Part shown: one piece after another, positions 1-64,000 of the stretch
Layout: every line of letters begins with the position of its first letter
How positions within the stretch are numbered: position 1 is the stretch's first letter
Source of the DNA: Barnesiella sp. An55
GTDB lineage: Bacteria > Bacteroidota > Bacteroidia > Bacteroidales > Barnesiellaceae
Direction of reading: 5' to 3'
NCBI RefSeq assembly: GCF_002161555.1
Contig: NZ_NFHZ01000003.1
Location: forward strand, 1-64,000
DNA: 64,000 nucleotides
Program-made: the position numbers and the translations under genes
Notes under the pieces: generated by a model
Databases searched by the model: none
What the model saw: only the letters and a program-made list of their open reading frames with translations
Told to the model about the DNA's origin: nothing

Positions 1-147
1 GACCACATGTGAAGACCCACAGAAAAAGCATTTTTTGTGCCATATTTATAATAATCTTCACAAAGATATTAAAATCAATGCTTTACTGAGGTTTCATCCT
101 GAATTTTGTCGACTAGGCCCACTTTTAGTACGCCCGATAAAAAGAAA

Positions 148-182
148 AAACCCTTGATAATCAACTGATTATCAAGGGTTTG
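148..182 (-). terminator. Rho-independent terminator after tRNA-Leu
   Basis: A perfect 15-bp inverted repeat (149-163 with 166-180) sits directly downstream of the tRNA on the minus strand. It is followed in that direction by a T-rich run (the complement of the A-rich stretch 141-150). The stem with its T tail fits an intrinsic terminator for the tRNA-Leu transcript. Confidence 0.85.
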
Positions 183-185
183 AAG

Positions 186-269
186 TACCCAGAGCCGGGA
201 TCGAACCGGCATGGAGGTTAATCCACTGGTGTTTGAGACCAGCGCGTCTACCGATTCCGCCATCTGGGC
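186..269 (-). tRNA. tRNA-Leu (anticodon CAA)
   Basis: Read on the minus strand, the sequence folds as a class II tRNA. The 7-bp acceptor stem starts GCCCAGA and closes with TCTGGGT (G-U first pair), with discriminator A at 186. The anticodon stem is CTGGT/ACCAG around the loop CTCAAAC, giving anticodon CAA, which reads UUG leucine codons. The variable arm is long, as expected for tRNA-Leu, and the T loop GTTCGATCC is canonical. CCA is not encoded. A promoter lies upstream and a terminator downstream, so it is a single-tRNA unit. Confidence 0.95.
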
Positions 270-282
270 AGAAAAGACGTGG

Positions 283-314
283 CAAAGGTAAGGATAGATT
301 TTGAATGTGCCAAA
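283..314 (-). promoter_or_regulatory. Bacteroidota-type promoter of tRNA-Leu
   Basis: On the minus strand this reads TTTG (311-314), exactly 20 bp of spacer, then TACCTTTG (283-290). It matches the Bacteroidota sigma-ABfr consensus TTTG-N19-21-TAnnTTTG. The predicted transcription start is a few bases downstream, about 10 bp before the mature tRNA 5' end. Confidence 0.8.
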
Positions 315-413
315 TAATCTCTGTTTTTTTTCAAAAAAAGTTCCCCAGTCTATCTTTCTAATAAAAAATAGATTACATTAGCGGAAGAATTAACATAAAA
401 AACCGACACAATT

Positions 414-1490
414 ATGGAAAATAGATATTGTGTAATTATGGGAGGCGGCGTAGGAAGCCGTTTTTGGCCGTTCAGCCGAAATAGCAGACCGAAACAATTT
501 CTCGATTTCTTCGGGATTGGACGCTCATTGCTCCAGATGAGCTACGACCGCTTCGTCAAGATAATCCCCCAAGACCACATCTTCATCGTCACGAACGAAA
601 TTTATGTCGATGTGATCAAAGAACAACTCCCCGAGCTGCCCGCCGAGAATATTCTGCTGGAACCGGCTCGCCGCAACACGGCCCCCTGCATCGCCTGGGC
701 TGCTTATCACATCCGGGCCATCAATCCTAACGCCAATATTGTAGTGGCTCCCTCCGACCACCTCATTCTCAAGGAGGAGGAGTTTGCCCGCTGCATCAAC
801 CAGGGACTCGAATTCGTAGCCAAGTATCCGGCTCTTCTCACCCTGGGTATCAAACCCAACCGCCCCGAAACGGGTTATGGCTACATACAGATAGGCGAAG
901 ATGCCGAAGGCGATATCAAGACGGTAAAAACGTTTACCGAGAAACCCAACCTCGAGTTTGCCAAGATGTTTGTCGAGAGCGGTGAGTTCTTCTGGAACTC
1001 GGGTATCTTCATCTGGAACGTACAGACCATTATCAAGGCTTTCCAACGCTTCTTGCCCGATATCTCCAACCGGTTCGAAGAGCACAACGACGTGTTCAAT
1101 ACTCCGGCCGAGAAACAGTTTATCGACGAAAACTTCGCCGCCTGCCCCAACATATCGATCGACTTTGGTGTCATGGAGAAGGCATCGAACGTGTTCGTTC
1201 TCTGTGCCGACTTCGGCTGGAGCGACCTGGGTTCGTGGAGCGCCCTCTATGACCATTCGCCCAAGAACAAAGACGGCAACGTGGCACAGGGCTGCAAAAC
1301 GCTGCTCTACAACACGGCCAACAATGTAATCGCCGTGAAAGGCGACAAACTGGTGGTGGTCGAGGGGCTCAAAGACTACATCATCGCCGAGGCCGATAAT
1401 GTGCTGCTCATCTGCCCCAAAAGCGAGGAGCAGAAGATCAAACAGTTCGTTACCGATGCCAAGATGGCCTATGACGATACCTACATTTAA
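414..1490 (+). CDS. manC: Mannose-1-phosphate guanylyltransferase
   Basis: Cytoplasmic nucleotidyltransferase that makes GDP-mannose from mannose-1-phosphate and GTP, feeding mannose and fucose into surface glycans. The 358-aa protein has the N-terminal nucleotide-binding signature GGGVGSRFWPFSR (10-22) followed by RPKQF. It also has EPARRNTAP (83-91), the FTEKP motif (174-178) and WNSGIF (194-199), all hallmarks of the ManC/Xcc-GMP family. There is no C-terminal phosphomannose isomerase domain, so it is the short single-function form. The gene stands alone, with a possible promoter ending in TATCTTTC at 351-358 and a strong terminator behind it. Glycosyltransferase genes lie 10 kb away but are not linked to it. 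Confidence 0.93.
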   Translation: MENRYCVIMGGGVGSRFWPFSRNSRPKQFLDFFGIGRSLLQMSYDRFVKIIPQDHIFIVTNEIYVDVIKEQLPELPAENILLEPARRNTAPCIAWAAYHIRAINPNANIVVAPSDHLILKEEEFARCINQGLEFVAKYPALLTLGIKPNRPETGYGYIQIGEDAEGDIKTVKTFTEKPNLEFAKMFVESGEFFWNSGIFIWNVQTIIKAFQRFLPDISNRFEEHNDVFNTPAEKQFIDENFAACPNISIDFGVMEKASNVFVLCADFGWSDLGSWSALYDHSPKNKDGNVAQGCKTLLYNTANNVIAVKGDKLVVVEGLKDYIIAEADNVLLICPKSEEQKIKQFVTDAKMAYDDTYI

Positions 1491-1527
1491 TCGATGCTGA
1501 AACAACCATACAGCCGATATATCACGC

Positions 1528-1557
1528 AAAAGGCCGGGAACTGTTTCCCGGCCTTTT
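1528..1557. terminator. Bidirectional intrinsic terminator between manC and deoC
   Basis: Perfect 13-bp arms (1528-1540 and 1545-1557) of AAAAGGCCGGGAA and its complement surround a 4-base loop. T runs follow the stem on both strands. It lies between the convergent ends of manC and deoC and can serve both. Confidence 0.9.
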
Positions 1558-1582
1558 GTCGTAAATAGCTCAATCGCAGCGA

Positions 1583-2464
1583 TTAGAAGAACTTGGTAGG
1601 AGTGCCCCAGATATCGGTAAGCAGATTGTTGGCCAAGCGGCTAGCACCGATTCTGAAATGCTCGTTGTTGAGCCATTTCTCGCCCAACACCTCTTTTACC
1701 ACACAGTAATACTTCACGGCATCGACCGTCGTAGAGATGCCTCCGGCCGGTTTGAACCCGATCATGGTACCCGTCTGCTCATAATACTCCTTGATGGCCT
1801 GGCACATCACATAGGCTGCCTCGAGTGTAGCCGCTGGCTCGGTTTTACCGGTCGAAGTCTTAATGAAATCGGCACCCGAGTAGATCGACAGCAACGAGGC
1901 TTTCTTGATGTTGGAAGCCGTCTTCAAAGCACCCGACTCGAGAATCACCTTCAAATGCGACTCTTTGCAGGCATGCTTCAGCTCCTCGATTTCCTGGCAC
2001 ATCTCCTCATAGTTACCGGCCAGGAAGTTGCCCACGTTGATGACAATATCGATTTCGTCGGCGCCATCGGCCACGGCCAAAGCCGTCTCGGCCACCTTCA
2101 CCTCAGTAAAGGTCTGCGACGAGGGAAAACCACCCGACACAGCCGCAATATTCACGGCCGTCACGTCGAGATTGGCACGAACGGTCCCGGCAAAGTTGGG
2201 ATACACGCAAATGGCAGCCACATTGTCCATCTCGGGGTGCTCCTCTTCAAAATCGTTTACTCGCTTGGTCATGCGCGTAATCGACTCGGTATTGTCCTCG
2301 GTATGCAACGAGGTCAAGTCGATGCAGTGGAACAAAAACTTGTACACATCGGGTGTACTGTTTGCGGCCAGATTGTCCCGAACGATTTTCTCTACGGCAG
2401 CCGCAACCTGAGCATCGTCCAAATCGGTATTATACCGACTCAACATTTCTTCGTATTTATCCAT
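1583..2464 (-). CDS. deoC: Deoxyribose-phosphate aldolase
   Basis: Cleaves 2-deoxyribose-5-phosphate to glyceraldehyde-3-phosphate and acetaldehyde in deoxynucleoside catabolism. The 293-aa protein is of the longer DeoC class. The Schiff-base lysine is K192 in FIKTSTGKT. The second active-site lysine is K228 in GFKPAGGIST. The acidic motif DEIDIVINVG lies around 136-145. It is the last gene of a minus-strand operon with dtd and the MazG-like gene; its start overlaps the MazG-like gene end by 8 bp, so translational coupling is likely. A terminator follows. Confidence 0.95.
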   Translation of the reverse strand: MDKYEEMLSRYNTDLDDAQVAAAVEKIVRDNLAANSTPDVYKFLFHCIDLTSLHTEDNTESITRMTKRVNDFEEEHPEMDNVAAICVYPNFAGTVRANLDVTAVNIAAVSGGFPSSQTFTEVKVAETALAVADGADEIDIVINVGNFLAGNYEEMCQEIEELKHACKESHLKVILESGALKTASNIKKASLLSIYSGADFIKTSTGKTEPAATLEAAYVMCQAIKEYYEQTGTMIGFKPAGGISTTVDAVKYYCVVKEVLGEKWLNNEHFRIGASRLANNLLTDIWGTPTKFF

Positions 2465-2795
2465 TGTTGGTCAATTTAGGATTATTGATATGTCTTGTTT
2501 TATCTCGTTTAGTCTTCTTTTCGATATTCTTTTCAAAGGCGGCAGTCAGGTCAACGCCGGTCTGATTGGCCAGACACAGCAACACCCAAAAGACATCGCA
2601 CAACTCGTCCGACAGATCGCTCTGCGACTCTTCTCCGGCCTTGAACGACTGGTCGCCATAGCGGCGAGCCATAATGCGGGCCACCTCGCCCACCTCTTCG
2701 GTGAGGATGGCCATATTGGTCAGTTCGCTGAAATATCGTACCCCCACACTCTTTATCCAGGCATCAACCTGCTCTTGTGCCTCTTTTATCGTCAT
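2457..2795 (-). CDS. MazG-like nucleotide pyrophosphohydrolase
   Basis: A small all-alpha NTP pyrophosphatase (112 aa), probably a housecleaning enzyme for non-canonical nucleoside triphosphates. The Mg-binding signature is visible as E33-E34-xx-E37 (TEEVGE) and E64-xx-D67 (DELCD). I chose the ATG at 2795: it follows dtd by 5 bp and has a good AAGGAG ribosome-binding site. An upstream in-frame ATG at 2828 would overlap dtd and adds residues that do not resemble the family start. It lies between dtd and deoC in one operon. The substrate cannot be told from sequence. Confidence 0.85.
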   Translation of the reverse strand: MTIKEAQEQVDAWIKSVGVRYFSELTNMAILTEEVGEVARIMARRYGDQSFKAGEESQSDLSDELCDVFWVLLCLANQTGVDLTAAFEKNIEKKTKRDKTRHINNPKLTNNG

Positions 2796-2800
2796 CGCAC

Positions 2801-3253
2801 TCACTCCTTGTTTTTTGTATCCATCCATATCGTTACCGGGCCGTCATTTACCAATTCTACCTGCATATCGGCCCCGAAAACACCCGTGGCGACCTGTTGC
2901 CCTATCTCCTCCGAGAAACGCCGGCAGAAGGCCTCATACATGGGCACAGCCACCTCGTGACCTGCCGCACGTATGTACGACGGGCGATTCCCCTTCTTGG
3001 TCGAGGCCAACAAAGTGAACTGACTCACGACCATTGCCTCGCCGCCCACATCGAGCAACGAACGGTTCATCACCCCGTTTTCATCGTCAAATATACGCAG
3101 GTTGGCGCACTTCTTCACCAGCCATTCGAGCTCCGAGAGTTCATCACTCTCTTCTACTCCCAGTAAAATCAAGAGCCCCCGACCAATGGAAGAGTGCAGC
3201 TCCCCACCAATCGTAACCGAAGCCCGCTTTACTCGTTGAACAACTACTCTCAT
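2801..3253 (-). CDS. dtd: D-aminoacyl-tRNA deacylase
   Basis: Hydrolyses D-amino acids, especially D-Tyr, mischarged on tRNA and so protects translation. At 150 aa the protein is full length. It has the conserved SQFTL motif (77-81), which carries the active-site Thr, and the [11 protein letters not shown] motif (136-146), whose Gly-Pro dipeptide gives chiral proofreading. It is the first gene of the dtd / MazG-like / deoC operon and is preceded by a well-matched promoter at 3342-3372. Confidence 0.95.
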
Positions 3254-3341
3254 GAAATCAAACTATTCTTTCTTTTGAACAGAAACCGCCCCAATCGATA
3301 TTCCCGGGAATAATGTAGATTGGGCAACAATCGGTAAGGTA

Positions 3342-3372
3342 CAAAGATAATACAAACGACGGCAGAAACAAA
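3342..3372 (-). promoter_or_regulatory. Promoter of the dtd operon
   Basis: On the minus strand this reads TTTG (3369-3372), a 19-bp spacer, then TATCTTTG (3342-3349), matching the Bacteroidota consensus. It predicts a leader of about 80 nt before the dtd ATG. The rest of the 225-bp gap between dtd and uvrC shows nothing else I can name. Confidence 0.7.
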
Positions 3373-3478
3373 TTTTATTTCAACAACACACCTCAGCCCC
3401 CCCTCACAATCGATCCACTCACCGGGAACAGGCGAGCGGAAAAAGAATTATAATACACTGTATATCAAATATATAAAA

Positions 3479-5275
3479 CTAATCCAGATACTCTTTGAGA
3501 ATTCGCGCCTTGGCAGCCCCCACAACCGAAGCCAAATCGGCCTCCGAAGCCTCCTTGATACGCTTCACGCTCTTGAAGTGAGTCAGCAACTGCTCACGGG
3601 TTTTGGGGCCTATCCCGGCGATGGAATCGAGGGCCGATTTTACCTGACTCTTGCTACGCTTGTTGCGATGGAAAGTGATACCAAACCGGTGAGCCTCGTC
3701 GCGCATATGCTGGATAACTCGCAGCGATTCTGAATTCTTGTCGATATAGAGCGGCAGAGAATCGCCCGGGAAATAAATCTCCTCCAACCGCTTGGCAATA
3801 CCCACAATGGGCACCTTGCCACGCAACCCCAACGTCTCGAGCGACTCCAAGGCGGCACTCAACTGCCCCTTGCCACCATCGACAATAATCAACTGGGGCA
3901 ACTCCTCCCCCTCGTCGAGCAAACGTCGGTAACGACGATAGATAATCTCGCGCATCGAAGCAAAATCGTCGGGCCCCACCACGGTCTTGATATCAAAATG
4001 GCGATAATCCTTTTTCGAGGGTTTACCCTTCTTGAAGACCACACACGAAGCCACCGGGTTGGTGCCTTGAATATTGGAGTTATCGAAACACTCCATATGC
4101 CACGGCAACTCGGGCAGCCTGAAATCTTGCTGTATGCGCGAGAGTACCCGCATGACCCGTTGCTCGGGATTAAGTTTTTCGCTTTGCTTCAACCGGTCGA
4201 TTTTATACTGCTTCACATTCTGCTCCGAGACGGCCAGCAACTTTTTCTTATCGCCTCGCTGCGGAACCACAAACTCGACATCGTCAAAACTCGACTCGGG
4301 CAGGAAAGGCACAAGCGCCTCGCGAGCCTTACTGCCGAAGCGCGACCGCAACTCGGCAATACCCAACGAAAGAATTTCGGGCGCCGATTCATCGAGTTTT
4401 TTCTTATACTCGATAGTAATACTCTGCACAATCGACCCACCCCGCACATGCATGTAGTTGACAAAGGCAACCCCATCGTCCTCGTCGTAAGAGAAAACGT
4501 CGATCTCGTGCACGGCCGGATTTACAATGACCGATTTAGCCTTATATTTCTCGATTAAATCATACTTTTCCTTGACAACTTGTGCCTCTTCAAAACGAAG
4601 TTCGGCCGACAAGGTTTGCATCTCTTCCAGCAGATGTTTACTCAGCTGATGGATATCACCGTTGAGAATCTGACGCACCTGCTCGATATATCCATTATAC
4701 TCCTCTTCCGAAATCTTCCCCTCGCAGCATCCTTTGCAATTTTTGATGTGATATTGCAGACATACCCGAAATCGTTTTTTGGCGATGTTTTCGGGGGTAA
4801 GGGCATAGTTGCAGGTGCGTATGGGATACAACTCGCGTATCAGCTCAAGCACGGTCTTGGCCAGATGCACATTGGCATAAGGGCCATAATATTTCGAGCC
4901 ATCCTTATTGATCCGGCGGGTAAGAAAAACCCGTGGGAAATGCTCGTTTCGCAAGCAAATCCACGGGTAGGTCTTATCGTCCTTGAGCAAGACGTTATAG
5001 CGGGGCTTGTACTCCTTGATGAGACTGTTCTCGAGATGCAGAGCATCCTCCTCGGTCTTGACGACGATATATTGCAGGTCATAAATATTCTTCACCAGCA
5101 TATTCGTCTTGGCCGAATCGTGCACCTTGTTGAAATAAGACGATACCCTCCGCTTCAGGTTTTTCGCCTTACCCACATAAATAATCTTGCCCGTTTTATC
5201 GAAGTATTGATACACCCCGGGTGTATCGGGTAAAAGGGCCAGTTTATTCTTTATATTTTCGTTTTTCTCGATCAA
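3479..5275 (-). CDS. uvrC: Excinuclease ABC subunit C
   Basis: Dual-incision nuclease of nucleotide excision repair, acting with UvrA and UvrB. The 598-aa protein has all expected parts in order: the GIY-YIG nuclease domain (PGVYQYF...IIYVGKAKNLKRR, about 19-43), the UVR UvrB-binding motif around 205-240, the RNase H-like second endonuclease domain, and a C-terminal helix-hairpin-helix region with SIAGIGPKTRE (about 548-558). It follows apt by 6 bp, so the two are probably co-transcribed. Confidence 0.96.
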   Translation of the reverse strand: MIEKNENIKNKLALLPDTPGVYQYFDKTGKIIYVGKAKNLKRRVSSYFNKVHDSAKTNMLVKNIYDLQYIVVKTEEDALHLENSLIKEYKPRYNVLLKDDKTYPWICLRNEHFPRVFLTRRINKDGSKYYGPYANVHLAKTVLELIRELYPIRTCNYALTPENIAKKRFRVCLQYHIKNCKGCCEGKISEEEYNGYIEQVRQILNGDIHQLSKHLLEEMQTLSAELRFEEAQVVKEKYDLIEKYKAKSVIVNPAVHEIDVFSYDEDDGVAFVNYMHVRGGSIVQSITIEYKKKLDESAPEILSLGIAELRSRFGSKAREALVPFLPESSFDDVEFVVPQRGDKKKLLAVSEQNVKQYKIDRLKQSEKLNPEQRVMRVLSRIQQDFRLPELPWHMECFDNSNIQGTNPVASCVVFKKGKPSKKDYRHFDIKTVVGPDDFASMREIIYRRYRRLLDEGEELPQLIIVDGGKGQLSAALESLETLGLRGKVPIVGIAKRLEEIYFPGDSLPLYIDKNSESLRVIQHMRDEAHRFGITFHRNKRSKSQVKSALDSIAGIGPKTREQLLTHFKSVKRIKEASEADLASVVGAAKARILKEYLD

Positions 5276-5281
5276 TCCGTA

Positions 5282-5806
5282 TCAATATTTGATGAGAGCC
5301 TCTACCTCGACATCTTCAGGGAAAGCCTCACGTCCCTTCAAAAATTCCAGTTCAACCAGGAAGTTAACATATACTTTTTTCGGGTTAAACCGTTTTACCA
5401 ACTTATATGCCGCAAGCATCGTTCCACCGGTAGCCAGCAAATCGTCGTGCAGCAGAACCACATCGTTTTCACAAAGCGCATCTTTGTGAATCTCGATCAC
5501 ATCGACACCATACTCTTTGGTATAACTCTCCTGCCACGTTTCGGCGGGCAACTTTCCCGGTTTACGCATCGGCACAAAGCCTGCCCCAATACGGGTAGCC
5601 ACAATGGGGCCCATAATAAATCCACGAGACTCGATGCCTACCACCTTGGTTATCCCCTTCTCGGCATACATGCGGGTGAGCATATCGGCCAGCTCCTGCA
5701 AACAGTCGGGCTCTTTGAAAACAGTAGTCAGGTCTCTAAACACAATTCCCTTTTGCGGAAAATCGACTACATCGCGAATCTTGCTTTTAATAATCTCTAC
5801 ACTCAT
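5282..5806 (-). CDS. apt: Adenine phosphoribosyltransferase
   Basis: Purine salvage enzyme forming AMP from adenine and PRPP. The 174-aa protein shows the PRPP-binding loop VVLLHDDLLATGGT (about 116-129), the flexible-loop region and the VGIESRGFIMGP motif. It is upstream of uvrC in the same operon. The spacer in front of it carries the parS site. No clear promoter match is visible, so read-through from mnmG across parS is possible. Confidence 0.96.
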   Translation of the reverse strand: MSVEIIKSKIRDVVDFPQKGIVFRDLTTVFKEPDCLQELADMLTRMYAEKGITKVVGIESRGFIMGPIVATRIGAGFVPMRKPGKLPAETWQESYTKEYGVDVIEIHKDALCENDVVLLHDDLLATGGTMLAAYKLVKRFNPKKVYVNFLVELEFLKGREAFPEDVEVEALIKY

Positions 5807-5861
5807 TTTTATTCTTGTTTTTTATTTGTTTTCCCTTTTATACAAAGGCTTTCTCGCATTT

Positions 5862-5877
5862 TGTTTCACGTGAAACA
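5862..5877. promoter_or_regulatory. parS: parS centromere site (ParB binding)
   Basis: The 16-bp sequence TGTTTCACGTGAAACA is a perfect palindrome and identical to the widely conserved chromosomal parS consensus bound by ParB. It lies immediately after the mnmG stop codon and 55 bp before apt. ParB-parS complexes load SMC and position the origin, and parS sites cluster near oriC in most bacteria. parA and parB are not in this window. Confidence 0.9.
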
Positions 5878-7752
5878 TTAGCGGCCCGAAAGCAGCAACA
5901 GAATGTTTATATCGCTCGGAGAGATACCCGGGATACGTGAAGCCTGCGCAATGGTTTCGGGATCGATTCGTTCCAGTTTCTGGCGCGCCTCGGTCGATAG
6001 AGCATGTATCTCGCTATACTTGAATTTACCCCGTATGCGAATATGCTCCAGTCGGGCAATCTTCTCGGCAATCATCTTCTCACGATCTATATATCCCTGG
6101 TATTTCATCTTGATTTCGGCAGCCTCCACAATCTCGTCGTGACGATTTTTTATGGTATCCATCTCGCGTTTCAAGGCAGGGACCAGCTGTGAAAGTTGTG
6201 ACAAATCGAGCTGCGGGCGCAATACCAGGTCGATCAACCGCACTCCTTGTTTAAGAGGCGTCGTGCCCAAAGCCTCCAGACCGGCATTAATATAAGCCGG
6301 TTTTATCGAGTAGTGCTCGGCAAAATGTATCAGATGGGCCACCCTATCCCGTTTCTCTTTCAACAAATCGTAACGATCTTGCTTGGCCAAACCCAAACGA
6401 TAGGAGCGCTCGGTCAACCGCACATCGGCATCGTCCTGCCGCAACAGGATGCGATATTCGGCCCGCGAGGTGAACATACGATAGGGCTCATCAACCCCTT
6501 TGGTTACCAAGTCGTCGATAAGCACACCTATGTAGGCCTCGTCGCGACCCAACGTGAAGGGTTCCCCTCCATGACAGTTGATGTGGGCATTGATTCCGGC
6601 AATGATACCCTGCCCTCCGGCCTCTTCATACCCCGTTGTCCCGTTTATCTGCCCGGCAAAAAAGAGGTTGGCAATCTGCTTGGTCTCGAGGTTATGATTC
6701 AACTGTGTGGGGTCGAAATAGTCATATTCGATGGCATATCCGGGGCGATATATGCGCACATCGCGCAACGCCGGGATTGCCTGCAAAGCCCGCACCTGTA
6801 CATCGAGCGGCAGGGACGATGAGAAACCATTGAGGTAATACTCCTGAGTCGTCTCCCCCTCGGGTTCGAGGAAGAGCTGGTGCTCCGTTTTATCGGGAAA
6901 AGTAACGATTTTGGTCTCGATACTGGGGCAATAACGGGGTCCGATACTCTGTATCTGCCCGTTATAAAGAGGCGAATCGGGCAACCCGACCCGAAGAATA
7001 TCGTGTACCTGCTCGTTGGTATAGATGGTCCAGCAGCTGCGCTGTTTCAACGGTCGGGGCTTGAAATCGAGAAACGAGAACTTGTGAAAGTCGTTCTCAC
7101 CTCGCTGTTCGATAGCCTCGTCGAAGTGGATACTACGGCCGTCGATTCGCACCGGAGTACCCGTTTTCATTCGGCCGGCCGTAAAGCCCAGTTCGACCAA
7201 TTGTTCGGTGATACCGTATGATGCCGGCTCCGAAATTCGCCCGCCCCGCAACTTGGTGCGACCGATGTGCATCAATCCGTTCATGAAGGTGCCCGTCGTG
7301 AGTATCACACACTTGGCGGTGAAAGTCACATTCATGGCCGTCACTACGCCAGCAACCCTCCCATCTTTTACAAGAATCTGATTTACAGAATCTTGCCACA
7401 TATAAAGGTTATCGGTATTCTCGAGAATAGAACGCCAGGTCGTAATAAATTTAGCTCGGTCGCTCTGCGATCGGGGACTCCACATGGCAGGCCCTTTCGA
7501 GCGGTTCAACATCCTGAACTGGATAGCCGTCTCATCGGTAACAATACCCATGAAACCGCCCAAAGCATCGATTTCACGAACAATCTGTCCCTTGGCAATC
7601 CCACCCACAGCAGGGTTGCAACTCATTTGGGCTATCTTGTTCATATCCATAGTGATAAGCAGAGTCTTCGACCCCAAGTTGGCCGAAGCGCACGCCGCTT
7701 CACAACCGGCGTGACCTGCACCCACTACGATTACATCATAATTAAAGTCCAT
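5878..7752 (-). CDS. mnmG: tRNA uridine-5-carboxymethylaminomethyl modification enzyme MnmG (GidA)
   Basis: FAD- and NADH-dependent enzyme that, with MnmE, installs the cmnm5 group on wobble U34 of several tRNAs. The FAD Rossmann motif VVGAGHAGCEAA lies at residues 9-20 from the chosen start. The GGRISEPAS and GYEEAGGQG motifs are present. The length of 624 aa is normal. I chose the ATG at 7752 (MDFNYDVIVVGAG); an upstream in-frame ATG at 7815 would add 21 residues foreign to the family. The stop codon abuts the parS site. mnmG/gidA is a classic origin-proximal gene. Confidence 0.96.
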   Translation of the reverse strand: MDFNYDVIVVGAGHAGCEAACASANLGSKTLLITMDMNKIAQMSCNPAVGGIAKGQIVREIDALGGFMGIVTDETAIQFRMLNRSKGPAMWSPRSQSDRAKFITTWRSILENTDNLYMWQDSVNQILVKDGRVAGVVTAMNVTFTAKCVILTTGTFMNGLMHIGRTKLRGGRISEPASYGITEQLVELGFTAGRMKTGTPVRIDGRSIHFDEAIEQRGENDFHKFSFLDFKPRPLKQRSCWTIYTNEQVHDILRVGLPDSPLYNGQIQSIGPRYCPSIETKIVTFPDKTEHQLFLEPEGETTQEYYLNGFSSSLPLDVQVRALQAIPALRDVRIYRPGYAIEYDYFDPTQLNHNLETKQIANLFFAGQINGTTGYEEAGGQGIIAGINAHINCHGGEPFTLGRDEAYIGVLIDDLVTKGVDEPYRMFTSRAEYRILLRQDDADVRLTERSYRLGLAKQDRYDLLKEKRDRVAHLIHFAEHYSIKPAYINAGLEALGTTPLKQGVRLIDLVLRPQLDLSQLSQLVPALKREMDTIKNRHDEIVEAAEIKMKYQGYIDREKMIAEKIARLEHIRIRGKFKYSEIHALSTEARQKLERIDPETIAQASRIPGISPSDINILLLLSGR

Positions 7753-7827
7753 TGTATTTATTTCTCCTCGGCCACAACCGGGAGAAGGAACACTCCTCCC
7801 CCACTCCGGCCGCACATATTCTCTCGA

Positions 7828-8241
7828 TTATCTCAGTTTCAGAGCCTCGTTTTCATGACGGGTCATTATCTCGCGCTCACCCGGACCTTTGTCGTTGATT
7901 CCGCACAAGTGCAGAATACCATGTATGATGATGCGATGGAGCTCCTCGTCATAATCGGTCCCGAACTGCTCGGCATTGGAACGAACCGTGTCCACGCTGA
8001 TAAATATATCGCCGCTTATCTTGTCACCCTCGGTATAGTCGAAGGTTATTACATCGGTATAATAGTCATGCTGCAAATAGGTTTGGTTCACCTCGAGGAT
8101 TTTCTCATCGGAGCAAAAAATATAGGCTATATCGCCGCATTTTTTCCCGTATCCCGAAGCGACCCGACGTATCCAGTCGGTCGTCTCTCTCTTCTTTATC
8201 GCCGGCATCTTGACATCTTCGGCAAAATAACTCACAGCCAT
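7828..8241 (-). CDS. ybeY: Endoribonuclease YbeY (rRNA maturation factor)
   Basis: Zinc-dependent RNase involved in 16S rRNA 3'-end maturation and ribosome quality control. The 137-aa protein has the zinc motif HGILHLCGINDKGP near residues 107-120. This keeps two metal histidines and matches the Bacteroidota variant, in which the canonical third-histidine segment (HxGYDH) is altered to GINDKGP. It lies just upstream of mnmG on the minus strand with its own promoter at 8274-8305. Confidence 0.93.
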   Translation of the reverse strand: MAVSYFAEDVKMPAIKKRETTDWIRRVASGYGKKCGDIAYIFCSDEKILEVNQTYLQHDYYTDVITFDYTEGDKISGDIFISVDTVRSNAEQFGTDYDEELHRIIIHGILHLCGINDKGPGEREIMTRHENEALKLR

Positions 8242-8273
8242 AACTTCGTTCTTTTTATATTCTTATATCCCTG

Positions 8274-8305
8274 CAAAGATAGTGCAAACCAAGGGCAGAA
8301 ACAAG
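8274..8305 (-). promoter_or_regulatory. Promoter of ybeY
   Basis: On the minus strand this reads CTTG (8302-8305), a 20-bp spacer, then TATCTTTG (8274-8281). It has one mismatch to the TTTG element and a perfect -7 element. It predicts a leader of about 30 nt before ybeY. Confidence 0.65.
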
Positions 8306-8403
8306 TTTATTTACACCCTCATTACGCTCGGGCACTTATCCTATGCCGCTCTATATCGACGCCCTCACGACATACGCTGCCGGGACGTCGTGTCATCCAC
8401 ATT

Positions 8404-9636
8404 CTATTTGAAGAAGAAATAAGAGACCGTAATAGCCGATATGGCGCCTATCACGTCGGCCAACAGGGCATAACCTACAGCATAACGGGTCTTGCACACC
8501 CCTACGCTACCAAAATAGACAGCCAGTATGTAAAATGTGGTATCGGTCGATCCTTGTACCGTACAAGCTACCCGACCCACAAACGAATCCACCCCGTAGG
8601 ACGACATGGCATCGACCATCATTCCGCGCGAACCGCTACCACTCAACGATTTCATCAACGCCGTAGGCAGGGCCCCCACAAACTCGGTATCGATACCCAG
8701 CCAACCGAAAAATGCCGCGAATCCATCGACAATATAGTCCATGGCCCCCGATGCCCTGAATATACCGATAGCCACCAGGATGGCAACCAGGTAGGGAATA
8801 ATCATCACAGCGGTCTTGAAGCCCTCTTTGGCTCCCTCGATAAAGGCATCATACACGTTGATGCGTTTCACAAGCCCCGAGATGATAAAGGCCAGGATAA
8901 TCGTAAACAATATACTGTTGGCGGCAAAAGCCGAATAGGTCGAAATCTTCTCTTCGGGCAACGACGAAAAGTAGTAAAACACCCCGCCAACAAATGCCGT
9001 GAGGCCCAACCCCCACAGCAAAATCACCCGATCGAAAATATTGATACGCTGCTTGATACACAACGCCAGAAGCCCCACAAAGGTTGCCATAAAGGTTGCA
9101 ATGAGGATGGGCAGGAACACATCCGACGGATTGGCTGCCCCCATCTGAGCCCGATAGGTCATCACCCCAATAGGTATCAAGGTGAGTCCCGACGCGTTCA
9201 GCACCAGAAACATGAGCATCGCATCGGTTGCCGTGTCTTTTTTAGGATTCAGCTCCTGCAACTCTTTCATTGCCTTCAACCCCAACGGAGTTGCCGCATT
9301 GTCAAGACCCAGCATATTGGCCGAGACGTTCATAAACATCGAACCCAGTGCAGGATGTCCTTTGGGCACACCCGGAAACAGGCGGGTAAAGAGCGGACTG
9401 ATCAATCGCGACAAAACGGCCACCATACCACCCCGCTCACCTATTTTCATCAGGCCAAGCCAAAGGGTGAGAACACCGGTCAACCCCAGTGAAATGTCAA
9501 ACGCGTTACGAGCCGAGGAGAACGATGCGTTCATAATATCGGTCCAGATGGCCGTGTTACCATACACCACGGTCTGTACCACCGCCACCACAAAGGCGAT
9601 GACAAAAAATGCAATCCAGATGTAATTAAGAACCAT
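8404..9636 (-). CDS. Nucleoside-recognition (SpmA/SpmB-like) membrane protein
   Basis: A 410-aa polytopic inner-membrane protein with two 'Gate' nucleoside-recognition domains, roughly 45-150 and 255-370, the arrangement of SpmA and SpmB joined in one chain. Conserved stretches include GLDNAATPLGLKAMKEL in the first half and SGSGSRGMMVDAM and TVQGSTDTTFY in the second. In sporulating Firmicutes these are spore-maturation proteins; in Bacteroidota, which do not sporulate, the role is unknown and transport of a small solute is only a guess. Two tandem promoters stand upstream. Confidence 0.85.
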   Translation of the reverse strand: MVLNYIWIAFFVIAFVVAVVQTVVYGNTAIWTDIMNASFSSARNAFDISLGLTGVLTLWLGLMKIGERGGMVAVLSRLISPLFTRLFPGVPKGHPALGSMFMNVSANMLGLDNAATPLGLKAMKELQELNPKKDTATDAMLMFLVLNASGLTLIPIGVMTYRAQMGAANPSDVFLPILIATFMATFVGLLALCIKQRINIFDRVILLWGLGLTAFVGGVFYYFSSLPEEKISTYSAFAANSILFTIILAFIISGLVKRINVYDAFIEGAKEGFKTAVMIIPYLVAILVAIGIFRASGAMDYIVDGFAAFFGWLGIDTEFVGALPTALMKSLSGSGSRGMMVDAMSSYGVDSFVGRVACTVQGSTDTTFYILAVYFGSVGVCKTRYAVGYALLADVIGAISAITVSYFFFK

Positions 9637-9667
9637 AGGACCGTTTTGAAGTTTTTATTTCATGTGA

Positions 9668-9699
9668 CAAAAATAGTGAAAGGTGAGTGTAGAGACAAA
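9668..9699 (-). promoter_or_regulatory. Promoter P1 of the SpmAB-like gene
   Basis: On the minus strand this reads TTTG (9696-9699), a 20-bp spacer, then TATTTTTG (9668-9675). It is an exact Bacteroidota promoter match that gives a short leader of about 25 nt. The spacer is nearly the same as in P2 (9753-9784) and in the promoter at 46744-46775. Confidence 0.75.
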
Positions 9700-9752
9700 C
9701 GGAAAAACTTGTTTTTCAAGTTTGGCTATGCCGAACCGTATCCTATCTTCTA

Positions 9753-9784
9753 CAAAAATAGTGAATGGCGAGTGCAGAGGCAAA
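9753..9784 (-). promoter_or_regulatory. Promoter P2 of the SpmAB-like gene
   Basis: On the minus strand this reads TTTG (9781-9784), a 20-bp spacer, then TATTTTTG (9753-9760). It is a second perfect match 85 bp upstream of P1. It looks like a diverged duplication because the spacer also matches. Confidence 0.7.
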
Positions 9785-10157
9785 TAAAAATACAATTTTC
9801 AAATTCGACACAACCCAGCCTCCTTCGTTTTCTCGAAAAACAACCATTCTGGTGCAACATCCACCCCTTAAAAAAGAGAAATCCAATTCCCCAACATCAA
9901 CCACTCTATTTCACACATTTCTCCGCACAATCAAAAACAGCATTATTACTTTGTTTATCAATAATTTATTAAAAATTTAGACTCTTGAGAATCGAATATT
10001 TTCCGCCAATCGACCCGTTATGCAGAAATTTTCCAGCCAAAGACCGTAATTTTAACAATCAAAAACATTGTTATTAACAACAATTATCACAGGCAACCAT
10101 CTGACGAAAATCGGAAACCTGAAAACATTTATTACTTTTGTAAAAAATCGACAGATC

Positions 10158-10871
10158 ATGCACACCGCACAAGAGATAGAAAAATCGATACAGGCAGCAG
10201 CCAACCCCGAGAAAAAGAAAATCCTATCGAGTTTCTTCAAAACCGGGAAGGGAGAGTATGGCGAAAACGATATTTTCATCGGGGTACCCGTTCCCACTCT
10301 GCGGACTATTGCCAAGCAATACCTCGACACCCCCCTTGCCGAAATCGTCCAACTTCTGCACAGCCCCATACACGAGTTTCGCTTGGCCGCTCTGTTGTGT
10401 ATGGTCGAACTGTTCAAGCGAGGCGACGAGAACCAACGGGCTATCCTATACAACACCTATCTGGCCAATACCGCTTATATCAACAACTGGGACCTAGTCG
10501 ATCTTTCGGCGACACAAATCGTGGGCGGATACCTCGAGCATCGCGACCATGCCCCACTCTATCGCCTGGCACAAAGCCCCCTCTTGTGGGAGCAACGCAT
10601 CGCCATCGTGGCTACCTGGCAATGGATTCGCCGGGGAAAGATAGACGACACACTTGCCCTGGCCGACCTTCTGCTCAACCACGAGCACGATCTCATACGC
10701 AAAGCTACCGGCTGGATGCTGCGCGAGGTGGGGAAAAAAGACAAAGCCCGCCTGTGCCAGTTTCTCGACACTCGGTACCGACTGATGCCACGCACCATGC
10801 TACGCTATGCCATCGAGCGATTCACCCCCGAGGAGCGGAAACACTACATGCAAAAACAGGATAAAGAGTAG
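10158..10871 (+). CDS. DNA alkylation repair protein (AlkD-like)
   Basis: A 237-aa protein of the HEAT-like-repeat DNA glycosylase family (AlkC/AlkD), which excises N3- and N7-alkylpurines. Typical features are the N-terminal YFKTGKGEY-like segment (FFKTGKGEYGENDIFIGVPVP), the NNWDLVD motif and the run ATWQWIRRGK. I started at the ATG at 10158 (MHTAQEI); the open frame extends 30 codons further up but that extension looks non-coding. The gene ends 3 bp before the end of a convergent glycosyltransferase gene, with no terminator between them. Confidence 0.85.
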   Translation: MHTAQEIEKSIQAAANPEKKKILSSFFKTGKGEYGENDIFIGVPVPTLRTIAKQYLDTPLAEIVQLLHSPIHEFRLAALLCMVELFKRGDENQRAILYNTYLANTAYINNWDLVDLSATQIVGGYLEHRDHAPLYRLAQSPLLWEQRIAIVATWQWIRRGKIDDTLALADLLLNHEHDLIRKATGWMLREVGKKDKARLCQFLDTRYRLMPRTMLRYAIERFTPEERKHYMQKQDKE

Positions 10872-10874
10872 AGA

Positions 10875-11759
10875 TTACAACAACCCCTCGCGACGCCATT
10901 GCCGCTTGTACTTGTAGAGTCGTTGCAACAGTTTGAGCGAACTGATGTGCCAATAGTAGCGCTTGAAGTGTTCGTGACAGCAGAACTCGATAAAGTCCCA
11001 ACTGCCCACACGCTTCTTCATCAACATCCTGATAAAGAGAAACGACATCCTTATCTCCCTGAAATAGGCCACCACCGGATTGGGTTTCTTCAGATAAAAA
11101 GGCAGGCGATCGGCCCATTTCTTGTGAAACTTCACCGTGTCGTCAAACCAGGCCTTGTTGTAAGAGCCCTCGGAGAAGTGCTCCAGCAGCACATCATTTA
11201 TCACATAGTTGACATACTTCTGTCCTACGGCCATCGAGATATCGAGGTCATACAGATGGAAGCCCTGGAAAGTCTTCTCGTCGAACCGAATCTCGGCCCA
11301 CACCTCCCGACGCATAAACAGGCACATACCATCGAGCACGATTACCGGCGAAGCCGATACCTTGTCGGGGTTGGCAATAAAATATTTTATGGAGCCATCT
11401 CTAAAGCGCTGCACATAGTTGTAGCGCGTGTATTGTTTCATCGAGCCCCATCCCGAATAGGTAGCCAACTTGGCCGTCGAACCGGCAAAACCCACAACTC
11501 CCGTAGTAGGTTTCTGCAACAGCGACACAACGCGCTCACCCCAGTTGGAAGTTCTGAAACAGATATCCTCATGGGCAAAACAGAGGTATTCGCCCTTGGC
11601 CTTCTCGGCACAAAGATTATACACATGAGTAATGCTGTAGCCTGTCTCCCGATTGTCATAAAAGATAAACTCGCAGGGGAGACCTATTGTCTCGAGCACA
11701 TTGGCTCGAAACGCTTCAACTTTGGCAGGATTGATGGAACAAACTATGATGGAAATCAT
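10875..11759 (-). CDS. Family 2-like glycosyltransferase (StrF-type)
   Basis: A 294-aa glycosyltransferase with a GT-A fold. It starts MISIIVCSINPAK and has FIFYDNRETGY and the acidic motif HEDICF (about 72-77), which takes the place of a DXD-like metal site. It most resembles the StrF-type 'glycosyltransferase-like family' (GT2_5). The C-terminus is basic and aromatic-rich, suggesting peripheral membrane contact. The sugar and acceptor are unknown. It lies divergent to a GT4 gene across a 315-bp spacer, and together they begin a small glycan gene group. Confidence 0.8.
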   Translation of the reverse strand: MISIIVCSINPAKVEAFRANVLETIGLPCEFIFYDNRETGYSITHVYNLCAEKAKGEYLCFAHEDICFRTSNWGERVVSLLQKPTTGVVGFAGSTAKLATYSGWGSMKQYTRYNYVQRFRDGSIKYFIANPDKVSASPVIVLDGMCLFMRREVWAEIRFDEKTFQGFHLYDLDISMAVGQKYVNYVINDVLLEHFSEGSYNKAWFDDTVKFHKKWADRLPFYLKKPNPVVAYFREIRMSFLFIRMLMKKRVGSWDFIEFCCHEHFKRYYWHISSLKLLQRLYKYKRQWRREGLL

Positions 11760-12074
11760 AAAAAAGCCTTAGCAATCTGGGTTCTGGGGACAAAGGTAAT
11801 ATATATCGGTCGATACCCATTAAAAAGGGAGTGGAAAAATACCTCCCAACAGTACAATTTTTGTTCATTTTGCTCATTCACCTTCACGAAACACAGGCAT
11901 TTAAAGATTTATCGCTATCTTTGTGACCAGAAACAGCACAGTAATAACTCAACAGAAAAACTATCGGGATGTGGGGTTGTCAGCAGCCTCGCACGTCGAT
12001 AATCGACGACAATACAACAAGACAAGCCATATCCCCGTGACATAACTTTAACCTTGATAAAAACGACAACCCCG
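11760..12074. other. Divergent intergenic region between two glycosyltransferase genes
   Basis: This 315-bp spacer contains a TATCTTTG at 11916-11923 that could serve as the -7 element for the rightward GT4 gene, and TACCTTTG (11791-11798, minus strand) for the leftward gene. Neither has a matching TTTG at the right distance. Nothing else is recognisable. Confidence 0.45.
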
Positions 12075-13208
12075 ATGAAGATCCTCCTCTTTTCACATGG
12101 AAAACAAACCACCGGTGACGCAGAACAATATCTGCTGGATTTAATCAAGGGAATCAAACAGGCCCGCGGCGATTCGTGGGAGATTTACGTTGTCTTTCCC
12201 GGACGGGGAGAGTTGTGGGAGACAGCACAGCCCTACCTGGCCGGATATACCTTCATACGCCAACCCTGGTGGCTGGTGCGCCCCTCTAAAAACGGATGGC
12301 ACAAGCGTCTGCTCTTCAATCTGCGCAAGCACATAGCCATATACAAGACCCGCCGGTACATACGCCGGGTAAAACCACAGATAACCTTTACCAATACGCT
12401 GGCTACTCCTATCGGGGCTCTTGCTTCACAAGCCGAAAAGGTACCCCACGACTGGCTGGTCCACGAGATACCCGAACTGGCTCGCAACCTCGTCTATCTC
12501 TTTGGAAAGGCTCATAGCCTCACCCGGGTAAATGCACTTTCGCAAAAGATCATCGTCACATCCGACTTTGTTGCCAACTACTACGCCAAGCGATACCTGT
12601 CGCCCGAAAAGATTGCCGTCATATACCAGCCTATCGAGGCTGTTCCTCCTCGTCTTCCCCGAGCCGACCAGCCATTCACACTGGGCATGCTGGGGAATTT
12701 CGAGCCCAACAAAGGACAACATATTGCCATCGAAGCCTTGCGCAAAGTGGTCGAGGAGTATCCCGAAACCCACCTGTTACTCATCGGCGACAATGAAAGC
12801 CGATATGCCCAGGAACTCAAAGAGAAAATCAACAATTATAAACTCGACCACAATGTATCGATTGTCGAGCACACCATCCACCCCAACGATTATCTGATTC
12901 AGGCCGACGCGGCCATAGTGTGTTCACGATTTGAGTGCAGTAGCCGCACCATCATCGAGGAGCTCAAGTGCGGGCTCCCGGTCATTGCCCCCGATAAACC
13001 TTTCGGGAAAGAGGTCATTCGAGAAGGGTACAACGGTTACCTCTACTCTCGCGACGATGTAAATGACTTGACCTGGAAAATTATCGAGTTGCAACAGGCC
13101 AATCTCGACGAACTAAGGAAAAACGCATTGAAATCGGTCGAGCACCTGTTCCCCGGACAGGCTTTTGCCGAGGAGTTCATCTCGATAACCAATCCGCCCC
13201 AATCATGA
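12075..13208 (+). CDS. Glycosyltransferase family 4 (GT-B)
   Basis: A 377-aa glycosyltransferase with a GT-B fold. The N-terminal half starts MKILLFSHGKQTTGDAEQYL. The C-terminal donor-binding half has LGMLGNFEPNKGQHIAIEAL (about 202-221) and the family signature SRFECSSRTIIEELKCGLPVIAP with its E-x7-E glutamates. I chose the ATG at 12075; another in-frame ATG at 12054 is possible. The stop overlaps the start of the DUF5672 gene (ATGA), so the pair is translationally coupled and probably works on the same glycan. Confidence 0.88.
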   Translation: MKILLFSHGKQTTGDAEQYLLDLIKGIKQARGDSWEIYVVFPGRGELWETAQPYLAGYTFIRQPWWLVRPSKNGWHKRLLFNLRKHIAIYKTRRYIRRVKPQITFTNTLATPIGALASQAEKVPHDWLVHEIPELARNLVYLFGKAHSLTRVNALSQKIIVTSDFVANYYAKRYLSPEKIAVIYQPIEAVPPRLPRADQPFTLGMLGNFEPNKGQHIAIEALRKVVEEYPETHLLLIGDNESRYAQELKEKINNYKLDHNVSIVEHTIHPNDYLIQADAAIVCSRFECSSRTIIEELKCGLPVIAPDKPFGKEVIREGYNGYLYSRDDVNDLTWKIIELQQANLDELRKNALKSVEHLFPGQAFAEEFISITNPPQS

Positions 13209-14005
13209 ACAAGAAGCGAGTAATTGTCATTATCCCCATCTATACGACCCGGCTGACCGACTACGAGCAGGCATCGTTACGCCAATGCTTCAAAGTCCTT
13301 GCTTCGCACGAAATCTGCTTCGTGAAACCCCAGTCGCTCGACCCATCACCCTTGGCCGAAACCTATCGACCCAATCTCATTGTCGATTTCCCCGACAGCT
13401 GTTTCCTGGGCATTGCCGCCTACAACCGGCTTATGATGTCGCCCCGGTTCTACGAGACCTTCGAGTCGTGGGACTACATGCTCATCTATCAACCCGATGC
13501 CTGGGTCTTCGACGACCAACTCGACGCCTGGTGTGCCCGAGGCTACGACTACATAGGAGCCCCCTGGATACCCAAACCCAAATATGGCCGACTCTACTAC
13601 CGCATCTTCAATCGCCTGAAACGCATCTACTGCCACATCTCGGGAGCCTCGGACTACAGCCAGCTCTACTATCGGGTGGGCAACGGCGGCCTGTCGTTGC
13701 GACACATCGACACCTTTGCCCGCACGGCCCGTGATATGGAACCCCAGATAGCCCGTTACCTGAGCCATCCCGGCATCGATTTCTACAACGAAGACATCTT
13801 TTGGAGCCTCGAGGTCAACCGGCACGAAGAACGGCTGAAGATTCCCCACTGGCAAGAGGCACTCCAATTCTCGTTCGACAAGAATCCGGCCGCCTGCTAC
13901 GAACTCAACGGCCACCGGCTTCCCTTCGGGTGCCACGGATGGAGCAAAAAAAATATGTTGTCCTTTTGGGAACAACATATACAAACACTCAGACACGGCA
14001 ATTAA
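13205..14005 (+). CDS. DUF5672 family protein (putative glycosyltransferase)
   Basis: A 266-aa protein matching the DUF5672 pattern: an N-terminal VIVIIPIYTTRLTDYE strand, a DYMLIYQPDAWVF segment carrying an Asp that could act like a DXD, YIGAPW, VGNGGLSLRH, NEDIFW and the closing PFGCHGW motif. DUF5672 proteins are usually found in glycan loci and are thought to be GT-A-like glycosyltransferases; biochemical function is not established. The 4-bp overlap with the preceding GT4 gene supports a joint role. Confidence 0.82.
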   Translation: MNKKRVIVIIPIYTTRLTDYEQASLRQCFKVLASHEICFVKPQSLDPSPLAETYRPNLIVDFPDSCFLGIAAYNRLMMSPRFYETFESWDYMLIYQPDAWVFDDQLDAWCARGYDYIGAPWIPKPKYGRLYYRIFNRLKRIYCHISGASDYSQLYYRVGNGGLSLRHIDTFARTARDMEPQIARYLSHPGIDFYNEDIFWSLEVNRHEERLKIPHWQEALQFSFDKNPAACYELNGHRLPFGCHGWSKKNMLSFWEQHIQTLRHGN

Positions 14006-14035
14006 GGCTGCCGCACCCAACCTCCACTCCTCTTT

Positions 14036-15244
14036 CTACAAGAAGGGAAGGTATCGCGATATTTTTTTCCGTATGTTCGACGAGGTCTGCACGAAACGGT
14101 CTTCGCCCGAAGCGTTGTCGTCGAAACATTTCAGATACACGGTATTCATCTCGTCGGCCAGCCGTTTCGGGTCGAACCGCTCGACATAGACCTTGCCCTG
14201 TGCTATCATCTCACGGCGCAGATTCTCGTCACTCAGCACCCGCTTCATGGCAGCAACCATACCCTCCACATCGTCGGGTCCCACATATATCGAGTGAGGC
14301 CCGCCTGCCTCTTCGAGGCACGAACCCGTAGCGGCGATAACCGGTACTCCGGCCGAGAGAGCCTCGACGATGGGAATACCGAATCCCTCGAAACGCGACG
14401 GATAGACAAAGGCCGTAGCCAGATGATACAACACCGGCAGGTCTCCAAACTTCAAATTGTGGATGATATGTACCCGATCGCTCAGCCCATGAGACTCGAC
14501 ATAGTCCTTTACCTTATCGGCATACGCAGTACTCTTGCCCACGGCCACCAAATGCACATCGCCCAATTGCTCGACAGCCTTCACGGCCAGCAACAGGTTT
14601 TTACGCTCCTCGATGGTACCTACACTCAAGATAAAGTGTTCGGGCAAGCCATAAGCCGCAAGCACACGCGACTTCTCGGCATCCGATACCGGCTGGGCAA
14701 AAACGGGGTCGCACCCCTGATAAACCACATCGATTTTATCGGGCGAGATACCATAGAACTTCACGATATCGCGCTTGGTGCACTCGCTCACCGCCACTAT
14801 GCGGTCGGCCTTGCGACAGGCATATCTGAACTTGTAATTATAAATCATGCGGTCCAACCGGTGATAATACTGGGGATACCGCAAGAAAATGAGGTCGTGA
14901 ATGGTCACCACACTGCGTATGCCCGTGCGGTGAAGCCCTACGGGCAACTCATTGCTCAAGCCGTGGTACAGCTGCACACCGTCTTGCAACAGGCCGCGCT
15001 TGATGAAGAAAGTGCGCCACAGCGCCTTGCAACTTTTCATGAAAAAGGAACGGGGCAATATCGAAGCTACGTTTTTGTGCTTCAACAGCGAATCGTATAA
15101 GGCATTCTTGCATTTCTTGGGTATATACATACGGTACTTGTGTTCGTTGCCATATGTAGCCATCGTATCTACCATGAATCGGCTGTAATTGCCCAAACCG
15201 GTAAAATTGGCGTTAGCCCTTTTTGCATCGAATCCTATAATCAT
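14036..15244 (-). CDS. Glycosyltransferase family 4 (mannosyltransferase-like)
   Basis: A 402-aa GT-B glycosyltransferase of the WbpX/MtfA-like group. It starts MIIGFDAKRANANFTGLGNY, a glycine-rich acceptor loop, and has VVTIHDLIFLRYPQYY and ILSVGTIEERKN. The donor motif is PSRFEGFGIPIVEALSAGVP, with the E-x7-E pair intact. It is transcribed toward the GT4/DUF5672 pair. A mannose donor would fit manC in the same window, but that is inference. Confidence 0.88.
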   Translation of the reverse strand: MIIGFDAKRANANFTGLGNYSRFMVDTMATYGNEHKYRMYIPKKCKNALYDSLLKHKNVASILPRSFFMKSCKALWRTFFIKRGLLQDGVQLYHGLSNELPVGLHRTGIRSVVTIHDLIFLRYPQYYHRLDRMIYNYKFRYACRKADRIVAVSECTKRDIVKFYGISPDKIDVVYQGCDPVFAQPVSDAEKSRVLAAYGLPEHFILSVGTIEERKNLLLAVKAVEQLGDVHLVAVGKSTAYADKVKDYVESHGLSDRVHIIHNLKFGDLPVLYHLATAFVYPSRFEGFGIPIVEALSAGVPVIAATGSCLEEAGGPHSIYVGPDDVEGMVAAMKRVLSDENLRREMIAQGKVYVERFDPKRLADEMNTVYLKCFDDNASGEDRFVQTSSNIRKKISRYLPFL

Positions 15245-15562
15245 TCCTTAACTCTCAATTTGGTTTACATAAGAATAGATGTATTACACACCTATTTTGC
15301 TGCATGCGTTTGAAAAATTTTTCTCCTTCTCATTATTTTCCCAAAGAGGAAGAAATAAAATTCTCATTTATAAAACGTTATCAAAACGTTTTTCCCCTAT
15401 TTCAGATTCATTTTTTTCGCCCTACCCGACCCTTTTTTCTACCCGGGCGGCTATTCTACACAGAATCTGGGCGCAAAGGTACATTTTGTTGCAATTATTT
15501 CTATCTTTGTGCAAAGAAAAATGCAGAACAATCCCGTATTCCCTCCACAAAAAGAAAGAGAG
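15245..15562. other. Divergent intergenic region upstream of nadB
   Basis: A 318-bp AT-rich spacer between a leftward glycosyltransferase gene and nadB. A TATCTTTG -7 element at 15502-15509 lies about 55 bp before the chosen nadB start. No good TTTG lies 20 bp upstream. No RNA or small ORF is evident. Confidence 0.5.
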
Positions 15563-17146
15563 ATGATACGAAAATTCGACTTTTTAATCATCGGTTCCGG
15601 TATCGCCGGAATGAGTTTTGCCCTCAAAGTGGCACACAAAGGAAAAGTAGCCCTCATTTGCAAGACCGAACTGGAAGAGGCCAATACCTATTTCGCCCAA
15701 GGTGGCGTGGCCTCGGTCACCAACACCCTGGTCGATAACTTCGAAAATCATATCGAAGACACCATGATTGCCGGCGACTGGCTCAGCGACCGCGCCGCTG
15801 TCGAGAAGGTAGTGCGCGAGGCTCCCTCACAAATCAAGGAACTTATCAAATGGGGCGTCGAGTTCGACAAAAACGAAAAAGGAGAGTTCGACCTGCACCG
15901 CGAGGGTGGCCACTCCGAGTTTCGTATCCTCCACCACAAAGACAATACCGGGGCCGAGATTCAAGACAGCCTCATCAAGGCCGTCAAACAACACCCCAAC
16001 ATCACCATCTTCGAAAAACATTTTGCCATCGAAATCATCACCCAGCACCACCTGGGGGTAACCGTTACCCGGCAGACCCCCGATATTGAGTGCTACGGTG
16101 CCTATGTGCTCGACCTCAATACCGGCAAGGTAGATACATTCCTCTCCAAGGTAACCCTCATGGCTACCGGCGGCGTGGGTGCCATCTACCAGACCACCAC
16201 CAACCCGCTCGTGGCTACCGGCGACGGCATCGCCATGGTCTATCGGGCCAAGGGCACCGTCAAGGACATGGAGTTCATCCAGTTCCACCCCACAGCCCTC
16301 TACCACCCCGGCGACCGCCCCTCGTTCCTCATTACCGAGGCCATGCGCGGATACGGCGCCGTGTTGCGCACCCTCGACGGCAAAGAGTTCATGCAGAAGT
16401 ACGACCCCCGTCTGTCGCTGGCTCCCCGCGACATCGTGGCCCGCGCCATCGACAACGAGATGAAAAACCGGGGCGACGACCACGTCTATCTCGACGTCAC
16501 CCACAAAGACCCCGAAGAGACCAAGAAACACTTCCCCAACATCTATGAGAAGTGTCTGAGCCTGGGCATCGACATTACCCGCGACTACATACCCGTAGCC
16601 CCCGCAGCCCACTATCTGTGTGGCGGAATCAAGGTCGATCTCGACGCCCGCTCGTCGATCAACCGCCTCTATGCCGTGGGCGAATGTGCCTGCACGGGTC
16701 TGCATGGTGGTAACCGCCTGGCCTCAAACTCGCTTATCGAAGCCGTGGTCTATGCCGATGCCGCTGCCAAACACAGCCTCAAGGTCATCGACAACTACTC
16801 CTACCAGGAGAACGTCCCCGAGTGGAACGACGAGGGAACCCAGTCGCCCGAGGAGATGGTGCTCATCACCCAAAGCGTCAAAGAGGTAGGACAAATCATG
16901 AGTACCTACGTGGGTATCGTCCGCTCCAACCTGCGCCTCAAACGAGCCTGGGACCGCCTCGATATTCTCTACGAAGAGACCGAAAGCCTCTTCAAGCGCA
17001 GCAAAGCCTCGAAAGAGATTTGCGAGTTGCGCAACATGATCAATACCGGTTATTTGGTCATGCGCCAGGCCATGGACCGCAAGGAGAGCCGAGGGTTGCA
17101 TTACACCATCGACTATCCGCACCCCGATACCACGCCTCACAAGTAA
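15563..17146 (+). CDS. nadB: L-aspartate oxidase
   Basis: FAD enzyme converting L-aspartate to iminoaspartate, the first step of de novo NAD synthesis; NadA, encoded 21 kb away, uses the product. The 527-aa protein has the FAD motif IIGSGIAGMSFA (about 8-19) and the ITEAMRGYGAVLR segment. Its C-terminal helical domain has LRLKRAWDRL, as in the SdhA/FrdA/NadB superfamily. I chose the ATG at 15563 (MIRKFDF); an in-frame ATG at 15509 overlaps the likely promoter element and is unlikely. Confidence 0.95.
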   Translation: MIRKFDFLIIGSGIAGMSFALKVAHKGKVALICKTELEEANTYFAQGGVASVTNTLVDNFENHIEDTMIAGDWLSDRAAVEKVVREAPSQIKELIKWGVEFDKNEKGEFDLHREGGHSEFRILHHKDNTGAEIQDSLIKAVKQHPNITIFEKHFAIEIITQHHLGVTVTRQTPDIECYGAYVLDLNTGKVDTFLSKVTLMATGGVGAIYQTTTNPLVATGDGIAMVYRAKGTVKDMEFIQFHPTALYHPGDRPSFLITEAMRGYGAVLRTLDGKEFMQKYDPRLSLAPRDIVARAIDNEMKNRGDDHVYLDVTHKDPEETKKHFPNIYEKCLSLGIDITRDYIPVAPAAHYLCGGIKVDLDARSSINRLYAVGECACTGLHGGNRLASNSLIEAVVYADAAAKHSLKVIDNYSYQENVPEWNDEGTQSPEEMVLITQSVKEVGQIMSTYVGIVRSNLRLKRAWDRLDILYEETESLFKRSKASKEICELRNMINTGYLVMRQAMDRKESRGLHYTIDYPHPDTTPHK

Positions 17147-17189
17147 TCCCGCAGCGGTTCGGCCGCTGTTCGAGATAGAAAATACATAG

Positions 17190-17227
17190 ACCCCTCAAGA
17201 GCCCGATACGCCGACTTTTTGAGGGGT
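17190..17227 (+). terminator. Possible terminator after nadB
   Basis: An ACCCCTCAA/TTGAGGGGT stem (17190-17198 and 17219-17227) with a 20-base loop lies 44 bp after nadB. There is no strong T run after it, so it is a weaker candidate than the others. Confidence 0.45.
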
Positions 17228-17264
17228 TTATCAACTAAACAGGTAACAAATTCTAAAAAAACAG

Positions 17265-19415
17265 ATGATGATGAAAAATCGACTCATCCCGGTCGCCCTA
17301 ACGGCCATAGCGATGACCACATTTTCCAGTTGCAAACAAGTTATGAAAATAGAACACCTGCCTTATCCCGAAGCCGAACGCGGCAACGAGACCGACAACT
17401 ACTTCGGGACCGAAGTGCCCGACCCCTACCGTTGGCTCGAAAACGACAGTTCTGAGGCAACGGCCGCTTGGGTGAAGGCCGAAAACGAAGTGACCTTCGA
17501 CTACCTGTCGAAGATTCCCTTCCGCCAAGCCATCAAAGACCGACTGACCGAGTTGTGGAACTATCCCCAAGAGAGTGCCCCCACGAAAAAGGGCGATTGG
17601 CTCTACTTCTCGCGCAACGACGGACTGCAAAACCAGGCCGTCATCTATCGCCGGGCAAGCCAGGGGGCAGAAGCCGAAGTGTTCCTTGACCCCAACCAAC
17701 TGTCCGACGACGGAACCGTAGCCCTGGCCTCCACCTCATTCTCGAAAGACGGCAAATATTTCGCTTTCGCCACCGCGGCTTCGGGTTCGGACTGGGTTGA
17801 GATACACGTCATGGAGACCGAAAGCAAACGCCAGCTCGACGACTGCATCAAGTGGGCCAAATTCTCGGGAGCTACCTGGAGTGCCGACGGCAAAGGATTC
17901 TATTACAGCCGATACGACGAGCCCAAAGATGGCGTGTTTACCTCCAAGAACGAATATCAAAAAGTCTATTATCACCAAGTAGGCACCCCCCAAAGTGCCG
18001 ACCGCCTCGTCTATACCGACCCGAAACACCCGTTGCGCTACTTCTCGGCCTGGGAGAGCGACGACAGCCGCTGGACTTTCATATCGTCGTCGGAGGGAAC
18101 GTCGGGCAGTGAGATACTCTACAAGCGAAACACCGACTCCTCGTTCAACGTGCTGCTCCAGGGATTCACCCACGACTACAGCATCGTCGAGTGCGAGAAC
18201 GACCAGCTCTATGTCATGTCCAACGAGGGGGCCGAGAACTATAACCTCATCAAAATCGACCTCAACGACCCCTCGAAACGCGAGGTGGTGATTGCCGAGA
18301 AAGAGACTCTGCTCGAACGGGTAAGCGCAGCCGGCGGTTGCCTGATGGCCGTCTATCTCGAAGATGCCCAAAACAAGGTTTACCAATACCGCATGGACGG
18401 CTCGCTCATTCGCGAGGTTACCCTGCCGGGCATCGGCACGATCGACGGGTTCAACGGCGAGAAGGAGGATACCCAGCTCTACTACTCGATTACCACCTTC
18501 ACGTCCCCGGCAACCAGCTATTCGTTCGACATCGAGAGCGGAAAATCGACACTCTATCTGCGCCCCGAGGTTGCCTTCAACCCCGACGATTTCACCACCG
18601 AGCAGATATTCTTCACCAGCAAGGACGGCACACGCGTGCCCATGTTTGTCTCGTACAAGAAAGGGCTGAAACTCAACGGTAACAACCCCTGTTACCTCTA
18701 TGGATACGGCGGTTTCCAGATAAACCTCACCCCGTCGTTCAGCCCCTCGTCGATCATGTTTATGGAGCAGGGCGGCATATATGTATTTGTCACACTGCGC
18801 GGAGGCCTCGAGTATGGCGAGAAGTGGCACAAGGCCGGCATGCTCGAGAACAAACAGAACGTATTCGACGACTTCATTTCGGCAGCCAAATACCTCATCG
18901 ATAACCGATATACCTCGTCGAAAAAGCTGGCCATTGCCGGTGGCTCGAACGGCGGTCTGCTTGTGGGTGCCTGCGAGGTACAGCGCCCCGACCTCTTTGC
19001 CGTGTGCCTGCCCAGTGTAGGGGTGATGGACATGCTCCGCTACCACAAATTCACCATTGGTTGGGGATGGGTTGTAGAGTATGGTTCGAGCGACAACCCC
19101 GAGCAGTTTGAATACCTCTATAAATACTCGCCGCTGCACAACATCAAAAAGGGCGAGAAATACCCCGCCACACTTATCACCACCGCCGACCACGACGACC
19201 GGGTAGTACCGGCCCACTCGTTCAAGTTTGCGGCTCAGATGCAATATGCCCAGGCCGGCGATGCCCCCATTCTCATCCGCATCGACTCGAAAGCCGGACA
19301 CGGAGCCGGCAAGCCGGTGTCGAAACGCATCGACGAGGCCACCGATTGCTACGCTTTCCTCTTCCAGAACACCAATACGCCTTATGTTACCGTAGAGCAG
19401 ATGAAAGAGAAATAA
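17265..19415 (+). CDS. Prolyl oligopeptidase family serine peptidase (S9A), lipoprotein
   Basis: Cleaves short proline-containing peptides after Pro. The 716-aa protein begins with a lipoprotein-like signal ending in FSSC (Cys 23), so it is probably tethered in the periplasm or outer membrane. It then shows the PDPYRWLEN motif, a seven-bladed propeller region and a C-terminal alpha/beta hydrolase domain. The catalytic triad is visible: S561 in GGSNGG, the Asp in DHDDR (642-646) and H679 in GHGAGK. It is a single-gene unit with a strong terminator. Confidence 0.93.
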   Translation: MMMKNRLIPVALTAIAMTTFSSCKQVMKIEHLPYPEAERGNETDNYFGTEVPDPYRWLENDSSEATAAWVKAENEVTFDYLSKIPFRQAIKDRLTELWNYPQESAPTKKGDWLYFSRNDGLQNQAVIYRRASQGAEAEVFLDPNQLSDDGTVALASTSFSKDGKYFAFATAASGSDWVEIHVMETESKRQLDDCIKWAKFSGATWSADGKGFYYSRYDEPKDGVFTSKNEYQKVYYHQVGTPQSADRLVYTDPKHPLRYFSAWESDDSRWTFISSSEGTSGSEILYKRNTDSSFNVLLQGFTHDYSIVECENDQLYVMSNEGAENYNLIKIDLNDPSKREVVIAEKETLLERVSAAGGCLMAVYLEDAQNKVYQYRMDGSLIREVTLPGIGTIDGFNGEKEDTQLYYSITTFTSPATSYSFDIESGKSTLYLRPEVAFNPDDFTTEQIFFTSKDGTRVPMFVSYKKGLKLNGNNPCYLYGYGGFQINLTPSFSPSSIMFMEQGGIYVFVTLRGGLEYGEKWHKAGMLENKQNVFDDFISAAKYLIDNRYTSSKKLAIAGGSNGGLLVGACEVQRPDLFAVCLPSVGVMDMLRYHKFTIGWGWVVEYGSSDNPEQFEYLYKYSPLHNIKKGEKYPATLITTADHDDRVVPAHSFKFAAQMQYAQAGDAPILIRIDSKAGHGAGKPVSKRIDEATDCYAFLFQNTNTPYVTVEQMKEK

Positions 19416-19440
19416 AAAAACAGATACTAACCTAATGACG

Positions 19441-19472
19441 AAACGGGTTCGGCAACTGTGCCGAACCCGTTT
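19441..19472 (+). terminator. Terminator after the prolyl oligopeptidase gene
   Basis: Perfect 14-bp arms (19441-19454 and 19459-19472) containing ACGGGTTCGGCA surround a 4-base loop. A T-rich run (TTTTCGTTTTAT) follows. Confidence 0.9.
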
Positions 19473-19580
19473 TCGTTTTATCACCCCTACCCCTTTTAAG
19501 AGAAAAAATCTTTTCCATTCGTTTTTTCTGAACCTTTTCACGGGCCGTTTGTTCTTACTGTACAAAAACAAATTGCCACT

Positions 19581-20156
19581 ATGAAATCGATTCAAGGAAC
19601 CCTAACCGAACAAAACCTGCTCAAAGCCTTTGCCGGCGAGTCGCAGGCCCGCAACCGATATACACTCTTTGCCCGCAAGGCCAAAGAAGAGGGATATGAA
19701 CAGATAAGCGCCGTCTTTGCCGAAACGGCCGAACAGGAGTTGGCCCACGCCACCCGTTTCTTCAAGTTTCTGCAGGGGGGCATGGTCTCGATTACTGCCG
19801 AATACCCGGCCGGACGCATAGGTACCACGGCCGAAAATCTGCTCGAAGCAGCTGAGGGCGAACGCCTCGAATGGAGCGACCTCTACAACGACTTCGAGCA
19901 GGTGGCTACCGACGAAGGTTTCAAGGATGTGGCTACTGCCTTCAAGATGATTGCACAGGTCGAGAACTTCCACGAATGGCGTTACCGCAAATTGCTCGAG
20001 CGGCTCAACGACGACACCCTCTTCAAACGCAATACTCCTATCCGCTGGCAATGCCGCAACTGTGGCTACATCTACGAAGGTACCGTGGCCCCGGCCCGAT
20101 GCCCGGCCTGTCTCGAACCGCGCGCCTTCTTCGAACCCGCCCGAGAGAACTATTAA
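19581..20156 (+). CDS. rbr: Rubrerythrin
   Basis: A non-haem di-iron peroxidase that reduces hydrogen peroxide in anaerobes. The 191-aa protein has a ferritin-like four-helix domain with the metal-binding ExxH pairs (ETAEQELAHATR and VENFHEWRY). A C-terminal rubredoxin domain has CRNCGYIYEG and CPACLEP, giving four Fe-binding cysteines. It is a single gene with a hairpin terminator. Its presence fits an anaerobic lifestyle. Confidence 0.95.
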   Translation: MKSIQGTLTEQNLLKAFAGESQARNRYTLFARKAKEEGYEQISAVFAETAEQELAHATRFFKFLQGGMVSITAEYPAGRIGTTAENLLEAAEGERLEWSDLYNDFEQVATDEGFKDVATAFKMIAQVENFHEWRYRKLLERLNDDTLFKRNTPIRWQCRNCGYIYEGTVAPARCPACLEPRAFFEPARENY

Positions 20157-20195
20157 CTGCACCGAAACAAAACTACCTATCTTTTCATACGACCC

Positions 20196-20243
20196 TACCC
20201 GTGGCTCGCGATCTCCCCTTCGCCCGTCACGGGTACTTTTTTT
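20196..20243 (+). terminator. Terminator after rubrerythrin
   Basis: Arms TACCCGTG (20196-20203) and CACGGGTA (20228-20235) are followed by eight T residues within about 10 bp. The loop of 24 bases is long, but the T tract makes termination likely. Confidence 0.65.
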
Positions 20244-20275
20244 GGGGGGAGGAAAGGTTCTCCACGAACAGAAGG

Positions 20276-21559
20276 CTATCGTCTCAAAGCCGAGCGTGAA
20301 AGCAACTTGTGCCCGATGCGGCAATAGAGACACTTGTGAGCCTGACAATACTCGTTGTTGAGTTGTATCACCGCCTGGCTCTCGAGAGCATTGGTCACCC
20401 CTATACCCATGGCGGCAAAGCGACGCACAATCGAGTTATTCTCGGGACGCAACGACTCGAGCAGACTCAGCGCCCGGTCGGTCATCGCCTCGTTACCGGT
20501 AGAAACGCCACAGGCATAGAGCAAGGGTGCCACGGCATTGATGAGCACGATATCGACAGCCCCCTCGCCCAACACCGCATGCGACTCGGGCGAAGTGTGT
20601 CCAAAAAGATAATGCGTGGTCCAGTAGCCCGAAAGCTCGACCTTGAAAATAACCCGAAGCTCCTCGTCGTTACCCGCCTCGCAAATGCGCGAAAAGAGGT
20701 TGAAACCCCGGTGTATGTATTGTGCCAGCATGGCGATGCGCCGGTGAGGGAAATTGGCCGGTCGCAGTCTGAAGAATTTCCAGCTGTCGAGATTGATGGG
20801 CGTGAGCCCGAATTTGTTTCGCAAGAAGGCATACTCGCTCGTCAACCGGGCATAATAGTCGTCGCCCGCACATACCCCCTCGACCAGCAGCCCGGCCTGT
20901 CCGAAGAGGAAAGCCTCGACCTGCGACAGCGAGTCGGCATGTTTCTGCATGAAACGCAACGGCAGACTGCGGGCCAACCGCTCGAAAGCGTCGCCGTTGA
21001 TACCGAAACCCAAGCTGCGGGCTACCACCACATAGCACACCTCCTCCCAACTACCCCGATAGAGCGACAGCCAGTCGTGCAACCGCTGAGCTTTGGCCTG
21101 TAGCCGCTCCACGGCCAGCGACGAAATCCAGTCGGCCAGCAAAACCGGGTCGAAATCGCCTATGAAACGGGCACACGACTGGTGGGGCGAGTGGGCAACC
21201 AGCGACTCGTAATCGGCCCGAAACGTGGGCGAACAGGCAAGAACCAGTGTAGGAATCTCCTCGCCGTTGGTGCGATAGACCGGGGTGTCGGCCACCTCGA
21301 CCACATGCAATACCACCGAGTCGTAGGCCGGGTCGAGGTGATGGTTGTGTCGTCGCCAGTCCGAGGCACGCCGGTGAATCTCCACATTACCGGCCCACAC
21401 ACAGCCATCGACCCCGATTTTGGCGTTGAAAAAATCGGGACCCGAATCGGTATTCAACCGACCCACGTCAATAACCCGCACCTTGCGCCCATCGACCGTA
21501 GTCAGGTGCGACGCATCGAACAGCCGGTGCTGCCACACATATTGCATGAGTTTCTCCAT
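20276..21559 (-). CDS. DUF2851 family protein
   Basis: A 427-aa cytoplasmic protein matching DUF2851, a family nearly restricted to Bacteroidota. Conserved features are the start LMQYVWQHRLFD, the central VIDVGRLNTDSGPDFFNAKI, AGNVEIHRRASDW and HNHHLDPAYDSVVLHVV. The C-terminus has four cysteines (CQAHKCLYCRIG). The many His and Asp residues and Cys pair hint at metal binding, but no function is established. It lies alone on the minus strand, divergent from dapB. Confidence 0.82.
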   Translation of the reverse strand: MEKLMQYVWQHRLFDASHLTTVDGRKVRVIDVGRLNTDSGPDFFNAKIGVDGCVWAGNVEIHRRASDWRRHNHHLDPAYDSVVLHVVEVADTPVYRTNGEEIPTLVLACSPTFRADYESLVAHSPHQSCARFIGDFDPVLLADWISSLAVERLQAKAQRLHDWLSLYRGSWEEVCYVVVARSLGFGINGDAFERLARSLPLRFMQKHADSLSQVEAFLFGQAGLLVEGVCAGDDYYARLTSEYAFLRNKFGLTPINLDSWKFFRLRPANFPHRRIAMLAQYIHRGFNLFSRICEAGNDEELRVIFKVELSGYWTTHYLFGHTSPESHAVLGEGAVDIVLINAVAPLLYACGVSTGNEAMTDRALSLLESLRPENNSIVRRFAAMGIGVTNALESQAVIQLNNEYCQAHKCLYCRIGHKLLSRSALRR

Positions 21560-21772
21560 ACAGACTTTTCTATCGTGTGTTTTTCACTCTCTCTATTCCT
21601 TTCGAGAAGGTGATAGTTCGACACGAATAAAAACCTAAAACTTTGTTTTTATCTGCCTTTGCGCTCACCATTCTCTATCTTTTATTATCTTTGTCTCTGC
21701 ATATATGCAAATTAAACCAACCTTGTTGAATAAATCGGTACAAACCGAGATGTTTTGTAACAGAAGTTTGAT

Positions 21773-22492
21773 ATGAAAATAGCACTTATCGGATACGGAA
21801 AAATGGGACACGCCATCGAAGAGATAGCCCTGTCCCGCGGTCATGAAATTGTATGTCACATCGACAAAGACAACCAGGAAGATTTTGACTCGCCTCAATT
21901 CAAGAGCGCCGATGTGGCCATTGAATTCACGGCACCCAGTGTGGCTGTGGGCAACTACCGCCGGGCCTTTGCCGCCGGCATACCCGTCGTGTCGGGGACC
22001 ACGGGCTGGCTCGAGCATCTGCCCGAGGTAAAAGAGGCCTGCGAGCATGGACAGACTTTCTTCTACGCCTCCAACTTCAGCCTGGGTGTGAACATCTTCT
22101 TTGCCGTCAACAAATACCTGGCAAGCATCATGAACCACTTCCCCCAATACTCGGTGAGCCTCGAAGAGATTCACCACATACACAAACTCGACCACCCCAG
22201 CGGCACTGCCATCACGCTGGCCGAGGATATCATCTCTCAACTCGACTCGAAAAATTCGTGGACCGAAAATCTGCCCGCCCCGGCCGATGCCATTCCCATC
22301 GTAGCCCGTCGCGAAGGCGAGGTGCCCGGTACCCACTCCATCACCTACGACAGCCCGGTCGATTCGATTCGCATCACCCACGAGGCCAAGAGCCGCAAAG
22401 GGTTTGCCCTGGGAGCCGTCATCGCCGCCGAGTTTACCGTAGGCAAGAAAGGTTTTCTCACCATGCAAGATCTCTTCTCGTTCCTCAAATAA
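21773..22492 (+). CDS. dapB: 4-hydroxy-tetrahydrodipicolinate reductase
   Basis: NAD(P)H-dependent step of the lysine and meso-diaminopimelate pathway. The 239-aa protein has the Rossmann start MKIALIGYGKMGHAIE and the substrate motif HHIHKLDHPSGTA, with the catalytic His and Lys. It leads a plus-strand operon: dapB, lepB, a second lepB homologue and a WbqC-family gene, with gaps of 9 and 3 bp and a 4-bp overlap. A TATCTTTG element at 21686-21693 may be its promoter. Confidence 0.95.
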   Translation: MKIALIGYGKMGHAIEEIALSRGHEIVCHIDKDNQEDFDSPQFKSADVAIEFTAPSVAVGNYRRAFAAGIPVVSGTTGWLEHLPEVKEACEHGQTFFYASNFSLGVNIFFAVNKYLASIMNHFPQYSVSLEEIHHIHKLDHPSGTAITLAEDIISQLDSKNSWTENLPAPADAIPIVARREGEVPGTHSITYDSPVDSIRITHEAKSRKGFALGAVIAAEFTVGKKGFLTMQDLFSFLK

Positions 22493-22501
22493 CCCCCTGT
22501 C

Positions 22502-23950
22502 ATGGATCAAAAAGCGCCTTCGAAATATAGCCTTGCCGAACGGCTTAAAAAGGTCAAAAAGACCCGCTGGATACGATTCTCGATCGTAGCCCTCATCTAT
22601 ATCGGCTGGACCATCTGGCTCAACAACTACTATGTGCTGTTCGGGCTCCTGCTCCTCATCGACATCTACCTCACCCAGTACATCCCCTGGGGCTGGTGGA
22701 AGACGAGCAAAAACCGCACCGTGCGCACCGTCATGGAGTGGGTCGATGCCATTGTCTATGCCCTGGTATTGGTCTATTTCATCTTCATCTTCATCTTCCA
22801 GAACTACCAGATACCCTCCTCGTCGCTCGAGAAGTCGATGCTGGTAGGCGACTATCTGCTGGTGAGCAAGATGAGCTACGGTCCCCGCGTGCCCAACACT
22901 CCGCTGCACTTCCCTCTGGCCCAGCACACCCTGCCCATACTCAATACGAAATCGTATATCGAGTGGCCGCAGTGGGCCTACCACCGGCTCAAGGGTTTCG
23001 GCAAGGTCGAGCGCAACGACATCGTGGTGTTTAACTTCCCGGCCGGCGATACCGTGGCTACCAAGCAACCCAACCCCGACTATTACACCCTCTGCTTCTA
23101 CGACGGGCGCGAAGCCGTCAATCGCAACAAGGCGCTCTATGGCGACATCATTTACCGCCCCGTAGATCGTCGCGAGAACTATGTGAAACGTTGTGTGGGT
23201 CTGCCCGGCGATACCTTCAGCATTGTCAAAAACGATATCTATATCGACGGTGTGAAGCAGCCCCGCCCCAAACACATGCAGCTCAACTACCTGGTAAAGA
23301 CCAACGGTCGTTACCTCGAAAACAGAGACTTCGAGAAGTGGGGTATCAGTGTCGATGACCGTGTACCCCTCGACATATCGAGTGTCAACGCCCGCATGAA
23401 CCTCACCAGTTGGGGCATCACCCCCAACCCCGACGGCAGCATGAACCCCGTCTATGAACTCCCCCTGACGCAGGCCATGATCGAGGAGATGAAGAAAGAC
23501 TCGTCGATCGAGCAGATAGTTGAAGAGCCCGGATTCCTGGGCGGACAGACCTACCCGCTGGTAGCCTCGAACACCTGGACCCGCTCGGACTACGGCCCCG
23601 TGTGGATTCCCAAGAAGGGTGCCACCCTCAAACTCACCCTCGAAAACCTGCCCATCTACGAGCGGCCCATTGTTGCTTATGAGCACAACACCCTGCAAGT
23701 GAAGGATGGAAAAATCTATATCAACGGCCAGGAGACCGACTCCTACACCTTCAAGATGGACTACTACATGATGCTGGGCGACAACCGCGACAAGTCGGCC
23801 GACAGCCGCTACTGGGGCTTTGTACCCGAAGACCACATCGTGGGCAAACCTATGTTTGTATTCCTCTCGCTCGACAAGGACAAAGGTCTGTTCAGCGGAA
23901 AAATCCGCTTCAACCGCATGTTCCGGTCGGTCGATAGCCTCGTCAACTAA
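22502..23950 (+). CDS. lepB: Signal peptidase I (active)
   Basis: Membrane-bound serine/lysine peptidase that removes signal peptides from exported proteins. The 482-aa protein is larger than usual, with three predicted membrane segments before residue 101 and long inserts in the periplasmic domain. The catalytic Ser is S108 in PSSSLEKS, and the general-base Lys is K229 in VKRCVGLPGD. Box E, GDNRDKSADSRYWG, is intact near the C-terminus. It is co-transcribed with a second homologue that has lost both catalytic residues. Confidence 0.93.
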   Translation: MDQKAPSKYSLAERLKKVKKTRWIRFSIVALIYIGWTIWLNNYYVLFGLLLLIDIYLTQYIPWGWWKTSKNRTVRTVMEWVDAIVYALVLVYFIFIFIFQNYQIPSSSLEKSMLVGDYLLVSKMSYGPRVPNTPLHFPLAQHTLPILNTKSYIEWPQWAYHRLKGFGKVERNDIVVFNFPAGDTVATKQPNPDYYTLCFYDGREAVNRNKALYGDIIYRPVDRRENYVKRCVGLPGDTFSIVKNDIYIDGVKQPRPKHMQLNYLVKTNGRYLENRDFEKWGISVDDRVPLDISSVNARMNLTSWGITPNPDGSMNPVYELPLTQAMIEEMKKDSSIEQIVEEPGFLGGQTYPLVASNTWTRSDYGPVWIPKKGATLKLTLENLPIYERPIVAYEHNTLQVKDGKIYINGQETDSYTFKMDYYMMLGDNRDKSADSRYWGFVPEDHIVGKPMFVFLSLDKDKGLFSGKIRFNRMFRSVDSLVN

Positions 23951-23953
23951 ACG

Positions 23954-24847
23954 ATGAAAAGAGAGACCATACGCACGATTCTCATCACGGTAATCGTCAT
24001 TATCGCGGTGGTGTGGTCCATTCGCTTTTTCGTGGCCGAACCCTACTGCGTAGCCCCCGGACAGATGGAGAACAGCCTCTTGCCGGGCGACCGCCTGTGG
24101 GTCGATAAGTGGTCGTTCCGCTGGGGCAACCGCACCCCGGCCCATCGCGACCTGCTGGTCTTTGCCTTGCCCTCGCTTTACCAAACCCAATCGTCCGTTA
24201 CCGAGGTGGCCATGGCCCGCTGCATCGGGCTACCCGGCGACACCATCCGCAGCACCGGCAACCGACTGTATATCAACCGACGGGCCGTGGCACAGCCACC
24301 CCTCATTCTCGAGGCCTACCTCTCGCCCGACTCGATGAAAAACACCGTCAACCGCATCCTGCGACACGACGGAGCAACCTTTGTCGAGCAAGGAAAAGTG
24401 GGCGACAACCGGCTGCTCTTCCTCTCGCGCTACGCCTACGAGAAGGTGCGCCACGAATTGGCACCCGACTCGCTGCTCTACCCGGTATTCCTCAATCGCG
24501 ACAGCTACGAGATAGAACTCCCCTCCCGGGGAAAATCGATACAGGTCACCCCCCAGAACGCCGAGTGGCTGGCCCGACTCCTCACCCAATACGAGAACCT
24601 GCCTGTCACCTGCCGCAACGGGAAAATCTATGAGAACAACCGCGAAGTGACCCGCTGCCGGCTCTCGCAAGACTACTACTGGGTCATCGGCGACAACCGG
24701 GCCGGCCTGGCCGACTCTCGCACCTTCGGCCCCCTGCCCCACTCCCTGCTTATCGGTAGAGGGCTGTGGATAGGCTACTCGAGAGACCCGCAAAAACCAT
24801 TCTGGCAATCGTTCCGCACCGACCGTTTTTTCAAGAAACCGCTATGA
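23954..24847 (+). CDS. Signal peptidase I homologue lacking the catalytic dyad
   Basis: A 297-aa S26-family protein with one N-terminal membrane segment (about 8-28). The box holding the nucleophile reads APGQMENSLLPGD, so Gln 37 takes the place of the catalytic Ser. The box holding the general base reads MARCIGLPGD, so Ala 88 takes the place of the Lys. The structural boxes around them, including GDNRAGLADSRTFG (246-259), are well kept. It should therefore fold as a signal peptidase but be unable to cleave. It follows lepB by 3 bp and overlaps the next gene by 4 bp. It may be a partner or regulator of the active enzyme, or a substrate-binding protein. Confidence 0.88.
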   Translation: MKRETIRTILITVIVIIAVVWSIRFFVAEPYCVAPGQMENSLLPGDRLWVDKWSFRWGNRTPAHRDLLVFALPSLYQTQSSVTEVAMARCIGLPGDTIRSTGNRLYINRRAVAQPPLILEAYLSPDSMKNTVNRILRHDGATFVEQGKVGDNRLLFLSRYAYEKVRHELAPDSLLYPVFLNRDSYEIELPSRGKSIQVTPQNAEWLARLLTQYENLPVTCRNGKIYENNREVTRCRLSQDYYWVIGDNRAGLADSRTFGPLPHSLLIGRGLWIGYSRDPQKPFWQSFRTDRFFKKPL

Positions 24848-25470
24848 CCACAGTCTATCTCTCTACTGCCTACTTCGCTCCGGTATCCTACTACATGGCG
24901 ATGCTCGCCTACGACCGCGTAGTCGTCGAGCAGTGGTGCAACTACACCAAACAGACCTACCGCAACCGCTGCCACATTGCCGGTGCCAACGGAATCCTGT
25001 CGCTCTCGGTGCCTGTGGTCAAGCCCGATACCCTCAAGTGCCCCACCCGCGACATACGCATCTCCGACCACGGGGAGTGGCGCCACCTGCACTGGAACGC
25101 CATTGCCTCGGCCTATGGCTCGTCGCCCTTCTTCGAGTACTACCAGGACGATATACGACCCTTCTTCGAGAAGCGATACACCTTTCTGCTCGACTTCAAC
25201 GAAGCGATTCGGCAGATCCTCTGCGATCTCATCGGCATCGCCCCGCACGTGGAATATACCACCCGGTATGCCCAACCCGCTCCCGGCGAAACCGACCTGC
25301 GCGAAGCCATCCACCCCAAACGGAATATCGCCGAAACCATACCCTCGATGCACCTCAAGCCCTACTATCAGGTATTTGCCCCCAAATACGGATTCCTGCC
25401 CGACCTGAGCATACTCGACCTCCTGATGAACATGGGCCCCGAGTCGATACTTATCCTCAAAGAATCATAA
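24844..25470 (+). CDS. WbqC family protein
   Basis: A 208-aa protein with the WbqC pattern: start TTVYLSTAYFAPVSYYMAML, then EQWCNYTKQTYRNRCHI, ILSLSVPV and the HLHWNAIASAYGSSPFFEYY segment. WbqC proteins occur in O-antigen and glycolipid loci and are suspected acyl- or amino-transfer enzymes; none of this is proven. I started at the ATG at 24844, which overlaps the preceding stop (ATGA). Its place in a lep operon suggests a link to envelope biogenesis. Confidence 0.85.
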   Translation: MTTVYLSTAYFAPVSYYMAMLAYDRVVVEQWCNYTKQTYRNRCHIAGANGILSLSVPVVKPDTLKCPTRDIRISDHGEWRHLHWNAIASAYGSSPFFEYYQDDIRPFFEKRYTFLLDFNEAIRQILCDLIGIAPHVEYTTRYAQPAPGETDLREAIHPKRNIAETIPSMHLKPYYQVFAPKYGFLPDLSILDLLMNMGPESILILKES

Positions 25471-25621
25471 GAATTACTCCTTAAAGAGTTCATTATCGGC
25501 TATATTTCTTATCTTTGCCCCTAAATACAAAATAGGCTGCCCATCCGCCCTACCACACCTCTTGTGCAATCGTGACAGAAAAGCAGCACTATCTTGGCTC
25601 CATCAAATAGTTAACATTCAC

Positions 25622-26524
25622 ATGAGCAGCTACAAATATGCCGAAAATCTGAAAGAGACGGTCAAGAAACTATCCGATTTCCTTTCGCTCGAAGAGTTGC
25701 ACCACCAGAGTTGCAAGGGAGAGATGCTCCCTTCGGGAAAACAACTGCAAGAGCTCATCGCCCTCTGTCGCTCGCTCATCTTCCCCGGGTTCTACGGCTC
25801 TCCCGACGTGAGCGACAAGAACCTGCTCTACCACACCGGTATCAACACCGAGAAACTGTTTGACCTGCTCGTGCAGCAAATCACGGCCGGGCTTCTGTTT
25901 GCATCCAACGACCCGCTCGTACATACCGATCCCAAAATCATCGAAGAGCTGGCCGAACAGAAGGCGGTCGATTTCATATCCTATCTGCCCGAAATGCGGC
26001 GCATACTCTCGACCGACGTCACCGCCATGTACAACGGCGACCCCGCTGCACAGAGCAAAGCCGAGGTTATCTTGTGCTATCCCGCCATACGGGCCATCTG
26101 CAACTATCGCATCGCCCACAAACTGCTCTCGCTGGGCGTGCCCCTCATTCCCCGCATCATCACCGAGATGGCCCACTCCGAGACAGGTATCGACATACAC
26201 CCCGCCGCCACCATAGGCGAATACTTTGCCATCGACCACGGCACCGGCGTAGTCATTGGAGCCACCTCGATCATAGGCAACCGGGTGAAACTCTACCAGG
26301 GTGTCACGCTGGGTGCCCGCAGCTTCCCCCTCGACGAGAACAACAACCCCATCAAGGGAATCGCCCGCCACCCCATCATCGAAGACGATGTAATCATCTA
26401 CTCCAACGCTACCATACTGGGGCGCATTACCATCGGCAAGGGGGCCGTCATAGGCGGTAACATCTGGGTAACCGAGAATGTAGCCCCCGGCGAACGCCTT
26501 GTACAAGCCAAAGCAAAACAGTAA
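25622..26524 (+). CDS. Serine O-acetyltransferase
   Basis: Makes O-acetylserine from serine and acetyl-CoA, the entry to cysteine synthesis. The 300-aa protein is the longer EpsC/SAT type. It has an alpha-helical N-terminal domain to about residue 175, then left-handed beta-helix hexapeptide repeats (IHPAATIGEYFAIDHGTGVVIG, YQGVTLGA, IIYSNATILGRITIG). The Asp-His of IDHGTG is the expected catalytic pair. I chose the ATG at 25622; a further in-frame ATG at 25562 precedes it. A TATCTTTG element lies at 25510-25517. Confidence 0.9.
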   Translation: MSSYKYAENLKETVKKLSDFLSLEELHHQSCKGEMLPSGKQLQELIALCRSLIFPGFYGSPDVSDKNLLYHTGINTEKLFDLLVQQITAGLLFASNDPLVHTDPKIIEELAEQKAVDFISYLPEMRRILSTDVTAMYNGDPAAQSKAEVILCYPAIRAICNYRIAHKLLSLGVPLIPRIITEMAHSETGIDIHPAATIGEYFAIDHGTGVVIGATSIIGNRVKLYQGVTLGARSFPLDENNNPIKGIARHPIIEDDVIIYSNATILGRITIGKGAVIGGNIWVTENVAPGERLVQAKAKQ

Positions 26525-26547
26525 AAAACCTACAATACACACGCGTC

Positions 26548-28068
26548 GTGAACACCGAAAAATTTGAAATCGTAGCCAAAACCTTCCAGGGCCTCGAAGA
26601 TGTCCTGGCCGAAGAGATAAAACAACTGGGTGGCGAAAACGTAAAAATGGGTCGCCGGATGGTCTCTTTCACGGGAGACAAAACCTTGCTCTACAAAGCC
26701 AACCTGGCCTGCCGAACCGCTCTGAGAATACTCAAACCTATCTATAAGTTCGAAGCCTCGGACCCCGACGAAGTCTATGAAAAGATGAAGGCCTTCCCCT
26801 GGGAGACCCTGCTCACACCCGAGACCACCTTTTCGATCGACTCGGTCACCTACTCCGACAGCTTCAAACACTCCAAATTTGTCACCTACCGGGCCAAAGA
26901 TGCCATCGCCGACTACTTCATGGAGAAGAGCGGCAAACGTCCGTCGGTGCGCCTCAACGGAGCCGAAGTCGTGCTCAACCTGCACATCTCGCACATGAGC
27001 TGCACCCTCTCGCTCGACAGCTCGGGCGAGTCGCTCCACAAACGCGGCTACCGGGTGGGACAAACCGAAGCTCCCATCAACGAGGTACTCGCCGCCGGCA
27101 TGATACTCAAGACCGGCTGGCACGGCGAGAAAGACCTCATCGACCCCATGTGCGGCTCGGGTACCATACTCATCGAAGCCGCCCTCATCGCCACCAACAC
27201 CTATCCCGGTATCTTCCGCAAGAACTTCGCCTTCGAGCGGTGGAAAGATTTCGACGAAGAGCTCTTCGAAACCCTCTACAACGACGACAGCCACGAGCGT
27301 GAATTCACCCACCGCATATACGGCAGTGACATTTCGCCCCGGGCCATCGACATCGCCACCCAGAATATCAAGAGTGCCGGTGTAGCCAAATACATCGATC
27401 TCAAAATCATGCCTATCCAGCGATACGAAACCGCTCCCTCGCCCGAGGGAATACTCATCACCAACCCGCCCTACGGCGAGCGCATCTCGTCGAGCGACCT
27501 GCTGGGCCTCTACGAGTCGATAGGCAACCGGTTGAAACATGTGTTCAAGGGATACGACGCCTGGATCATCAGCTACCACAAGGAGTGCTTCGACCGGATA
27601 GGGTTGAAACCCTCGGTGAAAATCGACCTCATGAACGGAGCGCTCGAGTGTGAATATCGCAAATACGAAATCTTCGACGGACGCTACAAGGAGTTCAAAG
27701 GCGAAGGACGCAATCTCGACAAACAACGCTACGACTCGCCCCGACGCCACCACGACTCGCATGAAAGCTCGCCCTACAACCGGCGCAAAAGCTTCGGCAA
27801 CCGTCGTGACGAACGTCCCGAACGCAAAGACTGGAACGAACGCAGAGACCGAAACGAACAGGGCGAACGTCCTGCTTTCCGCCCGGGCTTCAAACCCAAG
27901 GGACGTCCCTTTGAGCACCGCGACCGATTCAATGCCGAAGGCGAAAAACCCAAACGGCTGCACGGCGACGAAGCCTTCCAGAAGTTCGTCACCTTCAAGC
28001 AACCCTCGATCAAACCCAACGACGAGGCTAACAAACCTCAAGAACCAGAGACCGATAAACAAGATTAA
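26548..28068 (+). CDS. THUMP-domain class I SAM-dependent RNA methyltransferase
   Basis: The 506-aa protein has an N-terminal THUMP RNA-binding region (about 50-165) and a Rossmann methyltransferase domain. The SAM motif is DPMCGSGTILIEAAL (about 195-209), and the catalytic NPPYGER (about 308-314) is typical of N2-guanine methylation. It corresponds to the N-terminal half of RlmL (23S rRNA G2445) or YpsC. From about residue 390 a tail of some 115 residues is rich in Arg, Asp, Glu, Asn and Pro and looks disordered. The start is GTG at 26548, 23 bp after the preceding gene. Confidence 0.9.
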   Translation: MNTEKFEIVAKTFQGLEDVLAEEIKQLGGENVKMGRRMVSFTGDKTLLYKANLACRTALRILKPIYKFEASDPDEVYEKMKAFPWETLLTPETTFSIDSVTYSDSFKHSKFVTYRAKDAIADYFMEKSGKRPSVRLNGAEVVLNLHISHMSCTLSLDSSGESLHKRGYRVGQTEAPINEVLAAGMILKTGWHGEKDLIDPMCGSGTILIEAALIATNTYPGIFRKNFAFERWKDFDEELFETLYNDDSHEREFTHRIYGSDISPRAIDIATQNIKSAGVAKYIDLKIMPIQRYETAPSPEGILITNPPYGERISSSDLLGLYESIGNRLKHVFKGYDAWIISYHKECFDRIGLKPSVKIDLMNGALECEYRKYEIFDGRYKEFKGEGRNLDKQRYDSPRRHHDSHESSPYNRRKSFGNRRDERPERKDWNERRDRNEQGERPAFRPGFKPKGRPFEHRDRFNAEGEKPKRLHGDEAFQKFVTFKQPSIKPNDEANKPQEPETDKQD

Positions 28069-28086
28069 TACCTAAAAACGACTATC

Positions 28087-29355
28087 ATGAATATATTGCT
28101 GTTAGGCTCGGGAGGACGCGAATGTGCCCTGGCCTGGAAACTGAAACAAAGCCCCAAAACCGATCACCTCTTCATCGCTCCCGGTAATGCCGGGACTGCC
28201 GCCATAGGAACCAACGTGGATATTGCGGCAACCGACTTCGATTCGCTCGGCCGGTTTGCTGTCGAAAATCACATCGACATGGTGGTCGTTGGTCCCGAAG
28301 ACCCCCTGGTAAAAGGCATATACGACTACTTCGTCTCGCACGACGAACTGAAACATATCCCCGTCATAGGTCCCTCGCAAGAGGGTGCCCGCCTCGAGGG
28401 CAGCAAAGAGTTTGCCAAGGGCTTCATGATGCGTCACCACATTCCCACGGCTCGTTACCAGAGCTTCACCCGCGAGAACCTCGACGCCGCATACGCCTTC
28501 CTCGACAGCCTCAAAGCCCCCTATGTGCTCAAGGCCGACGGCCTGGCAGCCGGCAAAGGCGTGCTCATCATCGACAACCTGCAAGAGGCCAAGGAGGAGT
28601 TGAAACAGATGCTCGACGGCATGTTTGGCAATGCCAGCAAGACGGTCGTTATCGAAGAGTTCCTCTCGGGTATCGAGTGCTCGGTATTCGTACTCACCGA
28701 CGGCAACGACTACCGCATACTGCCCGTAGCCAAAGACTATAAACGCATAGGCGAAGGCGACACCGGCCTCAACACGGGCGGCATGGGTGCCGTTTCGCCC
28801 GTACCCTTTGCCGACGCTGCCTTCATGAAGAAGGTCGAAGAGCGCATCGTAAAACCCACCATCGAGGGATTAAAGGAGGAGAAGATCACCTACAAGGGAT
28901 TCATCTTCCTGGGACTCATCAACGTGGGCGGCGAACCCATGGTAATCGAGTACAACGTGCGCATGGGCGACCCCGAAACCGAGGTGGTGATGCTGCGCAT
29001 CCAGTCCGATCTGGTCGAACTGCTCGAAGGGGTAGCTCAAGGCAACCTGCGTAAAAAGGAACTTGTCGAGGATCCCCGCTGCGCCGTTACCGTCATGCTG
29101 GTATCGGGCGGCTATCCCGGACACTACGAGAAGGGCAAGGAAATCACCGGTCTCGACCGGGTTACCGACAGTATCCCCTTCCATGCCGGCACGGCTTTCA
29201 AAGATGGTAAAATCGTAACCAACGGCGGACGCGTCATTGCCCTCAGCTCCTATGGTGCTACCAAGGAAGAGGCCCTGGCCAACTCGTTCAAGAGTGCAAA
29301 GACAGTTTCGTTTGAGGGTAAATATTTCCGTTCCGATATCGGTGCCGATCTCTGA
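28087..29355 (+). CDS. purD: Phosphoribosylamine-glycine ligase (GAR synthetase)
   Basis: ATP-grasp enzyme for the second step of de novo purine synthesis. The 422-aa protein shows the N-terminal [16 protein letters not shown], the ATP-grasp lysine in [21 protein letters not shown] and the metal-binding [14 protein letters not shown]. The length is normal. It lies 18 bp after the methyltransferase gene and 4 bp before a membrane-protein gene, so it sits within a long plus-strand operon. Confidence 0.96.
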
Positions 29356-29359
29356 AACG

Positions 29360-30334
29360 ATGAATCTGAAACTGTTCATAAGCGGTAAAACTACATCGGT
29401 CTGGTGGATTATTCTCTACCTGGCCGGTGTCTATTTTGCCGGTCGGGCAGGCATTGCCGCACCCATCGATCCTCAGGGGGGACTACTCCTGCCCGAAGCC
29501 GGAGGGTGGCTGCCCCCTACCCTGCTCAACCAGCTCGTCAACAGTCTGCTCATACTCCTGGGCGGAATACTGTTGTTGCGCATCAACAACCGCTTCTCCC
29601 TCATCCAGAAACACACCCTGCTGCCGTTTATCTTCTTCCTGCTCTTCGAGCTCGCCACCCCGTCACTCACGCTATTGGGTAACGGCAATATCACGGCCGT
29701 GGTGATGCTGTTGCTGTTCATGATCTTTTTTCAATCCTATCAATTGGAAAAGGCCCAACCGGCTTTCCTCATTTTCGGAGCTCTGGCTCTGTGCACCCTC
29801 TTCTGCACCCGGTTCGCCTACTTCGTACCCCTGTTTCTCATAGGTTTCTTCCAGATAAGATACCTGTCGGTAAAGTCGCTTTTGGGAGCCCTCATCGGGT
29901 TCATCACCCCCTTCTGGATAGCCGTGGGAATCGACCTCATTCCCTTGGAGCAACTCAAAATGTTGTTGCCCCGTTTCAGCCTGGTCCTGCCCCAGACACT
30001 GCCCTACGAAAATCCTCAATTCTGGATTATCGTTTTAACGGCTCTCCTGGGCCTTTTCTCGGGTACGACAATGCTCTATACCACTTTCAACGAGAAACGC
30101 CAAATACGGGCCTATAACGGCTTCATAAACCTGCTGTCGATCTATGCAGCCATCCTGCTCCTGCTCGATTACCACAATTATCTCTATTACCTGCCCCTGC
30201 TCAATGCGGCGGTAGCCATGCAGGCGGCCTTCTTCTTTACCAACAACGGCGGGCGCAAACCGGTAGTGATTTCGTTTTACCTCATACTCGTCCTTTACAT
30301 CGCACTGTTCATATGGAATTTATTGCCAGCTTAA
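29360..30334 (+). CDS. Hypothetical polytopic membrane protein
   Basis: A 324-aa protein with about eight to ten hydrophobic segments and very little soluble sequence. I do not recognise a catalytic motif. It resembles in size and layout the DUF6427-type membrane proteins that sit near purD in other Bacteroidota, but I cannot confirm that. I started at the ATG at 29360, 4 bp after purD. The end overlaps the start of the next gene by 22 bp, so the two membrane proteins are tightly coupled. Confidence 0.7.
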   Translation: MNLKLFISGKTTSVWWIILYLAGVYFAGRAGIAAPIDPQGGLLLPEAGGWLPPTLLNQLVNSLLILLGGILLLRINNRFSLIQKHTLLPFIFFLLFELATPSLTLLGNGNITAVVMLLLFMIFFQSYQLEKAQPAFLIFGALALCTLFCTRFAYFVPLFLIGFFQIRYLSVKSLLGALIGFITPFWIAVGIDLIPLEQLKMLLPRFSLVLPQTLPYENPQFWIIVLTALLGLFSGTTMLYTTFNEKRQIRAYNGFINLLSIYAAILLLLDYHNYLYYLPLLNAAVAMQAAFFFTNNGGRKPVVISFYLILVLYIALFIWNLLPA

Positions 30335-30783
30335 GCGAATGGGGGTATCTGGGACTCTTCACCGCCGCCTTTCTGGCCGGCAGTATTCTTCCTTTCAGCT
30401 CCGAAGTGGTTTTGGGTCTGCTGCTGATGGCCGGATACGACCCTTGGGGCTGTGTGATATCGGCTACACTGGGCAACTGGCTGGGTGGGGTCACCTGCTA
30501 CTACATAGGTTATCTGGGTAAATCAGAATGGATTCACACCTACTTGAAAATATCAGAGGAGAAACTGTCCAAGATGCAGCACTTTCTCAAAGGGAAAGGT
30601 TCTCTCTTCGGGTTCTTTGTCTTCATACCCGTTATCGGCGACATCATAATCGTGGCCCTGGGTCTGCTGCGAGCCAACCCCATAGGGACACTACTCTCGA
30701 TGATGGCCGGAAAATTCTCGCGTTACTATCTGGTAGTTATCGGTGTCAACTACTTGAAAGAGTGGTTTCCCAACCTTTTCTAA
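30313..30783 (+). CDS. DedA/VTT-family membrane protein (YqaA-like)
   Basis: A 156-aa inner-membrane protein with four hydrophobic segments. It carries SE near FSSEVVLGLLLMAG, a GNWLGGVTCYYIGYLG stretch and a C-terminal FIPVIGDIIIVALGLLRAN re-entrant-like segment, as in small SNARE-associated/DedA proteins of the YqaA group. DedA proteins move or scramble lipid carriers and affect proton-motive force. It is the last gene of the operon. Its stop overlaps the end of the convergent NUDIX gene by 4 bp. Confidence 0.8.
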   Translation: MEFIASLSEWGYLGLFTAAFLAGSILPFSSEVVLGLLLMAGYDPWGCVISATLGNWLGGVTCYYIGYLGKSEWIHTYLKISEEKLSKMQHFLKGKGSLFGFFVFIPVIGDIIIVALGLLRANPIGTLLSMMAGKFSRYYLVVIGVNYLKEWFPNLF

Positions 30784-31322
30784 TCTGCAAGTTGCCAATA
30801 ACTGTCGTCTTGAAGCAGGCGTGTAACAGCCCTGCGTATGGACTGAAAGGCAAACTCTTCGGGGCGAATCTCATCGCGCGACAGCCAGAAACACGACTCC
30901 ACGTCGTCGTGTGCCGCCAGATGATCAAATGCCTCATCGCTTCGGCAAAGGAAAAAGAGATCCATCGTGTGCACGTCGAATCCCGAATAGCGATACACGT
31001 TGGGATAGGAATATAAATACTGCATCCGGCTGGGTTTCCAACCAATCTCTTCCGAGAGCTCCCGCACGACAGCCTCCTCGGCCGTCTCGCCACACTCGGT
31101 AAACCCTCCGGGCAGATCGAGCATACCTTTCGACGGCTCAAAAGCCCGGCGACAAACCAGCAACCGCGACTGCCGGTCCATGACAAAGGCGGCTACCGAA
31201 GCCTTGGGATTGAGATAATAGACAAAGCCACAATCTTCACAACGCTTCGACGAAGCATCGTTCTCAACAAAACGGTGCGACCCGCATCGCGGACAATATT
31301 CAAACAGATGCAGCGGATGCAT
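30780..31322 (-). CDS. NUDIX hydrolase with N-terminal zinc ribbon
   Basis: The 180-aa protein starts with a zinc ribbon (C10, C13, C28, C31) joined to a Nudix domain. The Nudix box GFTECGETAEEAVVRELSEE occupies about residues 73-92 and fits G-x5-E-x7-REUxEExGU. It resembles the C-terminal part of NADH pyrophosphatase NudC or ADP-ribose pyrophosphatase, but the NudC SQPWPFPxS signature is absent, so the substrate is uncertain. It follows porZ and ends the minus-strand run. Confidence 0.85.
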   Translation of the reverse strand: MHPLHLFEYCPRCGSHRFVENDASSKRCEDCGFVYYLNPKASVAAFVMDRQSRLLVCRRAFEPSKGMLDLPGGFTECGETAEEAVVRELSEEIGWKPSRMQYLYSYPNVYRYSGFDVHTMDLFFLCRSDEAFDHLAAHDDVESCFWLSRDEIRPEEFAFQSIRRAVTRLLQDDSYWQLAD

Positions 31323-31341
31323 GACTCCTACCCCCTCTCGT

Positions 31342-33720
31342 TTAATTGACCACCAATATCTTGGTGACTACTCCCGATTGCTTCCCCGTGGCACTCGACG
31401 AAGCGAATACCAGATAGACACCGGTCTTTACCCGATTACCATTGCGGTCGCGACCGTCCCACGAAATTTGACCACCGTTGGAATAACCCTCGAAAAAGAG
31501 GTTCCCGGCCGTGTCGGTAATCTTCACCAGGCTGTTGTCCATCAATCCCGTGACCGATATCCACCCTTCGTAGTCGGGGCGTACCGGATTGGGAAAAGCA
31601 TACACGCTGCTGTAGTCTTCAGATGCCTGAACGGCATCAGACCGATAGGCAGCCAAACCGCTGGTGGTGCCTACATAAGCCACACCCGTTACCGGATCGA
31701 CCACTACCTCGGTCACATAGTCCGAAGGCAATTTACTGTTTTCGGCCGTGAAGTGTTGCAGCACCTCCGACCCGTCGGCACTCACCACATACAATCCCGA
31801 CTCCTGCGTACCTATCCACTTGCGATTGGCACCATCGACAAAGATGTCGGTAATGTTGATATTCTGCAACAGATAGTCGGCATTGTTGGTACCGTCGTTT
31901 CGGGCAATCTTTATTCGTGTACAGCGGAAGTTGTCGTTGAACACGTTGTTGGGATTGGTTACCACAATGGGCCCCGACGAAGTTCCTATCCACAACTGGC
32001 CGTTGTTATCCTCGGCGATACAATTGTAGTAATTGGGCGTAAAAGTACTGTTGTCCTGATCGGTAAACGAAACCATTTTCTTGGTTCTATCGTCGGCCGT
32101 CGTGTTGTAGGTTCCCTTGTCATCGAAGGCAAAGATATGGCCGGGCCAATTGCCATAAACCACCCACTTGTATTTGGAGTGCTTGGGTATGAGTATCTTG
32201 GCATACTTGTTATTGGCGATATCGGGATACTTGAACTGATACCAGTCGGCTACGGTAAGCTCGTCGGTACTCTTCGACAATTTCGATTTGGGCAACATGC
32301 TCACACCCACATCACCCAAATGGGTGACCCACAGATTACCTTCTCCGTCAAAAGCGATGGAGGGCACACTGATTACCCAATCCAGATACTTTGTAAACGG
32401 AGAATTTTCGGTGGTGTAATGACCTACACACTTGTTATCGGTAAACTTATACATCCCTTCAAACCAAGTACCTATGAAAAAAGTATTGGGATCGTTGGGG
32501 TCAAAAGCCATATTGTAGCTCGAATACAGTATAGCCGAATGATGGTAATTGACCAAAGGCACTTCGCCTAAATCGAGAATAGTCCAGCTGTTCTGGTCCA
32601 GCACACTTATGCGGGTCTTCACATACTCATCCTCGATACCCCGGCGAGGTCCCGTATTGCTGACATACAACTTGTTGTCATGGATAAGCAGATTCCAGGG
32701 GTCCGACACATTCAACACATTGGGCATGAACGGCTCCTTGAGCATCGTTACAGCTCCTTTTTCCATCTTGAAATGGCACAACCCCGATTCTCCCAAGGCC
32801 CATATCGACTGATCTTTTTCATACGACGAGGTCTCCACATTCACCAGATATTCCGATGTATTCTGGAAATTGAAAATATTGTTATACTGTATCTTCCCGT
32901 CCACAATATCGGGTTTACAGAAAGCCACATACACAAAGCCTCTCAAAACAAAGCTATCGTAGTATTTATCGACATGTATCACACCCAGGTTCAATGTGCC
33001 CAACAAAGGCAATCCACTCTGTTGCAGATCATAGAAATGAAGTATGCCTCCCTTACTGTAAAACAGATACTTATCGTTGAATGGCAACAACTCATATATG
33101 ACGCCATCGACCGTATCGAGTACGGTCCAGTTCGACAGGTTGTATTTAACGGCGTCCTTTTCTATGTAGTAAATCGATTCTCCCGTTACCAGGAACCAAT
33201 ACTTGTTGCAGGCACCCACTTTCGTGATTTTCTTTCCATAGTTATACGACTCGCTCACCTCATACTTTTCATCGTTGAGCACAACGATGCCAAAGTCGGT
33301 AGCCATATAGATGCGGTTGTCATAGAATTTTACATCGTTGATGGTCTTCGAGGTAGTCATAATCGCATTCTTGATATCGGGTATGTTATACACTTTCCCG
33401 TTGTCATAGAGAAGATCCACATTCGAGTTGGCATACACTACCACCAGATAATTCTTGTCGTAGTTGTAATAGATGCCCGACACCTCTATATCGTTGAGCT
33501 TGTTGTTTTTGTTGTAGGCCTCTATCTCTTCGGTCTCCTTATCGAAGCAAAAGAGCGAAATACCCGATATGTAATAGACCCGGTCCTGGGTATCTATCAC
33601 TTTTACGGGATCGCCCAATGATGAGTAGATTTGCCAATCGCCCACAGCCAGTTGTGCTCGCGTCAAGAACGTGAGCGACAGTGCGACAATGGCTATTAAA
33701 GCCGATATTCTCTTTGACAT
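31342..33720 (-). CDS. porZ: PorZ-like beta-propeller protein of the type IX secretion system
   Basis: A 792-aa exported protein with a signal peptide ending near AQLAVGDW. A long series of propeller-blade repeats follows (PorZ-type and two-component-regulator-propeller-like, e.g. GNLWVTHLGDVGVSML, GQLWIGTSSGPIVV, VAYVGTTSGLAAYRSD). It ends in a FlgD/CTD-like Ig domain with SWDGRDRNGNRVKTGVYLV. In Porphyromonas gingivalis PorZ is part of the surface attachment complex that hands A-LPS to T9SS cargo. The gene lies 10 bp after rdgB, suggesting co-transcription. Confidence 0.82.
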   Translation of the reverse strand: MSKRISALIAIVALSLTFLTRAQLAVGDWQIYSSLGDPVKVIDTQDRVYYISGISLFCFDKETEEIEAYNKNNKLNDIEVSGIYYNYDKNYLVVVYANSNVDLLYDNGKVYNIPDIKNAIMTTSKTINDVKFYDNRIYMATDFGIVVLNDEKYEVSESYNYGKKITKVGACNKYWFLVTGESIYYIEKDAVKYNLSNWTVLDTVDGVIYELLPFNDKYLFYSKGGILHFYDLQQSGLPLLGTLNLGVIHVDKYYDSFVLRGFVYVAFCKPDIVDGKIQYNNIFNFQNTSEYLVNVETSSYEKDQSIWALGESGLCHFKMEKGAVTMLKEPFMPNVLNVSDPWNLLIHDNKLYVSNTGPRRGIEDEYVKTRISVLDQNSWTILDLGEVPLVNYHHSAILYSSYNMAFDPNDPNTFFIGTWFEGMYKFTDNKCVGHYTTENSPFTKYLDWVISVPSIAFDGEGNLWVTHLGDVGVSMLPKSKLSKSTDELTVADWYQFKYPDIANNKYAKILIPKHSKYKWVVYGNWPGHIFAFDDKGTYNTTADDRTKKMVSFTDQDNSTFTPNYYNCIAEDNNGQLWIGTSSGPIVVTNPNNVFNDNFRCTRIKIARNDGTNNADYLLQNINITDIFVDGANRKWIGTQESGLYVVSADGSEVLQHFTAENSKLPSDYVTEVVVDPVTGVAYVGTTSGLAAYRSDAVQASEDYSSVYAFPNPVRPDYEGWISVTGLMDNSLVKITDTAGNLFFEGYSNGGQISWDGRDRNGNRVKTGVYLVFASSSATGKQSGVVTKILVVN

Positions 33721-33730
33721 ATGAAATCGA

Positions 33731-34306
33731 TTATAATGTGTTTAAAAACTCCGACAACTTTTTCACGGCCCGAGCCCGATGACTTATCCTGTTTTTCTGC
33801 TCCTCTCCCATTTGGGCAAAGGTCTCGTCGTATCCCTCGGGGATGAATACCGAATCGTATCCAAAGCCCGACTCTCCCCGACGTTCGTCTGTGATTCTGC
33901 CCTCTATCTCGCCATAGAAAATATGCTCCTTACCGTCAAGGATCAAGGCGATGCAGGTGATGAAACTGGCTCTACGGTCTAATCGTCTATCCAGATTGGA
34001 GAGCAACTTGTCGATATTCCGCTCCGAGTTGGCCGGCTCGTCCGCATATCGGGCCGAATAGACGCCGGGGGCGCCGTTCAGAGCCACAACACACAACCCC
34101 GTATCGTCGGCAAAACAATCGTAACCATACTTCTCTTTGATGTAACGGGCCTTTTGCAAGGCATTACCCTCAAAGGTATCGGCCGTCTCGGGTATCTCGT
34201 CGTGACAATCGATATCGTTCAAACTGAGTATCTCTATCTTGTCACCTACAATAGCCGATATCTCCTCCAACTTATGCTTATTATTCGTGGCAAAAACCAG
34301 TTTCAT
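33731..34306 (-). CDS. rdgB: Non-canonical purine NTP pyrophosphatase (RdgB/HAM1)
   Basis: Removes dITP, ITP and XTP from the nucleotide pool. The 191-aa protein has [15 protein letters not shown] at the start, ADDTGLCV with the catalytic Asp, [13 protein letters not shown] and the closing SHRARA motif. I chose the ATG at 34306 (MKLVFATNN). Upstream in-frame ATGs at 34315 and 34363 exist but add atypical residues. It is likely co-transcribed with the PorZ-like gene. Confidence 0.95.
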
Positions 34307-34484
34307 AGCATTCATCCATTTTTTTGTAAAAACAAGAGTGCAGCCAAATTTCCATGCAAACAAAAATTCAACTGCCCTCCCCTATTTATGTATAACGATA
34401 AATATCCCTTTTTATTTTAGATACTTATCTGTGATAAAAATCATAGTTTGTCGATTTCGACCTTTTTCAAAAACCATCCTTAAA

Positions 34485-35354
34485 TCAAGTCTTTATCTTG
34501 TCAAAACCCTCACCATAGACTCCCACAACATTCGATTGCGATATGAAGGCTTTGGGGTCTATCGATTTAATAAGGCGGAATATCTTTACCGATTCGTTAC
34601 GCTTGGCCAGAATCATCAGCACCTTCTTGGGTTGTTTGGAATACCATCCCATACCCTCGATTACGGTTACTCCCCGGTGTATGTCCTGGTTGACATGCGT
34701 AGCTATCTCTTCATACTTGTCGGACAAAATCAAGATCTGTACCGACTGACGCTTACCATTGATGACCATATCCATCGTATAGCTCATCACACCCATCACC
34801 ACATAACCGAAGATCATCTTCTCTATGCTGTGAAACAGTACATACGAGCTGGCAATAATCAAGAAGTCGATATACATCATCATCTTGGCAAACGATATGT
34901 TTTTGTACTTGTTGACGATGGCGGCAATGATATCGGTACCTCCCGTACTACCGTTCGATACAAATACCAATCCCACACCCACACCACACATGATACCACC
35001 GATGATGGCCGACATGAAGGGCTGCTCTTCTACCAGGGAACCGGGTATGAACTCGGGCAATATACCCAGGAAGAACGAACACATAAATACACTGAAAATG
35101 GTACGCACAAAGAACTTAAGCCCCAGTATCTTGATGGCAGCCAACAACAACACTACGTTGATAGTAAAATAAGATGCCGATACCGGTATCTTCGTTCCAT
35201 AATAGATTAAGGCCGCTATACCGGTCACACCGCCGGTCGTTATCTCGTTGGGCAACAAGAATCCTACCCACCCCAACGCATACAACAACAAACCGAATAT
35301 GATGACCATATAGTCTTTTACGACATACAATATACTGTTAAAAGGCAATCGCAT
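34485..35354 (-). CDS. YitT family membrane protein
   Basis: The 289-aa protein has five or six membrane segments in its first 190 residues (with LPNEITTGGVTGIA and SNGSTGGTDIIAAIV), the YitT/DUF161 pattern. A soluble C-terminal DUF2179 domain (about 210-285) has VTVIEGMGWYSKQPKKVL. The function is not established. It sits between rdgB and leuS, an order I believe recurs in related genomes. Confidence 0.87.
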   Translation of the reverse strand: MRLPFNSILYVVKDYMVIIFGLLLYALGWVGFLLPNEITTGGVTGIAALIYYGTKIPVSASYFTINVVLLLAAIKILGLKFFVRTIFSVFMCSFFLGILPEFIPGSLVEEQPFMSAIIGGIMCGVGVGLVFVSNGSTGGTDIIAAIVNKYKNISFAKMMMYIDFLIIASSYVLFHSIEKMIFGYVVMGVMSYTMDMVINGKRQSVQILILSDKYEEIATHVNQDIHRGVTVIEGMGWYSKQPKKVLMILAKRNESVKIFRLIKSIDPKAFISQSNVVGVYGEGFDKIKT

Positions 35355-35418
35355 ATTACTCTTTTTTCTGTTTCTAAACTATTTACTCTTCCTTATTATT
35401 TCGGGGTTATGATTAAAA

Positions 35419-35456
35419 ATATCCATGTCCGCTACTCGGTTCACGAACATGGATAT
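35419..35456 (-). terminator. Terminator after leuS
   Basis: Arms ATATCCATGT (35419-35428) and ACATGGATAT (35447-35456) with an 18-base loop lie just past the leuS stop. On the minus strand a T run (TTTTTAAT) follows the stem. Confidence 0.75.
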
Positions 35457-35464
35457 GATTTTTT

Positions 35465-38236
35465 TCAAATAACTACATTCACAATCTTGTTGGGTACCAC
35501 GATAATCTTTTTGGGTGTCTTTCCCTCGAGCCATCGGGCCGACGACTCATGGTTGAGTACCAACTGCTCGATCTCTTCACGCGAAGTACCTGCCTTGATT
35601 TCGAGACTGAAACGGGTCTTACCGTTGAACGAAATGGCATACGTTACCACATCCTCTTTCAGATAATCCTCGTTCCACTCGGGCCATTGGGCGTCGCACA
35701 CCGTCTGTTCGTGACCCAACTCGTGCCACAGCTCTTCGCTGATGTGCGGAGCAAAGGGTGCCAACAGCACGACAATCTTCTCGAGCATCTGTTTGTTGCG
35801 CGATTTGAGGGCGGTCAACTCGTTTACACAAATCATGAAGGCACTTATCGAGGTATTGTACGAGAAGTTCTCTACGTCCCACGATATCTTCTTGATGAGT
35901 TTGTGTACCGACTTCAACTCCTCTTTCGTAGGCTCAACATCCTGAACGGCCAGCTTGTCGCCCTGGTAGAAGAGATTCCAAAGTTTTTTCAAGAAACGGT
36001 GCACACCGTCTATACCGTTGGTATCCCACGGTTTGCTCTGCTCGATGGGACCCAGGAACATTTCATACAGACGCAACGTATCGGCACCATATTTCTCAAC
36101 GATATCGTCGGGATTTACCACGTTAAACATCGACTTCGACATCTTCTCCACGGCCCAGCCGCATATATATCTACCGTCGTCTTCCAAAACAAATTCGGCC
36201 GTGGCAAACTCGGGACGCCATTTCTTGAAGGCCTCGATATCGAGCACGTCGTTGCTCACGATATTTACATCGACGTGGATGGGTGTGGTATCGTAGTCTT
36301 TCTTCTTGTTGAGCGATACAAACGTGTTGGTATCTTTGATACGATACACAAAGTTGGAGCGTCCCTGTATCATACCCTGGTTGATCAGTTTCTTGAAAGG
36401 CTCGTCCTCACAAACTACCCCTTTGTCGAACAGGAACTTGTTCCAGAAACGACTGTAAATAAGGTGCCCCGTAGCGTGTTCGGTACCTCCTATGTAGAGA
36501 TCGACATTGCGCCAGTACTCGTTGTTCTCTTTCGATACCAACGCCTTGTCGTTGTGAGGATCCATGTAACGCAGATAGTAGGCCGACGAACCGGCAAAAC
36601 CAGGCATCGTACACAACTCCAGCGGATAGTGGTCTTCGGTCTCCCAGTTTTTGGCACGTCCCAACGGGGGTTCACCGCTCTCGGTAGGCAGGAATTTGTC
36701 CACCTCGGGGAGTTTCAAAGGCAATTTGCTTTCATCGAGCATATAGGGCATACCCTCTTTGTAATAGACCGGGAAGGGTTCACCCCAATAACGCTGACGA
36801 CTGAAGATGGCATCGCGCAAACGATAGTTCACCTTCACCCTACCAATGCCCTTCTCCTTGATAAATTTCTTGGTAGCGGCAATGGCGTCTTTCACCTCCA
36901 TGCCGTTCAGATCAAGACCGTTGCCACACGAATTGATCATCTTGCCCTCCTTGGCATCGAAACTCTCTTCCGATACATCACAACCCTCGATCAACGGAAT
37001 GATAGGCAGGTCGAAATGTTTGGCAAAGGCATAGTCGCGACTGTCGTGTGCAGGAACGGCCATGATGGCTCCCGTACCGTAACCGGCCAGTACATAGTCA
37101 CTTACATAGATGGGAATGTGTTTGTTGTTCAATGGATTGATGGCATAGGCTCCGGTAAAGACACCCGTTACGCTACGGTCCATGAGACGCTCGCGCTCGG
37201 TGCGGTGTTTGATACTCTCGAGGTATTTATAGACAGCCTCTTTCTGTTCGGGAGTCACTACCTTTTTCACATATTCGCTTTCGGGAGCCAGTACCATAAA
37301 AGTTACCCCGAAGACCGTATCGGCACGAGTAGTGAATATAGTAAATTCGACATCCGAACCGACCACCTTGAATTGCATCTCGGCTCCCTCCGAACGTCCT
37401 ATCCAGTTCTTCTGCGTCTCCTTGAGCGAATCGGTCCAATCGATTTTATCGAGACCATCGAGCAACTGTTGGGCATAAGCCGATACCCGCAGGCACCATT
37501 GGCGCATCACCTTCTGTTCCACGGGATATCCGCCTCGTATCGATACTCCCTCGCTCACCTCGTCGTTAGCCAGCACGGTACCCAGTTTGGGACACCAGTT
37601 CACCATCGTGTCGCCCAGATAAGCGATGCGATAATTCATCAACGTCTCCTGCTGCTCTTTTTCGGTTTTGGCCTTCCATTCGTCGGCCGTAAAAGAGAGC
37701 TCTTCGCTGCAAGCCACATTCAGCCCTTCGGTACCTTTTGTCTCGAAATGTTTTACCAGTTCTTCTATCGAACGGGCTTGTTGCCTGTCGTTGTCGTAGT
37801 AGCTGTTGAACATCTGGATAAAGGCCCACTGGGTCCACTTGTAATACTTGGGATCACAAGTGCTTATCTCGCGGCTCCAGTCGTAGCAGAAACCTATCTT
37901 GTCCAACTGTTCGCGGTAACGGTTTATATTCTTCTCGGTCGTGATGGCCGGGTGTTGTCCCGTCTGTATGGCATACTGTTCGGCCGGAAGTCCATAGGCA
38001 TCGTATCCCATGGGATGGAGCACATTGAAACCTTTCAAACGCTTGTAGCGAGAATAGATGTCAGATGCAATATATCCCAGCGGGTGACCTACGTGCAAAC
38101 CGGCACCCGAAGGGTAGGGGAACATATCCAATACATAGTATTTGGGTTTGTCCTTATTTTCTGTGACTTGGTAAATGTGGTTCTCTTTCCAGTACTTCTG
38201 CCACTTTTTCTCTATTTCTTTGAAATTATATTCCAT
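35465..38236 (-). CDS. leuS: Leucyl-tRNA synthetase
   Basis: Class I aminoacyl-tRNA synthetase charging tRNA-Leu. The 923-aa protein has the HIGH motif in [16 protein letters not shown] (about 39-54). A CP1 editing domain shows [12 protein letters not shown] and [15 protein letters not shown]. The KMSKS motif lies near residue 700 ([15 protein letters not shown]). An insertion before KMSKS is typical of Bacteroidota LeuS. I chose the ATG at 38236 ([13 protein letters not shown]), 9 bp inside the longest open frame. It follows nadA by 43 bp. Confidence 0.96.
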
Positions 38237-38279
38237 GATGAACAATATGATAGGTAAAATTTTGTATTACTCTTTTCTC

Positions 38280-39272
38280 TTAAATTCCCAACGAAGCCGA
38301 TATGTCGAGCATGCGTCGTATGGGTTTGATAGCCTCCCGGGCTATGGCTTCATCGACTACGATTTCGGGTAGCTCATACTTGAGGGTATTGTACAACTTT
38401 TTCATCGTATTCAATCGCATGAAGTTACACTCGCTGCAACCGCAACTACTTGCGTCGTCGGGAGGAGCAGGAATAAACTCCTTGTCGGGATTGCTTTTTT
38501 TCATCTCATGCAAGATACCCGACTCGGTGGCTACAATAAACCGCTTGCACGACGATTGGGTAGCAAAGCGCAGCAAAGCTGCCGTCGAACCCACCTTGTC
38601 GGCAATAATCAATATCTCGCGTTTGCACTCGGGATGAGCCAGCAACAAGGCATCGGGGTACTGCTTTTTCAAGGCTACAATCTTCTCGAGCGAGAACTGC
38701 GAGTGTACATGGCAGGCACCGTCCCACAACAACATGTGACGACCCGTTACGCTGTTGATATAGTTACCCAAATTCTTGTCGGGACCGAAAATAATCTTTT
38801 CATCGGCCGGGAAACTCTCTACAATCTGTTTGGCGTTCGACGAGGTCACCACTACATCGGTGTGTGCCTTTACGGCTGCCGAAGTGTTTACATACGATAT
38901 CACCTTGTAACCGGGATGTTGTTTCACAAACTCGGCAAAACGGTCGGCGGGACAGCTGTCGGCCAGGGAACATCCGGCATTCACATCGGGGATGAGTACC
39001 TTTTTGTCGGGACAGATAATCTTGGCCGTCTCGCCCATGAAGTGTACTCCGCAAAGCACCAGAATCGAAGCATCGGTTTTGGCAGCCCATTGGGCCAGGG
39101 CCAACGAGTCGCCTACATAGTCGGCAATATCCTGTATATCGCCCGACTGGTAATAGTGGGCCAATACAACAGCATTCTTCTCTCGTTTCATCCTTTCGAT
39201 TTCGGCTACCAGATCTACACCTTCGGGAACAGGCATATCCACATAACCTTTGGAGATATCTACATCGAACAT
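38280..39272 (-). CDS. nadA: Quinolinate synthase
   Basis: [4Fe-4S] enzyme that condenses iminoaspartate and dihydroxyacetone phosphate to quinolinate in NAD synthesis. The 330-aa protein has AHYYQSGDIQDIADYVGDS near the start, a cluster-ligand Cys at 74 (VLCGVHFMGE), further conserved cysteines in NAGCSLADSCPA and HPECKRE, and the C-terminal CGCSECNFM. The partner nadB is in this window but not linked. It heads a nadA-leuS unit and borders the left DnaA-box spacer. Confidence 0.96.
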   Translation of the reverse strand: MFDVDISKGYVDMPVPEGVDLVAEIERMKREKNAVVLAHYYQSGDIQDIADYVGDSLALAQWAAKTDASILVLCGVHFMGETAKIICPDKKVLIPDVNAGCSLADSCPADRFAEFVKQHPGYKVISYVNTSAAVKAHTDVVVTSSNAKQIVESFPADEKIIFGPDKNLGNYINSVTGRHMLLWDGACHVHSQFSLEKIVALKKQYPDALLLAHPECKREILIIADKVGSTAALLRFATQSSCKRFIVATESGILHEMKKSNPDKEFIPAPPDDASSCGCSECNFMRLNTMKKLYNTLKYELPEIVVDEAIAREAIKPIRRMLDISASLGI

Positions 39273-39771
39273 ATATATATTCCTTTTTATTTTTTAATTT
39301 AAAATCTTTATTGTTGATGATAATAGGCTGTTGATAGCAAGGATAACTTCTTGTTAAAAGAGTTGCTTTTTATCTTATCAACCTCTTGTAGTCTGTTATC
39401 CTGATGTTGTCAATGACATTATATTTTTATAATGAGCTCTTTAACCTCCTTATCAACGCCTTGTTTACAAATTGCAAAGTTAATAACTTTATTCTATTTG
39501 TATGATTGATAAATAGATATTTTGAGGTGGATATGTCAACTAAAAACTTGTTGGTTTATTATTTGTATTTTCGTGATGACGTGCTGTATAACCATAGTTT
39601 TGTGATTTCAAAATTTTGAATCACTTTTTATACCTCCTTTTTATAACGCATTATCCACACTTATCGACACACTTATTCACGACGTTGTTGACGGGTAGAG
39701 CAGGGTAGTGTGGATTGTAGTTATCGAGTAGATATATTATCTTTGTATGCGCTTGCAAATAGGGTAGTTTT
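39273..39771. other. AT-rich spacer with DnaA-box-like cluster (left part of putative oriC)
   Basis: This 499-bp gap between divergent nadA and the methyltransferase gene is strongly AT-rich. It has a tight array of three box-like 9-mers on one strand: TTATCCACA (39651-39659, exact to TTATNCACA), TTATCGACA (39661-39669) and TTATTCACG (39673-39681). Looser same-strand matches are TTATCAACC (39375-39383) and TTATCAACG (39450-39458). TATCTTTG at 39738-39745 is the likely -7 element of the downstream gene. No ORF or RNA gene is apparent. Confidence 0.6.
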
Positions 39772-40302
39772 ATGAAGAAAAAGAGTATTCTCGACTTGAA
39801 GCGAGTTTCGCAGGAAGAGTTTAAACACCTCGAAAAGATACCTTTGGTGGTGATTCTCGATAATGTGCGCAGTCTCAATAACATTGGATCGGTATTTCGC
39901 ACGGCCGACGCTTTCAAGGTAGCCTGCATATATCTTTGCGGCATCACGGCTACGCCGCCTCATACCGATATACACAAGACGGCACTGGGTGCCGAGGATA
40001 GTGTCGATTGGATTTATGAGCAAGATACCTGTACTGTTGTTGATAAGTTGTTGGCCGACGGTTATGAGGTCTATGCCATCGAGCAGGTAGAGGGGAGTAT
40101 AAGCCTCACCGACATCGAGTTGGACAAGAGTAAACACTATGCCGTTGTGTTGGGCAACGAGGTAAAGGGTGTGCAGCAGTCGGTGGTAGATAAGTGTACG
40201 GGCAGTATCGAAATACCTCAATTCGGGACCAAACATTCATTGAATGTATCGGTAACCGCCGGTTTGGTGATTTGGGACTTTTTCAAGCAACTGGGACTAT
40301 AA
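39772..40302 (+). CDS. RNA methyltransferase, SpoU/TrmH family
   Basis: The 176-aa protein is a single SPOUT domain without the N-terminal substrate-binding extension. It has motif 1 (LDNVRSLNNIGSVFRTADAF, about 27-46), motif 2 (VLGNEVKGV) and motif 3 (IPQFGTKHSLNVSVTAG). It probably methylates a 2'-O-ribose in tRNA or rRNA; the target is not clear. Together with the convergent DUF4294 gene it is enclosed by two DnaA-box-rich spacers. Confidence 0.88.
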   Translation: MKKKSILDLKRVSQEEFKHLEKIPLVVILDNVRSLNNIGSVFRTADAFKVACIYLCGITATPPHTDIHKTALGAEDSVDWIYEQDTCTVVDKLLADGYEVYAIEQVEGSISLTDIELDKSKHYAVVLGNEVKGVQQSVVDKCTGSIEIPQFGTKHSLNVSVTAGLVIWDFFKQLGL

Positions 40303-40899
40303 CGAGCCCTGTTCTACCAGGATACAGATACGCTCGATTGTCTTGTCTCTCCCCTCGGGTTGCCAATCGGTCTTGAGCGAGGCACCAAACATCTTACCGA
40401 AGAATTGCCAGAAGTTGGCTCTGAAACTACCCAAAAAAGCCTTTATCAACTCATAGGACGATTGGTTACATTCCCTGTTAATCAGCTTGATAAGCATCTT
40501 ACCTTGTGATAAGGTAAACTTTTTCAACACGGGTTTGTATTGTTTGAACACCTCTTTTTCCATGCGTTTCATATGTTCTTCGCGAGCCTTATCGTCGGGG
40601 AGAGTCTCCATATATTCATAGGTTTCTATGAAGATGGCGTAAATCAATTTGGCATAGGGTAGAGTCTTTTTCACGTCGCGCACGGTTTTCCAGTAAAATT
40701 TTTCCTCCTTCTTGTTTTTGAATTTCTCGGGGGGAAATACATAGAAGGTGCGCAAGCCTATCATGCGTACCGTATCGTTATCGATGATTACCCGATAGAA
40801 ATGTTTATAAGCCGGATGTTCCTCCTGGAATACCTGTGCTCGAAGAGACGGAACTACCAGAAAGAGAAAAAGAAACAATATGTACCATCCTCTTTTCAT
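40297..40899 (-). CDS. DUF4294 family exported protein
   Basis: A 200-aa protein with an N-terminal signal peptide (MKRGWYILFLFLFLVVPSLRAQ) and a DUF4294 core. The core is marked by a VRDVKKTLPYAKLIYAIF segment, MKRMEKEVFKQYKPVLKKFTLSQGKMLIKLINRE and a C-terminal FGASLKTDWQPEGRD. The family is largely limited to Bacteroidota and has no known function. I chose the ATG at 40899; an in-frame ATG at 40908 is also possible. It overlaps the end of the methyltransferase gene by 6 bp, tail to tail. Confidence 0.82.
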   Translation of the reverse strand: MKRGWYILFLFLFLVVPSLRAQVFQEEHPAYKHFYRVIIDNDTVRMIGLRTFYVFPPEKFKNKKEEKFYWKTVRDVKKTLPYAKLIYAIFIETYEYMETLPDDKAREEHMKRMEKEVFKQYKPVLKKFTLSQGKMLIKLINRECNQSSYELIKAFLGSFRANFWQFFGKMFGASLKTDWQPEGRDKTIERICILVEQGSL

Positions 40900-41336
40900 C
40901 GGGTACAAATGTAAACCATTCGATTTTTTAATAACTATTTTTTTGCAATAATTATATTATTCACATCTGTTTATAGTGTATGTGAACAAAGTGTAAATAA
41001 CTTGTGTATAAACCTGTTTATTTAAAGTGAATAGTTTGATAATTAATTATTTATGAATTGTTGATAAGTATGGAATTGATAGTGTTTGAAGTGTTGAAAT
41101 CTCGTGGATAAACTGTTGGTATGGACTTTTGAGCCGGGTTAACTACCTCTCTTTGTGCCGTAAGTTGAAATCTTGTCGATAGCTATGTTAAATTATATTA
41201 TAAATAATTGATATACAATATATTAATAGATATAAACAGACTGTGAATAGAGACAAAAGAGCAACATATATTTTACTGAAAACTCATGGTTGAATAGGAG
41301 ATAAATTTTACTTTTGCAGATAAAAGGAACTTTGTT
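40900..41336. other. oriC: Putative replication origin (oriC) core: DnaA-box cluster and AT-rich stretch
   Basis: This 437-bp gap lies between divergent genes. Two 9-mers match the TTATNCACA consensus exactly: TTATTCACA (40957-40965) and, on the other strand, TGTGTATAA (41003-41011). Single-mismatch copies in the second orientation are TGTGAACAA (40981), TGTAAATAA (40992), TGTTGATAA (41059), CGTGGATAA (41103) and TGTGAATAG (41242). An almost pure A/T stretch of about 50 bp (41187-41236), a plausible unwinding element, lies beyond the cluster. TACTTTTG (41309-41316) is the likely promoter element of the radical SAM gene. This is inferred from sequence only. Confidence 0.6.
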
Positions 41337-42116
41337 ATGCAAACGGTATTATTTCATGAAATCATTTACGGGCCGGTACACAGCCGCCGCTTGGGCATCT
41401 CGTTGGGTGTGAATCTGCTGCCTACCGATGGTAAATTGTGCTCGTTTGACTGTGTCTATTGCGAGTGCGGATACAACGCACAGGGAGCTGGTAAGAGCGG
41501 ATTACCTTCGGCCGACCAGGTGGAAGAGGCGTTGAAAACGCGTTTACAAGCCATGCACGGTGCCGGTGAGAAACTCGATGTGATTACCTTTGCCGGTAAT
41601 GGCGAACCTACGTTGCACCCCCAATTCGAGCAGATCATAGATACGACGCTCTATTTGCGCGACCACTATTATCCCGAGGCCAAGATAAGCGTGCTTTCCA
41701 ATGCGACCCGTATTCACACCGAATCGGTATTCAGGGCTCTGAACCGGGTCGATAACAATATACTCAAGCTCGATTCGCTGCGTCCCGAGACGGTGGCGCT
41801 GATCGACAACCCCAACGACAGCCATTTCGACGTGAACCGGGTGGTGTGCGATTTGAAGCGTTTTTCGGGTAATGTAATCGTGCAGACCATGTTTCTGCGC
41901 GGCAGGCACAACGGGAATCGCATCGACAATACCGTCGAGGAGGAACTTGCACCCTGGTTAGAGGCTCTGCAATACATTTCGCCTCGCTCGGTGATGATTT
42001 ATACCATTGATCGCAAAACGCCCGAGGAATCGCTCGAAAAGGTCTCTCGCGAAGAGTTGGAGCAGATTGCCTCCCGGGTGCGTGAGCTGGGCCTCAAGGT
42101 TTCGGTTTCGGCCTGA
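41337..42116 (+). CDS. Radical SAM protein
   Basis: A 259-aa radical SAM enzyme. The [4Fe-4S] ligands are C35, C39 and C42 in CSFDCVYCECG (CxxxCxxC), and the glycine motif is FAGNGEPTLHP (about 85-95). It resembles the stand-alone radical SAM family related to MoaA/Elp3-type or wyosine-type proteins, but no accessory cluster domain is present and the substrate is unknown. It is a single gene with a strong terminator, next to the putative origin. Confidence 0.85.
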   Translation: MQTVLFHEIIYGPVHSRRLGISLGVNLLPTDGKLCSFDCVYCECGYNAQGAGKSGLPSADQVEEALKTRLQAMHGAGEKLDVITFAGNGEPTLHPQFEQIIDTTLYLRDHYYPEAKISVLSNATRIHTESVFRALNRVDNNILKLDSLRPETVALIDNPNDSHFDVNRVVCDLKRFSGNVIVQTMFLRGRHNGNRIDNTVEEELAPWLEALQYISPRSVMIYTIDRKTPEESLEKVSREELEQIASRVRELGLKVSVSA

Positions 42117-42143
42117 CATTTACATACGATATAGCCAAGATAC

Positions 42144-42182
42144 AAGAAAACCCGGTGCAAATGACTTGCACCGGGTTTTCTT
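42144..42182. terminator. Bidirectional terminator between the radical SAM and LRR genes
   Basis: Perfect 17-bp arms (42144-42160 and 42166-42182) contain AACCCGGTGCAA around a 5-base loop. T-rich tails follow on both strands, between two convergent genes. Confidence 0.92.
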
Positions 42183-42205
42183 GTGCTGTAATAGGGCGGT
42201 CGTTT

Positions 42206-45154
42206 TTACTTCACGACTACCTTTTTACTTTGCGTCGAGTTTGCGTTATGAACTTTTACTATGTATATGCCTTGGTTAAGGTTCAGGTCTTTTTCATTGA
42301 TTACACGGCCTTCCCACACGAGGCTACCGCTTGTCGAATAGATTTGAGCCATGGCATCGTCGGCTACAATCTTGATAGTGCCGGGCAGGCTCCATACTTT
42401 TATGCCGTTGGTTTCGGTTTCGTCGATACCCGATGCGTCGGCAAACTCGGCGGTTACCACCGAAGCCATCTTCACGACAAACGAGCCGTTGGTTACACTC
42501 ACGCCGTTTACCCAGAGATTTTTCAATCCATAGCCGCTTTCGGGCAGGGGAGTGACGGTTACGGTAGTGTTTTTGGTCACCTTGTCGCCCGAGTTTACCA
42601 CCTGGTTATCGGCATTGCGCAGTTCCAGTGTACCGTTTTCCGAGGGTTCGATAGTGATGTAAGCCTCGTTGCATCCGCTACCGTCGCCGTCGATAGATAC
42701 TTTCCACCCCTTTTTCGTAGCGATGGAGGTTTCGCTGGTCCCGGCTTCATTCTCATTGTTGATACCGGCAATGAAGAGGTTTACATTGGTAGGCGTTGTG
42801 GCACAAACGGGCAGGTGATAGTAGAGGTCGTTGAGTTCGCAAGCCGTCATACCGTTGCCCGAGCACTCGATATAGTTCAGCTTCGTGTTGTTCGACAGGT
42901 CGATGGGGTCGAGTTGGTTACCGTCGCAGAAGAGACGCTCGAGCTCGGTATTGGCCGAGAGGTCGAGGGTGGTGAGCTGGTTGTTCGAGCAGGTGAGCCG
43001 CACCAGTTTCGTGTTGTGGGTCACATCGAGCGAGGTCAACCCGCTGTTGCTGCACTGCAACTCTTGCAGCTCGGTGAGCATGCTCACGTTGATCGAACCC
43101 AGTTGCGAGTTGTTCTGCAAGTCGAGTAACATCAGTTTGGTGTTGTTGGCCAGGGTTACGGTCGAGAGCGAGTTGTTCTTTATGACAGCCTCTTCGAGCA
43201 GGGTGTTCTTCGACAGGTCGAGCGAAGTGAGGTCGCAGTTGTAGCAGGTGAGCGAGAAAAGCTTCGTATTGTTCGACAGGTCGAGGGTACCTATTTCGTT
43301 GTAAGAGCAGTCGAGTTTACCCAATTCGGGGTTCTTCGAGAGGTCGAGGGCCGTGATATTGGTCCAGTAGCAGTCGAGGGTAGCCAGTGTGGCGTTGTGG
43401 GTTACATCGAGCGACAGCAGGTCGTTTTCGGAGCAGTCGAAGTAGTCGATGAGACCGGTGATGCGCACGGTTGTGCCTTTGGAGTTTCCTTCGAGGCGTA
43501 CAATTGACTCGTTGTCGATGGTCATGGTTTCGATTTCGCCGTTACCCCAATCGACTTCCACTTCGGTCTCGGGATCGATACCGCTGATACCAAACGAGAG
43601 CGGCGTGTTGTTTTCTACTCCTACAGATATGTAGTTGTTGGCGGCAATGGGAATGAATACGGCCGAAACCGTTACATCGCTGGTAGCGGCAAATATGTTG
43701 CCGTTGATGCGTTGTCCGTTGATTTCGTAGTAGCGCAGTTGATAACCTTCGGCCGGCGAAGCGGTGATATAGGTAGGTACACCCGATTCGAGCGTGTTGT
43801 TTTCGACAGCGTGCAGTTCGTGCGAAACCAGGTCGGGTTGCGAGAGGGTGATGGTACCCATTTCGGAGGGTACGATAGTAGCCGTCACTGTGCCACAGGC
43901 AGCACTGCCGTCGCCCGTTACATCGACGGTCCATTTCAGCTCGGTAGCGATAGAGGTTTCGCTGGTCTCGGCATTGCTGCCTTCGAGCAGCAGGTTGGGG
44001 TAGGGACTTGTCTCTTCCAGACCCGAGAGAGTCTGGTACATGTAGTTGAGGCTGCAAGGCGTCATGCCTGCATTGTCGCGGATATCGATGGTGTTGATAC
44101 CTTGGTTATAGTAGAAGTCAAGGAAGGTGAAAAGGTTGTTCTGTCCCCAGAATTTCTGCAGATAGCTATTCTGACTCAAGTCTATCTCGGTGAGTTTGTT
44201 GTTGCTGCATTTGAGCGATTTCAACCGGGGCATGTTCGATACGTTCAGTTTGGTCAGCTGATTGCCGTCGCACGAGAGGTTGGTAATGTTGCTGTTGGCC
44301 GAGAGGTCGAGGCTCTTTATCTGGTTGTTGCTGCAAACGAGATCCATCAGCTCTGTGTTGATAAATACGTTCAGCTCGGTCAAGTAGTTGTCGTTGCAGT
44401 AGAGTTTCTCGAGCTTTTCGTTTTTAGTGAGGTCGAGCGATTGGATGTAGTTGTAACGTACATCGAGTTGTTGCAGTTCAGTCAGTTTGGTCACGTCGAT
44501 TTCCATCAGCGAGTTGCCCTCCAGATTGATGTAATAGACATTGGGGCAACCCGACAGGTCGATAGCGCTCAAATCGTTGTTGTAAGCCGTAATCGATTCC
44601 AAGGCACTGCCTTCGCTGGGGAGTATAATGGTGGTAATGGCTCCCCGTTCGTCGGGATCGGATGTATCGGTTTTGTCGTACCGGCAGTTGAGGTTTCTCA
44701 GTTTCTTGTGTTCCGAGAGGTTGAGAAACATCAACTGAGGGTTGTTGTAGCAGTTGAGCGTTTCGAGGTTCAAGGCTCCCGAAATGTCAAGGTCGGTGCG
44801 TGCTATTTCATTGCGGTAGCAATCGAGGGTAGTGAGCTCGGGCTCGTTGACGATCGAGATGGAGGTTACGTGGGCTTCGGAACAGTCGAACGAACGCATG
44901 GGCGAGAGCACGCGTATCGTGTCGCCTACTTGATTGCCGCTTACGCTGCGTGTCCACATACCGTCCACGGTATATTCTTTTTGAATACCGTCGCCCCAAT
45001 CGACGATTACTTGACCGTCTGTGGCTACGGGTGTAGGATAGAATGTAAATTCACTGCCCAATTCAAGCGAGGTAGTGATTTTTATTTCGCCCCATGCCTG
45101 TGATGCACTCAACAAGAGGCATAAAGAGAAGAGGAAAGTTGTAAATTTTTTCAT
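42206..45154 (-). CDS. Exported leucine-rich repeat protein with T9SS C-terminal signal
   Basis: A 982-aa surface protein. The signal peptide ends near ASQAWG. It has two similar modules, each with a beta domain containing a VDWGDG or VDWGNG motif, a run of Cys-type LRRs of about 21 residues (pattern L-x-x-LxCxxNxLxxLDLSxN), and a SETSIAT...GDGS linker plus a repeat domain with a TVTA or TVTVT strand. The C-terminus (GIYIVKVHNANSTQSKKVVVK region, last 75 residues) fits the T9SS type A sorting domain. It follows the TPR/HTH regulator gene by 165 bp. It is probably an adhesin or ligand-binding protein; the ligand is unknown. Confidence 0.85.
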   Translation of the reverse strand: MKKFTTFLFSLCLLLSASQAWGEIKITTSLELGSEFTFYPTPVATDGQVIVDWGDGIQKEYTVDGMWTRSVSGNQVGDTIRVLSPMRSFDCSEAHVTSISIVNEPELTTLDCYRNEIARTDLDISGALNLETLNCYNNPQLMFLNLSEHKKLRNLNCRYDKTDTSDPDERGAITTIILPSEGSALESITAYNNDLSAIDLSGCPNVYYINLEGNSLMEIDVTKLTELQQLDVRYNYIQSLDLTKNEKLEKLYCNDNYLTELNVFINTELMDLVCSNNQIKSLDLSANSNITNLSCDGNQLTKLNVSNMPRLKSLKCSNNKLTEIDLSQNSYLQKFWGQNNLFTFLDFYYNQGINTIDIRDNAGMTPCSLNYMYQTLSGLEETSPYPNLLLEGSNAETSETSIATELKWTVDVTGDGSAACGTVTATIVPSEMGTITLSQPDLVSHELHAVENNTLESGVPTYITASPAEGYQLRYYEINGQRINGNIFAATSDVTVSAVFIPIAANNYISVGVENNTPLSFGISGIDPETEVEVDWGNGEIETMTIDNESIVRLEGNSKGTTVRITGLIDYFDCSENDLLSLDVTHNATLATLDCYWTNITALDLSKNPELGKLDCSYNEIGTLDLSNNTKLFSLTCYNCDLTSLDLSKNTLLEEAVIKNNSLSTVTLANNTKLMLLDLQNNSQLGSINVSMLTELQELQCSNSGLTSLDVTHNTKLVRLTCSNNQLTTLDLSANTELERLFCDGNQLDPIDLSNNTKLNYIECSGNGMTACELNDLYYHLPVCATTPTNVNLFIAGINNENEAGTSETSIATKKGWKVSIDGDGSGCNEAYITIEPSENGTLELRNADNQVVNSGDKVTKNTTVTVTPLPESGYGLKNLWVNGVSVTNGSFVVKMASVVTAEFADASGIDETETNGIKVWSLPGTIKIVADDAMAQIYSTSGSLVWEGRVINEKDLNLNQGIYIVKVHNANSTQSKKVVVK

Positions 45155-45319
45155 ACGATTTGTTTTGTTTTAGTCTTCAATGTTGGCTGTTTCTGTCGAA
45201 ATGAAATTGTATAACACAAAAATGAGAAAAAAATAAGAAAATAACAATATGGTGAGCGTTGCTATTTATGAATAAATAAATATTGATAATCAACAGGTTA
45301 AAGATTGAAACGTTGCAAT

Positions 45320-46717
45320 TTAACGTTTCGAAAGATTTTCTTCGCCCAAAATGACCATACCCAATCCCTGATCTGAAAAGTTTTGGGGTATTTTTTTCCT
45401 GATGCGGGTTCGTTGCGAACGAATTGTTTCGCTGCTGATTCCACGACAGGCCGCACACTCCCGGGTAGAGAATCCCAGTTGAATGAGCGCGCACAGAAAA
45501 GCATCGTTCCCGGTGAGCGGCACTACGTTGGAAAGTTGTTGCAGATAGGGATCGAACATTTTTAATACAACCGTTTGAAAACTCTTTTGTTCGTCATAGC
45601 TGAGCGACTCTTTGCCCGAGGTTATTCTCTTGTGCCACTCGGCATAGGTGTTGGTTGCCTTGAAATCGCGGCTGCATTGCTCTCCGGCTTTACGGATGAT
45701 GTCGATTATCTGCAACTCTCGGTTTTCGTTTTCCTGGGCCCGAGCCTCCTGTTTTTCCCATTTATGGGCAAAGAGCTTTTCGTTGCGGCGTTTCAGGTGG
45801 CGGCGGTAGAAGGTGAAGGTGGCTATCGAAAGCAGCAACACGGCCGCTATACACACCGCTATCGAAACTATCAAACGTGTGTGACTCTGCTGTTTCAAAT
45901 CGGTAGTGATGCGTATGTGTTCCTGACGGTCAATCTGATGCGAGACGGCACTGTTTTCAATCGAGTCGGAGAGGCGATACCCTTCGTGCAGGTAGAAGAA
46001 TCGGAGAGAGTCGTTTATACCGGCCTCTTCGGGTAGATCGGCCAGTTTGAAGTAGGCCGAAGCCCTTATTGATTTGTCTTTGCTTTGGCTGGCTTGTTCG
46101 AGGTAAAACAGGGCCGAGTCGTATTGCTGTTGCAAGGCAAAGAGCTGTCCGCGCACGGCATAGTTGCGCAGGCGTTTCACTTCACTGCGGGTGAGCGACA
46201 AGGCTTTTGCATTGTATTCCAGAGCTTTTTCGATATTGTTTCTCTGCTTGTAGGCCGTGGTCAAGTTGTTATAGACCGATGAGCGTTCCTCCCGATTTGC
46301 TATCTGGTCGAAAAAACCGAGCGGTTTTTCGAAGTAGTACAGTGCACTGTCGCGGTCTTTGTAGAGGTAGTAATATTTGCCCATACCCCGGTAGGCCTGT
46401 GACAGATTGCTTTTGTCGGCCAGGCTCTGTGATGCCTGTATAGCCTGCGAGTAACTCTCCTGGGCTGTTTCGTAGATATTGTAGTCGAGAAGTAGATCGC
46501 CCAAGTGGTTGTAGATTTTTCCTTTTAATTCTTGATTTTGGGTTCCTGACAGTTGTTTCAGAGCCTGGTGATACAGGATTAAGGCCGAGTCGGGAATATG
46601 TTGCTCCTCCATCTTCACACCTTGTCGATAGAGCATTTCGGCTCGCTCGGAGTGGTATCGGCTGCACGAAACCGACAAGAATAACAGAGATAAAATGAAT
46701 AGAAAACCTCGCCTCAT
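45320..46717 (-). CDS. TPR-containing membrane-anchored HTH regulator
   Basis: A 465-aa protein with a lipoprotein-type signal (LSVSC, Cys near 18), TPR-like helices through about residue 260, a membrane segment around 285-307, a coiled-coil stretch, and a C-terminal LuxR-like helix-turn-helix (LGFSTRECAACRGISSETIRSQRTRIRKK). A Bacteroidota family of this layout places TPRs in the periplasm and the HTH in the cytoplasm. I chose the ATG at 46717 (MRRGFLF); 19 upstream codons are open but lie over the promoter. The LRR surface-protein gene is directly downstream and is the obvious candidate target. Confidence 0.83.
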   Translation of the reverse strand: MRRGFLFILSLLFLSVSCSRYHSERAEMLYRQGVKMEEQHIPDSALILYHQALKQLSGTQNQELKGKIYNHLGDLLLDYNIYETAQESYSQAIQASQSLADKSNLSQAYRGMGKYYYLYKDRDSALYYFEKPLGFFDQIANREERSSVYNNLTTAYKQRNNIEKALEYNAKALSLTRSEVKRLRNYAVRGQLFALQQQYDSALFYLEQASQSKDKSIRASAYFKLADLPEEAGINDSLRFFYLHEGYRLSDSIENSAVSHQIDRQEHIRITTDLKQQSHTRLIVSIAVCIAAVLLLSIATFTFYRRHLKRRNEKLFAHKWEKQEARAQENENRELQIIDIIRKAGEQCSRDFKATNTYAEWHKRITSGKESLSYDEQKSFQTVVLKMFDPYLQQLSNVVPLTGNDAFLCALIQLGFSTRECAACRGISSETIRSQRTRIRKKIPQNFSDQGLGMVILGEENLSKR

Positions 46718-46743
46718 TAGACAAAACACACAAATAAGCCCTT

Positions 46744-46775
46744 CAAAGATAGTAAAAGGTGCGTGTAGAGGCAAG
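46744..46775 (-). promoter_or_regulatory. Promoter of the TPR/HTH regulator
   Basis: On the minus strand this reads CTTG (46772-46775), a 20-bp spacer, then TATCTTTG (46744-46751). The spacer agrees at most positions with those of the two promoters at 9668-9699 and 9753-9784, which is far more than the consensus demands. Confidence 0.7.
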
Positions 46776-46872
46776 TGAAAATGAATTTTTCAGATTTGAC
46801 TATACTCAATCTCGACCTGTCTTGTACAGAGATGGGGGAGAGTAGAGCGTAGTCAAAAGAGAATCAAGTAAT

Positions 46873-46914
46873 AAAAAGACACCCTCGGGAAGGTCTCTCC
46901 CGAGGGTGTCTTTT
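46873..46914. terminator. Terminator after the frd operon
   Basis: Perfect 17-bp arms (46874-46890 and 46898-46914) contain GACACCCTCGGGA around a 7-base loop. T-rich flanks lie on both strands. It lies 18 bp beyond the frdB stop codon. Confidence 0.9.
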
Positions 46915-46932
46915 ATGTATCGAAAGTCCTTG

Positions 46933-47688
46933 TTAGTCTTTCAGTTTGGCGCAGATAAACTCGCGGTTCAAGCGGGCGATGTTGGTGAGCGAGATGTTTT
47001 TGGGGCACTCGGCAGCGCAGGCACCGGTGTTGGTGCAGTTACCGAATCCCAGTTCATCCATCTTGGCTACCATGGCACGGGCACGGGCAGCAGCCTCTAC
47101 GCGACCTTGCGGCAGCAGGGCATACTGGCTTACCTTGGCCGATACGAACAGCATGGCCGAACCGTTTTTACAAGCAGCTACGCAGGCACCGCAACCAATA
47201 CAGGTAGCCGAGTCCATAGCCTCGTCGGCAGCCTCTTTGGAGATGGGAATTGCGTTGGCGTCTTGAGCACCACCCGTGTTGATCGAGATATAACCACCGG
47301 CTTGTTGGATTTTGTCGAAGGCACGACGATCGACCATCAGGTCGCGGATTACGGGGAATCCGGCCGAACGCCAGGGCTCTACCGTGATTACGTCGCCATC
47401 GTTGAACTTACGCATGTGCAACTGGCAGGTCGTTACGCTGGTGTCGGGCCCGTGGGGGTGTCCGTTGATATAGAGCGAGCACATGCCGCAGATACCTTCG
47501 CGGCAGTCGTGGTCGAAAACTACGGGCTCTTTACCCTCGTTGATGAGTTGCTCGTTGAGCAGGTCGAGCATTTCGAGGAAAGAGCTGTCGGTAGATACGT
47601 TGTTGAGTTTGTATTCCTCAAATCTACCTTTTTCTTTGGGACCTTTTTGGCGCCAAATCTTCAGTGTTATATTGATTGTTTTTTCCAT
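46933..47688 (-). CDS. frdB: Fumarate reductase/succinate dehydrogenase iron-sulfur subunit
   Basis: Electron-transfer subunit of the quinone-linked fumarate reductase/succinate dehydrogenase. The 251-aa protein has the [2Fe-2S] ferredoxin motif [16 protein letters not shown] with a distal TC. Two downstream clusters are [17 protein letters not shown] and [16 protein letters not shown]. It is the last gene of the frdCAB operon, 43 bp after frdA, with a terminator behind it. In anaerobic Bacteroidales the complex runs mainly as a fumarate reductase, yielding succinate. Confidence 0.95.
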
Positions 47689-47731
47689 AACTTTATCGTG
47701 TTATACCGGAATTAAACGGCGATTAGACAAA

Positions 47732-49753
47732 TTATTTCTTGTAGTTACGTTGTTGAACCTTGATAGCCTCGTATTTCAGTTCTTCCTTCAATAATTCGGG
47801 CTTTTTATCTTCGCCTTGGTATTTCCAGCAGCTTACATACATAAAGTGTTCGTCGTCACGTTTAGCCTCTCCGTCTTCGGTTTGATACTCTTCACGGAAG
47901 TGGCCACCACAAGACTCTTCGCGGTTGAGAGCGTCGAGAGCCATCAACTTGCCTATTTCGAGGAAGTCTTCTACGCGCAGGGCCTTTTCGAGCTCTACGT
48001 TCAGCGTATTGGCTTCGCCCGGGATACGTACGTTGGAGTAGAATTCCTTCTTCACCTCGTCGATTTTCTTGAGTGCGGTTTCGAGTCCGGCTTTGTTACG
48101 ACCCATACCCACATACTCGACCATGATGTGGCCCAGCTCTTTGTGAATCGAGTCAACCGAACGTTTACCCTTGATGTTCATCAGTCGGGCGATACGTGCC
48201 TTGACAGCCTTTTCGGCCTCTACAAATTCGGGCAGGTCGGTCGAGAATCGGGGAACCTGGATCTGATCCGACAGGTAGTTTTGAATCGTGTAGGGCAATA
48301 CGAAGTAACCGTCGGCCAAACCTTGCATCAGGGCCGATGCTCCCAGACGGTTGGCACCGTGGTCCGAGAAGTTGGCTTCGCCGATGGCGAACAGACCGGG
48401 AATCGAGGTCATCAACTCGTAGTCAACCCAGATACCACCCATCGTGTAGTGTGATGCGGGATAGATCATCATAGGCGTTTCATACGGGTTTTGATCGACG
48501 ATTTTCTCGTACATCTGGAACAGGTTGCCGTAACGGCTGGCTACAGCCTCTTTACCCTTGATTTGGATAGCAGCCTCTTCGCCACCCAGTTTTTCGATTA
48601 CGTGGTGGTCAAGACCTTGGATAGCTTGTTTACCCAGACGCTCGATACTCTCTTTGAAGTCGAGGTAAACGGCATATCCCGAGGGGCTTACACCATAGCC
48701 GGCGTCGCAACGCTCTTTGGCGGCACGCGAAGCCACGTCGCGGGGTACCAGGTTACCGAATGCCGGGTAACGACGCTCCAGGTAGTAGTCGCGGTCTTCT
48801 TCCTTGATGTCGGTCGGTTTCAGTTTGCCGGCGCGGATAGCGGCAGCATCTTCTTTCTTTTTGGGAACCCAGATGCGGCCATCGTTACGCAGCGACTCCG
48901 ACATCAGCGTCAGTTTCGATTGGAATTCACCGTGAACGGGGATACAAGTGGGGTGAATCTGAGCGTAAGCGGGGTTGGCAAAGTAGGCACCCTTGTGGTA
49001 GCACTGAACGGCTACCGAGCCATTCGATGCCATGGCGTTGGTCGAGAGGAAATATACGTTACCATATCCACCGGTAGCGATAACTACGGCGTGAGCGGCA
49101 AACCGCTCGATTTCGCCGGTTACCAGGTTGCGGGCAATGATACCGCGGGCACGGCCGTCGATGACAACGAGGTCGAGCATTTCGTAGCGGGTGTATTGTT
49201 TTACGGTACCTTTTTTCACCTGGCGGTTGAGGGCGGCATAGGCACCCAGCAACAGCTGTTGTCCCGTTTGACCTTTGGCGTAGAAGGTACGCGATACCTG
49301 GGCACCACCGAAAGAGCGGTTGGCCAACTGACCTCCGTATTCACGGGCGAAAGGTACACCTTGAGCCACGCATTGGTCGATGATGTTGTTCGACACTTCG
49401 GCCAGACGATATACGTTGGCTTCGCGGGCGCGGTAGTCACCACCTTTGATTGTATCGTAGAAGAGGCGATATACCGAGTCGCCGTCGTTCTGATAGTTCT
49501 TGGCGGCATTGATACCACCTTGAGCGGCGATAGAGTGAGCACGGCGGGGAGAGTCTTGAATACAGAAGTTCAACACGTTGAATCCCAGTTCGCCCAGCGT
49601 AGCAGCAGCCGAGCCACCGGCCAGACCCGTACCTACGACGATGATGTCGAGACGACGTTTGTTGGCCGGGTTCACCAATTTTTGGTGAGCTTTGTAATTG
49701 GTCCACTTTTCAGCCAAGGGGCCTTCGGGTATTTTAGAATCTATTGTAGCCAT
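47732..49753 (-). CDS. frdA: Fumarate reductase/succinate dehydrogenase flavoprotein subunit
   Basis: Catalytic subunit with covalently bound FAD. The 673-aa protein has the dinucleotide motif [14 protein letters not shown] (about 39-52), the [15 protein letters not shown] region that carries the flavin-linked His, and the active-site segment HPTCIPVHG. Its length and motifs fit the B-type enzymes found with a single cytochrome b subunit. I chose the ATG at 49753 ([11 protein letters not shown]), 37 bp after frdC; a longer frame to 49810 would run into frdC. Confidence 0.95.
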
Positions 49754-49790
49754 AACAATTGTTTTTCTGTGAAATGAATAGGTTGGATTA

Positions 49791-50480
49791 TTAAAGGGTG
49801 CAAGCTCCACTGCCGGTCAGACTCATCACATAGAACGAGATGGCAACGGCCATAAAGCCCAGGCAGATGATGGTTGCAAAAATGTTGGAGATGCATTTCC
49901 AACGGTTGAACCAGATGTGGTTGTTGATACCCAGGGTTTGGATGGCGCTCCAGAATCCGTGAGTGAGGTGGAACCACAAAGCCACAAACCAAATGAGGTA
50001 AATAACTACATAAACGGGGCAGCTGAAGGTTTCGCGAATGAGAGCGATACCGTCTTGAGGATCTACTCCGGGCAGGTGATTGATAATCTCGTTGAGCTGC
50101 ATCTTGTACCAGAAGTTGAAGAGGTGCAAAGCCAGGCCCAATACTACGATGATACCCAGAACAAGCATGTTTTGCGAAGCCCACTCTACGGTTTTCGGAC
50201 GTGTGTTGACCAGGTAGCGGTCGTTTCCGCGAGCTTTCCGGTTCTGGAAGGTCAGCCAGAAGGCGTAGATGATGTGAATAACGGCTCCGGCGGCCAGAAT
50301 GACTGTGCCTACGAGAGCATACCAGTTAGCTCCCAAGAATGCGCAGACAGCATTGTAGCCGGCAGGTTTGATTAACGCCACTAAGTTCATACACATGTGA
50401 AACGTTAAAAATAGAACGAGAAAGAGTCCTGTTACACTCATGACTACTTTTCGTCCTATGGACGAGTTACTTAACCACAT
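49791..50480 (-). CDS. frdC: Fumarate reductase/succinate dehydrogenase cytochrome b subunit
   Basis: Di-haem membrane anchor of the complex. The 229-aa protein has five hydrophobic segments and haem-ligand histidines, including [21 protein letters not shown] and FHLTHGFW, as in the b558 family with one fused C/D subunit. It is the first gene of the operon, preceded by a promoter at 50540-50571. Confidence 0.93.
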
Positions 50481-50539
50481 AGGATTTGAATTTAAGTTAT
50501 TATTTGTTGTAAATAAAAATTATGCAACTTTGCACCATG

Positions 50540-50571
50540 CAAAAGTAACTGAAGTATGCGGAATATCCAAG
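50540..50571 (-). promoter_or_regulatory. Promoter of the frdCAB operon
   Basis: On the minus strand this reads CTTG (50568-50571), a 20-bp spacer, then TACTTTTG (50540-50547). It predicts a leader of about 55 nt. It has one mismatch to TTTG and fits the -7 element pattern TAnnTTTG. Confidence 0.65.
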
Positions 50572-50718
50572 CTAATAAGGAAATATTTCTTTAATGGATA
50601 AACCCTTTGCTTCGGTCTTTCAATATGGTAAAGAGCAAGAAACAGTCGTTTTTCTTCATATATAGTTCTCAAGCGGGGAAAGGGATTGGGCGAGGTTGTC
50701 TTGAAAACCTCGTTTTTA

Positions 50719-50750
50719 TTTGTCCCGACACACTCCTTTCATTATCTTTG
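50719..50750 (+). promoter_or_regulatory. Promoter of the TlpA-like gene
   Basis: TTTG (50719-50722), a 20-bp spacer and TATCTTTG (50743-50750) make a perfect Bacteroidota promoter match. The predicted leader is about 20 nt to the ATG at 50778. Confidence 0.85.
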
Positions 50751-50777
50751 CCCCGCTATCAATTATATTATTTATAT

Positions 50778-51866
50778 ATGAAAAATAGAACTCTTTTTCT
50801 GCTGGTGGCTGCGGCTGCCGTAATGGTTGCATCTTGCAACTCCAATCCTACGTCTTATACAATCGACGGAACCGTAGTTGACTCGACGCTCAACGGCAAT
50901 ACGATTTATCTCACCGATATAGCCTCGCGTAATGTCATCGACAGTGTGGTTATAACCAACAACAAGTTCAAATTCAAGGGTAAAGCCGATACGGCTTTTG
51001 TGGGTGTGTTGCAGGCGATGCCCTATCATCTGGGATTGATTGTCGAGAATGGTAATATCGTAGTCGAACTGGGACGAACCGACAAGCTGTCGGGTACCCC
51101 CTTGAACGACGAGTTGTATTCCTATATGAACGACATGGATTCGTTGAGACAAGTCATCATGGCTAAACAACAAGAGATTGTGGCAAAAGGTTTATCGAAC
51201 GAAGAGGCTGCCGAAGAGTGGAGCAAAGTAGAGACTTCGTTTATCAATCCTGCCATAGACAAACTCTACTCTTCTTATTTCGATCGCAACAAAAACAACG
51301 TCATGGGTGCATGGGTGATGTATAATTGGGGGGTAACACCTGCTCAATTCGATTCGCTTTACAACTTGATGGGTGATTCGCTCAAGGCCAATCCGCTTGT
51401 AAAGGGCATGGTTCATGAGTTTGAGATGTGGAAGAAGACTTCCGAGGGTCAGATGTTTACCGACTTTACCATCGAGCAACCCGACGGTACGAAGGCTTCG
51501 CTTTCGGACTATGTGGGTAAAGGTCGCTATGTGCTGGTCGATTTCTGGGCTTCGTGGTGTACTCCTTGCCGTGCCGAGATTCCCAATATCAAGGAACTGT
51601 ATGACAAATACCACGACCAAGGTCTCGACGTGCTGGGTGTAGCCGTGTGGGACAAAGTCGAGGATACTCAAAAGGCTATCGAAGAGCTGGGTATCGTTTG
51701 GCCGCAAATCATCAATGCACAGCAGATACCTACCGATCTTTACAGTATCAGGGGTATTCCTCATATCATCTTGTTTGCCCCCGACGGAACCATCGTTGCT
51801 CGTGACTTGCGCGACGAAGCGATGAAGGAAAAGGTGGCCGAGGTGATGAAGACCGTGAAGAAGTAA
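50778..51866 (+). CDS. TlpA/ResA-like thiol-disulfide oxidoreductase lipoprotein with DUF4369
   Basis: A 362-aa lipoprotein (signal ending VMVASC, Cys about 19). Residues about 25-120 form a DUF4369-like beta domain (YTIDGTVVDSTLNGNTIYL). A helical linker follows, then a thioredoxin-fold domain with the redox motif WCTPC in FWASWCTPCRAEIP. The cis-proline segment is GIPHIILF. Such proteins reduce or isomerise disulfides in the periplasm; the partner is unknown. It is a single-gene unit with its own promoter and terminator. I chose the ATG at 50778 because it starts the signal peptide and fits the promoter. Confidence 0.92.
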   Translation: MKNRTLFLLVAAAAVMVASCNSNPTSYTIDGTVVDSTLNGNTIYLTDIASRNVIDSVVITNNKFKFKGKADTAFVGVLQAMPYHLGLIVENGNIVVELGRTDKLSGTPLNDELYSYMNDMDSLRQVIMAKQQEIVAKGLSNEEAAEEWSKVETSFINPAIDKLYSSYFDRNKNNVMGAWVMYNWGVTPAQFDSLYNLMGDSLKANPLVKGMVHEFEMWKKTSEGQMFTDFTIEQPDGTKASLSDYVGKGRYVLVDFWASWCTPCRAEIPNIKELYDKYHDQGLDVLGVAVWDKVEDTQKAIEELGIVWPQIINAQQIPTDLYSIRGIPHIILFAPDGTIVARDLRDEAMKEKVAEVMKTVKK

Positions 51867-51890
51867 AAAATATCAATATCGTGTATTGCG

Positions 51891-51925
51891 GCGCCTCTCT
51901 TACCCTGCCAGGGTGGGAGAGGCGC
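51891..51925 (+). terminator. Terminator after the TlpA-like gene
   Basis: Arms GCGCCTCTC (51891-51899) and GAGAGGCGC (51917-51925) enclose a second inner stem (CCCTG/CAGGG). A T-rich run TGTTGTTTTG follows. Confidence 0.85.
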
Positions 51926-52055
51926 TGTTGTTTTGTTGCAGGGAGATATTGCCGGTGGGGCTGGCCGGCGATACTTCATGGAGGAGGGGTTGTTCCATTC
52001 TTCTCTTTCGAGCCGTTTGTTCTCTGGGCGAGAGGTTGGGATAGATAGAAACAAA

Positions 52056-52084
52056 AACGAGCAGCGGAAGTACCGTTGCTCGTT
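52056..52084 (-). terminator. Terminator after tRNA-Gln
   Basis: Arms 52056-52067 and 52073-52084 pair as AACGAGCAGCGG with CCGTTGCTCGTT, including one wobble pair. A TTTTTG run follows on the minus strand, just past the tRNA 3' end. Confidence 0.8.
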
Positions 52085-52090
52085 CTTGTG

Positions 52091-52161
52091 TTGGCTTACC
52101 AGGATTCGAACCTAGACAAACAGAACCAAAACCTGTTGTGCTGCCATTACACCATAAGCCA
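52091..52161 (-). tRNA. tRNA-Gln (anticodon TTG)
   Basis: On the minus strand a 71-nt tRNA begins TGGCTTA and closes TAAGCCA with discriminator A at 52091. The anticodon stem is ACAGG/TCTGT (with a terminal G-U) around the loop TTTTGGT, giving anticodon TTG, which reads CAA and CAG. The T arm AGGTTCGAATCCT is canonical. CCA is not encoded. It has its own promoter and terminator. Confidence 0.95.
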
Positions 52162-52200
52162 AACTTATTTGCTTTGAGGTCTCAATCCTCAAAAGCGAGG

Positions 52201-52232
52201 CAAAGATAATTCGTTTTTATGGCTTTGCCAAA
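52201..52232 (-). promoter_or_regulatory. Promoter of tRNA-Gln
   Basis: On the minus strand this reads TTTG (52229-52232), a 20-bp spacer, then TATCTTTG (52201-52208). It is a perfect match and lies between the tyrS stop and the tRNA. Confidence 0.85.
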
Positions 52233-52243
52233 TTTTAGACGAA

Positions 52244-53536
52244 TTATTTTGCGATAAGCAGGTAATAATTCTTTTTACCCCGTTGCACGATGATGTATTT
52301 GTCGTTCAACAGGTAGCTGCCGTCGATTTTTGTATCGGGAGCGGTGAGTTTCTCTTTGTTTATCGATACGCCGCCGCCTTGGGTGAGTTTCCGCATTTCG
52401 CCCTTCGAGGGGAATACGGCAGCCATCTCGGTAGTCAGCTCGATAGCCGGTACTCCGCCCACGATGGCGTCGCGCGATACTTCGAACTGGGGAACTCCCT
52501 CGAAGACAGCAAGCAGGGTATCTTCGTCGAGCTTGTGCAACTGTTCCGAAGTGGAGTTACCAAAGAGGATGTTCGAGGCCTCGACGGCAGCGTCGTAGTC
52601 GGCTTGCGAGTGTACCATGACGGTTACCTCGCGGGCCAGGCGTTTTTGCAGCACGCGCAGGTGAGGAGCCTGGTCGTGCTCGGCGATGAGGGCTTCGATC
52701 TCTTCGCGGGAAATCGAGGTGAATATCTTGATGTAGCGTTTGGCGTCCTCGTCGCTCACGTTGAGCCAGAACTGGTAGAACTTGTAGGGCGAGGTGTAGC
52801 GGGCATCGAGCCATACGTTGCCCGACTCGGTCTTGCCGAATTTCGTACCGTCGGCTTTGGTTACCAGCGGGCAGGTGAGGGCGAATACCTCGCCGCCGTT
52901 GGTGCGGCGTATGAGTTCGGCACCGGTGGTGATGTTGCCCCATTGGTCCGAACCACCCAATTGCAGTTTGCAGTTCTTGGTTTCGTAGAGGTGCAGGAAG
53001 TCGTATCCTTGCAACAACTGGTAGGTGAACTCGGTGAAGGAGAGTCCGTCGCGAGCCTCGCCATTGAGTCGTTTCTGAACCGAATCTTTGGCCATCATAT
53101 AGTTGACGGTGATGTGCTTGCCCACCGTGCGGGCGAAGTCGAGGAACGTGAAGTCCTTCATCCAATCGTAGTTGTTTACCAGTTCGGCATGGTTGGGAGC
53201 GTCCGATTCAAAATCGAGGAACTTGCTCAACTGCTTCTTGATACATTCCTGGTTGTGACGCAGGGTCTCCTCGTCGAGCAGGTTGCGCTCTTGCGATTTG
53301 CCCGAGGGGTCGCCAATCATACCGGTAGCACCTCCTACCAGCGCCAGGGGTTTGTGGCCGCAGCGTTGGAAATGGCGCAGCATCATCACGCCGCACAAGT
53401 GGCCTATGTGGAGCGAATCGGCCGTGGGGTCGAATCCCAAATAGGCAGTAACCATTTCTTTTTCAAGGAGCTCTTCTGTACCAGGCATCATGGTGTGTAC
53501 CATTCCGCGCCATTTTAGTTCTTCTACAAAATTCAT
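52244..53536 (-). CDS. tyrS: Tyrosyl-tRNA synthetase
   Basis: Class I synthetase charging tRNA-Tyr. The 430-aa protein is of the bacterial TyrRS-1 type. It has the HIGH motif in [14 protein letters not shown] (about 35-48), the GGSDQWGNI tyrosine/ATP-binding stretch, the KMSKS equivalent KFGKT, and a C-terminal S4 RNA-binding domain with GGVSIN. A TAATTTTG -7 element (53643-53650, minus strand) suggests a leader of about 100 nt with a GC-rich, hairpin-capable segment. Confidence 0.95.
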
Positions 53537-53574
53537 CGAATGAAAACTTATTTAAATGTTTGGTTGTTGTTTTC

Positions 53575-53636
53575 CCGCAGCGATGAGGGTAGGTGAGCTG
53601 CTGCTGAGCGGGGCTGTCCAGTCCCTGTTTCTGCGG
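53575..53636 (-). ncRNA. Possible structured leader of tyrS
   Basis: The segment between the likely tyrS promoter and the start codon stands out as GC-rich in an AT-rich gap. It can fold with a closing helix CCGCAG/CTGCGG (53575-53580 with 53631-53636) and an inner hairpin at 53610-53625. I do not recognise a known leader or T-box, so this is only a candidate. Confidence 0.3.
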
Positions 53637-53775
53637 TAGCTGCAAAATTACGACTCTTTATCGAAACAAACAATTTTAAGGCCGAAATAACAAAAAATAA
53701 GAACAGCCTCTTGATTTTATCGATAATCTCGCTTATTTAAATTATTTTTGTGCAAACCGATTTTTCAGTAATGTT

Positions 53776-54315
53776 ATGGGGAATAATGAGACCGATCTCA
53801 AATGGTTTGCTATTCGGGTGACATACAGCCGGGAGATGGCATTGAAGGGGTATCTCGACCAGTGTGGGATAGAGTCGTTTATACCCATGCAGTATAAACT
53901 GGTTGCCAAGGGTGAGCGCCGGGTGCGTAAACTCGTGCCGGTTATTCACAACCTGGTTTTTGTGCGGTTGAACCGCGAGAAGATGGATGAGGTCAAAAAG
54001 GAGATTTCGCTCAAGATACCCCTTCGTTATATTATGAATCGCGAGAAGCACGAGCCTCTGATTGTGCCCGACAGACAGATGCATAGTTTCATTGCCGTGG
54101 CCGGAGCTTATGACGAGCAGGTGGTCTATTTGGACTCCAACGTGCTCTCTTTGCGCGAAGGCGATCGGGTGCGCATTACCGGCGGGGTCTTTGCCGGGGT
54201 CGAAGGGGTGTTCCTTCGCATCAAGGGCGACCGCCGGGTGGTGGTCTCGATCGAGGGGGTGATGGCTGTAGCTACGGCTTTTGTGCATCCCTCGCTCATC
54301 GAGCGGGTCTCTTGA
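53776..54315 (+). CDS. UpxY/NusG-family transcription antiterminator (orphan)
   Basis: A 179-aa NusG paralogue with an NGN domain (WFAIRVTYSREMALKGYLDQ, about 9-28; ESFIPMQYKL; NLVFVRLNRE) and a C-terminal KOW domain (LREGDRVRITGGVFAGVEGVF, about 126-146). In Bacteroides, UpxY proteins are the first genes of capsule loci and stop premature termination of those operons. Here no capsule genes follow; the next genes run on the opposite strand, so it must act elsewhere or regulate a distant locus. A TATTTTTG -7 element lies at 53743-53750. Confidence 0.88.
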   Translation: MGNNETDLKWFAIRVTYSREMALKGYLDQCGIESFIPMQYKLVAKGERRVRKLVPVIHNLVFVRLNREKMDEVKKEISLKIPLRYIMNREKHEPLIVPDRQMHSFIAVAGAYDEQVVYLDSNVLSLREGDRVRITGGVFAGVEGVFLRIKGDRRVVVSIEGVMAVATAFVHPSLIERVS

Positions 54316-54338
54316 GATGCCGGTGTGGCAAAAAAAGG

Positions 54339-55205
54339 TCAGGATTGGTGTGCCGATGACTGCAACGGGAATATGCGGGCCACGTTTGCCGCTATTGCCT
54401 TGTGCAGGCGGTGGGGCGAGAGGTTGCGTATGTGTGCTGCTTTTCGATAGAGCTTGTCGATAGTCATCTGGCCCTCGTCGGTCTCGAGGAAGAGGCGGTC
54501 GAGGGGAATCGATTTCAGGGTTTCATGATTGTAATATTCGCCAAACGAGAGGTACAGCCCCTCGCGAAGGAGTTGTGCCGCGGTCTCGGGTTTCCCTCTG
54601 AAGCCGTGGATGATCCACGGTTGTGCGGGGTGCTTGGCCTTGTGTATGCGGATGATGTCGTCGTAGGATTTTACGGCATGGATGACAAGCGGTTTGTGCC
54701 ACTGCTCCGAGAGTCGTATCTGTTTCTCGAAGTAGATGAGCTGCTCTTCGTAGTTGACCCCGCTTTTGATTTTGTCGAGCCCCGTCTCGCCCACGGCTAC
54801 CACTTGTTCGTGTGATACAGCAGCTTCGAGTTGGGTAATCGACTCCTTCGAGGCCTCCGAGAGACTCCAGGGGTGCAGTCCTACCGAGTAGTATTTGCCC
54901 GGTTGGGGATGGAACTCGTCGGGGGTGGTGCTGATGATGGCCCCATAGCGGTTGTGGTGGGTGTGTATGTCTATGGGAAATTTGGGTGGAACCGGGTCGT
55001 AGCCGCTACCTCCCCAGGGATGACAGCTCAAGAGACGCCGGGTGGCGAGCCAGAACCCTTTGAATGGGCCGTGTATCTGTATGGCCTCGATGGCATACTG
55101 CGAGCAGGTGGGTACATACCGGCACGAGGGCGGCAGCATGGGCGAAATGCAGGCCCGATAGAAACGGATGGGGCCAATCAGCAAGGCCGATAGAAACTTT
55201 TTCAT
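54339..55205 (-). CDS. YidD-TatD fusion protein
   Basis: One 288-aa open frame joins two normally separate proteins. Residues 1-73 are YidD, the membrane protein insertion efficiency factor ([19 protein letters not shown], closing in GGSGYDPVP). Residues 78-288 are a short TatD-type metal-dependent hydrolase with DIHTH (79-83), GETGLD (139-144), H176, H200 and ETD with D243. I see no ATG or GTG at the junction to start a separate TatD. It lies 4 bp after rnpA, the usual YidD neighbour. A sequencing error that removed a stop is the main alternative. Confidence 0.85.
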
Positions 55206-55209
55206 GGCC

Positions 55210-55611
55210 TCACGATTCGGTGGTTTGTTGAGGTTCGGTTCGTTGTACCAGTCGTTCCAGAGCCTCGATCATATTTTTCTCGATCGACTTGAAGTCGGTG
55301 AGGTTCTTGTCGAGATAGAGGAATGCCAGGTGTATCGACTGGTTGCGGCGGGCCAGCGGTTCGGCCAGAATCTCTTTGTGCAGGCGGTAGGCCTCGCGGA
55401 TGCGTCGGCGCAGATATACCCGCTTAACCGCCCGTTTGAAATTCCGTTTGGGGATGTTGATAAAAAACTGGGGTGCGGCCGTCGAGTTCTCGTCGATGCG
55501 ATAGACGATGCGCAGCGGATAGACAATGAAGGCGCTGCCCTCGGCAAACAGTCGGTTGATGGCTGTTCGGCTACATAGTTTTTCGCTTTTGGGCAGGCAG
55601 TGATTGTTCAT
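55210..55611 (-). CDS. rnpA: Ribonuclease P protein component
   Basis: Protein subunit of RNase P, which trims tRNA 5' leaders. The 133-aa protein has the RNR-type basic motif [19 protein letters not shown] (about 66-84) and an N-terminal [15 protein letters not shown] helix. rpmH is not adjacent, which is common in Bacteroidota. It is followed by the yidD-tatD gene, keeping the rnpA-yidD pairing seen in most bacteria. Confidence 0.92.
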
Positions 55612-55627
55612 TGTGTGTTTGAAAATA

Positions 55628-55673
55628 AAACCTCATAAGCGCCTCCTTTCGGTGAAAGACGATTATGAGGTTT
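55628..55673 (-). terminator. Terminator after hemD
   Basis: Outer arms AAACCTCATAA (55628-55638) and TTATGAGGTTT (55663-55673) enclose an inner stem CTTTC/GAAAG. The minus-strand continuation is TTTTATTTTC. It sits between hemD and rnpA. Confidence 0.7.
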
Positions 55674-55693
55674 GGTTCTTGTCGAAAAAGAGG

Positions 55694-56443
55694 TTATTTC
55701 TTTTTGCTTTGTTCTTTCAGGAAAAGATCGAGAGCGGCGGTCATCGACGGGGCTCCGGGCGAGGGAGCTTCGACATCGAGTCGCAGGCCGGCATCGCGTA
55801 CGGTCTGGGCCGTTGTGGGACCAAAGGTTCCTATCTTGATATCGCCCTGCTCAAACTCGGGGAAGTTCTTGAGGAGCGACTTGATACCCGACGGGCTGAA
55901 AAACACGAGCATATCGTAGTCAAACGGTTCACCCTCTTCAAAATCGTTGCTCACGGTGCGGTACATGATGGCCCGTGTGTAGTTGATTTTGTGTTTCTCC
56001 AGAACAGTGGTCTGCTCTTTGTGCACATCCGACACGGGGAAGAGGAATTTCTCCCCGGCGTGTTTCAGCAACGAGGGAACCAGGTCGTCCAGTTTGCCCG
56101 AGTTGCCGAAGAATATCTTGCGTTTGCGATAGACGATATACTTCTGCAAATAGAGGGCGATAGCCTCGGTCGTACAGAAATATTTCATCGTCTCGGGGAT
56201 ATTGACGCGCAACTCTTCGCACAGGCGGAAGAAGTGGTCGATGGCGGTACGAGCCGTGAAAATGACAGCGGTATATTCCGGTATGGAAATCTTCTGTTGT
56301 CTGAACTCTTTGGAGGTCAGGCCCTCTACCTTGATAAAGGGACGAAATACGATATTGACGCCATATCGCTCGGCGATATCGTAGTAAGGCGATTTTTCGG
56401 AACTCGGCTTAGGCTGAGAAACAAGAATTTTCTTAATTTTCAA
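55694..56443 (-). CDS. hemD: Uroporphyrinogen-III synthase
   Basis: Cyclises hydroxymethylbilane in tetrapyrrole synthesis. The 249-aa protein is of the divergent Bacteroidota HemD type, with IFTARTAIDHFF, FFGNSGKLDDLVPSLLKHAG and FFSPSGIKSLLKNFPEF. No other haem gene is nearby; the neighbours are DUF4271 and LOG genes. Its start overlaps the DUF4271 gene end by 4 bp. The low sequence conservation of HemD keeps the call below certainty. Confidence 0.85.
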   Translation of the reverse strand: MKIKKILVSQPKPSSEKSPYYDIAERYGVNIVFRPFIKVEGLTSKEFRQQKISIPEYTAVIFTARTAIDHFFRLCEELRVNIPETMKYFCTTEAIALYLQKYIVYRKRKIFFGNSGKLDDLVPSLLKHAGEKFLFPVSDVHKEQTTVLEKHKINYTRAIMYRTVSNDFEEGEPFDYDMLVFFSPSGIKSLLKNFPEFEQGDIKIGTFGPTTAQTVRDAGLRLDVEAPSPGAPSMTAALDLFLKEQSKKK

Positions 56444-57339
56444 AGCTGCTGTATTTTTAGTTCGACAAAATTATATATCAATATGCTTGATTTATATACC
56501 CAAAATAGGGGTGCGATTTCGAGGGCACAAAAGTACACAATAAAATAGAATAAATCTAATATATTGCGGTAAAAAATCTTAAACCCTTTATAAATAAATA
56601 AGATACGGGAAATCACATAGATAGCGGCCGCAACGGCCAACATGACGGGTTTCCACTGCGGGACGAATATCATCGCCAGCACGGGTACGGCCATGGGGAT
56701 ACTGATGATGGCGTTGATCGAGATAAAGCTCTCGACCCATTTGCGGGTGTGGGCTGCATCGGTAAAGATGAGTCCGAGACCTCGGTAGAGCCATTTTTGC
56801 AGAAAATAGTACCCAAAAGCCACCAGGCTGCCGCAGCAGACTCCTGTGCCGATGGGAACCGACAGGGTGGGGATGTGCTGCAACAGGAGTTCAAACAGGC
56901 AGAATCCCTCCGACACGAAGGTCATGCCCAGCAGTACCGCTCGCAACTGGGTCTCTCGCACGGTAGAGTCGTCGAAGAGGCTTTGGCGCTCTTTCACGTT
57001 GAGTACGCTCCTGAATATTTCGCCCAGGAACTTGGTCCCTTTTTTAAAGGTAAAGGCAAACAGCAGGAAAACCACGACCACGATACTCACCAGCAACGAG
57101 TTGTTGGTAGGAGTGTCGGGCATCGGTTTGGCGTCGAATCCCTCGGGAATGGCAATGATTGTCTCTTGCAGGTCTTTGAGCGGATCGCTCTCTTGCAGGG
57201 GGGTGCTGCGCTCAAACCCTTGGATATATTGTGGCACGAACACCTGGGGGACAACCACTGGCGACGGGGTGCCGGTGGTATCGACCGCCTGGAGGGTGTC
57301 GGCGACAAGGTGGGTATCGGGTGCAGCAGAAACGGTCAT
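56440..57339 (-). CDS. DUF4271 family membrane protein
   Basis: A 299-aa inner-membrane protein. Residues 1-78 are soluble and proline-rich, followed by about six to seven hydrophobic segments. It fits DUF4271, which is confined to Bacteroidota and commonly sits just upstream of hemD. No activity is known. It is 14 bp after the LOG gene and overlaps hemD by 4 bp, a tight three-gene operon. Confidence 0.82.
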   Translation of the reverse strand: MTVSAAPDTHLVADTLQAVDTTGTPSPVVVPQVFVPQYIQGFERSTPLQESDPLKDLQETIIAIPEGFDAKPMPDTPTNNSLLVSIVVVVFLLFAFTFKKGTKFLGEIFRSVLNVKERQSLFDDSTVRETQLRAVLLGMTFVSEGFCLFELLLQHIPTLSVPIGTGVCCGSLVAFGYYFLQKWLYRGLGLIFTDAAHTRKWVESFISINAIISIPMAVPVLAMIFVPQWKPVMLAVAAAIYVISRILFIYKGFKIFYRNILDLFYFIVYFCALEIAPLFWVYKSSILIYNFVELKIQQL

Positions 57340-57353
57340 AGGCTATAACGGGA

Positions 57354-57941
57354 TTAGATAGCGGCTATTTTGCGGATGCTGGGATCCCACGCAGGAGTGG
57401 TCACGATGGCCTCGATGGCCTCTTGCGGCGTGTAGGCGACCTGCCACATGCGGGCATGCTCCCGGCGCATGAAGTTCTCGTCGATGGCTTTGTTCAACAT
57501 CTCGATGAGGGGATCGTAGTATCCGTCGATATTGAGTATCACGATGGGGTTGAGGAAGAGTCCCAGCTGCTTCCAGGTGATAATTTCGAAGAGCTCTTCG
57601 AAGGTGCCGCAGCCGCCGGGCAGGGCAATGACCGCATCGGCCTCCTGGGCCATGCGCTCCTTGCGCTCGTGCATGTTGGCGGTTACAACCGTCTGGGTCA
57701 GACCCGGGTGACACCATCCTTCGTCGATCATGAAGCGGGGAATCACCCCCATCACTTCGCCTCCGTGGGCCAGCACACTGTCGGCCAGCGTGCCCATGAG
57801 CCCCTGGTTTCCGGCACCGCATACACATCGCATGCCTTTTTGAGCGAGCAGCTCACCGATTTGGCGGGCAGCCTCGAAATAGTCGGGGTTTATTTTGGAA
57901 CTGGATGCGCAATAGACGCATACCGATTTTATCTTTTTCAT
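57354..57941 (-). CDS. LOG family protein (TIGR00730, Rossmann fold)
   Basis: A 195-aa protein of the lonely-guy family. It has the signature PGGCGTFEELFE with the catalytic Glu and Arg context (MHERKERM). It would be expected to act as a cytokinin-riboside/AMP phosphoribohydrolase-like nucleotide hydrolase; the bacterial substrate is unknown. It starts the LOG-DUF4271-hemD operon. I chose the ATG at 57941 (MKKIKSV); an ATG two codons earlier is equally possible. Confidence 0.87.
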   Translation of the reverse strand: MKKIKSVCVYCASSSKINPDYFEAARQIGELLAQKGMRCVCGAGNQGLMGTLADSVLAHGGEVMGVIPRFMIDEGWCHPGLTQTVVTANMHERKERMAQEADAVIALPGGCGTFEELFEIITWKQLGLFLNPIVILNIDGYYDPLIEMLNKAIDENFMRREHARMWQVAYTPQEAIEAIVTTPAWDPSIRKIAAI

Positions 57942-58013
57942 TGTCACCTGCTTGAATCGTGCTGCAAAGGTAACGCTTTTTTTTGAAAGACGGCTCGTTT
58001 GCGGGGGGCTACC

Positions 58014-59024
58014 TTACAGCCAATGGTGCTGGCGGTACCACTTTACACACTCGTTCACGCCCCGCTCGAGGCTGTATTGGGGCTCGAACCCCAACTCGTT
58101 GCGGGCATCGGAGATGTCGCATATCCAGTTGCGTTGTTTCATGATGCGGAACTTGTCGCGGTTGAGGGTACTGGTCTTGCCCAGGAGGGCGGCACACTTT
58201 TCGGCAATGACCGACACGAGCCAGAGTCCGGCAATGGGTATCTTCACCGGTATCACCCAACGCTTGCCCAGCGCCGCGGCCACATACCGGCGGAATTGCG
58301 ACGAAGTGTAGGCCTGCCCTTCGGAGAGGAAGTAGCCCCGGCGAGTCACACCCCGGTCAATAGCCTTGAAAATGGCCTGTACCAGGTCCTTTACATAGAT
58401 GAAGGTGATGAGTTGGGGCTTGAATCCCACGATGAAGTCGAATCCATATTTGATGCTTTTCATCATGAGGTAGTAGTCTTTCTCATAAGGGCCATACACT
58501 CCAGTGGGGCGCATTACCACATAGGGAAATCCGTCGAGCGACTGCAGGTGCCGTTCGGCCTTCAGCTTGCTCTGTCCGTAGCGGGTATTGGGGTGGGGGA
58601 TATCGGTGGGGCGTATGGGGGTGAAGTTCTTCTCGTCGCCCAGTCCCCAGGCTCCCAGGCTGCTCATGAGGATAAACTGCTTGGGCACCATGTCGGTGGC
58701 GACGAGAGCCTCAGTGAAATTCTTGACAAACCCGTAGTTGATGCGGTCGAAGTCGTCGGGGTTCTTGCACTTGGTCACCCCCAGGTTATGGATGATATAG
58801 TCCCAGCGGCCATATTCCTTTTTGTGTTGCAGCAGTTGGTCGGCCAGCACTTGTGGATTTCCATAGTTGAAGTCGATGAATTGTATGGACGGGTCTTTGA
58901 GGTGTTCGCGCGAGGTGGTTTTGCGCACCCCGGCCCAGGTTTCGTATCCACGCGAGAGGGCCTCCTCGACAATGAAACCGCCGATGAAACCGCCGGCGCC
59001 GGTAATCAATATTCGGGTACTCAT
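58014..59024 (-). CDS. NAD-dependent epimerase/dehydratase family protein
   Basis: A 336-aa extended short-chain dehydrogenase. It has the NAD motif LITGAGGFIGGFI (about 6-18) and a Ser (MSSLGAWGLG) plus YGQSKLKAE (YxxxK) catalytic pair. The C-terminal half resembles NAD-sugar epimerases or hydroxysteroid-dehydrogenase-like enzymes. The substrate is not evident and no sugar genes adjoin except the divergent DUF2723 glycosyltransferase. I chose the ATG at 59024 (MSTRILITG). Confidence 0.85.
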   Translation of the reverse strand: MSTRILITGAGGFIGGFIVEEALSRGYETWAGVRKTTSREHLKDPSIQFIDFNYGNPQVLADQLLQHKKEYGRWDYIIHNLGVTKCKNPDDFDRINYGFVKNFTEALVATDMVPKQFILMSSLGAWGLGDEKNFTPIRPTDIPHPNTRYGQSKLKAERHLQSLDGFPYVVMRPTGVYGPYEKDYYLMMKSIKYGFDFIVGFKPQLITFIYVKDLVQAIFKAIDRGVTRRGYFLSEGQAYTSSQFRRYVAAALGKRWVIPVKIPIAGLWLVSVIAEKCAALLGKTSTLNRDKFRIMKQRNWICDISDARNELGFEPQYSLERGVNECVKWYRQHHWL

Positions 59025-59294
59025 AAAAGCAAATTCGTTTGGCGGGTAAAAGTAATAAGAAACCGGGTAAGTAGGAGCCACGCAGCTGCTATTTTGTGAA
59101 ATATAGGCGATAATTTATTATAAAAAGTTTACAATGAGAGGAGATTAACAATCTTTCATTATCTTTGCCGGGTATATGAAAAACAGATAGGCGATACAGA
59201 CTCCTCGGTAAAGCGGTACAGGCTTTTCCCGGGGTTGTTTTTGTGTAAAGCTCTATCGGTTTGGCTCCTGAAAATAAAAGACAAAATAAACAGA

Positions 59295-62200
59295 ATGAAA
59301 CGGTACAAATTACTGAACAATGTGTTGGGGTGGGTAGTCTTCGTCATCGCGGCGGTTACCTATATCCTCACCTTGGAATCGACCGCCAGTTTTTGGGACT
59401 GCGGTGAGTTTATAGCTTCGGGATATAAACTGGAAGTGGGTCACCCGCCGGGAAACCCCATCTTCATGTTGACGGCGCGCTTCTTTGCCAATTTTGCCTC
59501 TTCTCCTTCGGAGGTTGCCTATATGGTCAACCTCATGTCGGGATTGTTGAGTGCCGCCACCATCCTGCTGCTTTTCTGGACCATCACCCGCCTGGCACAG
59601 AAGATAGTGCTGCGCGAGGGCGAGACCGTCGATACCATGTCGATGGGTCAGATGATTACCATCCTGGGTTGCGGTGTGGTAGGAGCATTGGCCTATGCGT
59701 GGTCCGATACCTTCTGGTTCTCGGCCGTAGAGGGTGAGGTTTATGCCTACTCTTCGTTCTGTACGGCCCTGGTGTTCTGGCTCATCCTCAAGTGGGAGAG
59801 TGTGGCCGACGAGCCCCATTCCAACCGCTACATCATACTCATCGCCTACATCATAGGCGTGTCGATTGCGGTGCACCTGCTCAACCTGTTGTGTATCCCC
59901 GCCATCGTGCTGGTATATTACTATCGCAAGTTCAAGAATACCAACCTGAAGGGCTCTATCGTTGCCCTGTTGCTCTCGTTTGTACTCATCGTGCTGTTGC
60001 TCTACGGACTGGTTCCCGGTTTCGTCGAGGTAGCTAGTTGGGCCGAGTTGCTCTTTGTCAACGTATTCCACCTTCCGTTCAACAGTGGTGTAATCTTCTA
60101 CTTCTTCCTGATTGTAGGTGTTATCGCCTGGGCCATCTATGAGACTTATGCACAGCGCAGCGAGAAGCTGATGAAGGTTTCGTTCTTTATCAGCATCGTG
60201 CTGGTAGGCATCCCCTTCATTGGCGATGGCTATGTGATTGGCATTATCCTTTCGCTGGCGTTGGCCTACTACCTCTTCTTTATGCGCAAGCACCCTTCGG
60301 TGGTGACCATGAACACGATTCTGCTTTCGTTGTTTGTCATCTTCATCGGTTATTCGTCCTACGCACTCATCATGATACGTTCGACGGCCAATACCCCCAT
60401 GGATCAGAACTCACCCGAGGATATCTTCAGCCTGAGCGGTTACCTCAACCGTGAGCAGTATGGCGACCGTCCGCTCTTCTATGGGCAGACCTTCAATGCC
60501 GAGGTGCTGCGCGATGCCAACGGTACGGCGGTATCGACTCAGGGGAAACCTATTTGGAAAAAGAAACTGAAATCGTCGCCCGACGAACCCGACCGCTATA
60601 TCGTTACCGGGCACGACGAGCACTACAAGTACGAACCCGAGTTGTGCATGCTCTTCCCCCGTATGTACAGCGACAAGGCCGAGCACATATCGGCCTACAA
60701 GGAGTGGACCAATTTCAAAGGTCATCCCGTGCAGGTGAGCACCCCCGACGGTACCAAGACTGTGGTGAAACCCACCTTGGTCGAAAACCTCGCCTTCTTC
60801 ATCAACTACCAGTTCAAGCACATGTACTGGCGTTATTTCATGTGGAACTTTGCCGGCCGGCAGAACGATATCCAGGGTCATGGCGATGTGCAGAGCGGTA
60901 ACTGGATAAGCGGCTTCAACTTCATCGACAAGTACATTGCCGGCGACCAGACCAATCTGCCCGACGACCTCAAGAACAACGCCGGTCACAACGTCTTCTA
61001 CATGTTGCCGCTGCTGCTGGGTCTTATCGGTTTCTTCTTCCAGGGCTTCTCGGGCAAGAAGGGTATCGAGAGTTTCTTGGTCACCTTCTCCCTCTTCTTC
61101 ATGACGGGTATCGCCATTGTTATCTACCTTAACCAAACTCCTTACCAGCCGCGTGAGCGAGACTATGCTTATGCCGGTTCGTTCTATGCCTTTGCCATTT
61201 GGATTGGCTTGGGTGTGGCCGCTATCTGGCGAGGCCTCAACTACCTGGCCAAGACGACCGACGAGCAATCCAAGTCAACGGTGACTGCCGTTGTGGCATC
61301 GCTCCTGTGCTTGTGTGTGCCCTTGCAGATGGTAAGTCAAACGTGGGACGATCACGACCGTTCGGGCCGTTACGTTTGCCGCGACTTCGGTATGAACTAC
61401 CTGTCGAGTGTCGATGAAAACGCCATCCTCTTTACCAACGGCGACAACGATACCTTCCCCTTGTGGTATGCTCAAGAGGTCGAGGGCTATCGTACCGACG
61501 TGCGGGTGTGCAACCTCTCTTACTTGCAGACCGACTGGTACATCGACCAGATGAAACGTCCCGCCTACGAGTCGGCTCCGCTGCCCATTTCGGCCGACGA
61601 GTCGAAATATGCCTACGACGTGCGCTCCTACAACTATGTGATCAACCGTCTGGCCGACTCGATTACGGTGCGCGATGCGTTGAACTATCTTTATAGCGAT
61701 GAGGCATGGACCAAGGATGTGCCGGGATACGGTGCTCTCAACCACTTGCCCACCAACCAGCTCTATATCCCGGTCGATGCCAATGCTGCGATTGCTTCGG
61801 GTACGGTAGCTCCCGGGTTGAAAGACAGCATCGTTTCGCGCATTGTGCCCAACTTTACCAACAAACGGGGATTCACCATGAGCGAAATCGCCTCGCTCGA
61901 CATCGTCAATACCAATGCCGAGCAGGGTTGGAAACGCCCCGTATATTTTGCCGTAACCGTGGGTAGCAGCTACTACCTGGGGCTCGAGGACTACTTCTCG
62001 CGCACCGGTCTGGCCTACCAGGTTGTTCCCTTGAAAGGGGTGGGCAACAACATCAATACCGACAAGATGTACGACAACATGGTCAACCGTTTCCGCTGGG
62101 GTGGCATCGACCAGGCTACGAAAGAGCATCCGCTCTATCTCGATGAGAATGTGCGCCGCATGTGCAACACCATCCGCATGATGTTTGCCGACCTGGTAGA

Positions 62201-62552
62201 GCAACTCATCAAAGAGGGCAAGAACGAGAAGGCCCTGACGGCTCTGAACCTCATTATGGAGAAGATTCCGGGCTGGCAGGTAACTCACGACCTCACCTCG
62301 ATATCGTTTGGCCAGTCTTATCTCGAGTTGGGCGAACGGGAGAAAGGCGAGGCTCTGTTGAGCGAAATCTTCGAAACCTCGGCCAGCTATCTCAACTGGT
62401 ACAAGGATCTCACGCCGGGACAGCTTCGCTCCATTCGCAACGATTATGAGAAGCATGTATATATGGTTCACACGATCAATGAGTTGAGCGCGGTTTATGG
62501 TTTGACCGATTTGCAAAATAAGATTGCGTCGCGTTTTGCCATTCAAGAATAA
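59295..62552 (+). CDS. DUF2723 membrane protein (PMT-like glycosyltransferase)
   Basis: A 1085-aa polytopic membrane protein. The N-terminal DUF2723 region has STASFWDCGEFIASGYKLEV and GHPPGNP (about 28-56), with an acidic motif typical of GT-C protein O-mannosyltransferase-like enzymes. About a dozen membrane segments follow, ending with QTPYQPRERDYAYAGSFYAF. A long soluble C-terminal part (about 690-1085) finishes in helical TPR-like repeats. It is probably involved in protein or lipid glycosylation at the periplasmic face; the sugar is unknown. The start at 59295 (MKRYKLLN) follows a TATCTTTG element at 59160-59167. Confidence 0.88.
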   Translation: MKRYKLLNNVLGWVVFVIAAVTYILTLESTASFWDCGEFIASGYKLEVGHPPGNPIFMLTARFFANFASSPSEVAYMVNLMSGLLSAATILLLFWTITRLAQKIVLREGETVDTMSMGQMITILGCGVVGALAYAWSDTFWFSAVEGEVYAYSSFCTALVFWLILKWESVADEPHSNRYIILIAYIIGVSIAVHLLNLLCIPAIVLVYYYRKFKNTNLKGSIVALLLSFVLIVLLLYGLVPGFVEVASWAELLFVNVFHLPFNSGVIFYFFLIVGVIAWAIYETYAQRSEKLMKVSFFISIVLVGIPFIGDGYVIGIILSLALAYYLFFMRKHPSVVTMNTILLSLFVIFIGYSSYALIMIRSTANTPMDQNSPEDIFSLSGYLNREQYGDRPLFYGQTFNAEVLRDANGTAVSTQGKPIWKKKLKSSPDEPDRYIVTGHDEHYKYEPELCMLFPRMYSDKAEHISAYKEWTNFKGHPVQVSTPDGTKTVVKPTLVENLAFFINYQFKHMYWRYFMWNFAGRQNDIQGHGDVQSGNWISGFNFIDKYIAGDQTNLPDDLKNNAGHNVFYMLPLLLGLIGFFFQGFSGKKGIESFLVTFSLFFMTGIAIVIYLNQTPYQPRERDYAYAGSFYAFAIWIGLGVAAIWRGLNYLAKTTDEQSKSTVTAVVASLLCLCVPLQMVSQTWDDHDRSGRYVCRDFGMNYLSSVDENAILFTNGDNDTFPLWYAQEVEGYRTDVRVCNLSYLQTDWYIDQMKRPAYESAPLPISADESKYAYDVRSYNYVINRLADSITVRDALNYLYSDEAWTKDVPGYGALNHLPTNQLYIPVDANAAIASGTVAPGLKDSIVSRIVPNFTNKRGFTMSEIASLDIVNTNAEQGWKRPVYFAVTVGSSYYLGLEDYFSRTGLAYQVVPLKGVGNNINTDKMYDNMVNRFRWGGIDQATKEHPLYLDENVRRMCNTIRMMFADLVEQLIKEGKNEKALTALNLIMEKIPGWQVTHDLTSISFGQSYLELGEREKGEALLSEIFETSASYLNWYKDLTPGQLRSIRNDYEKHVYMVHTINELSAVYGLTDLQNKIASRFAIQE

Positions 62553-62570
62553 ATAGTATATAATCTTTTG

Positions 62571-62616
62571 CGGGAGAGGGTCGGGAAAAACAGTTCTTCG
62601 ATTCTCTCCCGGCTTT
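62571..62616 (+). terminator. Possible terminator after the DUF2723 gene
   Basis: Arms CGGGAGAG (62571-62578) and CTCTCCCG (62604-62611) are separated by a 25-base loop. A short T run follows. Confidence 0.5.
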
Positions 62617-62635
62617 TATCTCATACACCCTGTTT

Positions 62636-63244
62636 ATGTTTATAGAGCAACCCCCGTTTTTCTACCGCATGCTGTTCCCCGAGACCATTTGGCGTATCCC
62701 GGGCGACAAGAAGACCGTCTATCTCACCTTCGACGACGGGCCTATTCCACAGGTTACTCCGTGGGTACTCGATGTGCTCGACTATTATTCGGTGAAGGCT
62801 ACCTTCTTCTGTGTGGGAGAGAATGTGGCTCGCAATCCCAACCTCTTTCAGGAGTTGAGACGGCGGGGACACCAGGTGGGGAACCACACGATGAACCATG
62901 TGCAGGGTATGTCCACCCCGCCCGAAAAATATGTGCGCAACGTGCTCAATGCCCACGACCTCATCCAGAGCCAGCTTTTCAGACCACCCCATGGTCACAT
63001 GCTCCCCGGGCAGGCCAAGTTGTTGAAGAAAGATTTCAGCATCATCATGTGGGATGTCGTGACCCGCGATTACAGCAATAAGCTGTCGGGCGAGCAGGTG
63101 TTTGGCAATGTGAAACGCTATGCCCGCAACGGCTCCATCATTGTGTTTCACGACTCGATCAAGGCCGAGCGCAATCTGCATTATGCCTTGCCGAGAACCA
63201 TAAACTGGTTGCGAGAAAATGGATTCCTCTTCCGAACGCTTTGA
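62636..63244 (+). CDS. Polysaccharide deacetylase family protein (NodB domain)
   Basis: A 202-aa protein made almost entirely of the NodB homology domain. Its motifs are TFDDGP (31-36), the zinc-binding HTMNH, RPPHG and VFHDS, so the metal site and catalytic Asp appear complete. It lacks a signal peptide, so it may act in the cytoplasm or be exported another way. It removes N-acetyl groups from an amino-sugar polymer or precursor, not identified. It overlaps queG by 26 bp. Confidence 0.9.
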   Translation: MFIEQPPFFYRMLFPETIWRIPGDKKTVYLTFDDGPIPQVTPWVLDVLDYYSVKATFFCVGENVARNPNLFQELRRRGHQVGNHTMNHVQGMSTPPEKYVRNVLNAHDLIQSQLFRPPHGHMLPGQAKLLKKDFSIIMWDVVTRDYSNKLSGEQVFGNVKRYARNGSIIVFHDSIKAERNLHYALPRTINWLRENGFLFRTL

Positions 63245-64000
63245 CCTCCGGGAGCAAATTCGATGCGAAGCCCTTCGGTTGGGTTTCGATGCTTGTGGCT
63301 TCGCACGGGTGGACGAGGTGGACTCTCGTGCGCGTGAAGCCTATCGGCAATGGCTCGACGACGGCAAGCAGGCCCAGATGGACTATCTGGGCAATTACCT
63401 CGACTTGCGCGACAATCCGGCTCTGCTCTATCCGGGAGCCCGCACCCTCATCTGTGTGGCTCTCAATTATTACCCGGCTCGGTTTCAGCCGCAGGAGAAT
63501 CCACAGTTTGCCTACTATGCCTATGGACGTGACTATCACGAGGTAATGCGTGAAAAATTGCGGCAGTTGGCCGCTTTTGTCGCCCCCCTCTCGGGTGACG
63601 AGGGTCGGGTGTGTTGCGACACGGCTCCCGTGCGTGAGCGTTATTGGGCCGTGCGGGCCGGCTTGGGATTTGTGGGGAAAAATGCCCAGTTGATTATTCC
63701 GGGTAAAGGCTCCTATTTCTTTTTGGGCGAATTGCTTACGGCGCTTGCCTTACCCCCCGACGAGCCCCTTGCTGCGCGTTGTGGCGATTGCACTCGCTGT
63801 CGCGACCATTGTCCCACGGGAGCTCTCGATACTTCGGGACAAGTCGATGCCCGGCGGTGTATCTCGTGCCAGACCATCGAGAACCGCGGCGAAATACCCC
63901 CGGACGTAGCGACACAGATGGGCAACCGGGTCTATGGCTGTGATACTTGCCAGCAGTGCTGTCCGTGGAATCGGGCGGCCTCCCCTTCGACGCATCCCGA
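63219..64000 (+). CDS. queG: Epoxyqueuosine reductase (partial, runs off window end)
   Basis: Last step of queuosine synthesis on tRNA: reduces epoxyqueuosine using cobalamin and two [4Fe-4S] clusters. I translated 260 codons from the ATG at 63219, in a frame open to the window end. They show MDYLGNYLDLRDNP, DTAPVRERYWAVRAGLGFVG, LLTALALPPDEP, then the ferredoxin cysteines CGDCTRCRDHCPTGAL, CISCQTIENRGEIP and GCDTCQQCCPWN. The C-terminus is missing. It overlaps the deacetylase gene end by 26 bp, so it is probably co-transcribed. Confidence 0.93.
   Translation, partial: MDSSSERFDLREQIRCEALRLGFDACGFARVDEVDSRAREAYRQWLDDGKQAQMDYLGNYLDLRDNPALLYPGARTLICVALNYYPARFQPQENPQFAYYAYGRDYHEVMREKLRQLAAFVAPLSGDEGRVCCDTAPVRERYWAVRAGLGFVGKNAQLIIPGKGSYFFLGELLTALALPPDEPLAARCGDCTRCRDHCPTGALDTSGQVDARRCISCQTIENRGEIPPDVATQMGNRVYGCDTCQQCCPWNRAASPSTHP

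Follow-up and report, generated by a model that had tools for sequence, protein, structure and literature searches.

The chromosome origin region of Barnesiella sp. An55, a member of the Bacteroidales as the first-pass annotation of this DNA had proposed, lies between nadA and a radical-SAM gene, where GC skew changes sign both in this genome and in a closed congener. Within the 64,000-nucleotide window analyzed here, the roughly 2-kb stretch bounded by nadA and the radical-SAM gene (about 39,273-41,336) would constitute the chromosomal replication origin. We consider it likely that this oriC depends on DnaA, that its unwinding core lies in the nadA-trmH spacer (spacer A) and that the spacer between a DUF4294 gene and the radical-SAM gene (spacer B) holds a clade-specific second DnaA-box array. 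The first-pass annotation had placed oriC at 40,900-41,336. The skew minimum at 39,680 bears out the assignment of the region as oriC, but the core of the origin probably does not lie in the marked spacer B and is better sought in spacer A. The locus follows the order leuS-nadA (minus strand), spacer A, trmH (plus), DUF4294 gene (minus), spacer B and radical-SAM gene (plus), with trmH and the DUF4294 gene separating the two spacers:

39,273-39,771: spacer A, between nadA and trmH.
39772-40302, plus strand: trmH, encoding a SpoU/TrmH-family RNA methyltransferase (PF00588, E 9e-32).
40297-40899, minus strand: orfX, encoding a DUF4294 protein (PF14127, E 6e-60).
40,900-41,336, the marked region: spacer B (428 bp), between orfX and the radical-SAM gene (rSAM).

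The leucine-rich-repeat protein encoded beside the origin at 42206-45154 (minus strand) is 982 aa long; it contains an InlB B-repeat-like domain and carries a sorting-type tail at its C terminus.

To locate the skew transition, we computed GC skew over 224 kb of contig; other contigs were sampled, and 20 samples were taken across the closed 3.08-Mb genome of a congener (G001). Over the 224 kb of contig, cumulative skew is lowest at 39,680, which lies in spacer A and within the 39-41.5 kb interval anticipated for an origin at this locus. In the closed congener the minimum falls at 1,836,657, in the spacer homologous to A; sampled skew is negative between position 670 kb and this minimum and positive beyond 1.84 Mb, and the reverse switch occurs between approximately 0.2 and 0.7 Mb, roughly opposite the minimum. 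Among the Bacteroidales loci with the shared gene order (Bacteroides ilei, Phocaeicola, Paraprevotella, Prevotella-like, Muribaculaceae and Barnesiella), most have their local minimum in spacer A, as seen at Bacteroides ilei, Phocaeicola, Paraprevotella and Muribaculaceae loci. The minimum in Barnesiella sp. An22 (G003; loci L074 and L094), located about 1.4 kb off, speaks against A as the core, and in G010 and G036 the local minimum does not coincide with the unwinding element described below and a clean minimum is absent. Skew resolves position to between a few hundred bases and 1-2 kb, and is on its own insufficient to tell A from B. The use of trmH alone as an origin marker was rejected, as the local skew minimum lies elsewhere at the loci of distant members of the order in which nadA is not beside trmH (L086-L092).

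The proposal that this origin lies away from dnaA also holds. The dnaA gene of this genome is on contig C5 rather than beside the origin locus, and in the closed congener it is found at 1.4 kb of the record, 1.24 Mb from the skew switch. A dnaA-adjacent origin was rejected, given that in this congener skew is positive around dnaA and the box cluster is missing, the densest 500 bp of the first 20 kb containing two boxes only. The genome paper on Prevotella intermedia OMA14 reports that oriC is commonly far from dnaA in Bacteroidetes (PMC4755523). Like the Bacteroidetes oriC predicted there and in DoriC / Ori-Finder, the locus studied here is a box-rich intergenic skew transition off dnaA; unlike them, it carries an additional array, that of spacer B, which no genome in the comparison has outside the Barnesiella clade.

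Inspection of spacer A revealed the following features:

39273-39310: AT-rich stretch beside nadA, the likely DNA unwinding element of the core origin, adjoining trio-like repeats.
39298-39349, minus strand: conserved unwinding element, the sole match to profile R1 in the window.
39346-39338 and 39337-39329, minus strand: tandem boxes of this element, TTATCCTTG and CTATCAACA.
39328-39325 and 39324-39316, minus strand: spacer GCCT, followed by trio-like ATT ATC ATC.
39475-39482, minus strand: TAnnTTTG promoter-like element TAACTTTG, from direct reading, in a block conserved across the order.
39651-39681, plus strand: three DnaA boxes (TTATCCACA, TTATCGACA and TTATTCACG) at the trmH end, with the skew minimum at 39680.

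The 50-bp window starting at 39272 is the second least stable locus of the 64 kb. In the published layout of a basal unwinding system, tandem boxes are separated by a GC-rich gap of ~4 bp from three or more NAN trios (PMC8287927), and the criterion applied here was a box with at most 2 mismatches within 16 bp of at least three such trios, usually with tandem boxes. Spacer A presents this arrangement, with CTATCAACA (2 mismatches) followed by a 4-nt spacer and ATT ATC ATC, which corresponds to 3'-TAA TAG TAG-5'. Relative to the Bacillus subtilis oriC system, formed by DnaA-boxes #6/#7 and DnaA-trios (PMC6669920, PMC8287927), spacer A shares the tandem boxes, the 4-nt GC-containing spacer, the middle-adenine trinucleotide repeats and the AT-rich DNA beyond them. 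It differs in being far from dnaA, in its distal box TTATCCTTG, which is degenerate in Barnesiella (3 mismatches), and in its repeat units, which do not match the canonical trio 3'-GAT-5' and read 3'-TAA/TAG-5', keeping the middle adenine and complying with the NAN rule. The degenerate distal box and the non-canonical repeat units weigh against placing the core in spacer A.

The unwinding element is strictly conserved within Barnesiella, and its succession of tandem boxes, spacer, trio-like repeats and AT-rich DNA recurs in almost every other Bacteroidales A spacer compared; the length of this spacer is similar throughout the loci with the same gene order (approximately 425-590 bp). The consensus order at the nadA end, on the minus strand, is a pair of abutting boxes (TTATcaACA-CTATcAACA), a 4-base spacer, ATT/ATC-ATC-ATC and AT-rich DNA, and in some relatives the boxes are nearer consensus, as in L130 (TTATCCACA-CTATTCACA-GCCC-ATCATCATCATT). 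A test matrix trained on 17 sequences from outside the Barnesiella clade assigned 44.7 bits to the spacer A element, with the runner-up in 224 kb scoring 15.9, and a 28-sequence profile returned one match in the window (39298-39349, minus strand) and one per congener. In six genomes outside the training set (G012, G027, G030, G046, G049 and G050) the profile match and the local skew minimum are 10-380 bp apart, and some of these loci lack the nadA-trmH synteny, the neighbors in G030 being rpiB and a repeat-protein gene. The unwinding profile matches 38 of the 60 relatives at E <= 0.05; weak matches (E > 0.005), many of them probably due to chance, were left out of use.

Spacer A also contains a near-invariant block of about 65 bp (39474-39537, TGCAAAGTTAATAACTTTATTC...), initially suspected to be an origin element and partly accounted for by the TAnnTTTG element that it contains. 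We take this element (39475-39482) to be a promoter on the basis of the TAnnTTTG motif of Bacteroidetes, and TAACTTTG is a probable nadA promoter firing through the unwinding element: it lies on the minus strand, so that transcription of nadA would pass through that element. The palindrome-like part of the block, AAAGTTAATAACTTT, is conserved and only partly explained. At the right end of the spacer, the box cluster at 39640-39690 is significant (P = 0.0015), with a P of only 0.08 for spacer A as a whole. Located 1.3 kb to the left of B, spacer A is second by box count among 79 spacers in 463 kb.

Several features were also identified in spacer B:

40905-40912, minus strand, and 41307-41314, plus strand: TAnnTTTG-like elements, from direct reading.
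40957-41034: phased DnaA-box array, with boxes starting at 40957 (plus strand) and at 40968, 40981, 40992, 41003 and 41026 (minus strand).
41059-41067 and 41103-41111, minus strand: two more boxes, TTATCAACA and TTATCCACG.
41184-41236: AT-rich stretch, of which 41187-41236 is 46/50 A/T (92%).
41230-41250: inverted box-like pair, ATATAAACA (plus strand) and CTATTCACA (minus strand), kept in most congeners.

The two exact copies of TTATNCACA reported in the first-pass annotation were found where it had put them, at 40957-40965 (plus) and 41003-41011 (minus), and the count of at least five single-mismatch copies in one orientation was reproduced as five boxes, all on the minus strand (40981, 40992, 41059, 41103 and 41242), with four of the five falling within 131 bp. 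The middle boxes of the array are spaced by 11-13 bp, and those at 40981, 40992 and 41003 advance in steps of 11 bp, or one helical turn. Boxes with at most one mismatch are present at 41059-41067 in 9/9 Barnesiella genomes and at 41103-41111 in 8/9. No other 50-bp window in the 64 kb is as unstable as the A/T stretch at 41187-41236, although the earlier description of this stretch as AT-only was too strong because it includes four G/C bases.

The abundance of boxes in spacer B was assessed against 2000 dinucleotide shuffles of the 428-bp spacer, and both its 7 boxes with at most one mismatch (shuffle mean 1.23, P = 0.0005) and its two exact copies (P = 0.0005) were found to be in excess. AT-rich spacers of this genome are not equally dense, which had been named as an outcome that would undermine the origin call: spacer B ranks first in box density among 79 non-coding spacers in 463 kb of genome, with 1.64 boxes per 100 bp vs 0.34 in AT-rich spacers, a value that includes A and B. 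The 3.03-Mb assembly contains 87 exact copies of TTATNCACA, and those at 40957 and 41003 are the only pair less than 900 bp apart. Moreover, 11 box-like sites of spacer B hold their alignment columns in most of 9 Barnesiella genomes while the intervening bases vary, and in-register sites with at most one mismatch total 60, vs a mean of 7.6 and a maximum of 39 for 300 permuted motifs. That the boxes are a chance product of an AT-rich spacer is conceivable insofar as DnaA boxes are themselves AT-rich and their genome-wide excess is modest (87 exact boxes vs 65 for a reversed-pattern control), but the shuffle P values of about 0.0005, the first rank among 79 spacers and the in-register conservation make this explanation barely credible.

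The distribution of the array across relatives is markedly narrower than that of the unwinding element. Six genomes of the sister clade (L099-L104) present 4-10 boxes in spacer B, whereas in other families with the same synteny the corresponding spacer is in most cases short (70-230 bp) and contains 0-1 boxes, with two in the distant L082. Relatives among Bacteroides, Prevotella, Paraprevotella and Muribaculaceae lack the cluster in their homologous spacer, and spacer B is therefore better read as a clade-specific second DnaA-binding subregion. No match to the unwinding-element profile was detected in spacer B, where the best matrix score is 5.4 bits. A weak three-unit run seen by eye after the 41242 box is not kept in the congeners inspected and yields no profile match, and we do not claim trio-like repeats beside the AT-rich stretch of this spacer.

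These observations bear directly on whether spacer B could be the working origin, with DnaA filling 40957-41111 and melting 41187-41236, and spacer A retained as an ancestral remnant or for its promoters only. The boxes in B outnumber those in A and match the consensus better, and together with the least stable stretch they fit B as a melting site; B thus combines the densest boxes and the least stable DNA of the window, its boxes are in register among congeners, and it lies just ~1.5 kb from the skew minimum. This scenario is nonetheless improbable, given that the unwinding element has no match in B, that B is missing in other families sharing the skew switch at this locus, and that the element in A is strictly conserved in Barnesiella and shows no decay.

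The array could alternatively consist of DnaA operators for the divergent DUF4294 and radical-SAM genes, devoid of any role in initiation. Spacer B does lie between divergent genes and harbors TAnnTTTG-like elements at 40905-40912 (minus) and 41307-41314 (plus). In G007 and G008, however, the radical-SAM gene is displaced by ~4.5-5 kb and the array still adjoins the DUF4294 gene, and some ten phased sites would exceed the needs of a simple operator, making this reading very unlikely. Two congener loci (L078 and L079) carry an insertion of ~4.5-5 kb between the DUF4294 and radical-SAM genes, with the adjoining array intact.

The DnaA-control sites of E. coli, datA and DARS, are box clusters outside the minimal origin, and datA is located far from oriC. 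Spacer B resembles them as a cluster outside the minimal origin, and it may conceivably act as a control site near the origin that titrates or reactivates DnaA outside the initiation complex. The restriction of the array to one clade, outside the conserved core, and its location ~1.6 kb away from the unwinding element, across two genes, are consistent with such a role, which we nevertheless regard as doubtful, since B, less than 2 kb from the core, adjoins both the origin and a very AT-rich stretch of its own, unlike datA.

Under the preferred reading, with the core in spacer A and a second array in spacer B, DnaA would bind the boxes of spacer A, chiefly the tandem pair beside nadA, and would then assemble along the trio-like repeats, melting the AT-rich DNA at 39,273-39,310, where the helicase would be loaded. 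Spacer B would provide a further array for DnaA binding that the Barnesiella clade alone has acquired or retained. We infer that A and B cooperate, and B would most likely aid DnaA loading at the core while the intervening trmH and DUF4294 genes form a loop, as in bipartite origins.

Known bipartite origins comprise two box clusters, usually flanking dnaA, and a single unwinding site (PMC7561715). As in the bipartite origins of B. subtilis, Helicobacter pylori and Clostridioides difficile, the Barnesiella locus presents two intergenic clusters split by coding sequence, with a recognizable trio element in just one of them, here A. Unlike in those origins, the clusters are separated by trmH and the DUF4294 gene, and they do not flank dnaA, which maps to contig C5 and, in G001, 1.24 Mb off. 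There is roughly an even chance that Barnesiella and its sister clade possess a bipartite origin off dnaA, in which an ancestral, order-wide nadA-trmH unwinding module is joined by a later-acquired, helically phased DnaA array with its own melting stretch, 1.6 kb off across two unrelated genes. If true, this would illustrate the passage from a single-part to a bipartite origin without dnaA in between.

Searches of the literature on nadA with oriC in Bacteroidetes and on bipartite Bacteroidetes origins found nothing on point, and no experimentally mapped Bacteroidales origin was found in the literature searched. What is less expected at this locus might be an order-wide element whose trios are of the TAA/TAG type, along with a second array limited to one clade. 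The Bacteroidales rank with the most abundant bacteria of the gut, and their origin is not marked by dnaA; a short conserved element at the skew switch across several families provides a direct, testable origin address, which would aid genetic tools built on the origin as well as coverage-based estimates of growth rate. For the question of how multi-part origins arise, the second array, specific to one clade, lends itself naturally to comparison.

The DnaA protein encoded on contig C5 (L001) has the helix-turn-helix GKKDHATVLHA, the E. coli-type sequence being GGRDHTTVLHA, and this variant might be linked to the abundance of TTATCAACA-type boxes at such origins. A second protein of the same genome, encoded on contig C13 (L002, 1390-1989), contains a weak DnaA C-terminal-like domain scoring below the curated cut-off. 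Its neighbors are a gene resembling that of a single-stranded DNA-binding protein and one for a DnaC-like ATPase, and this gene group is probably part of the replication module of a mobile element.
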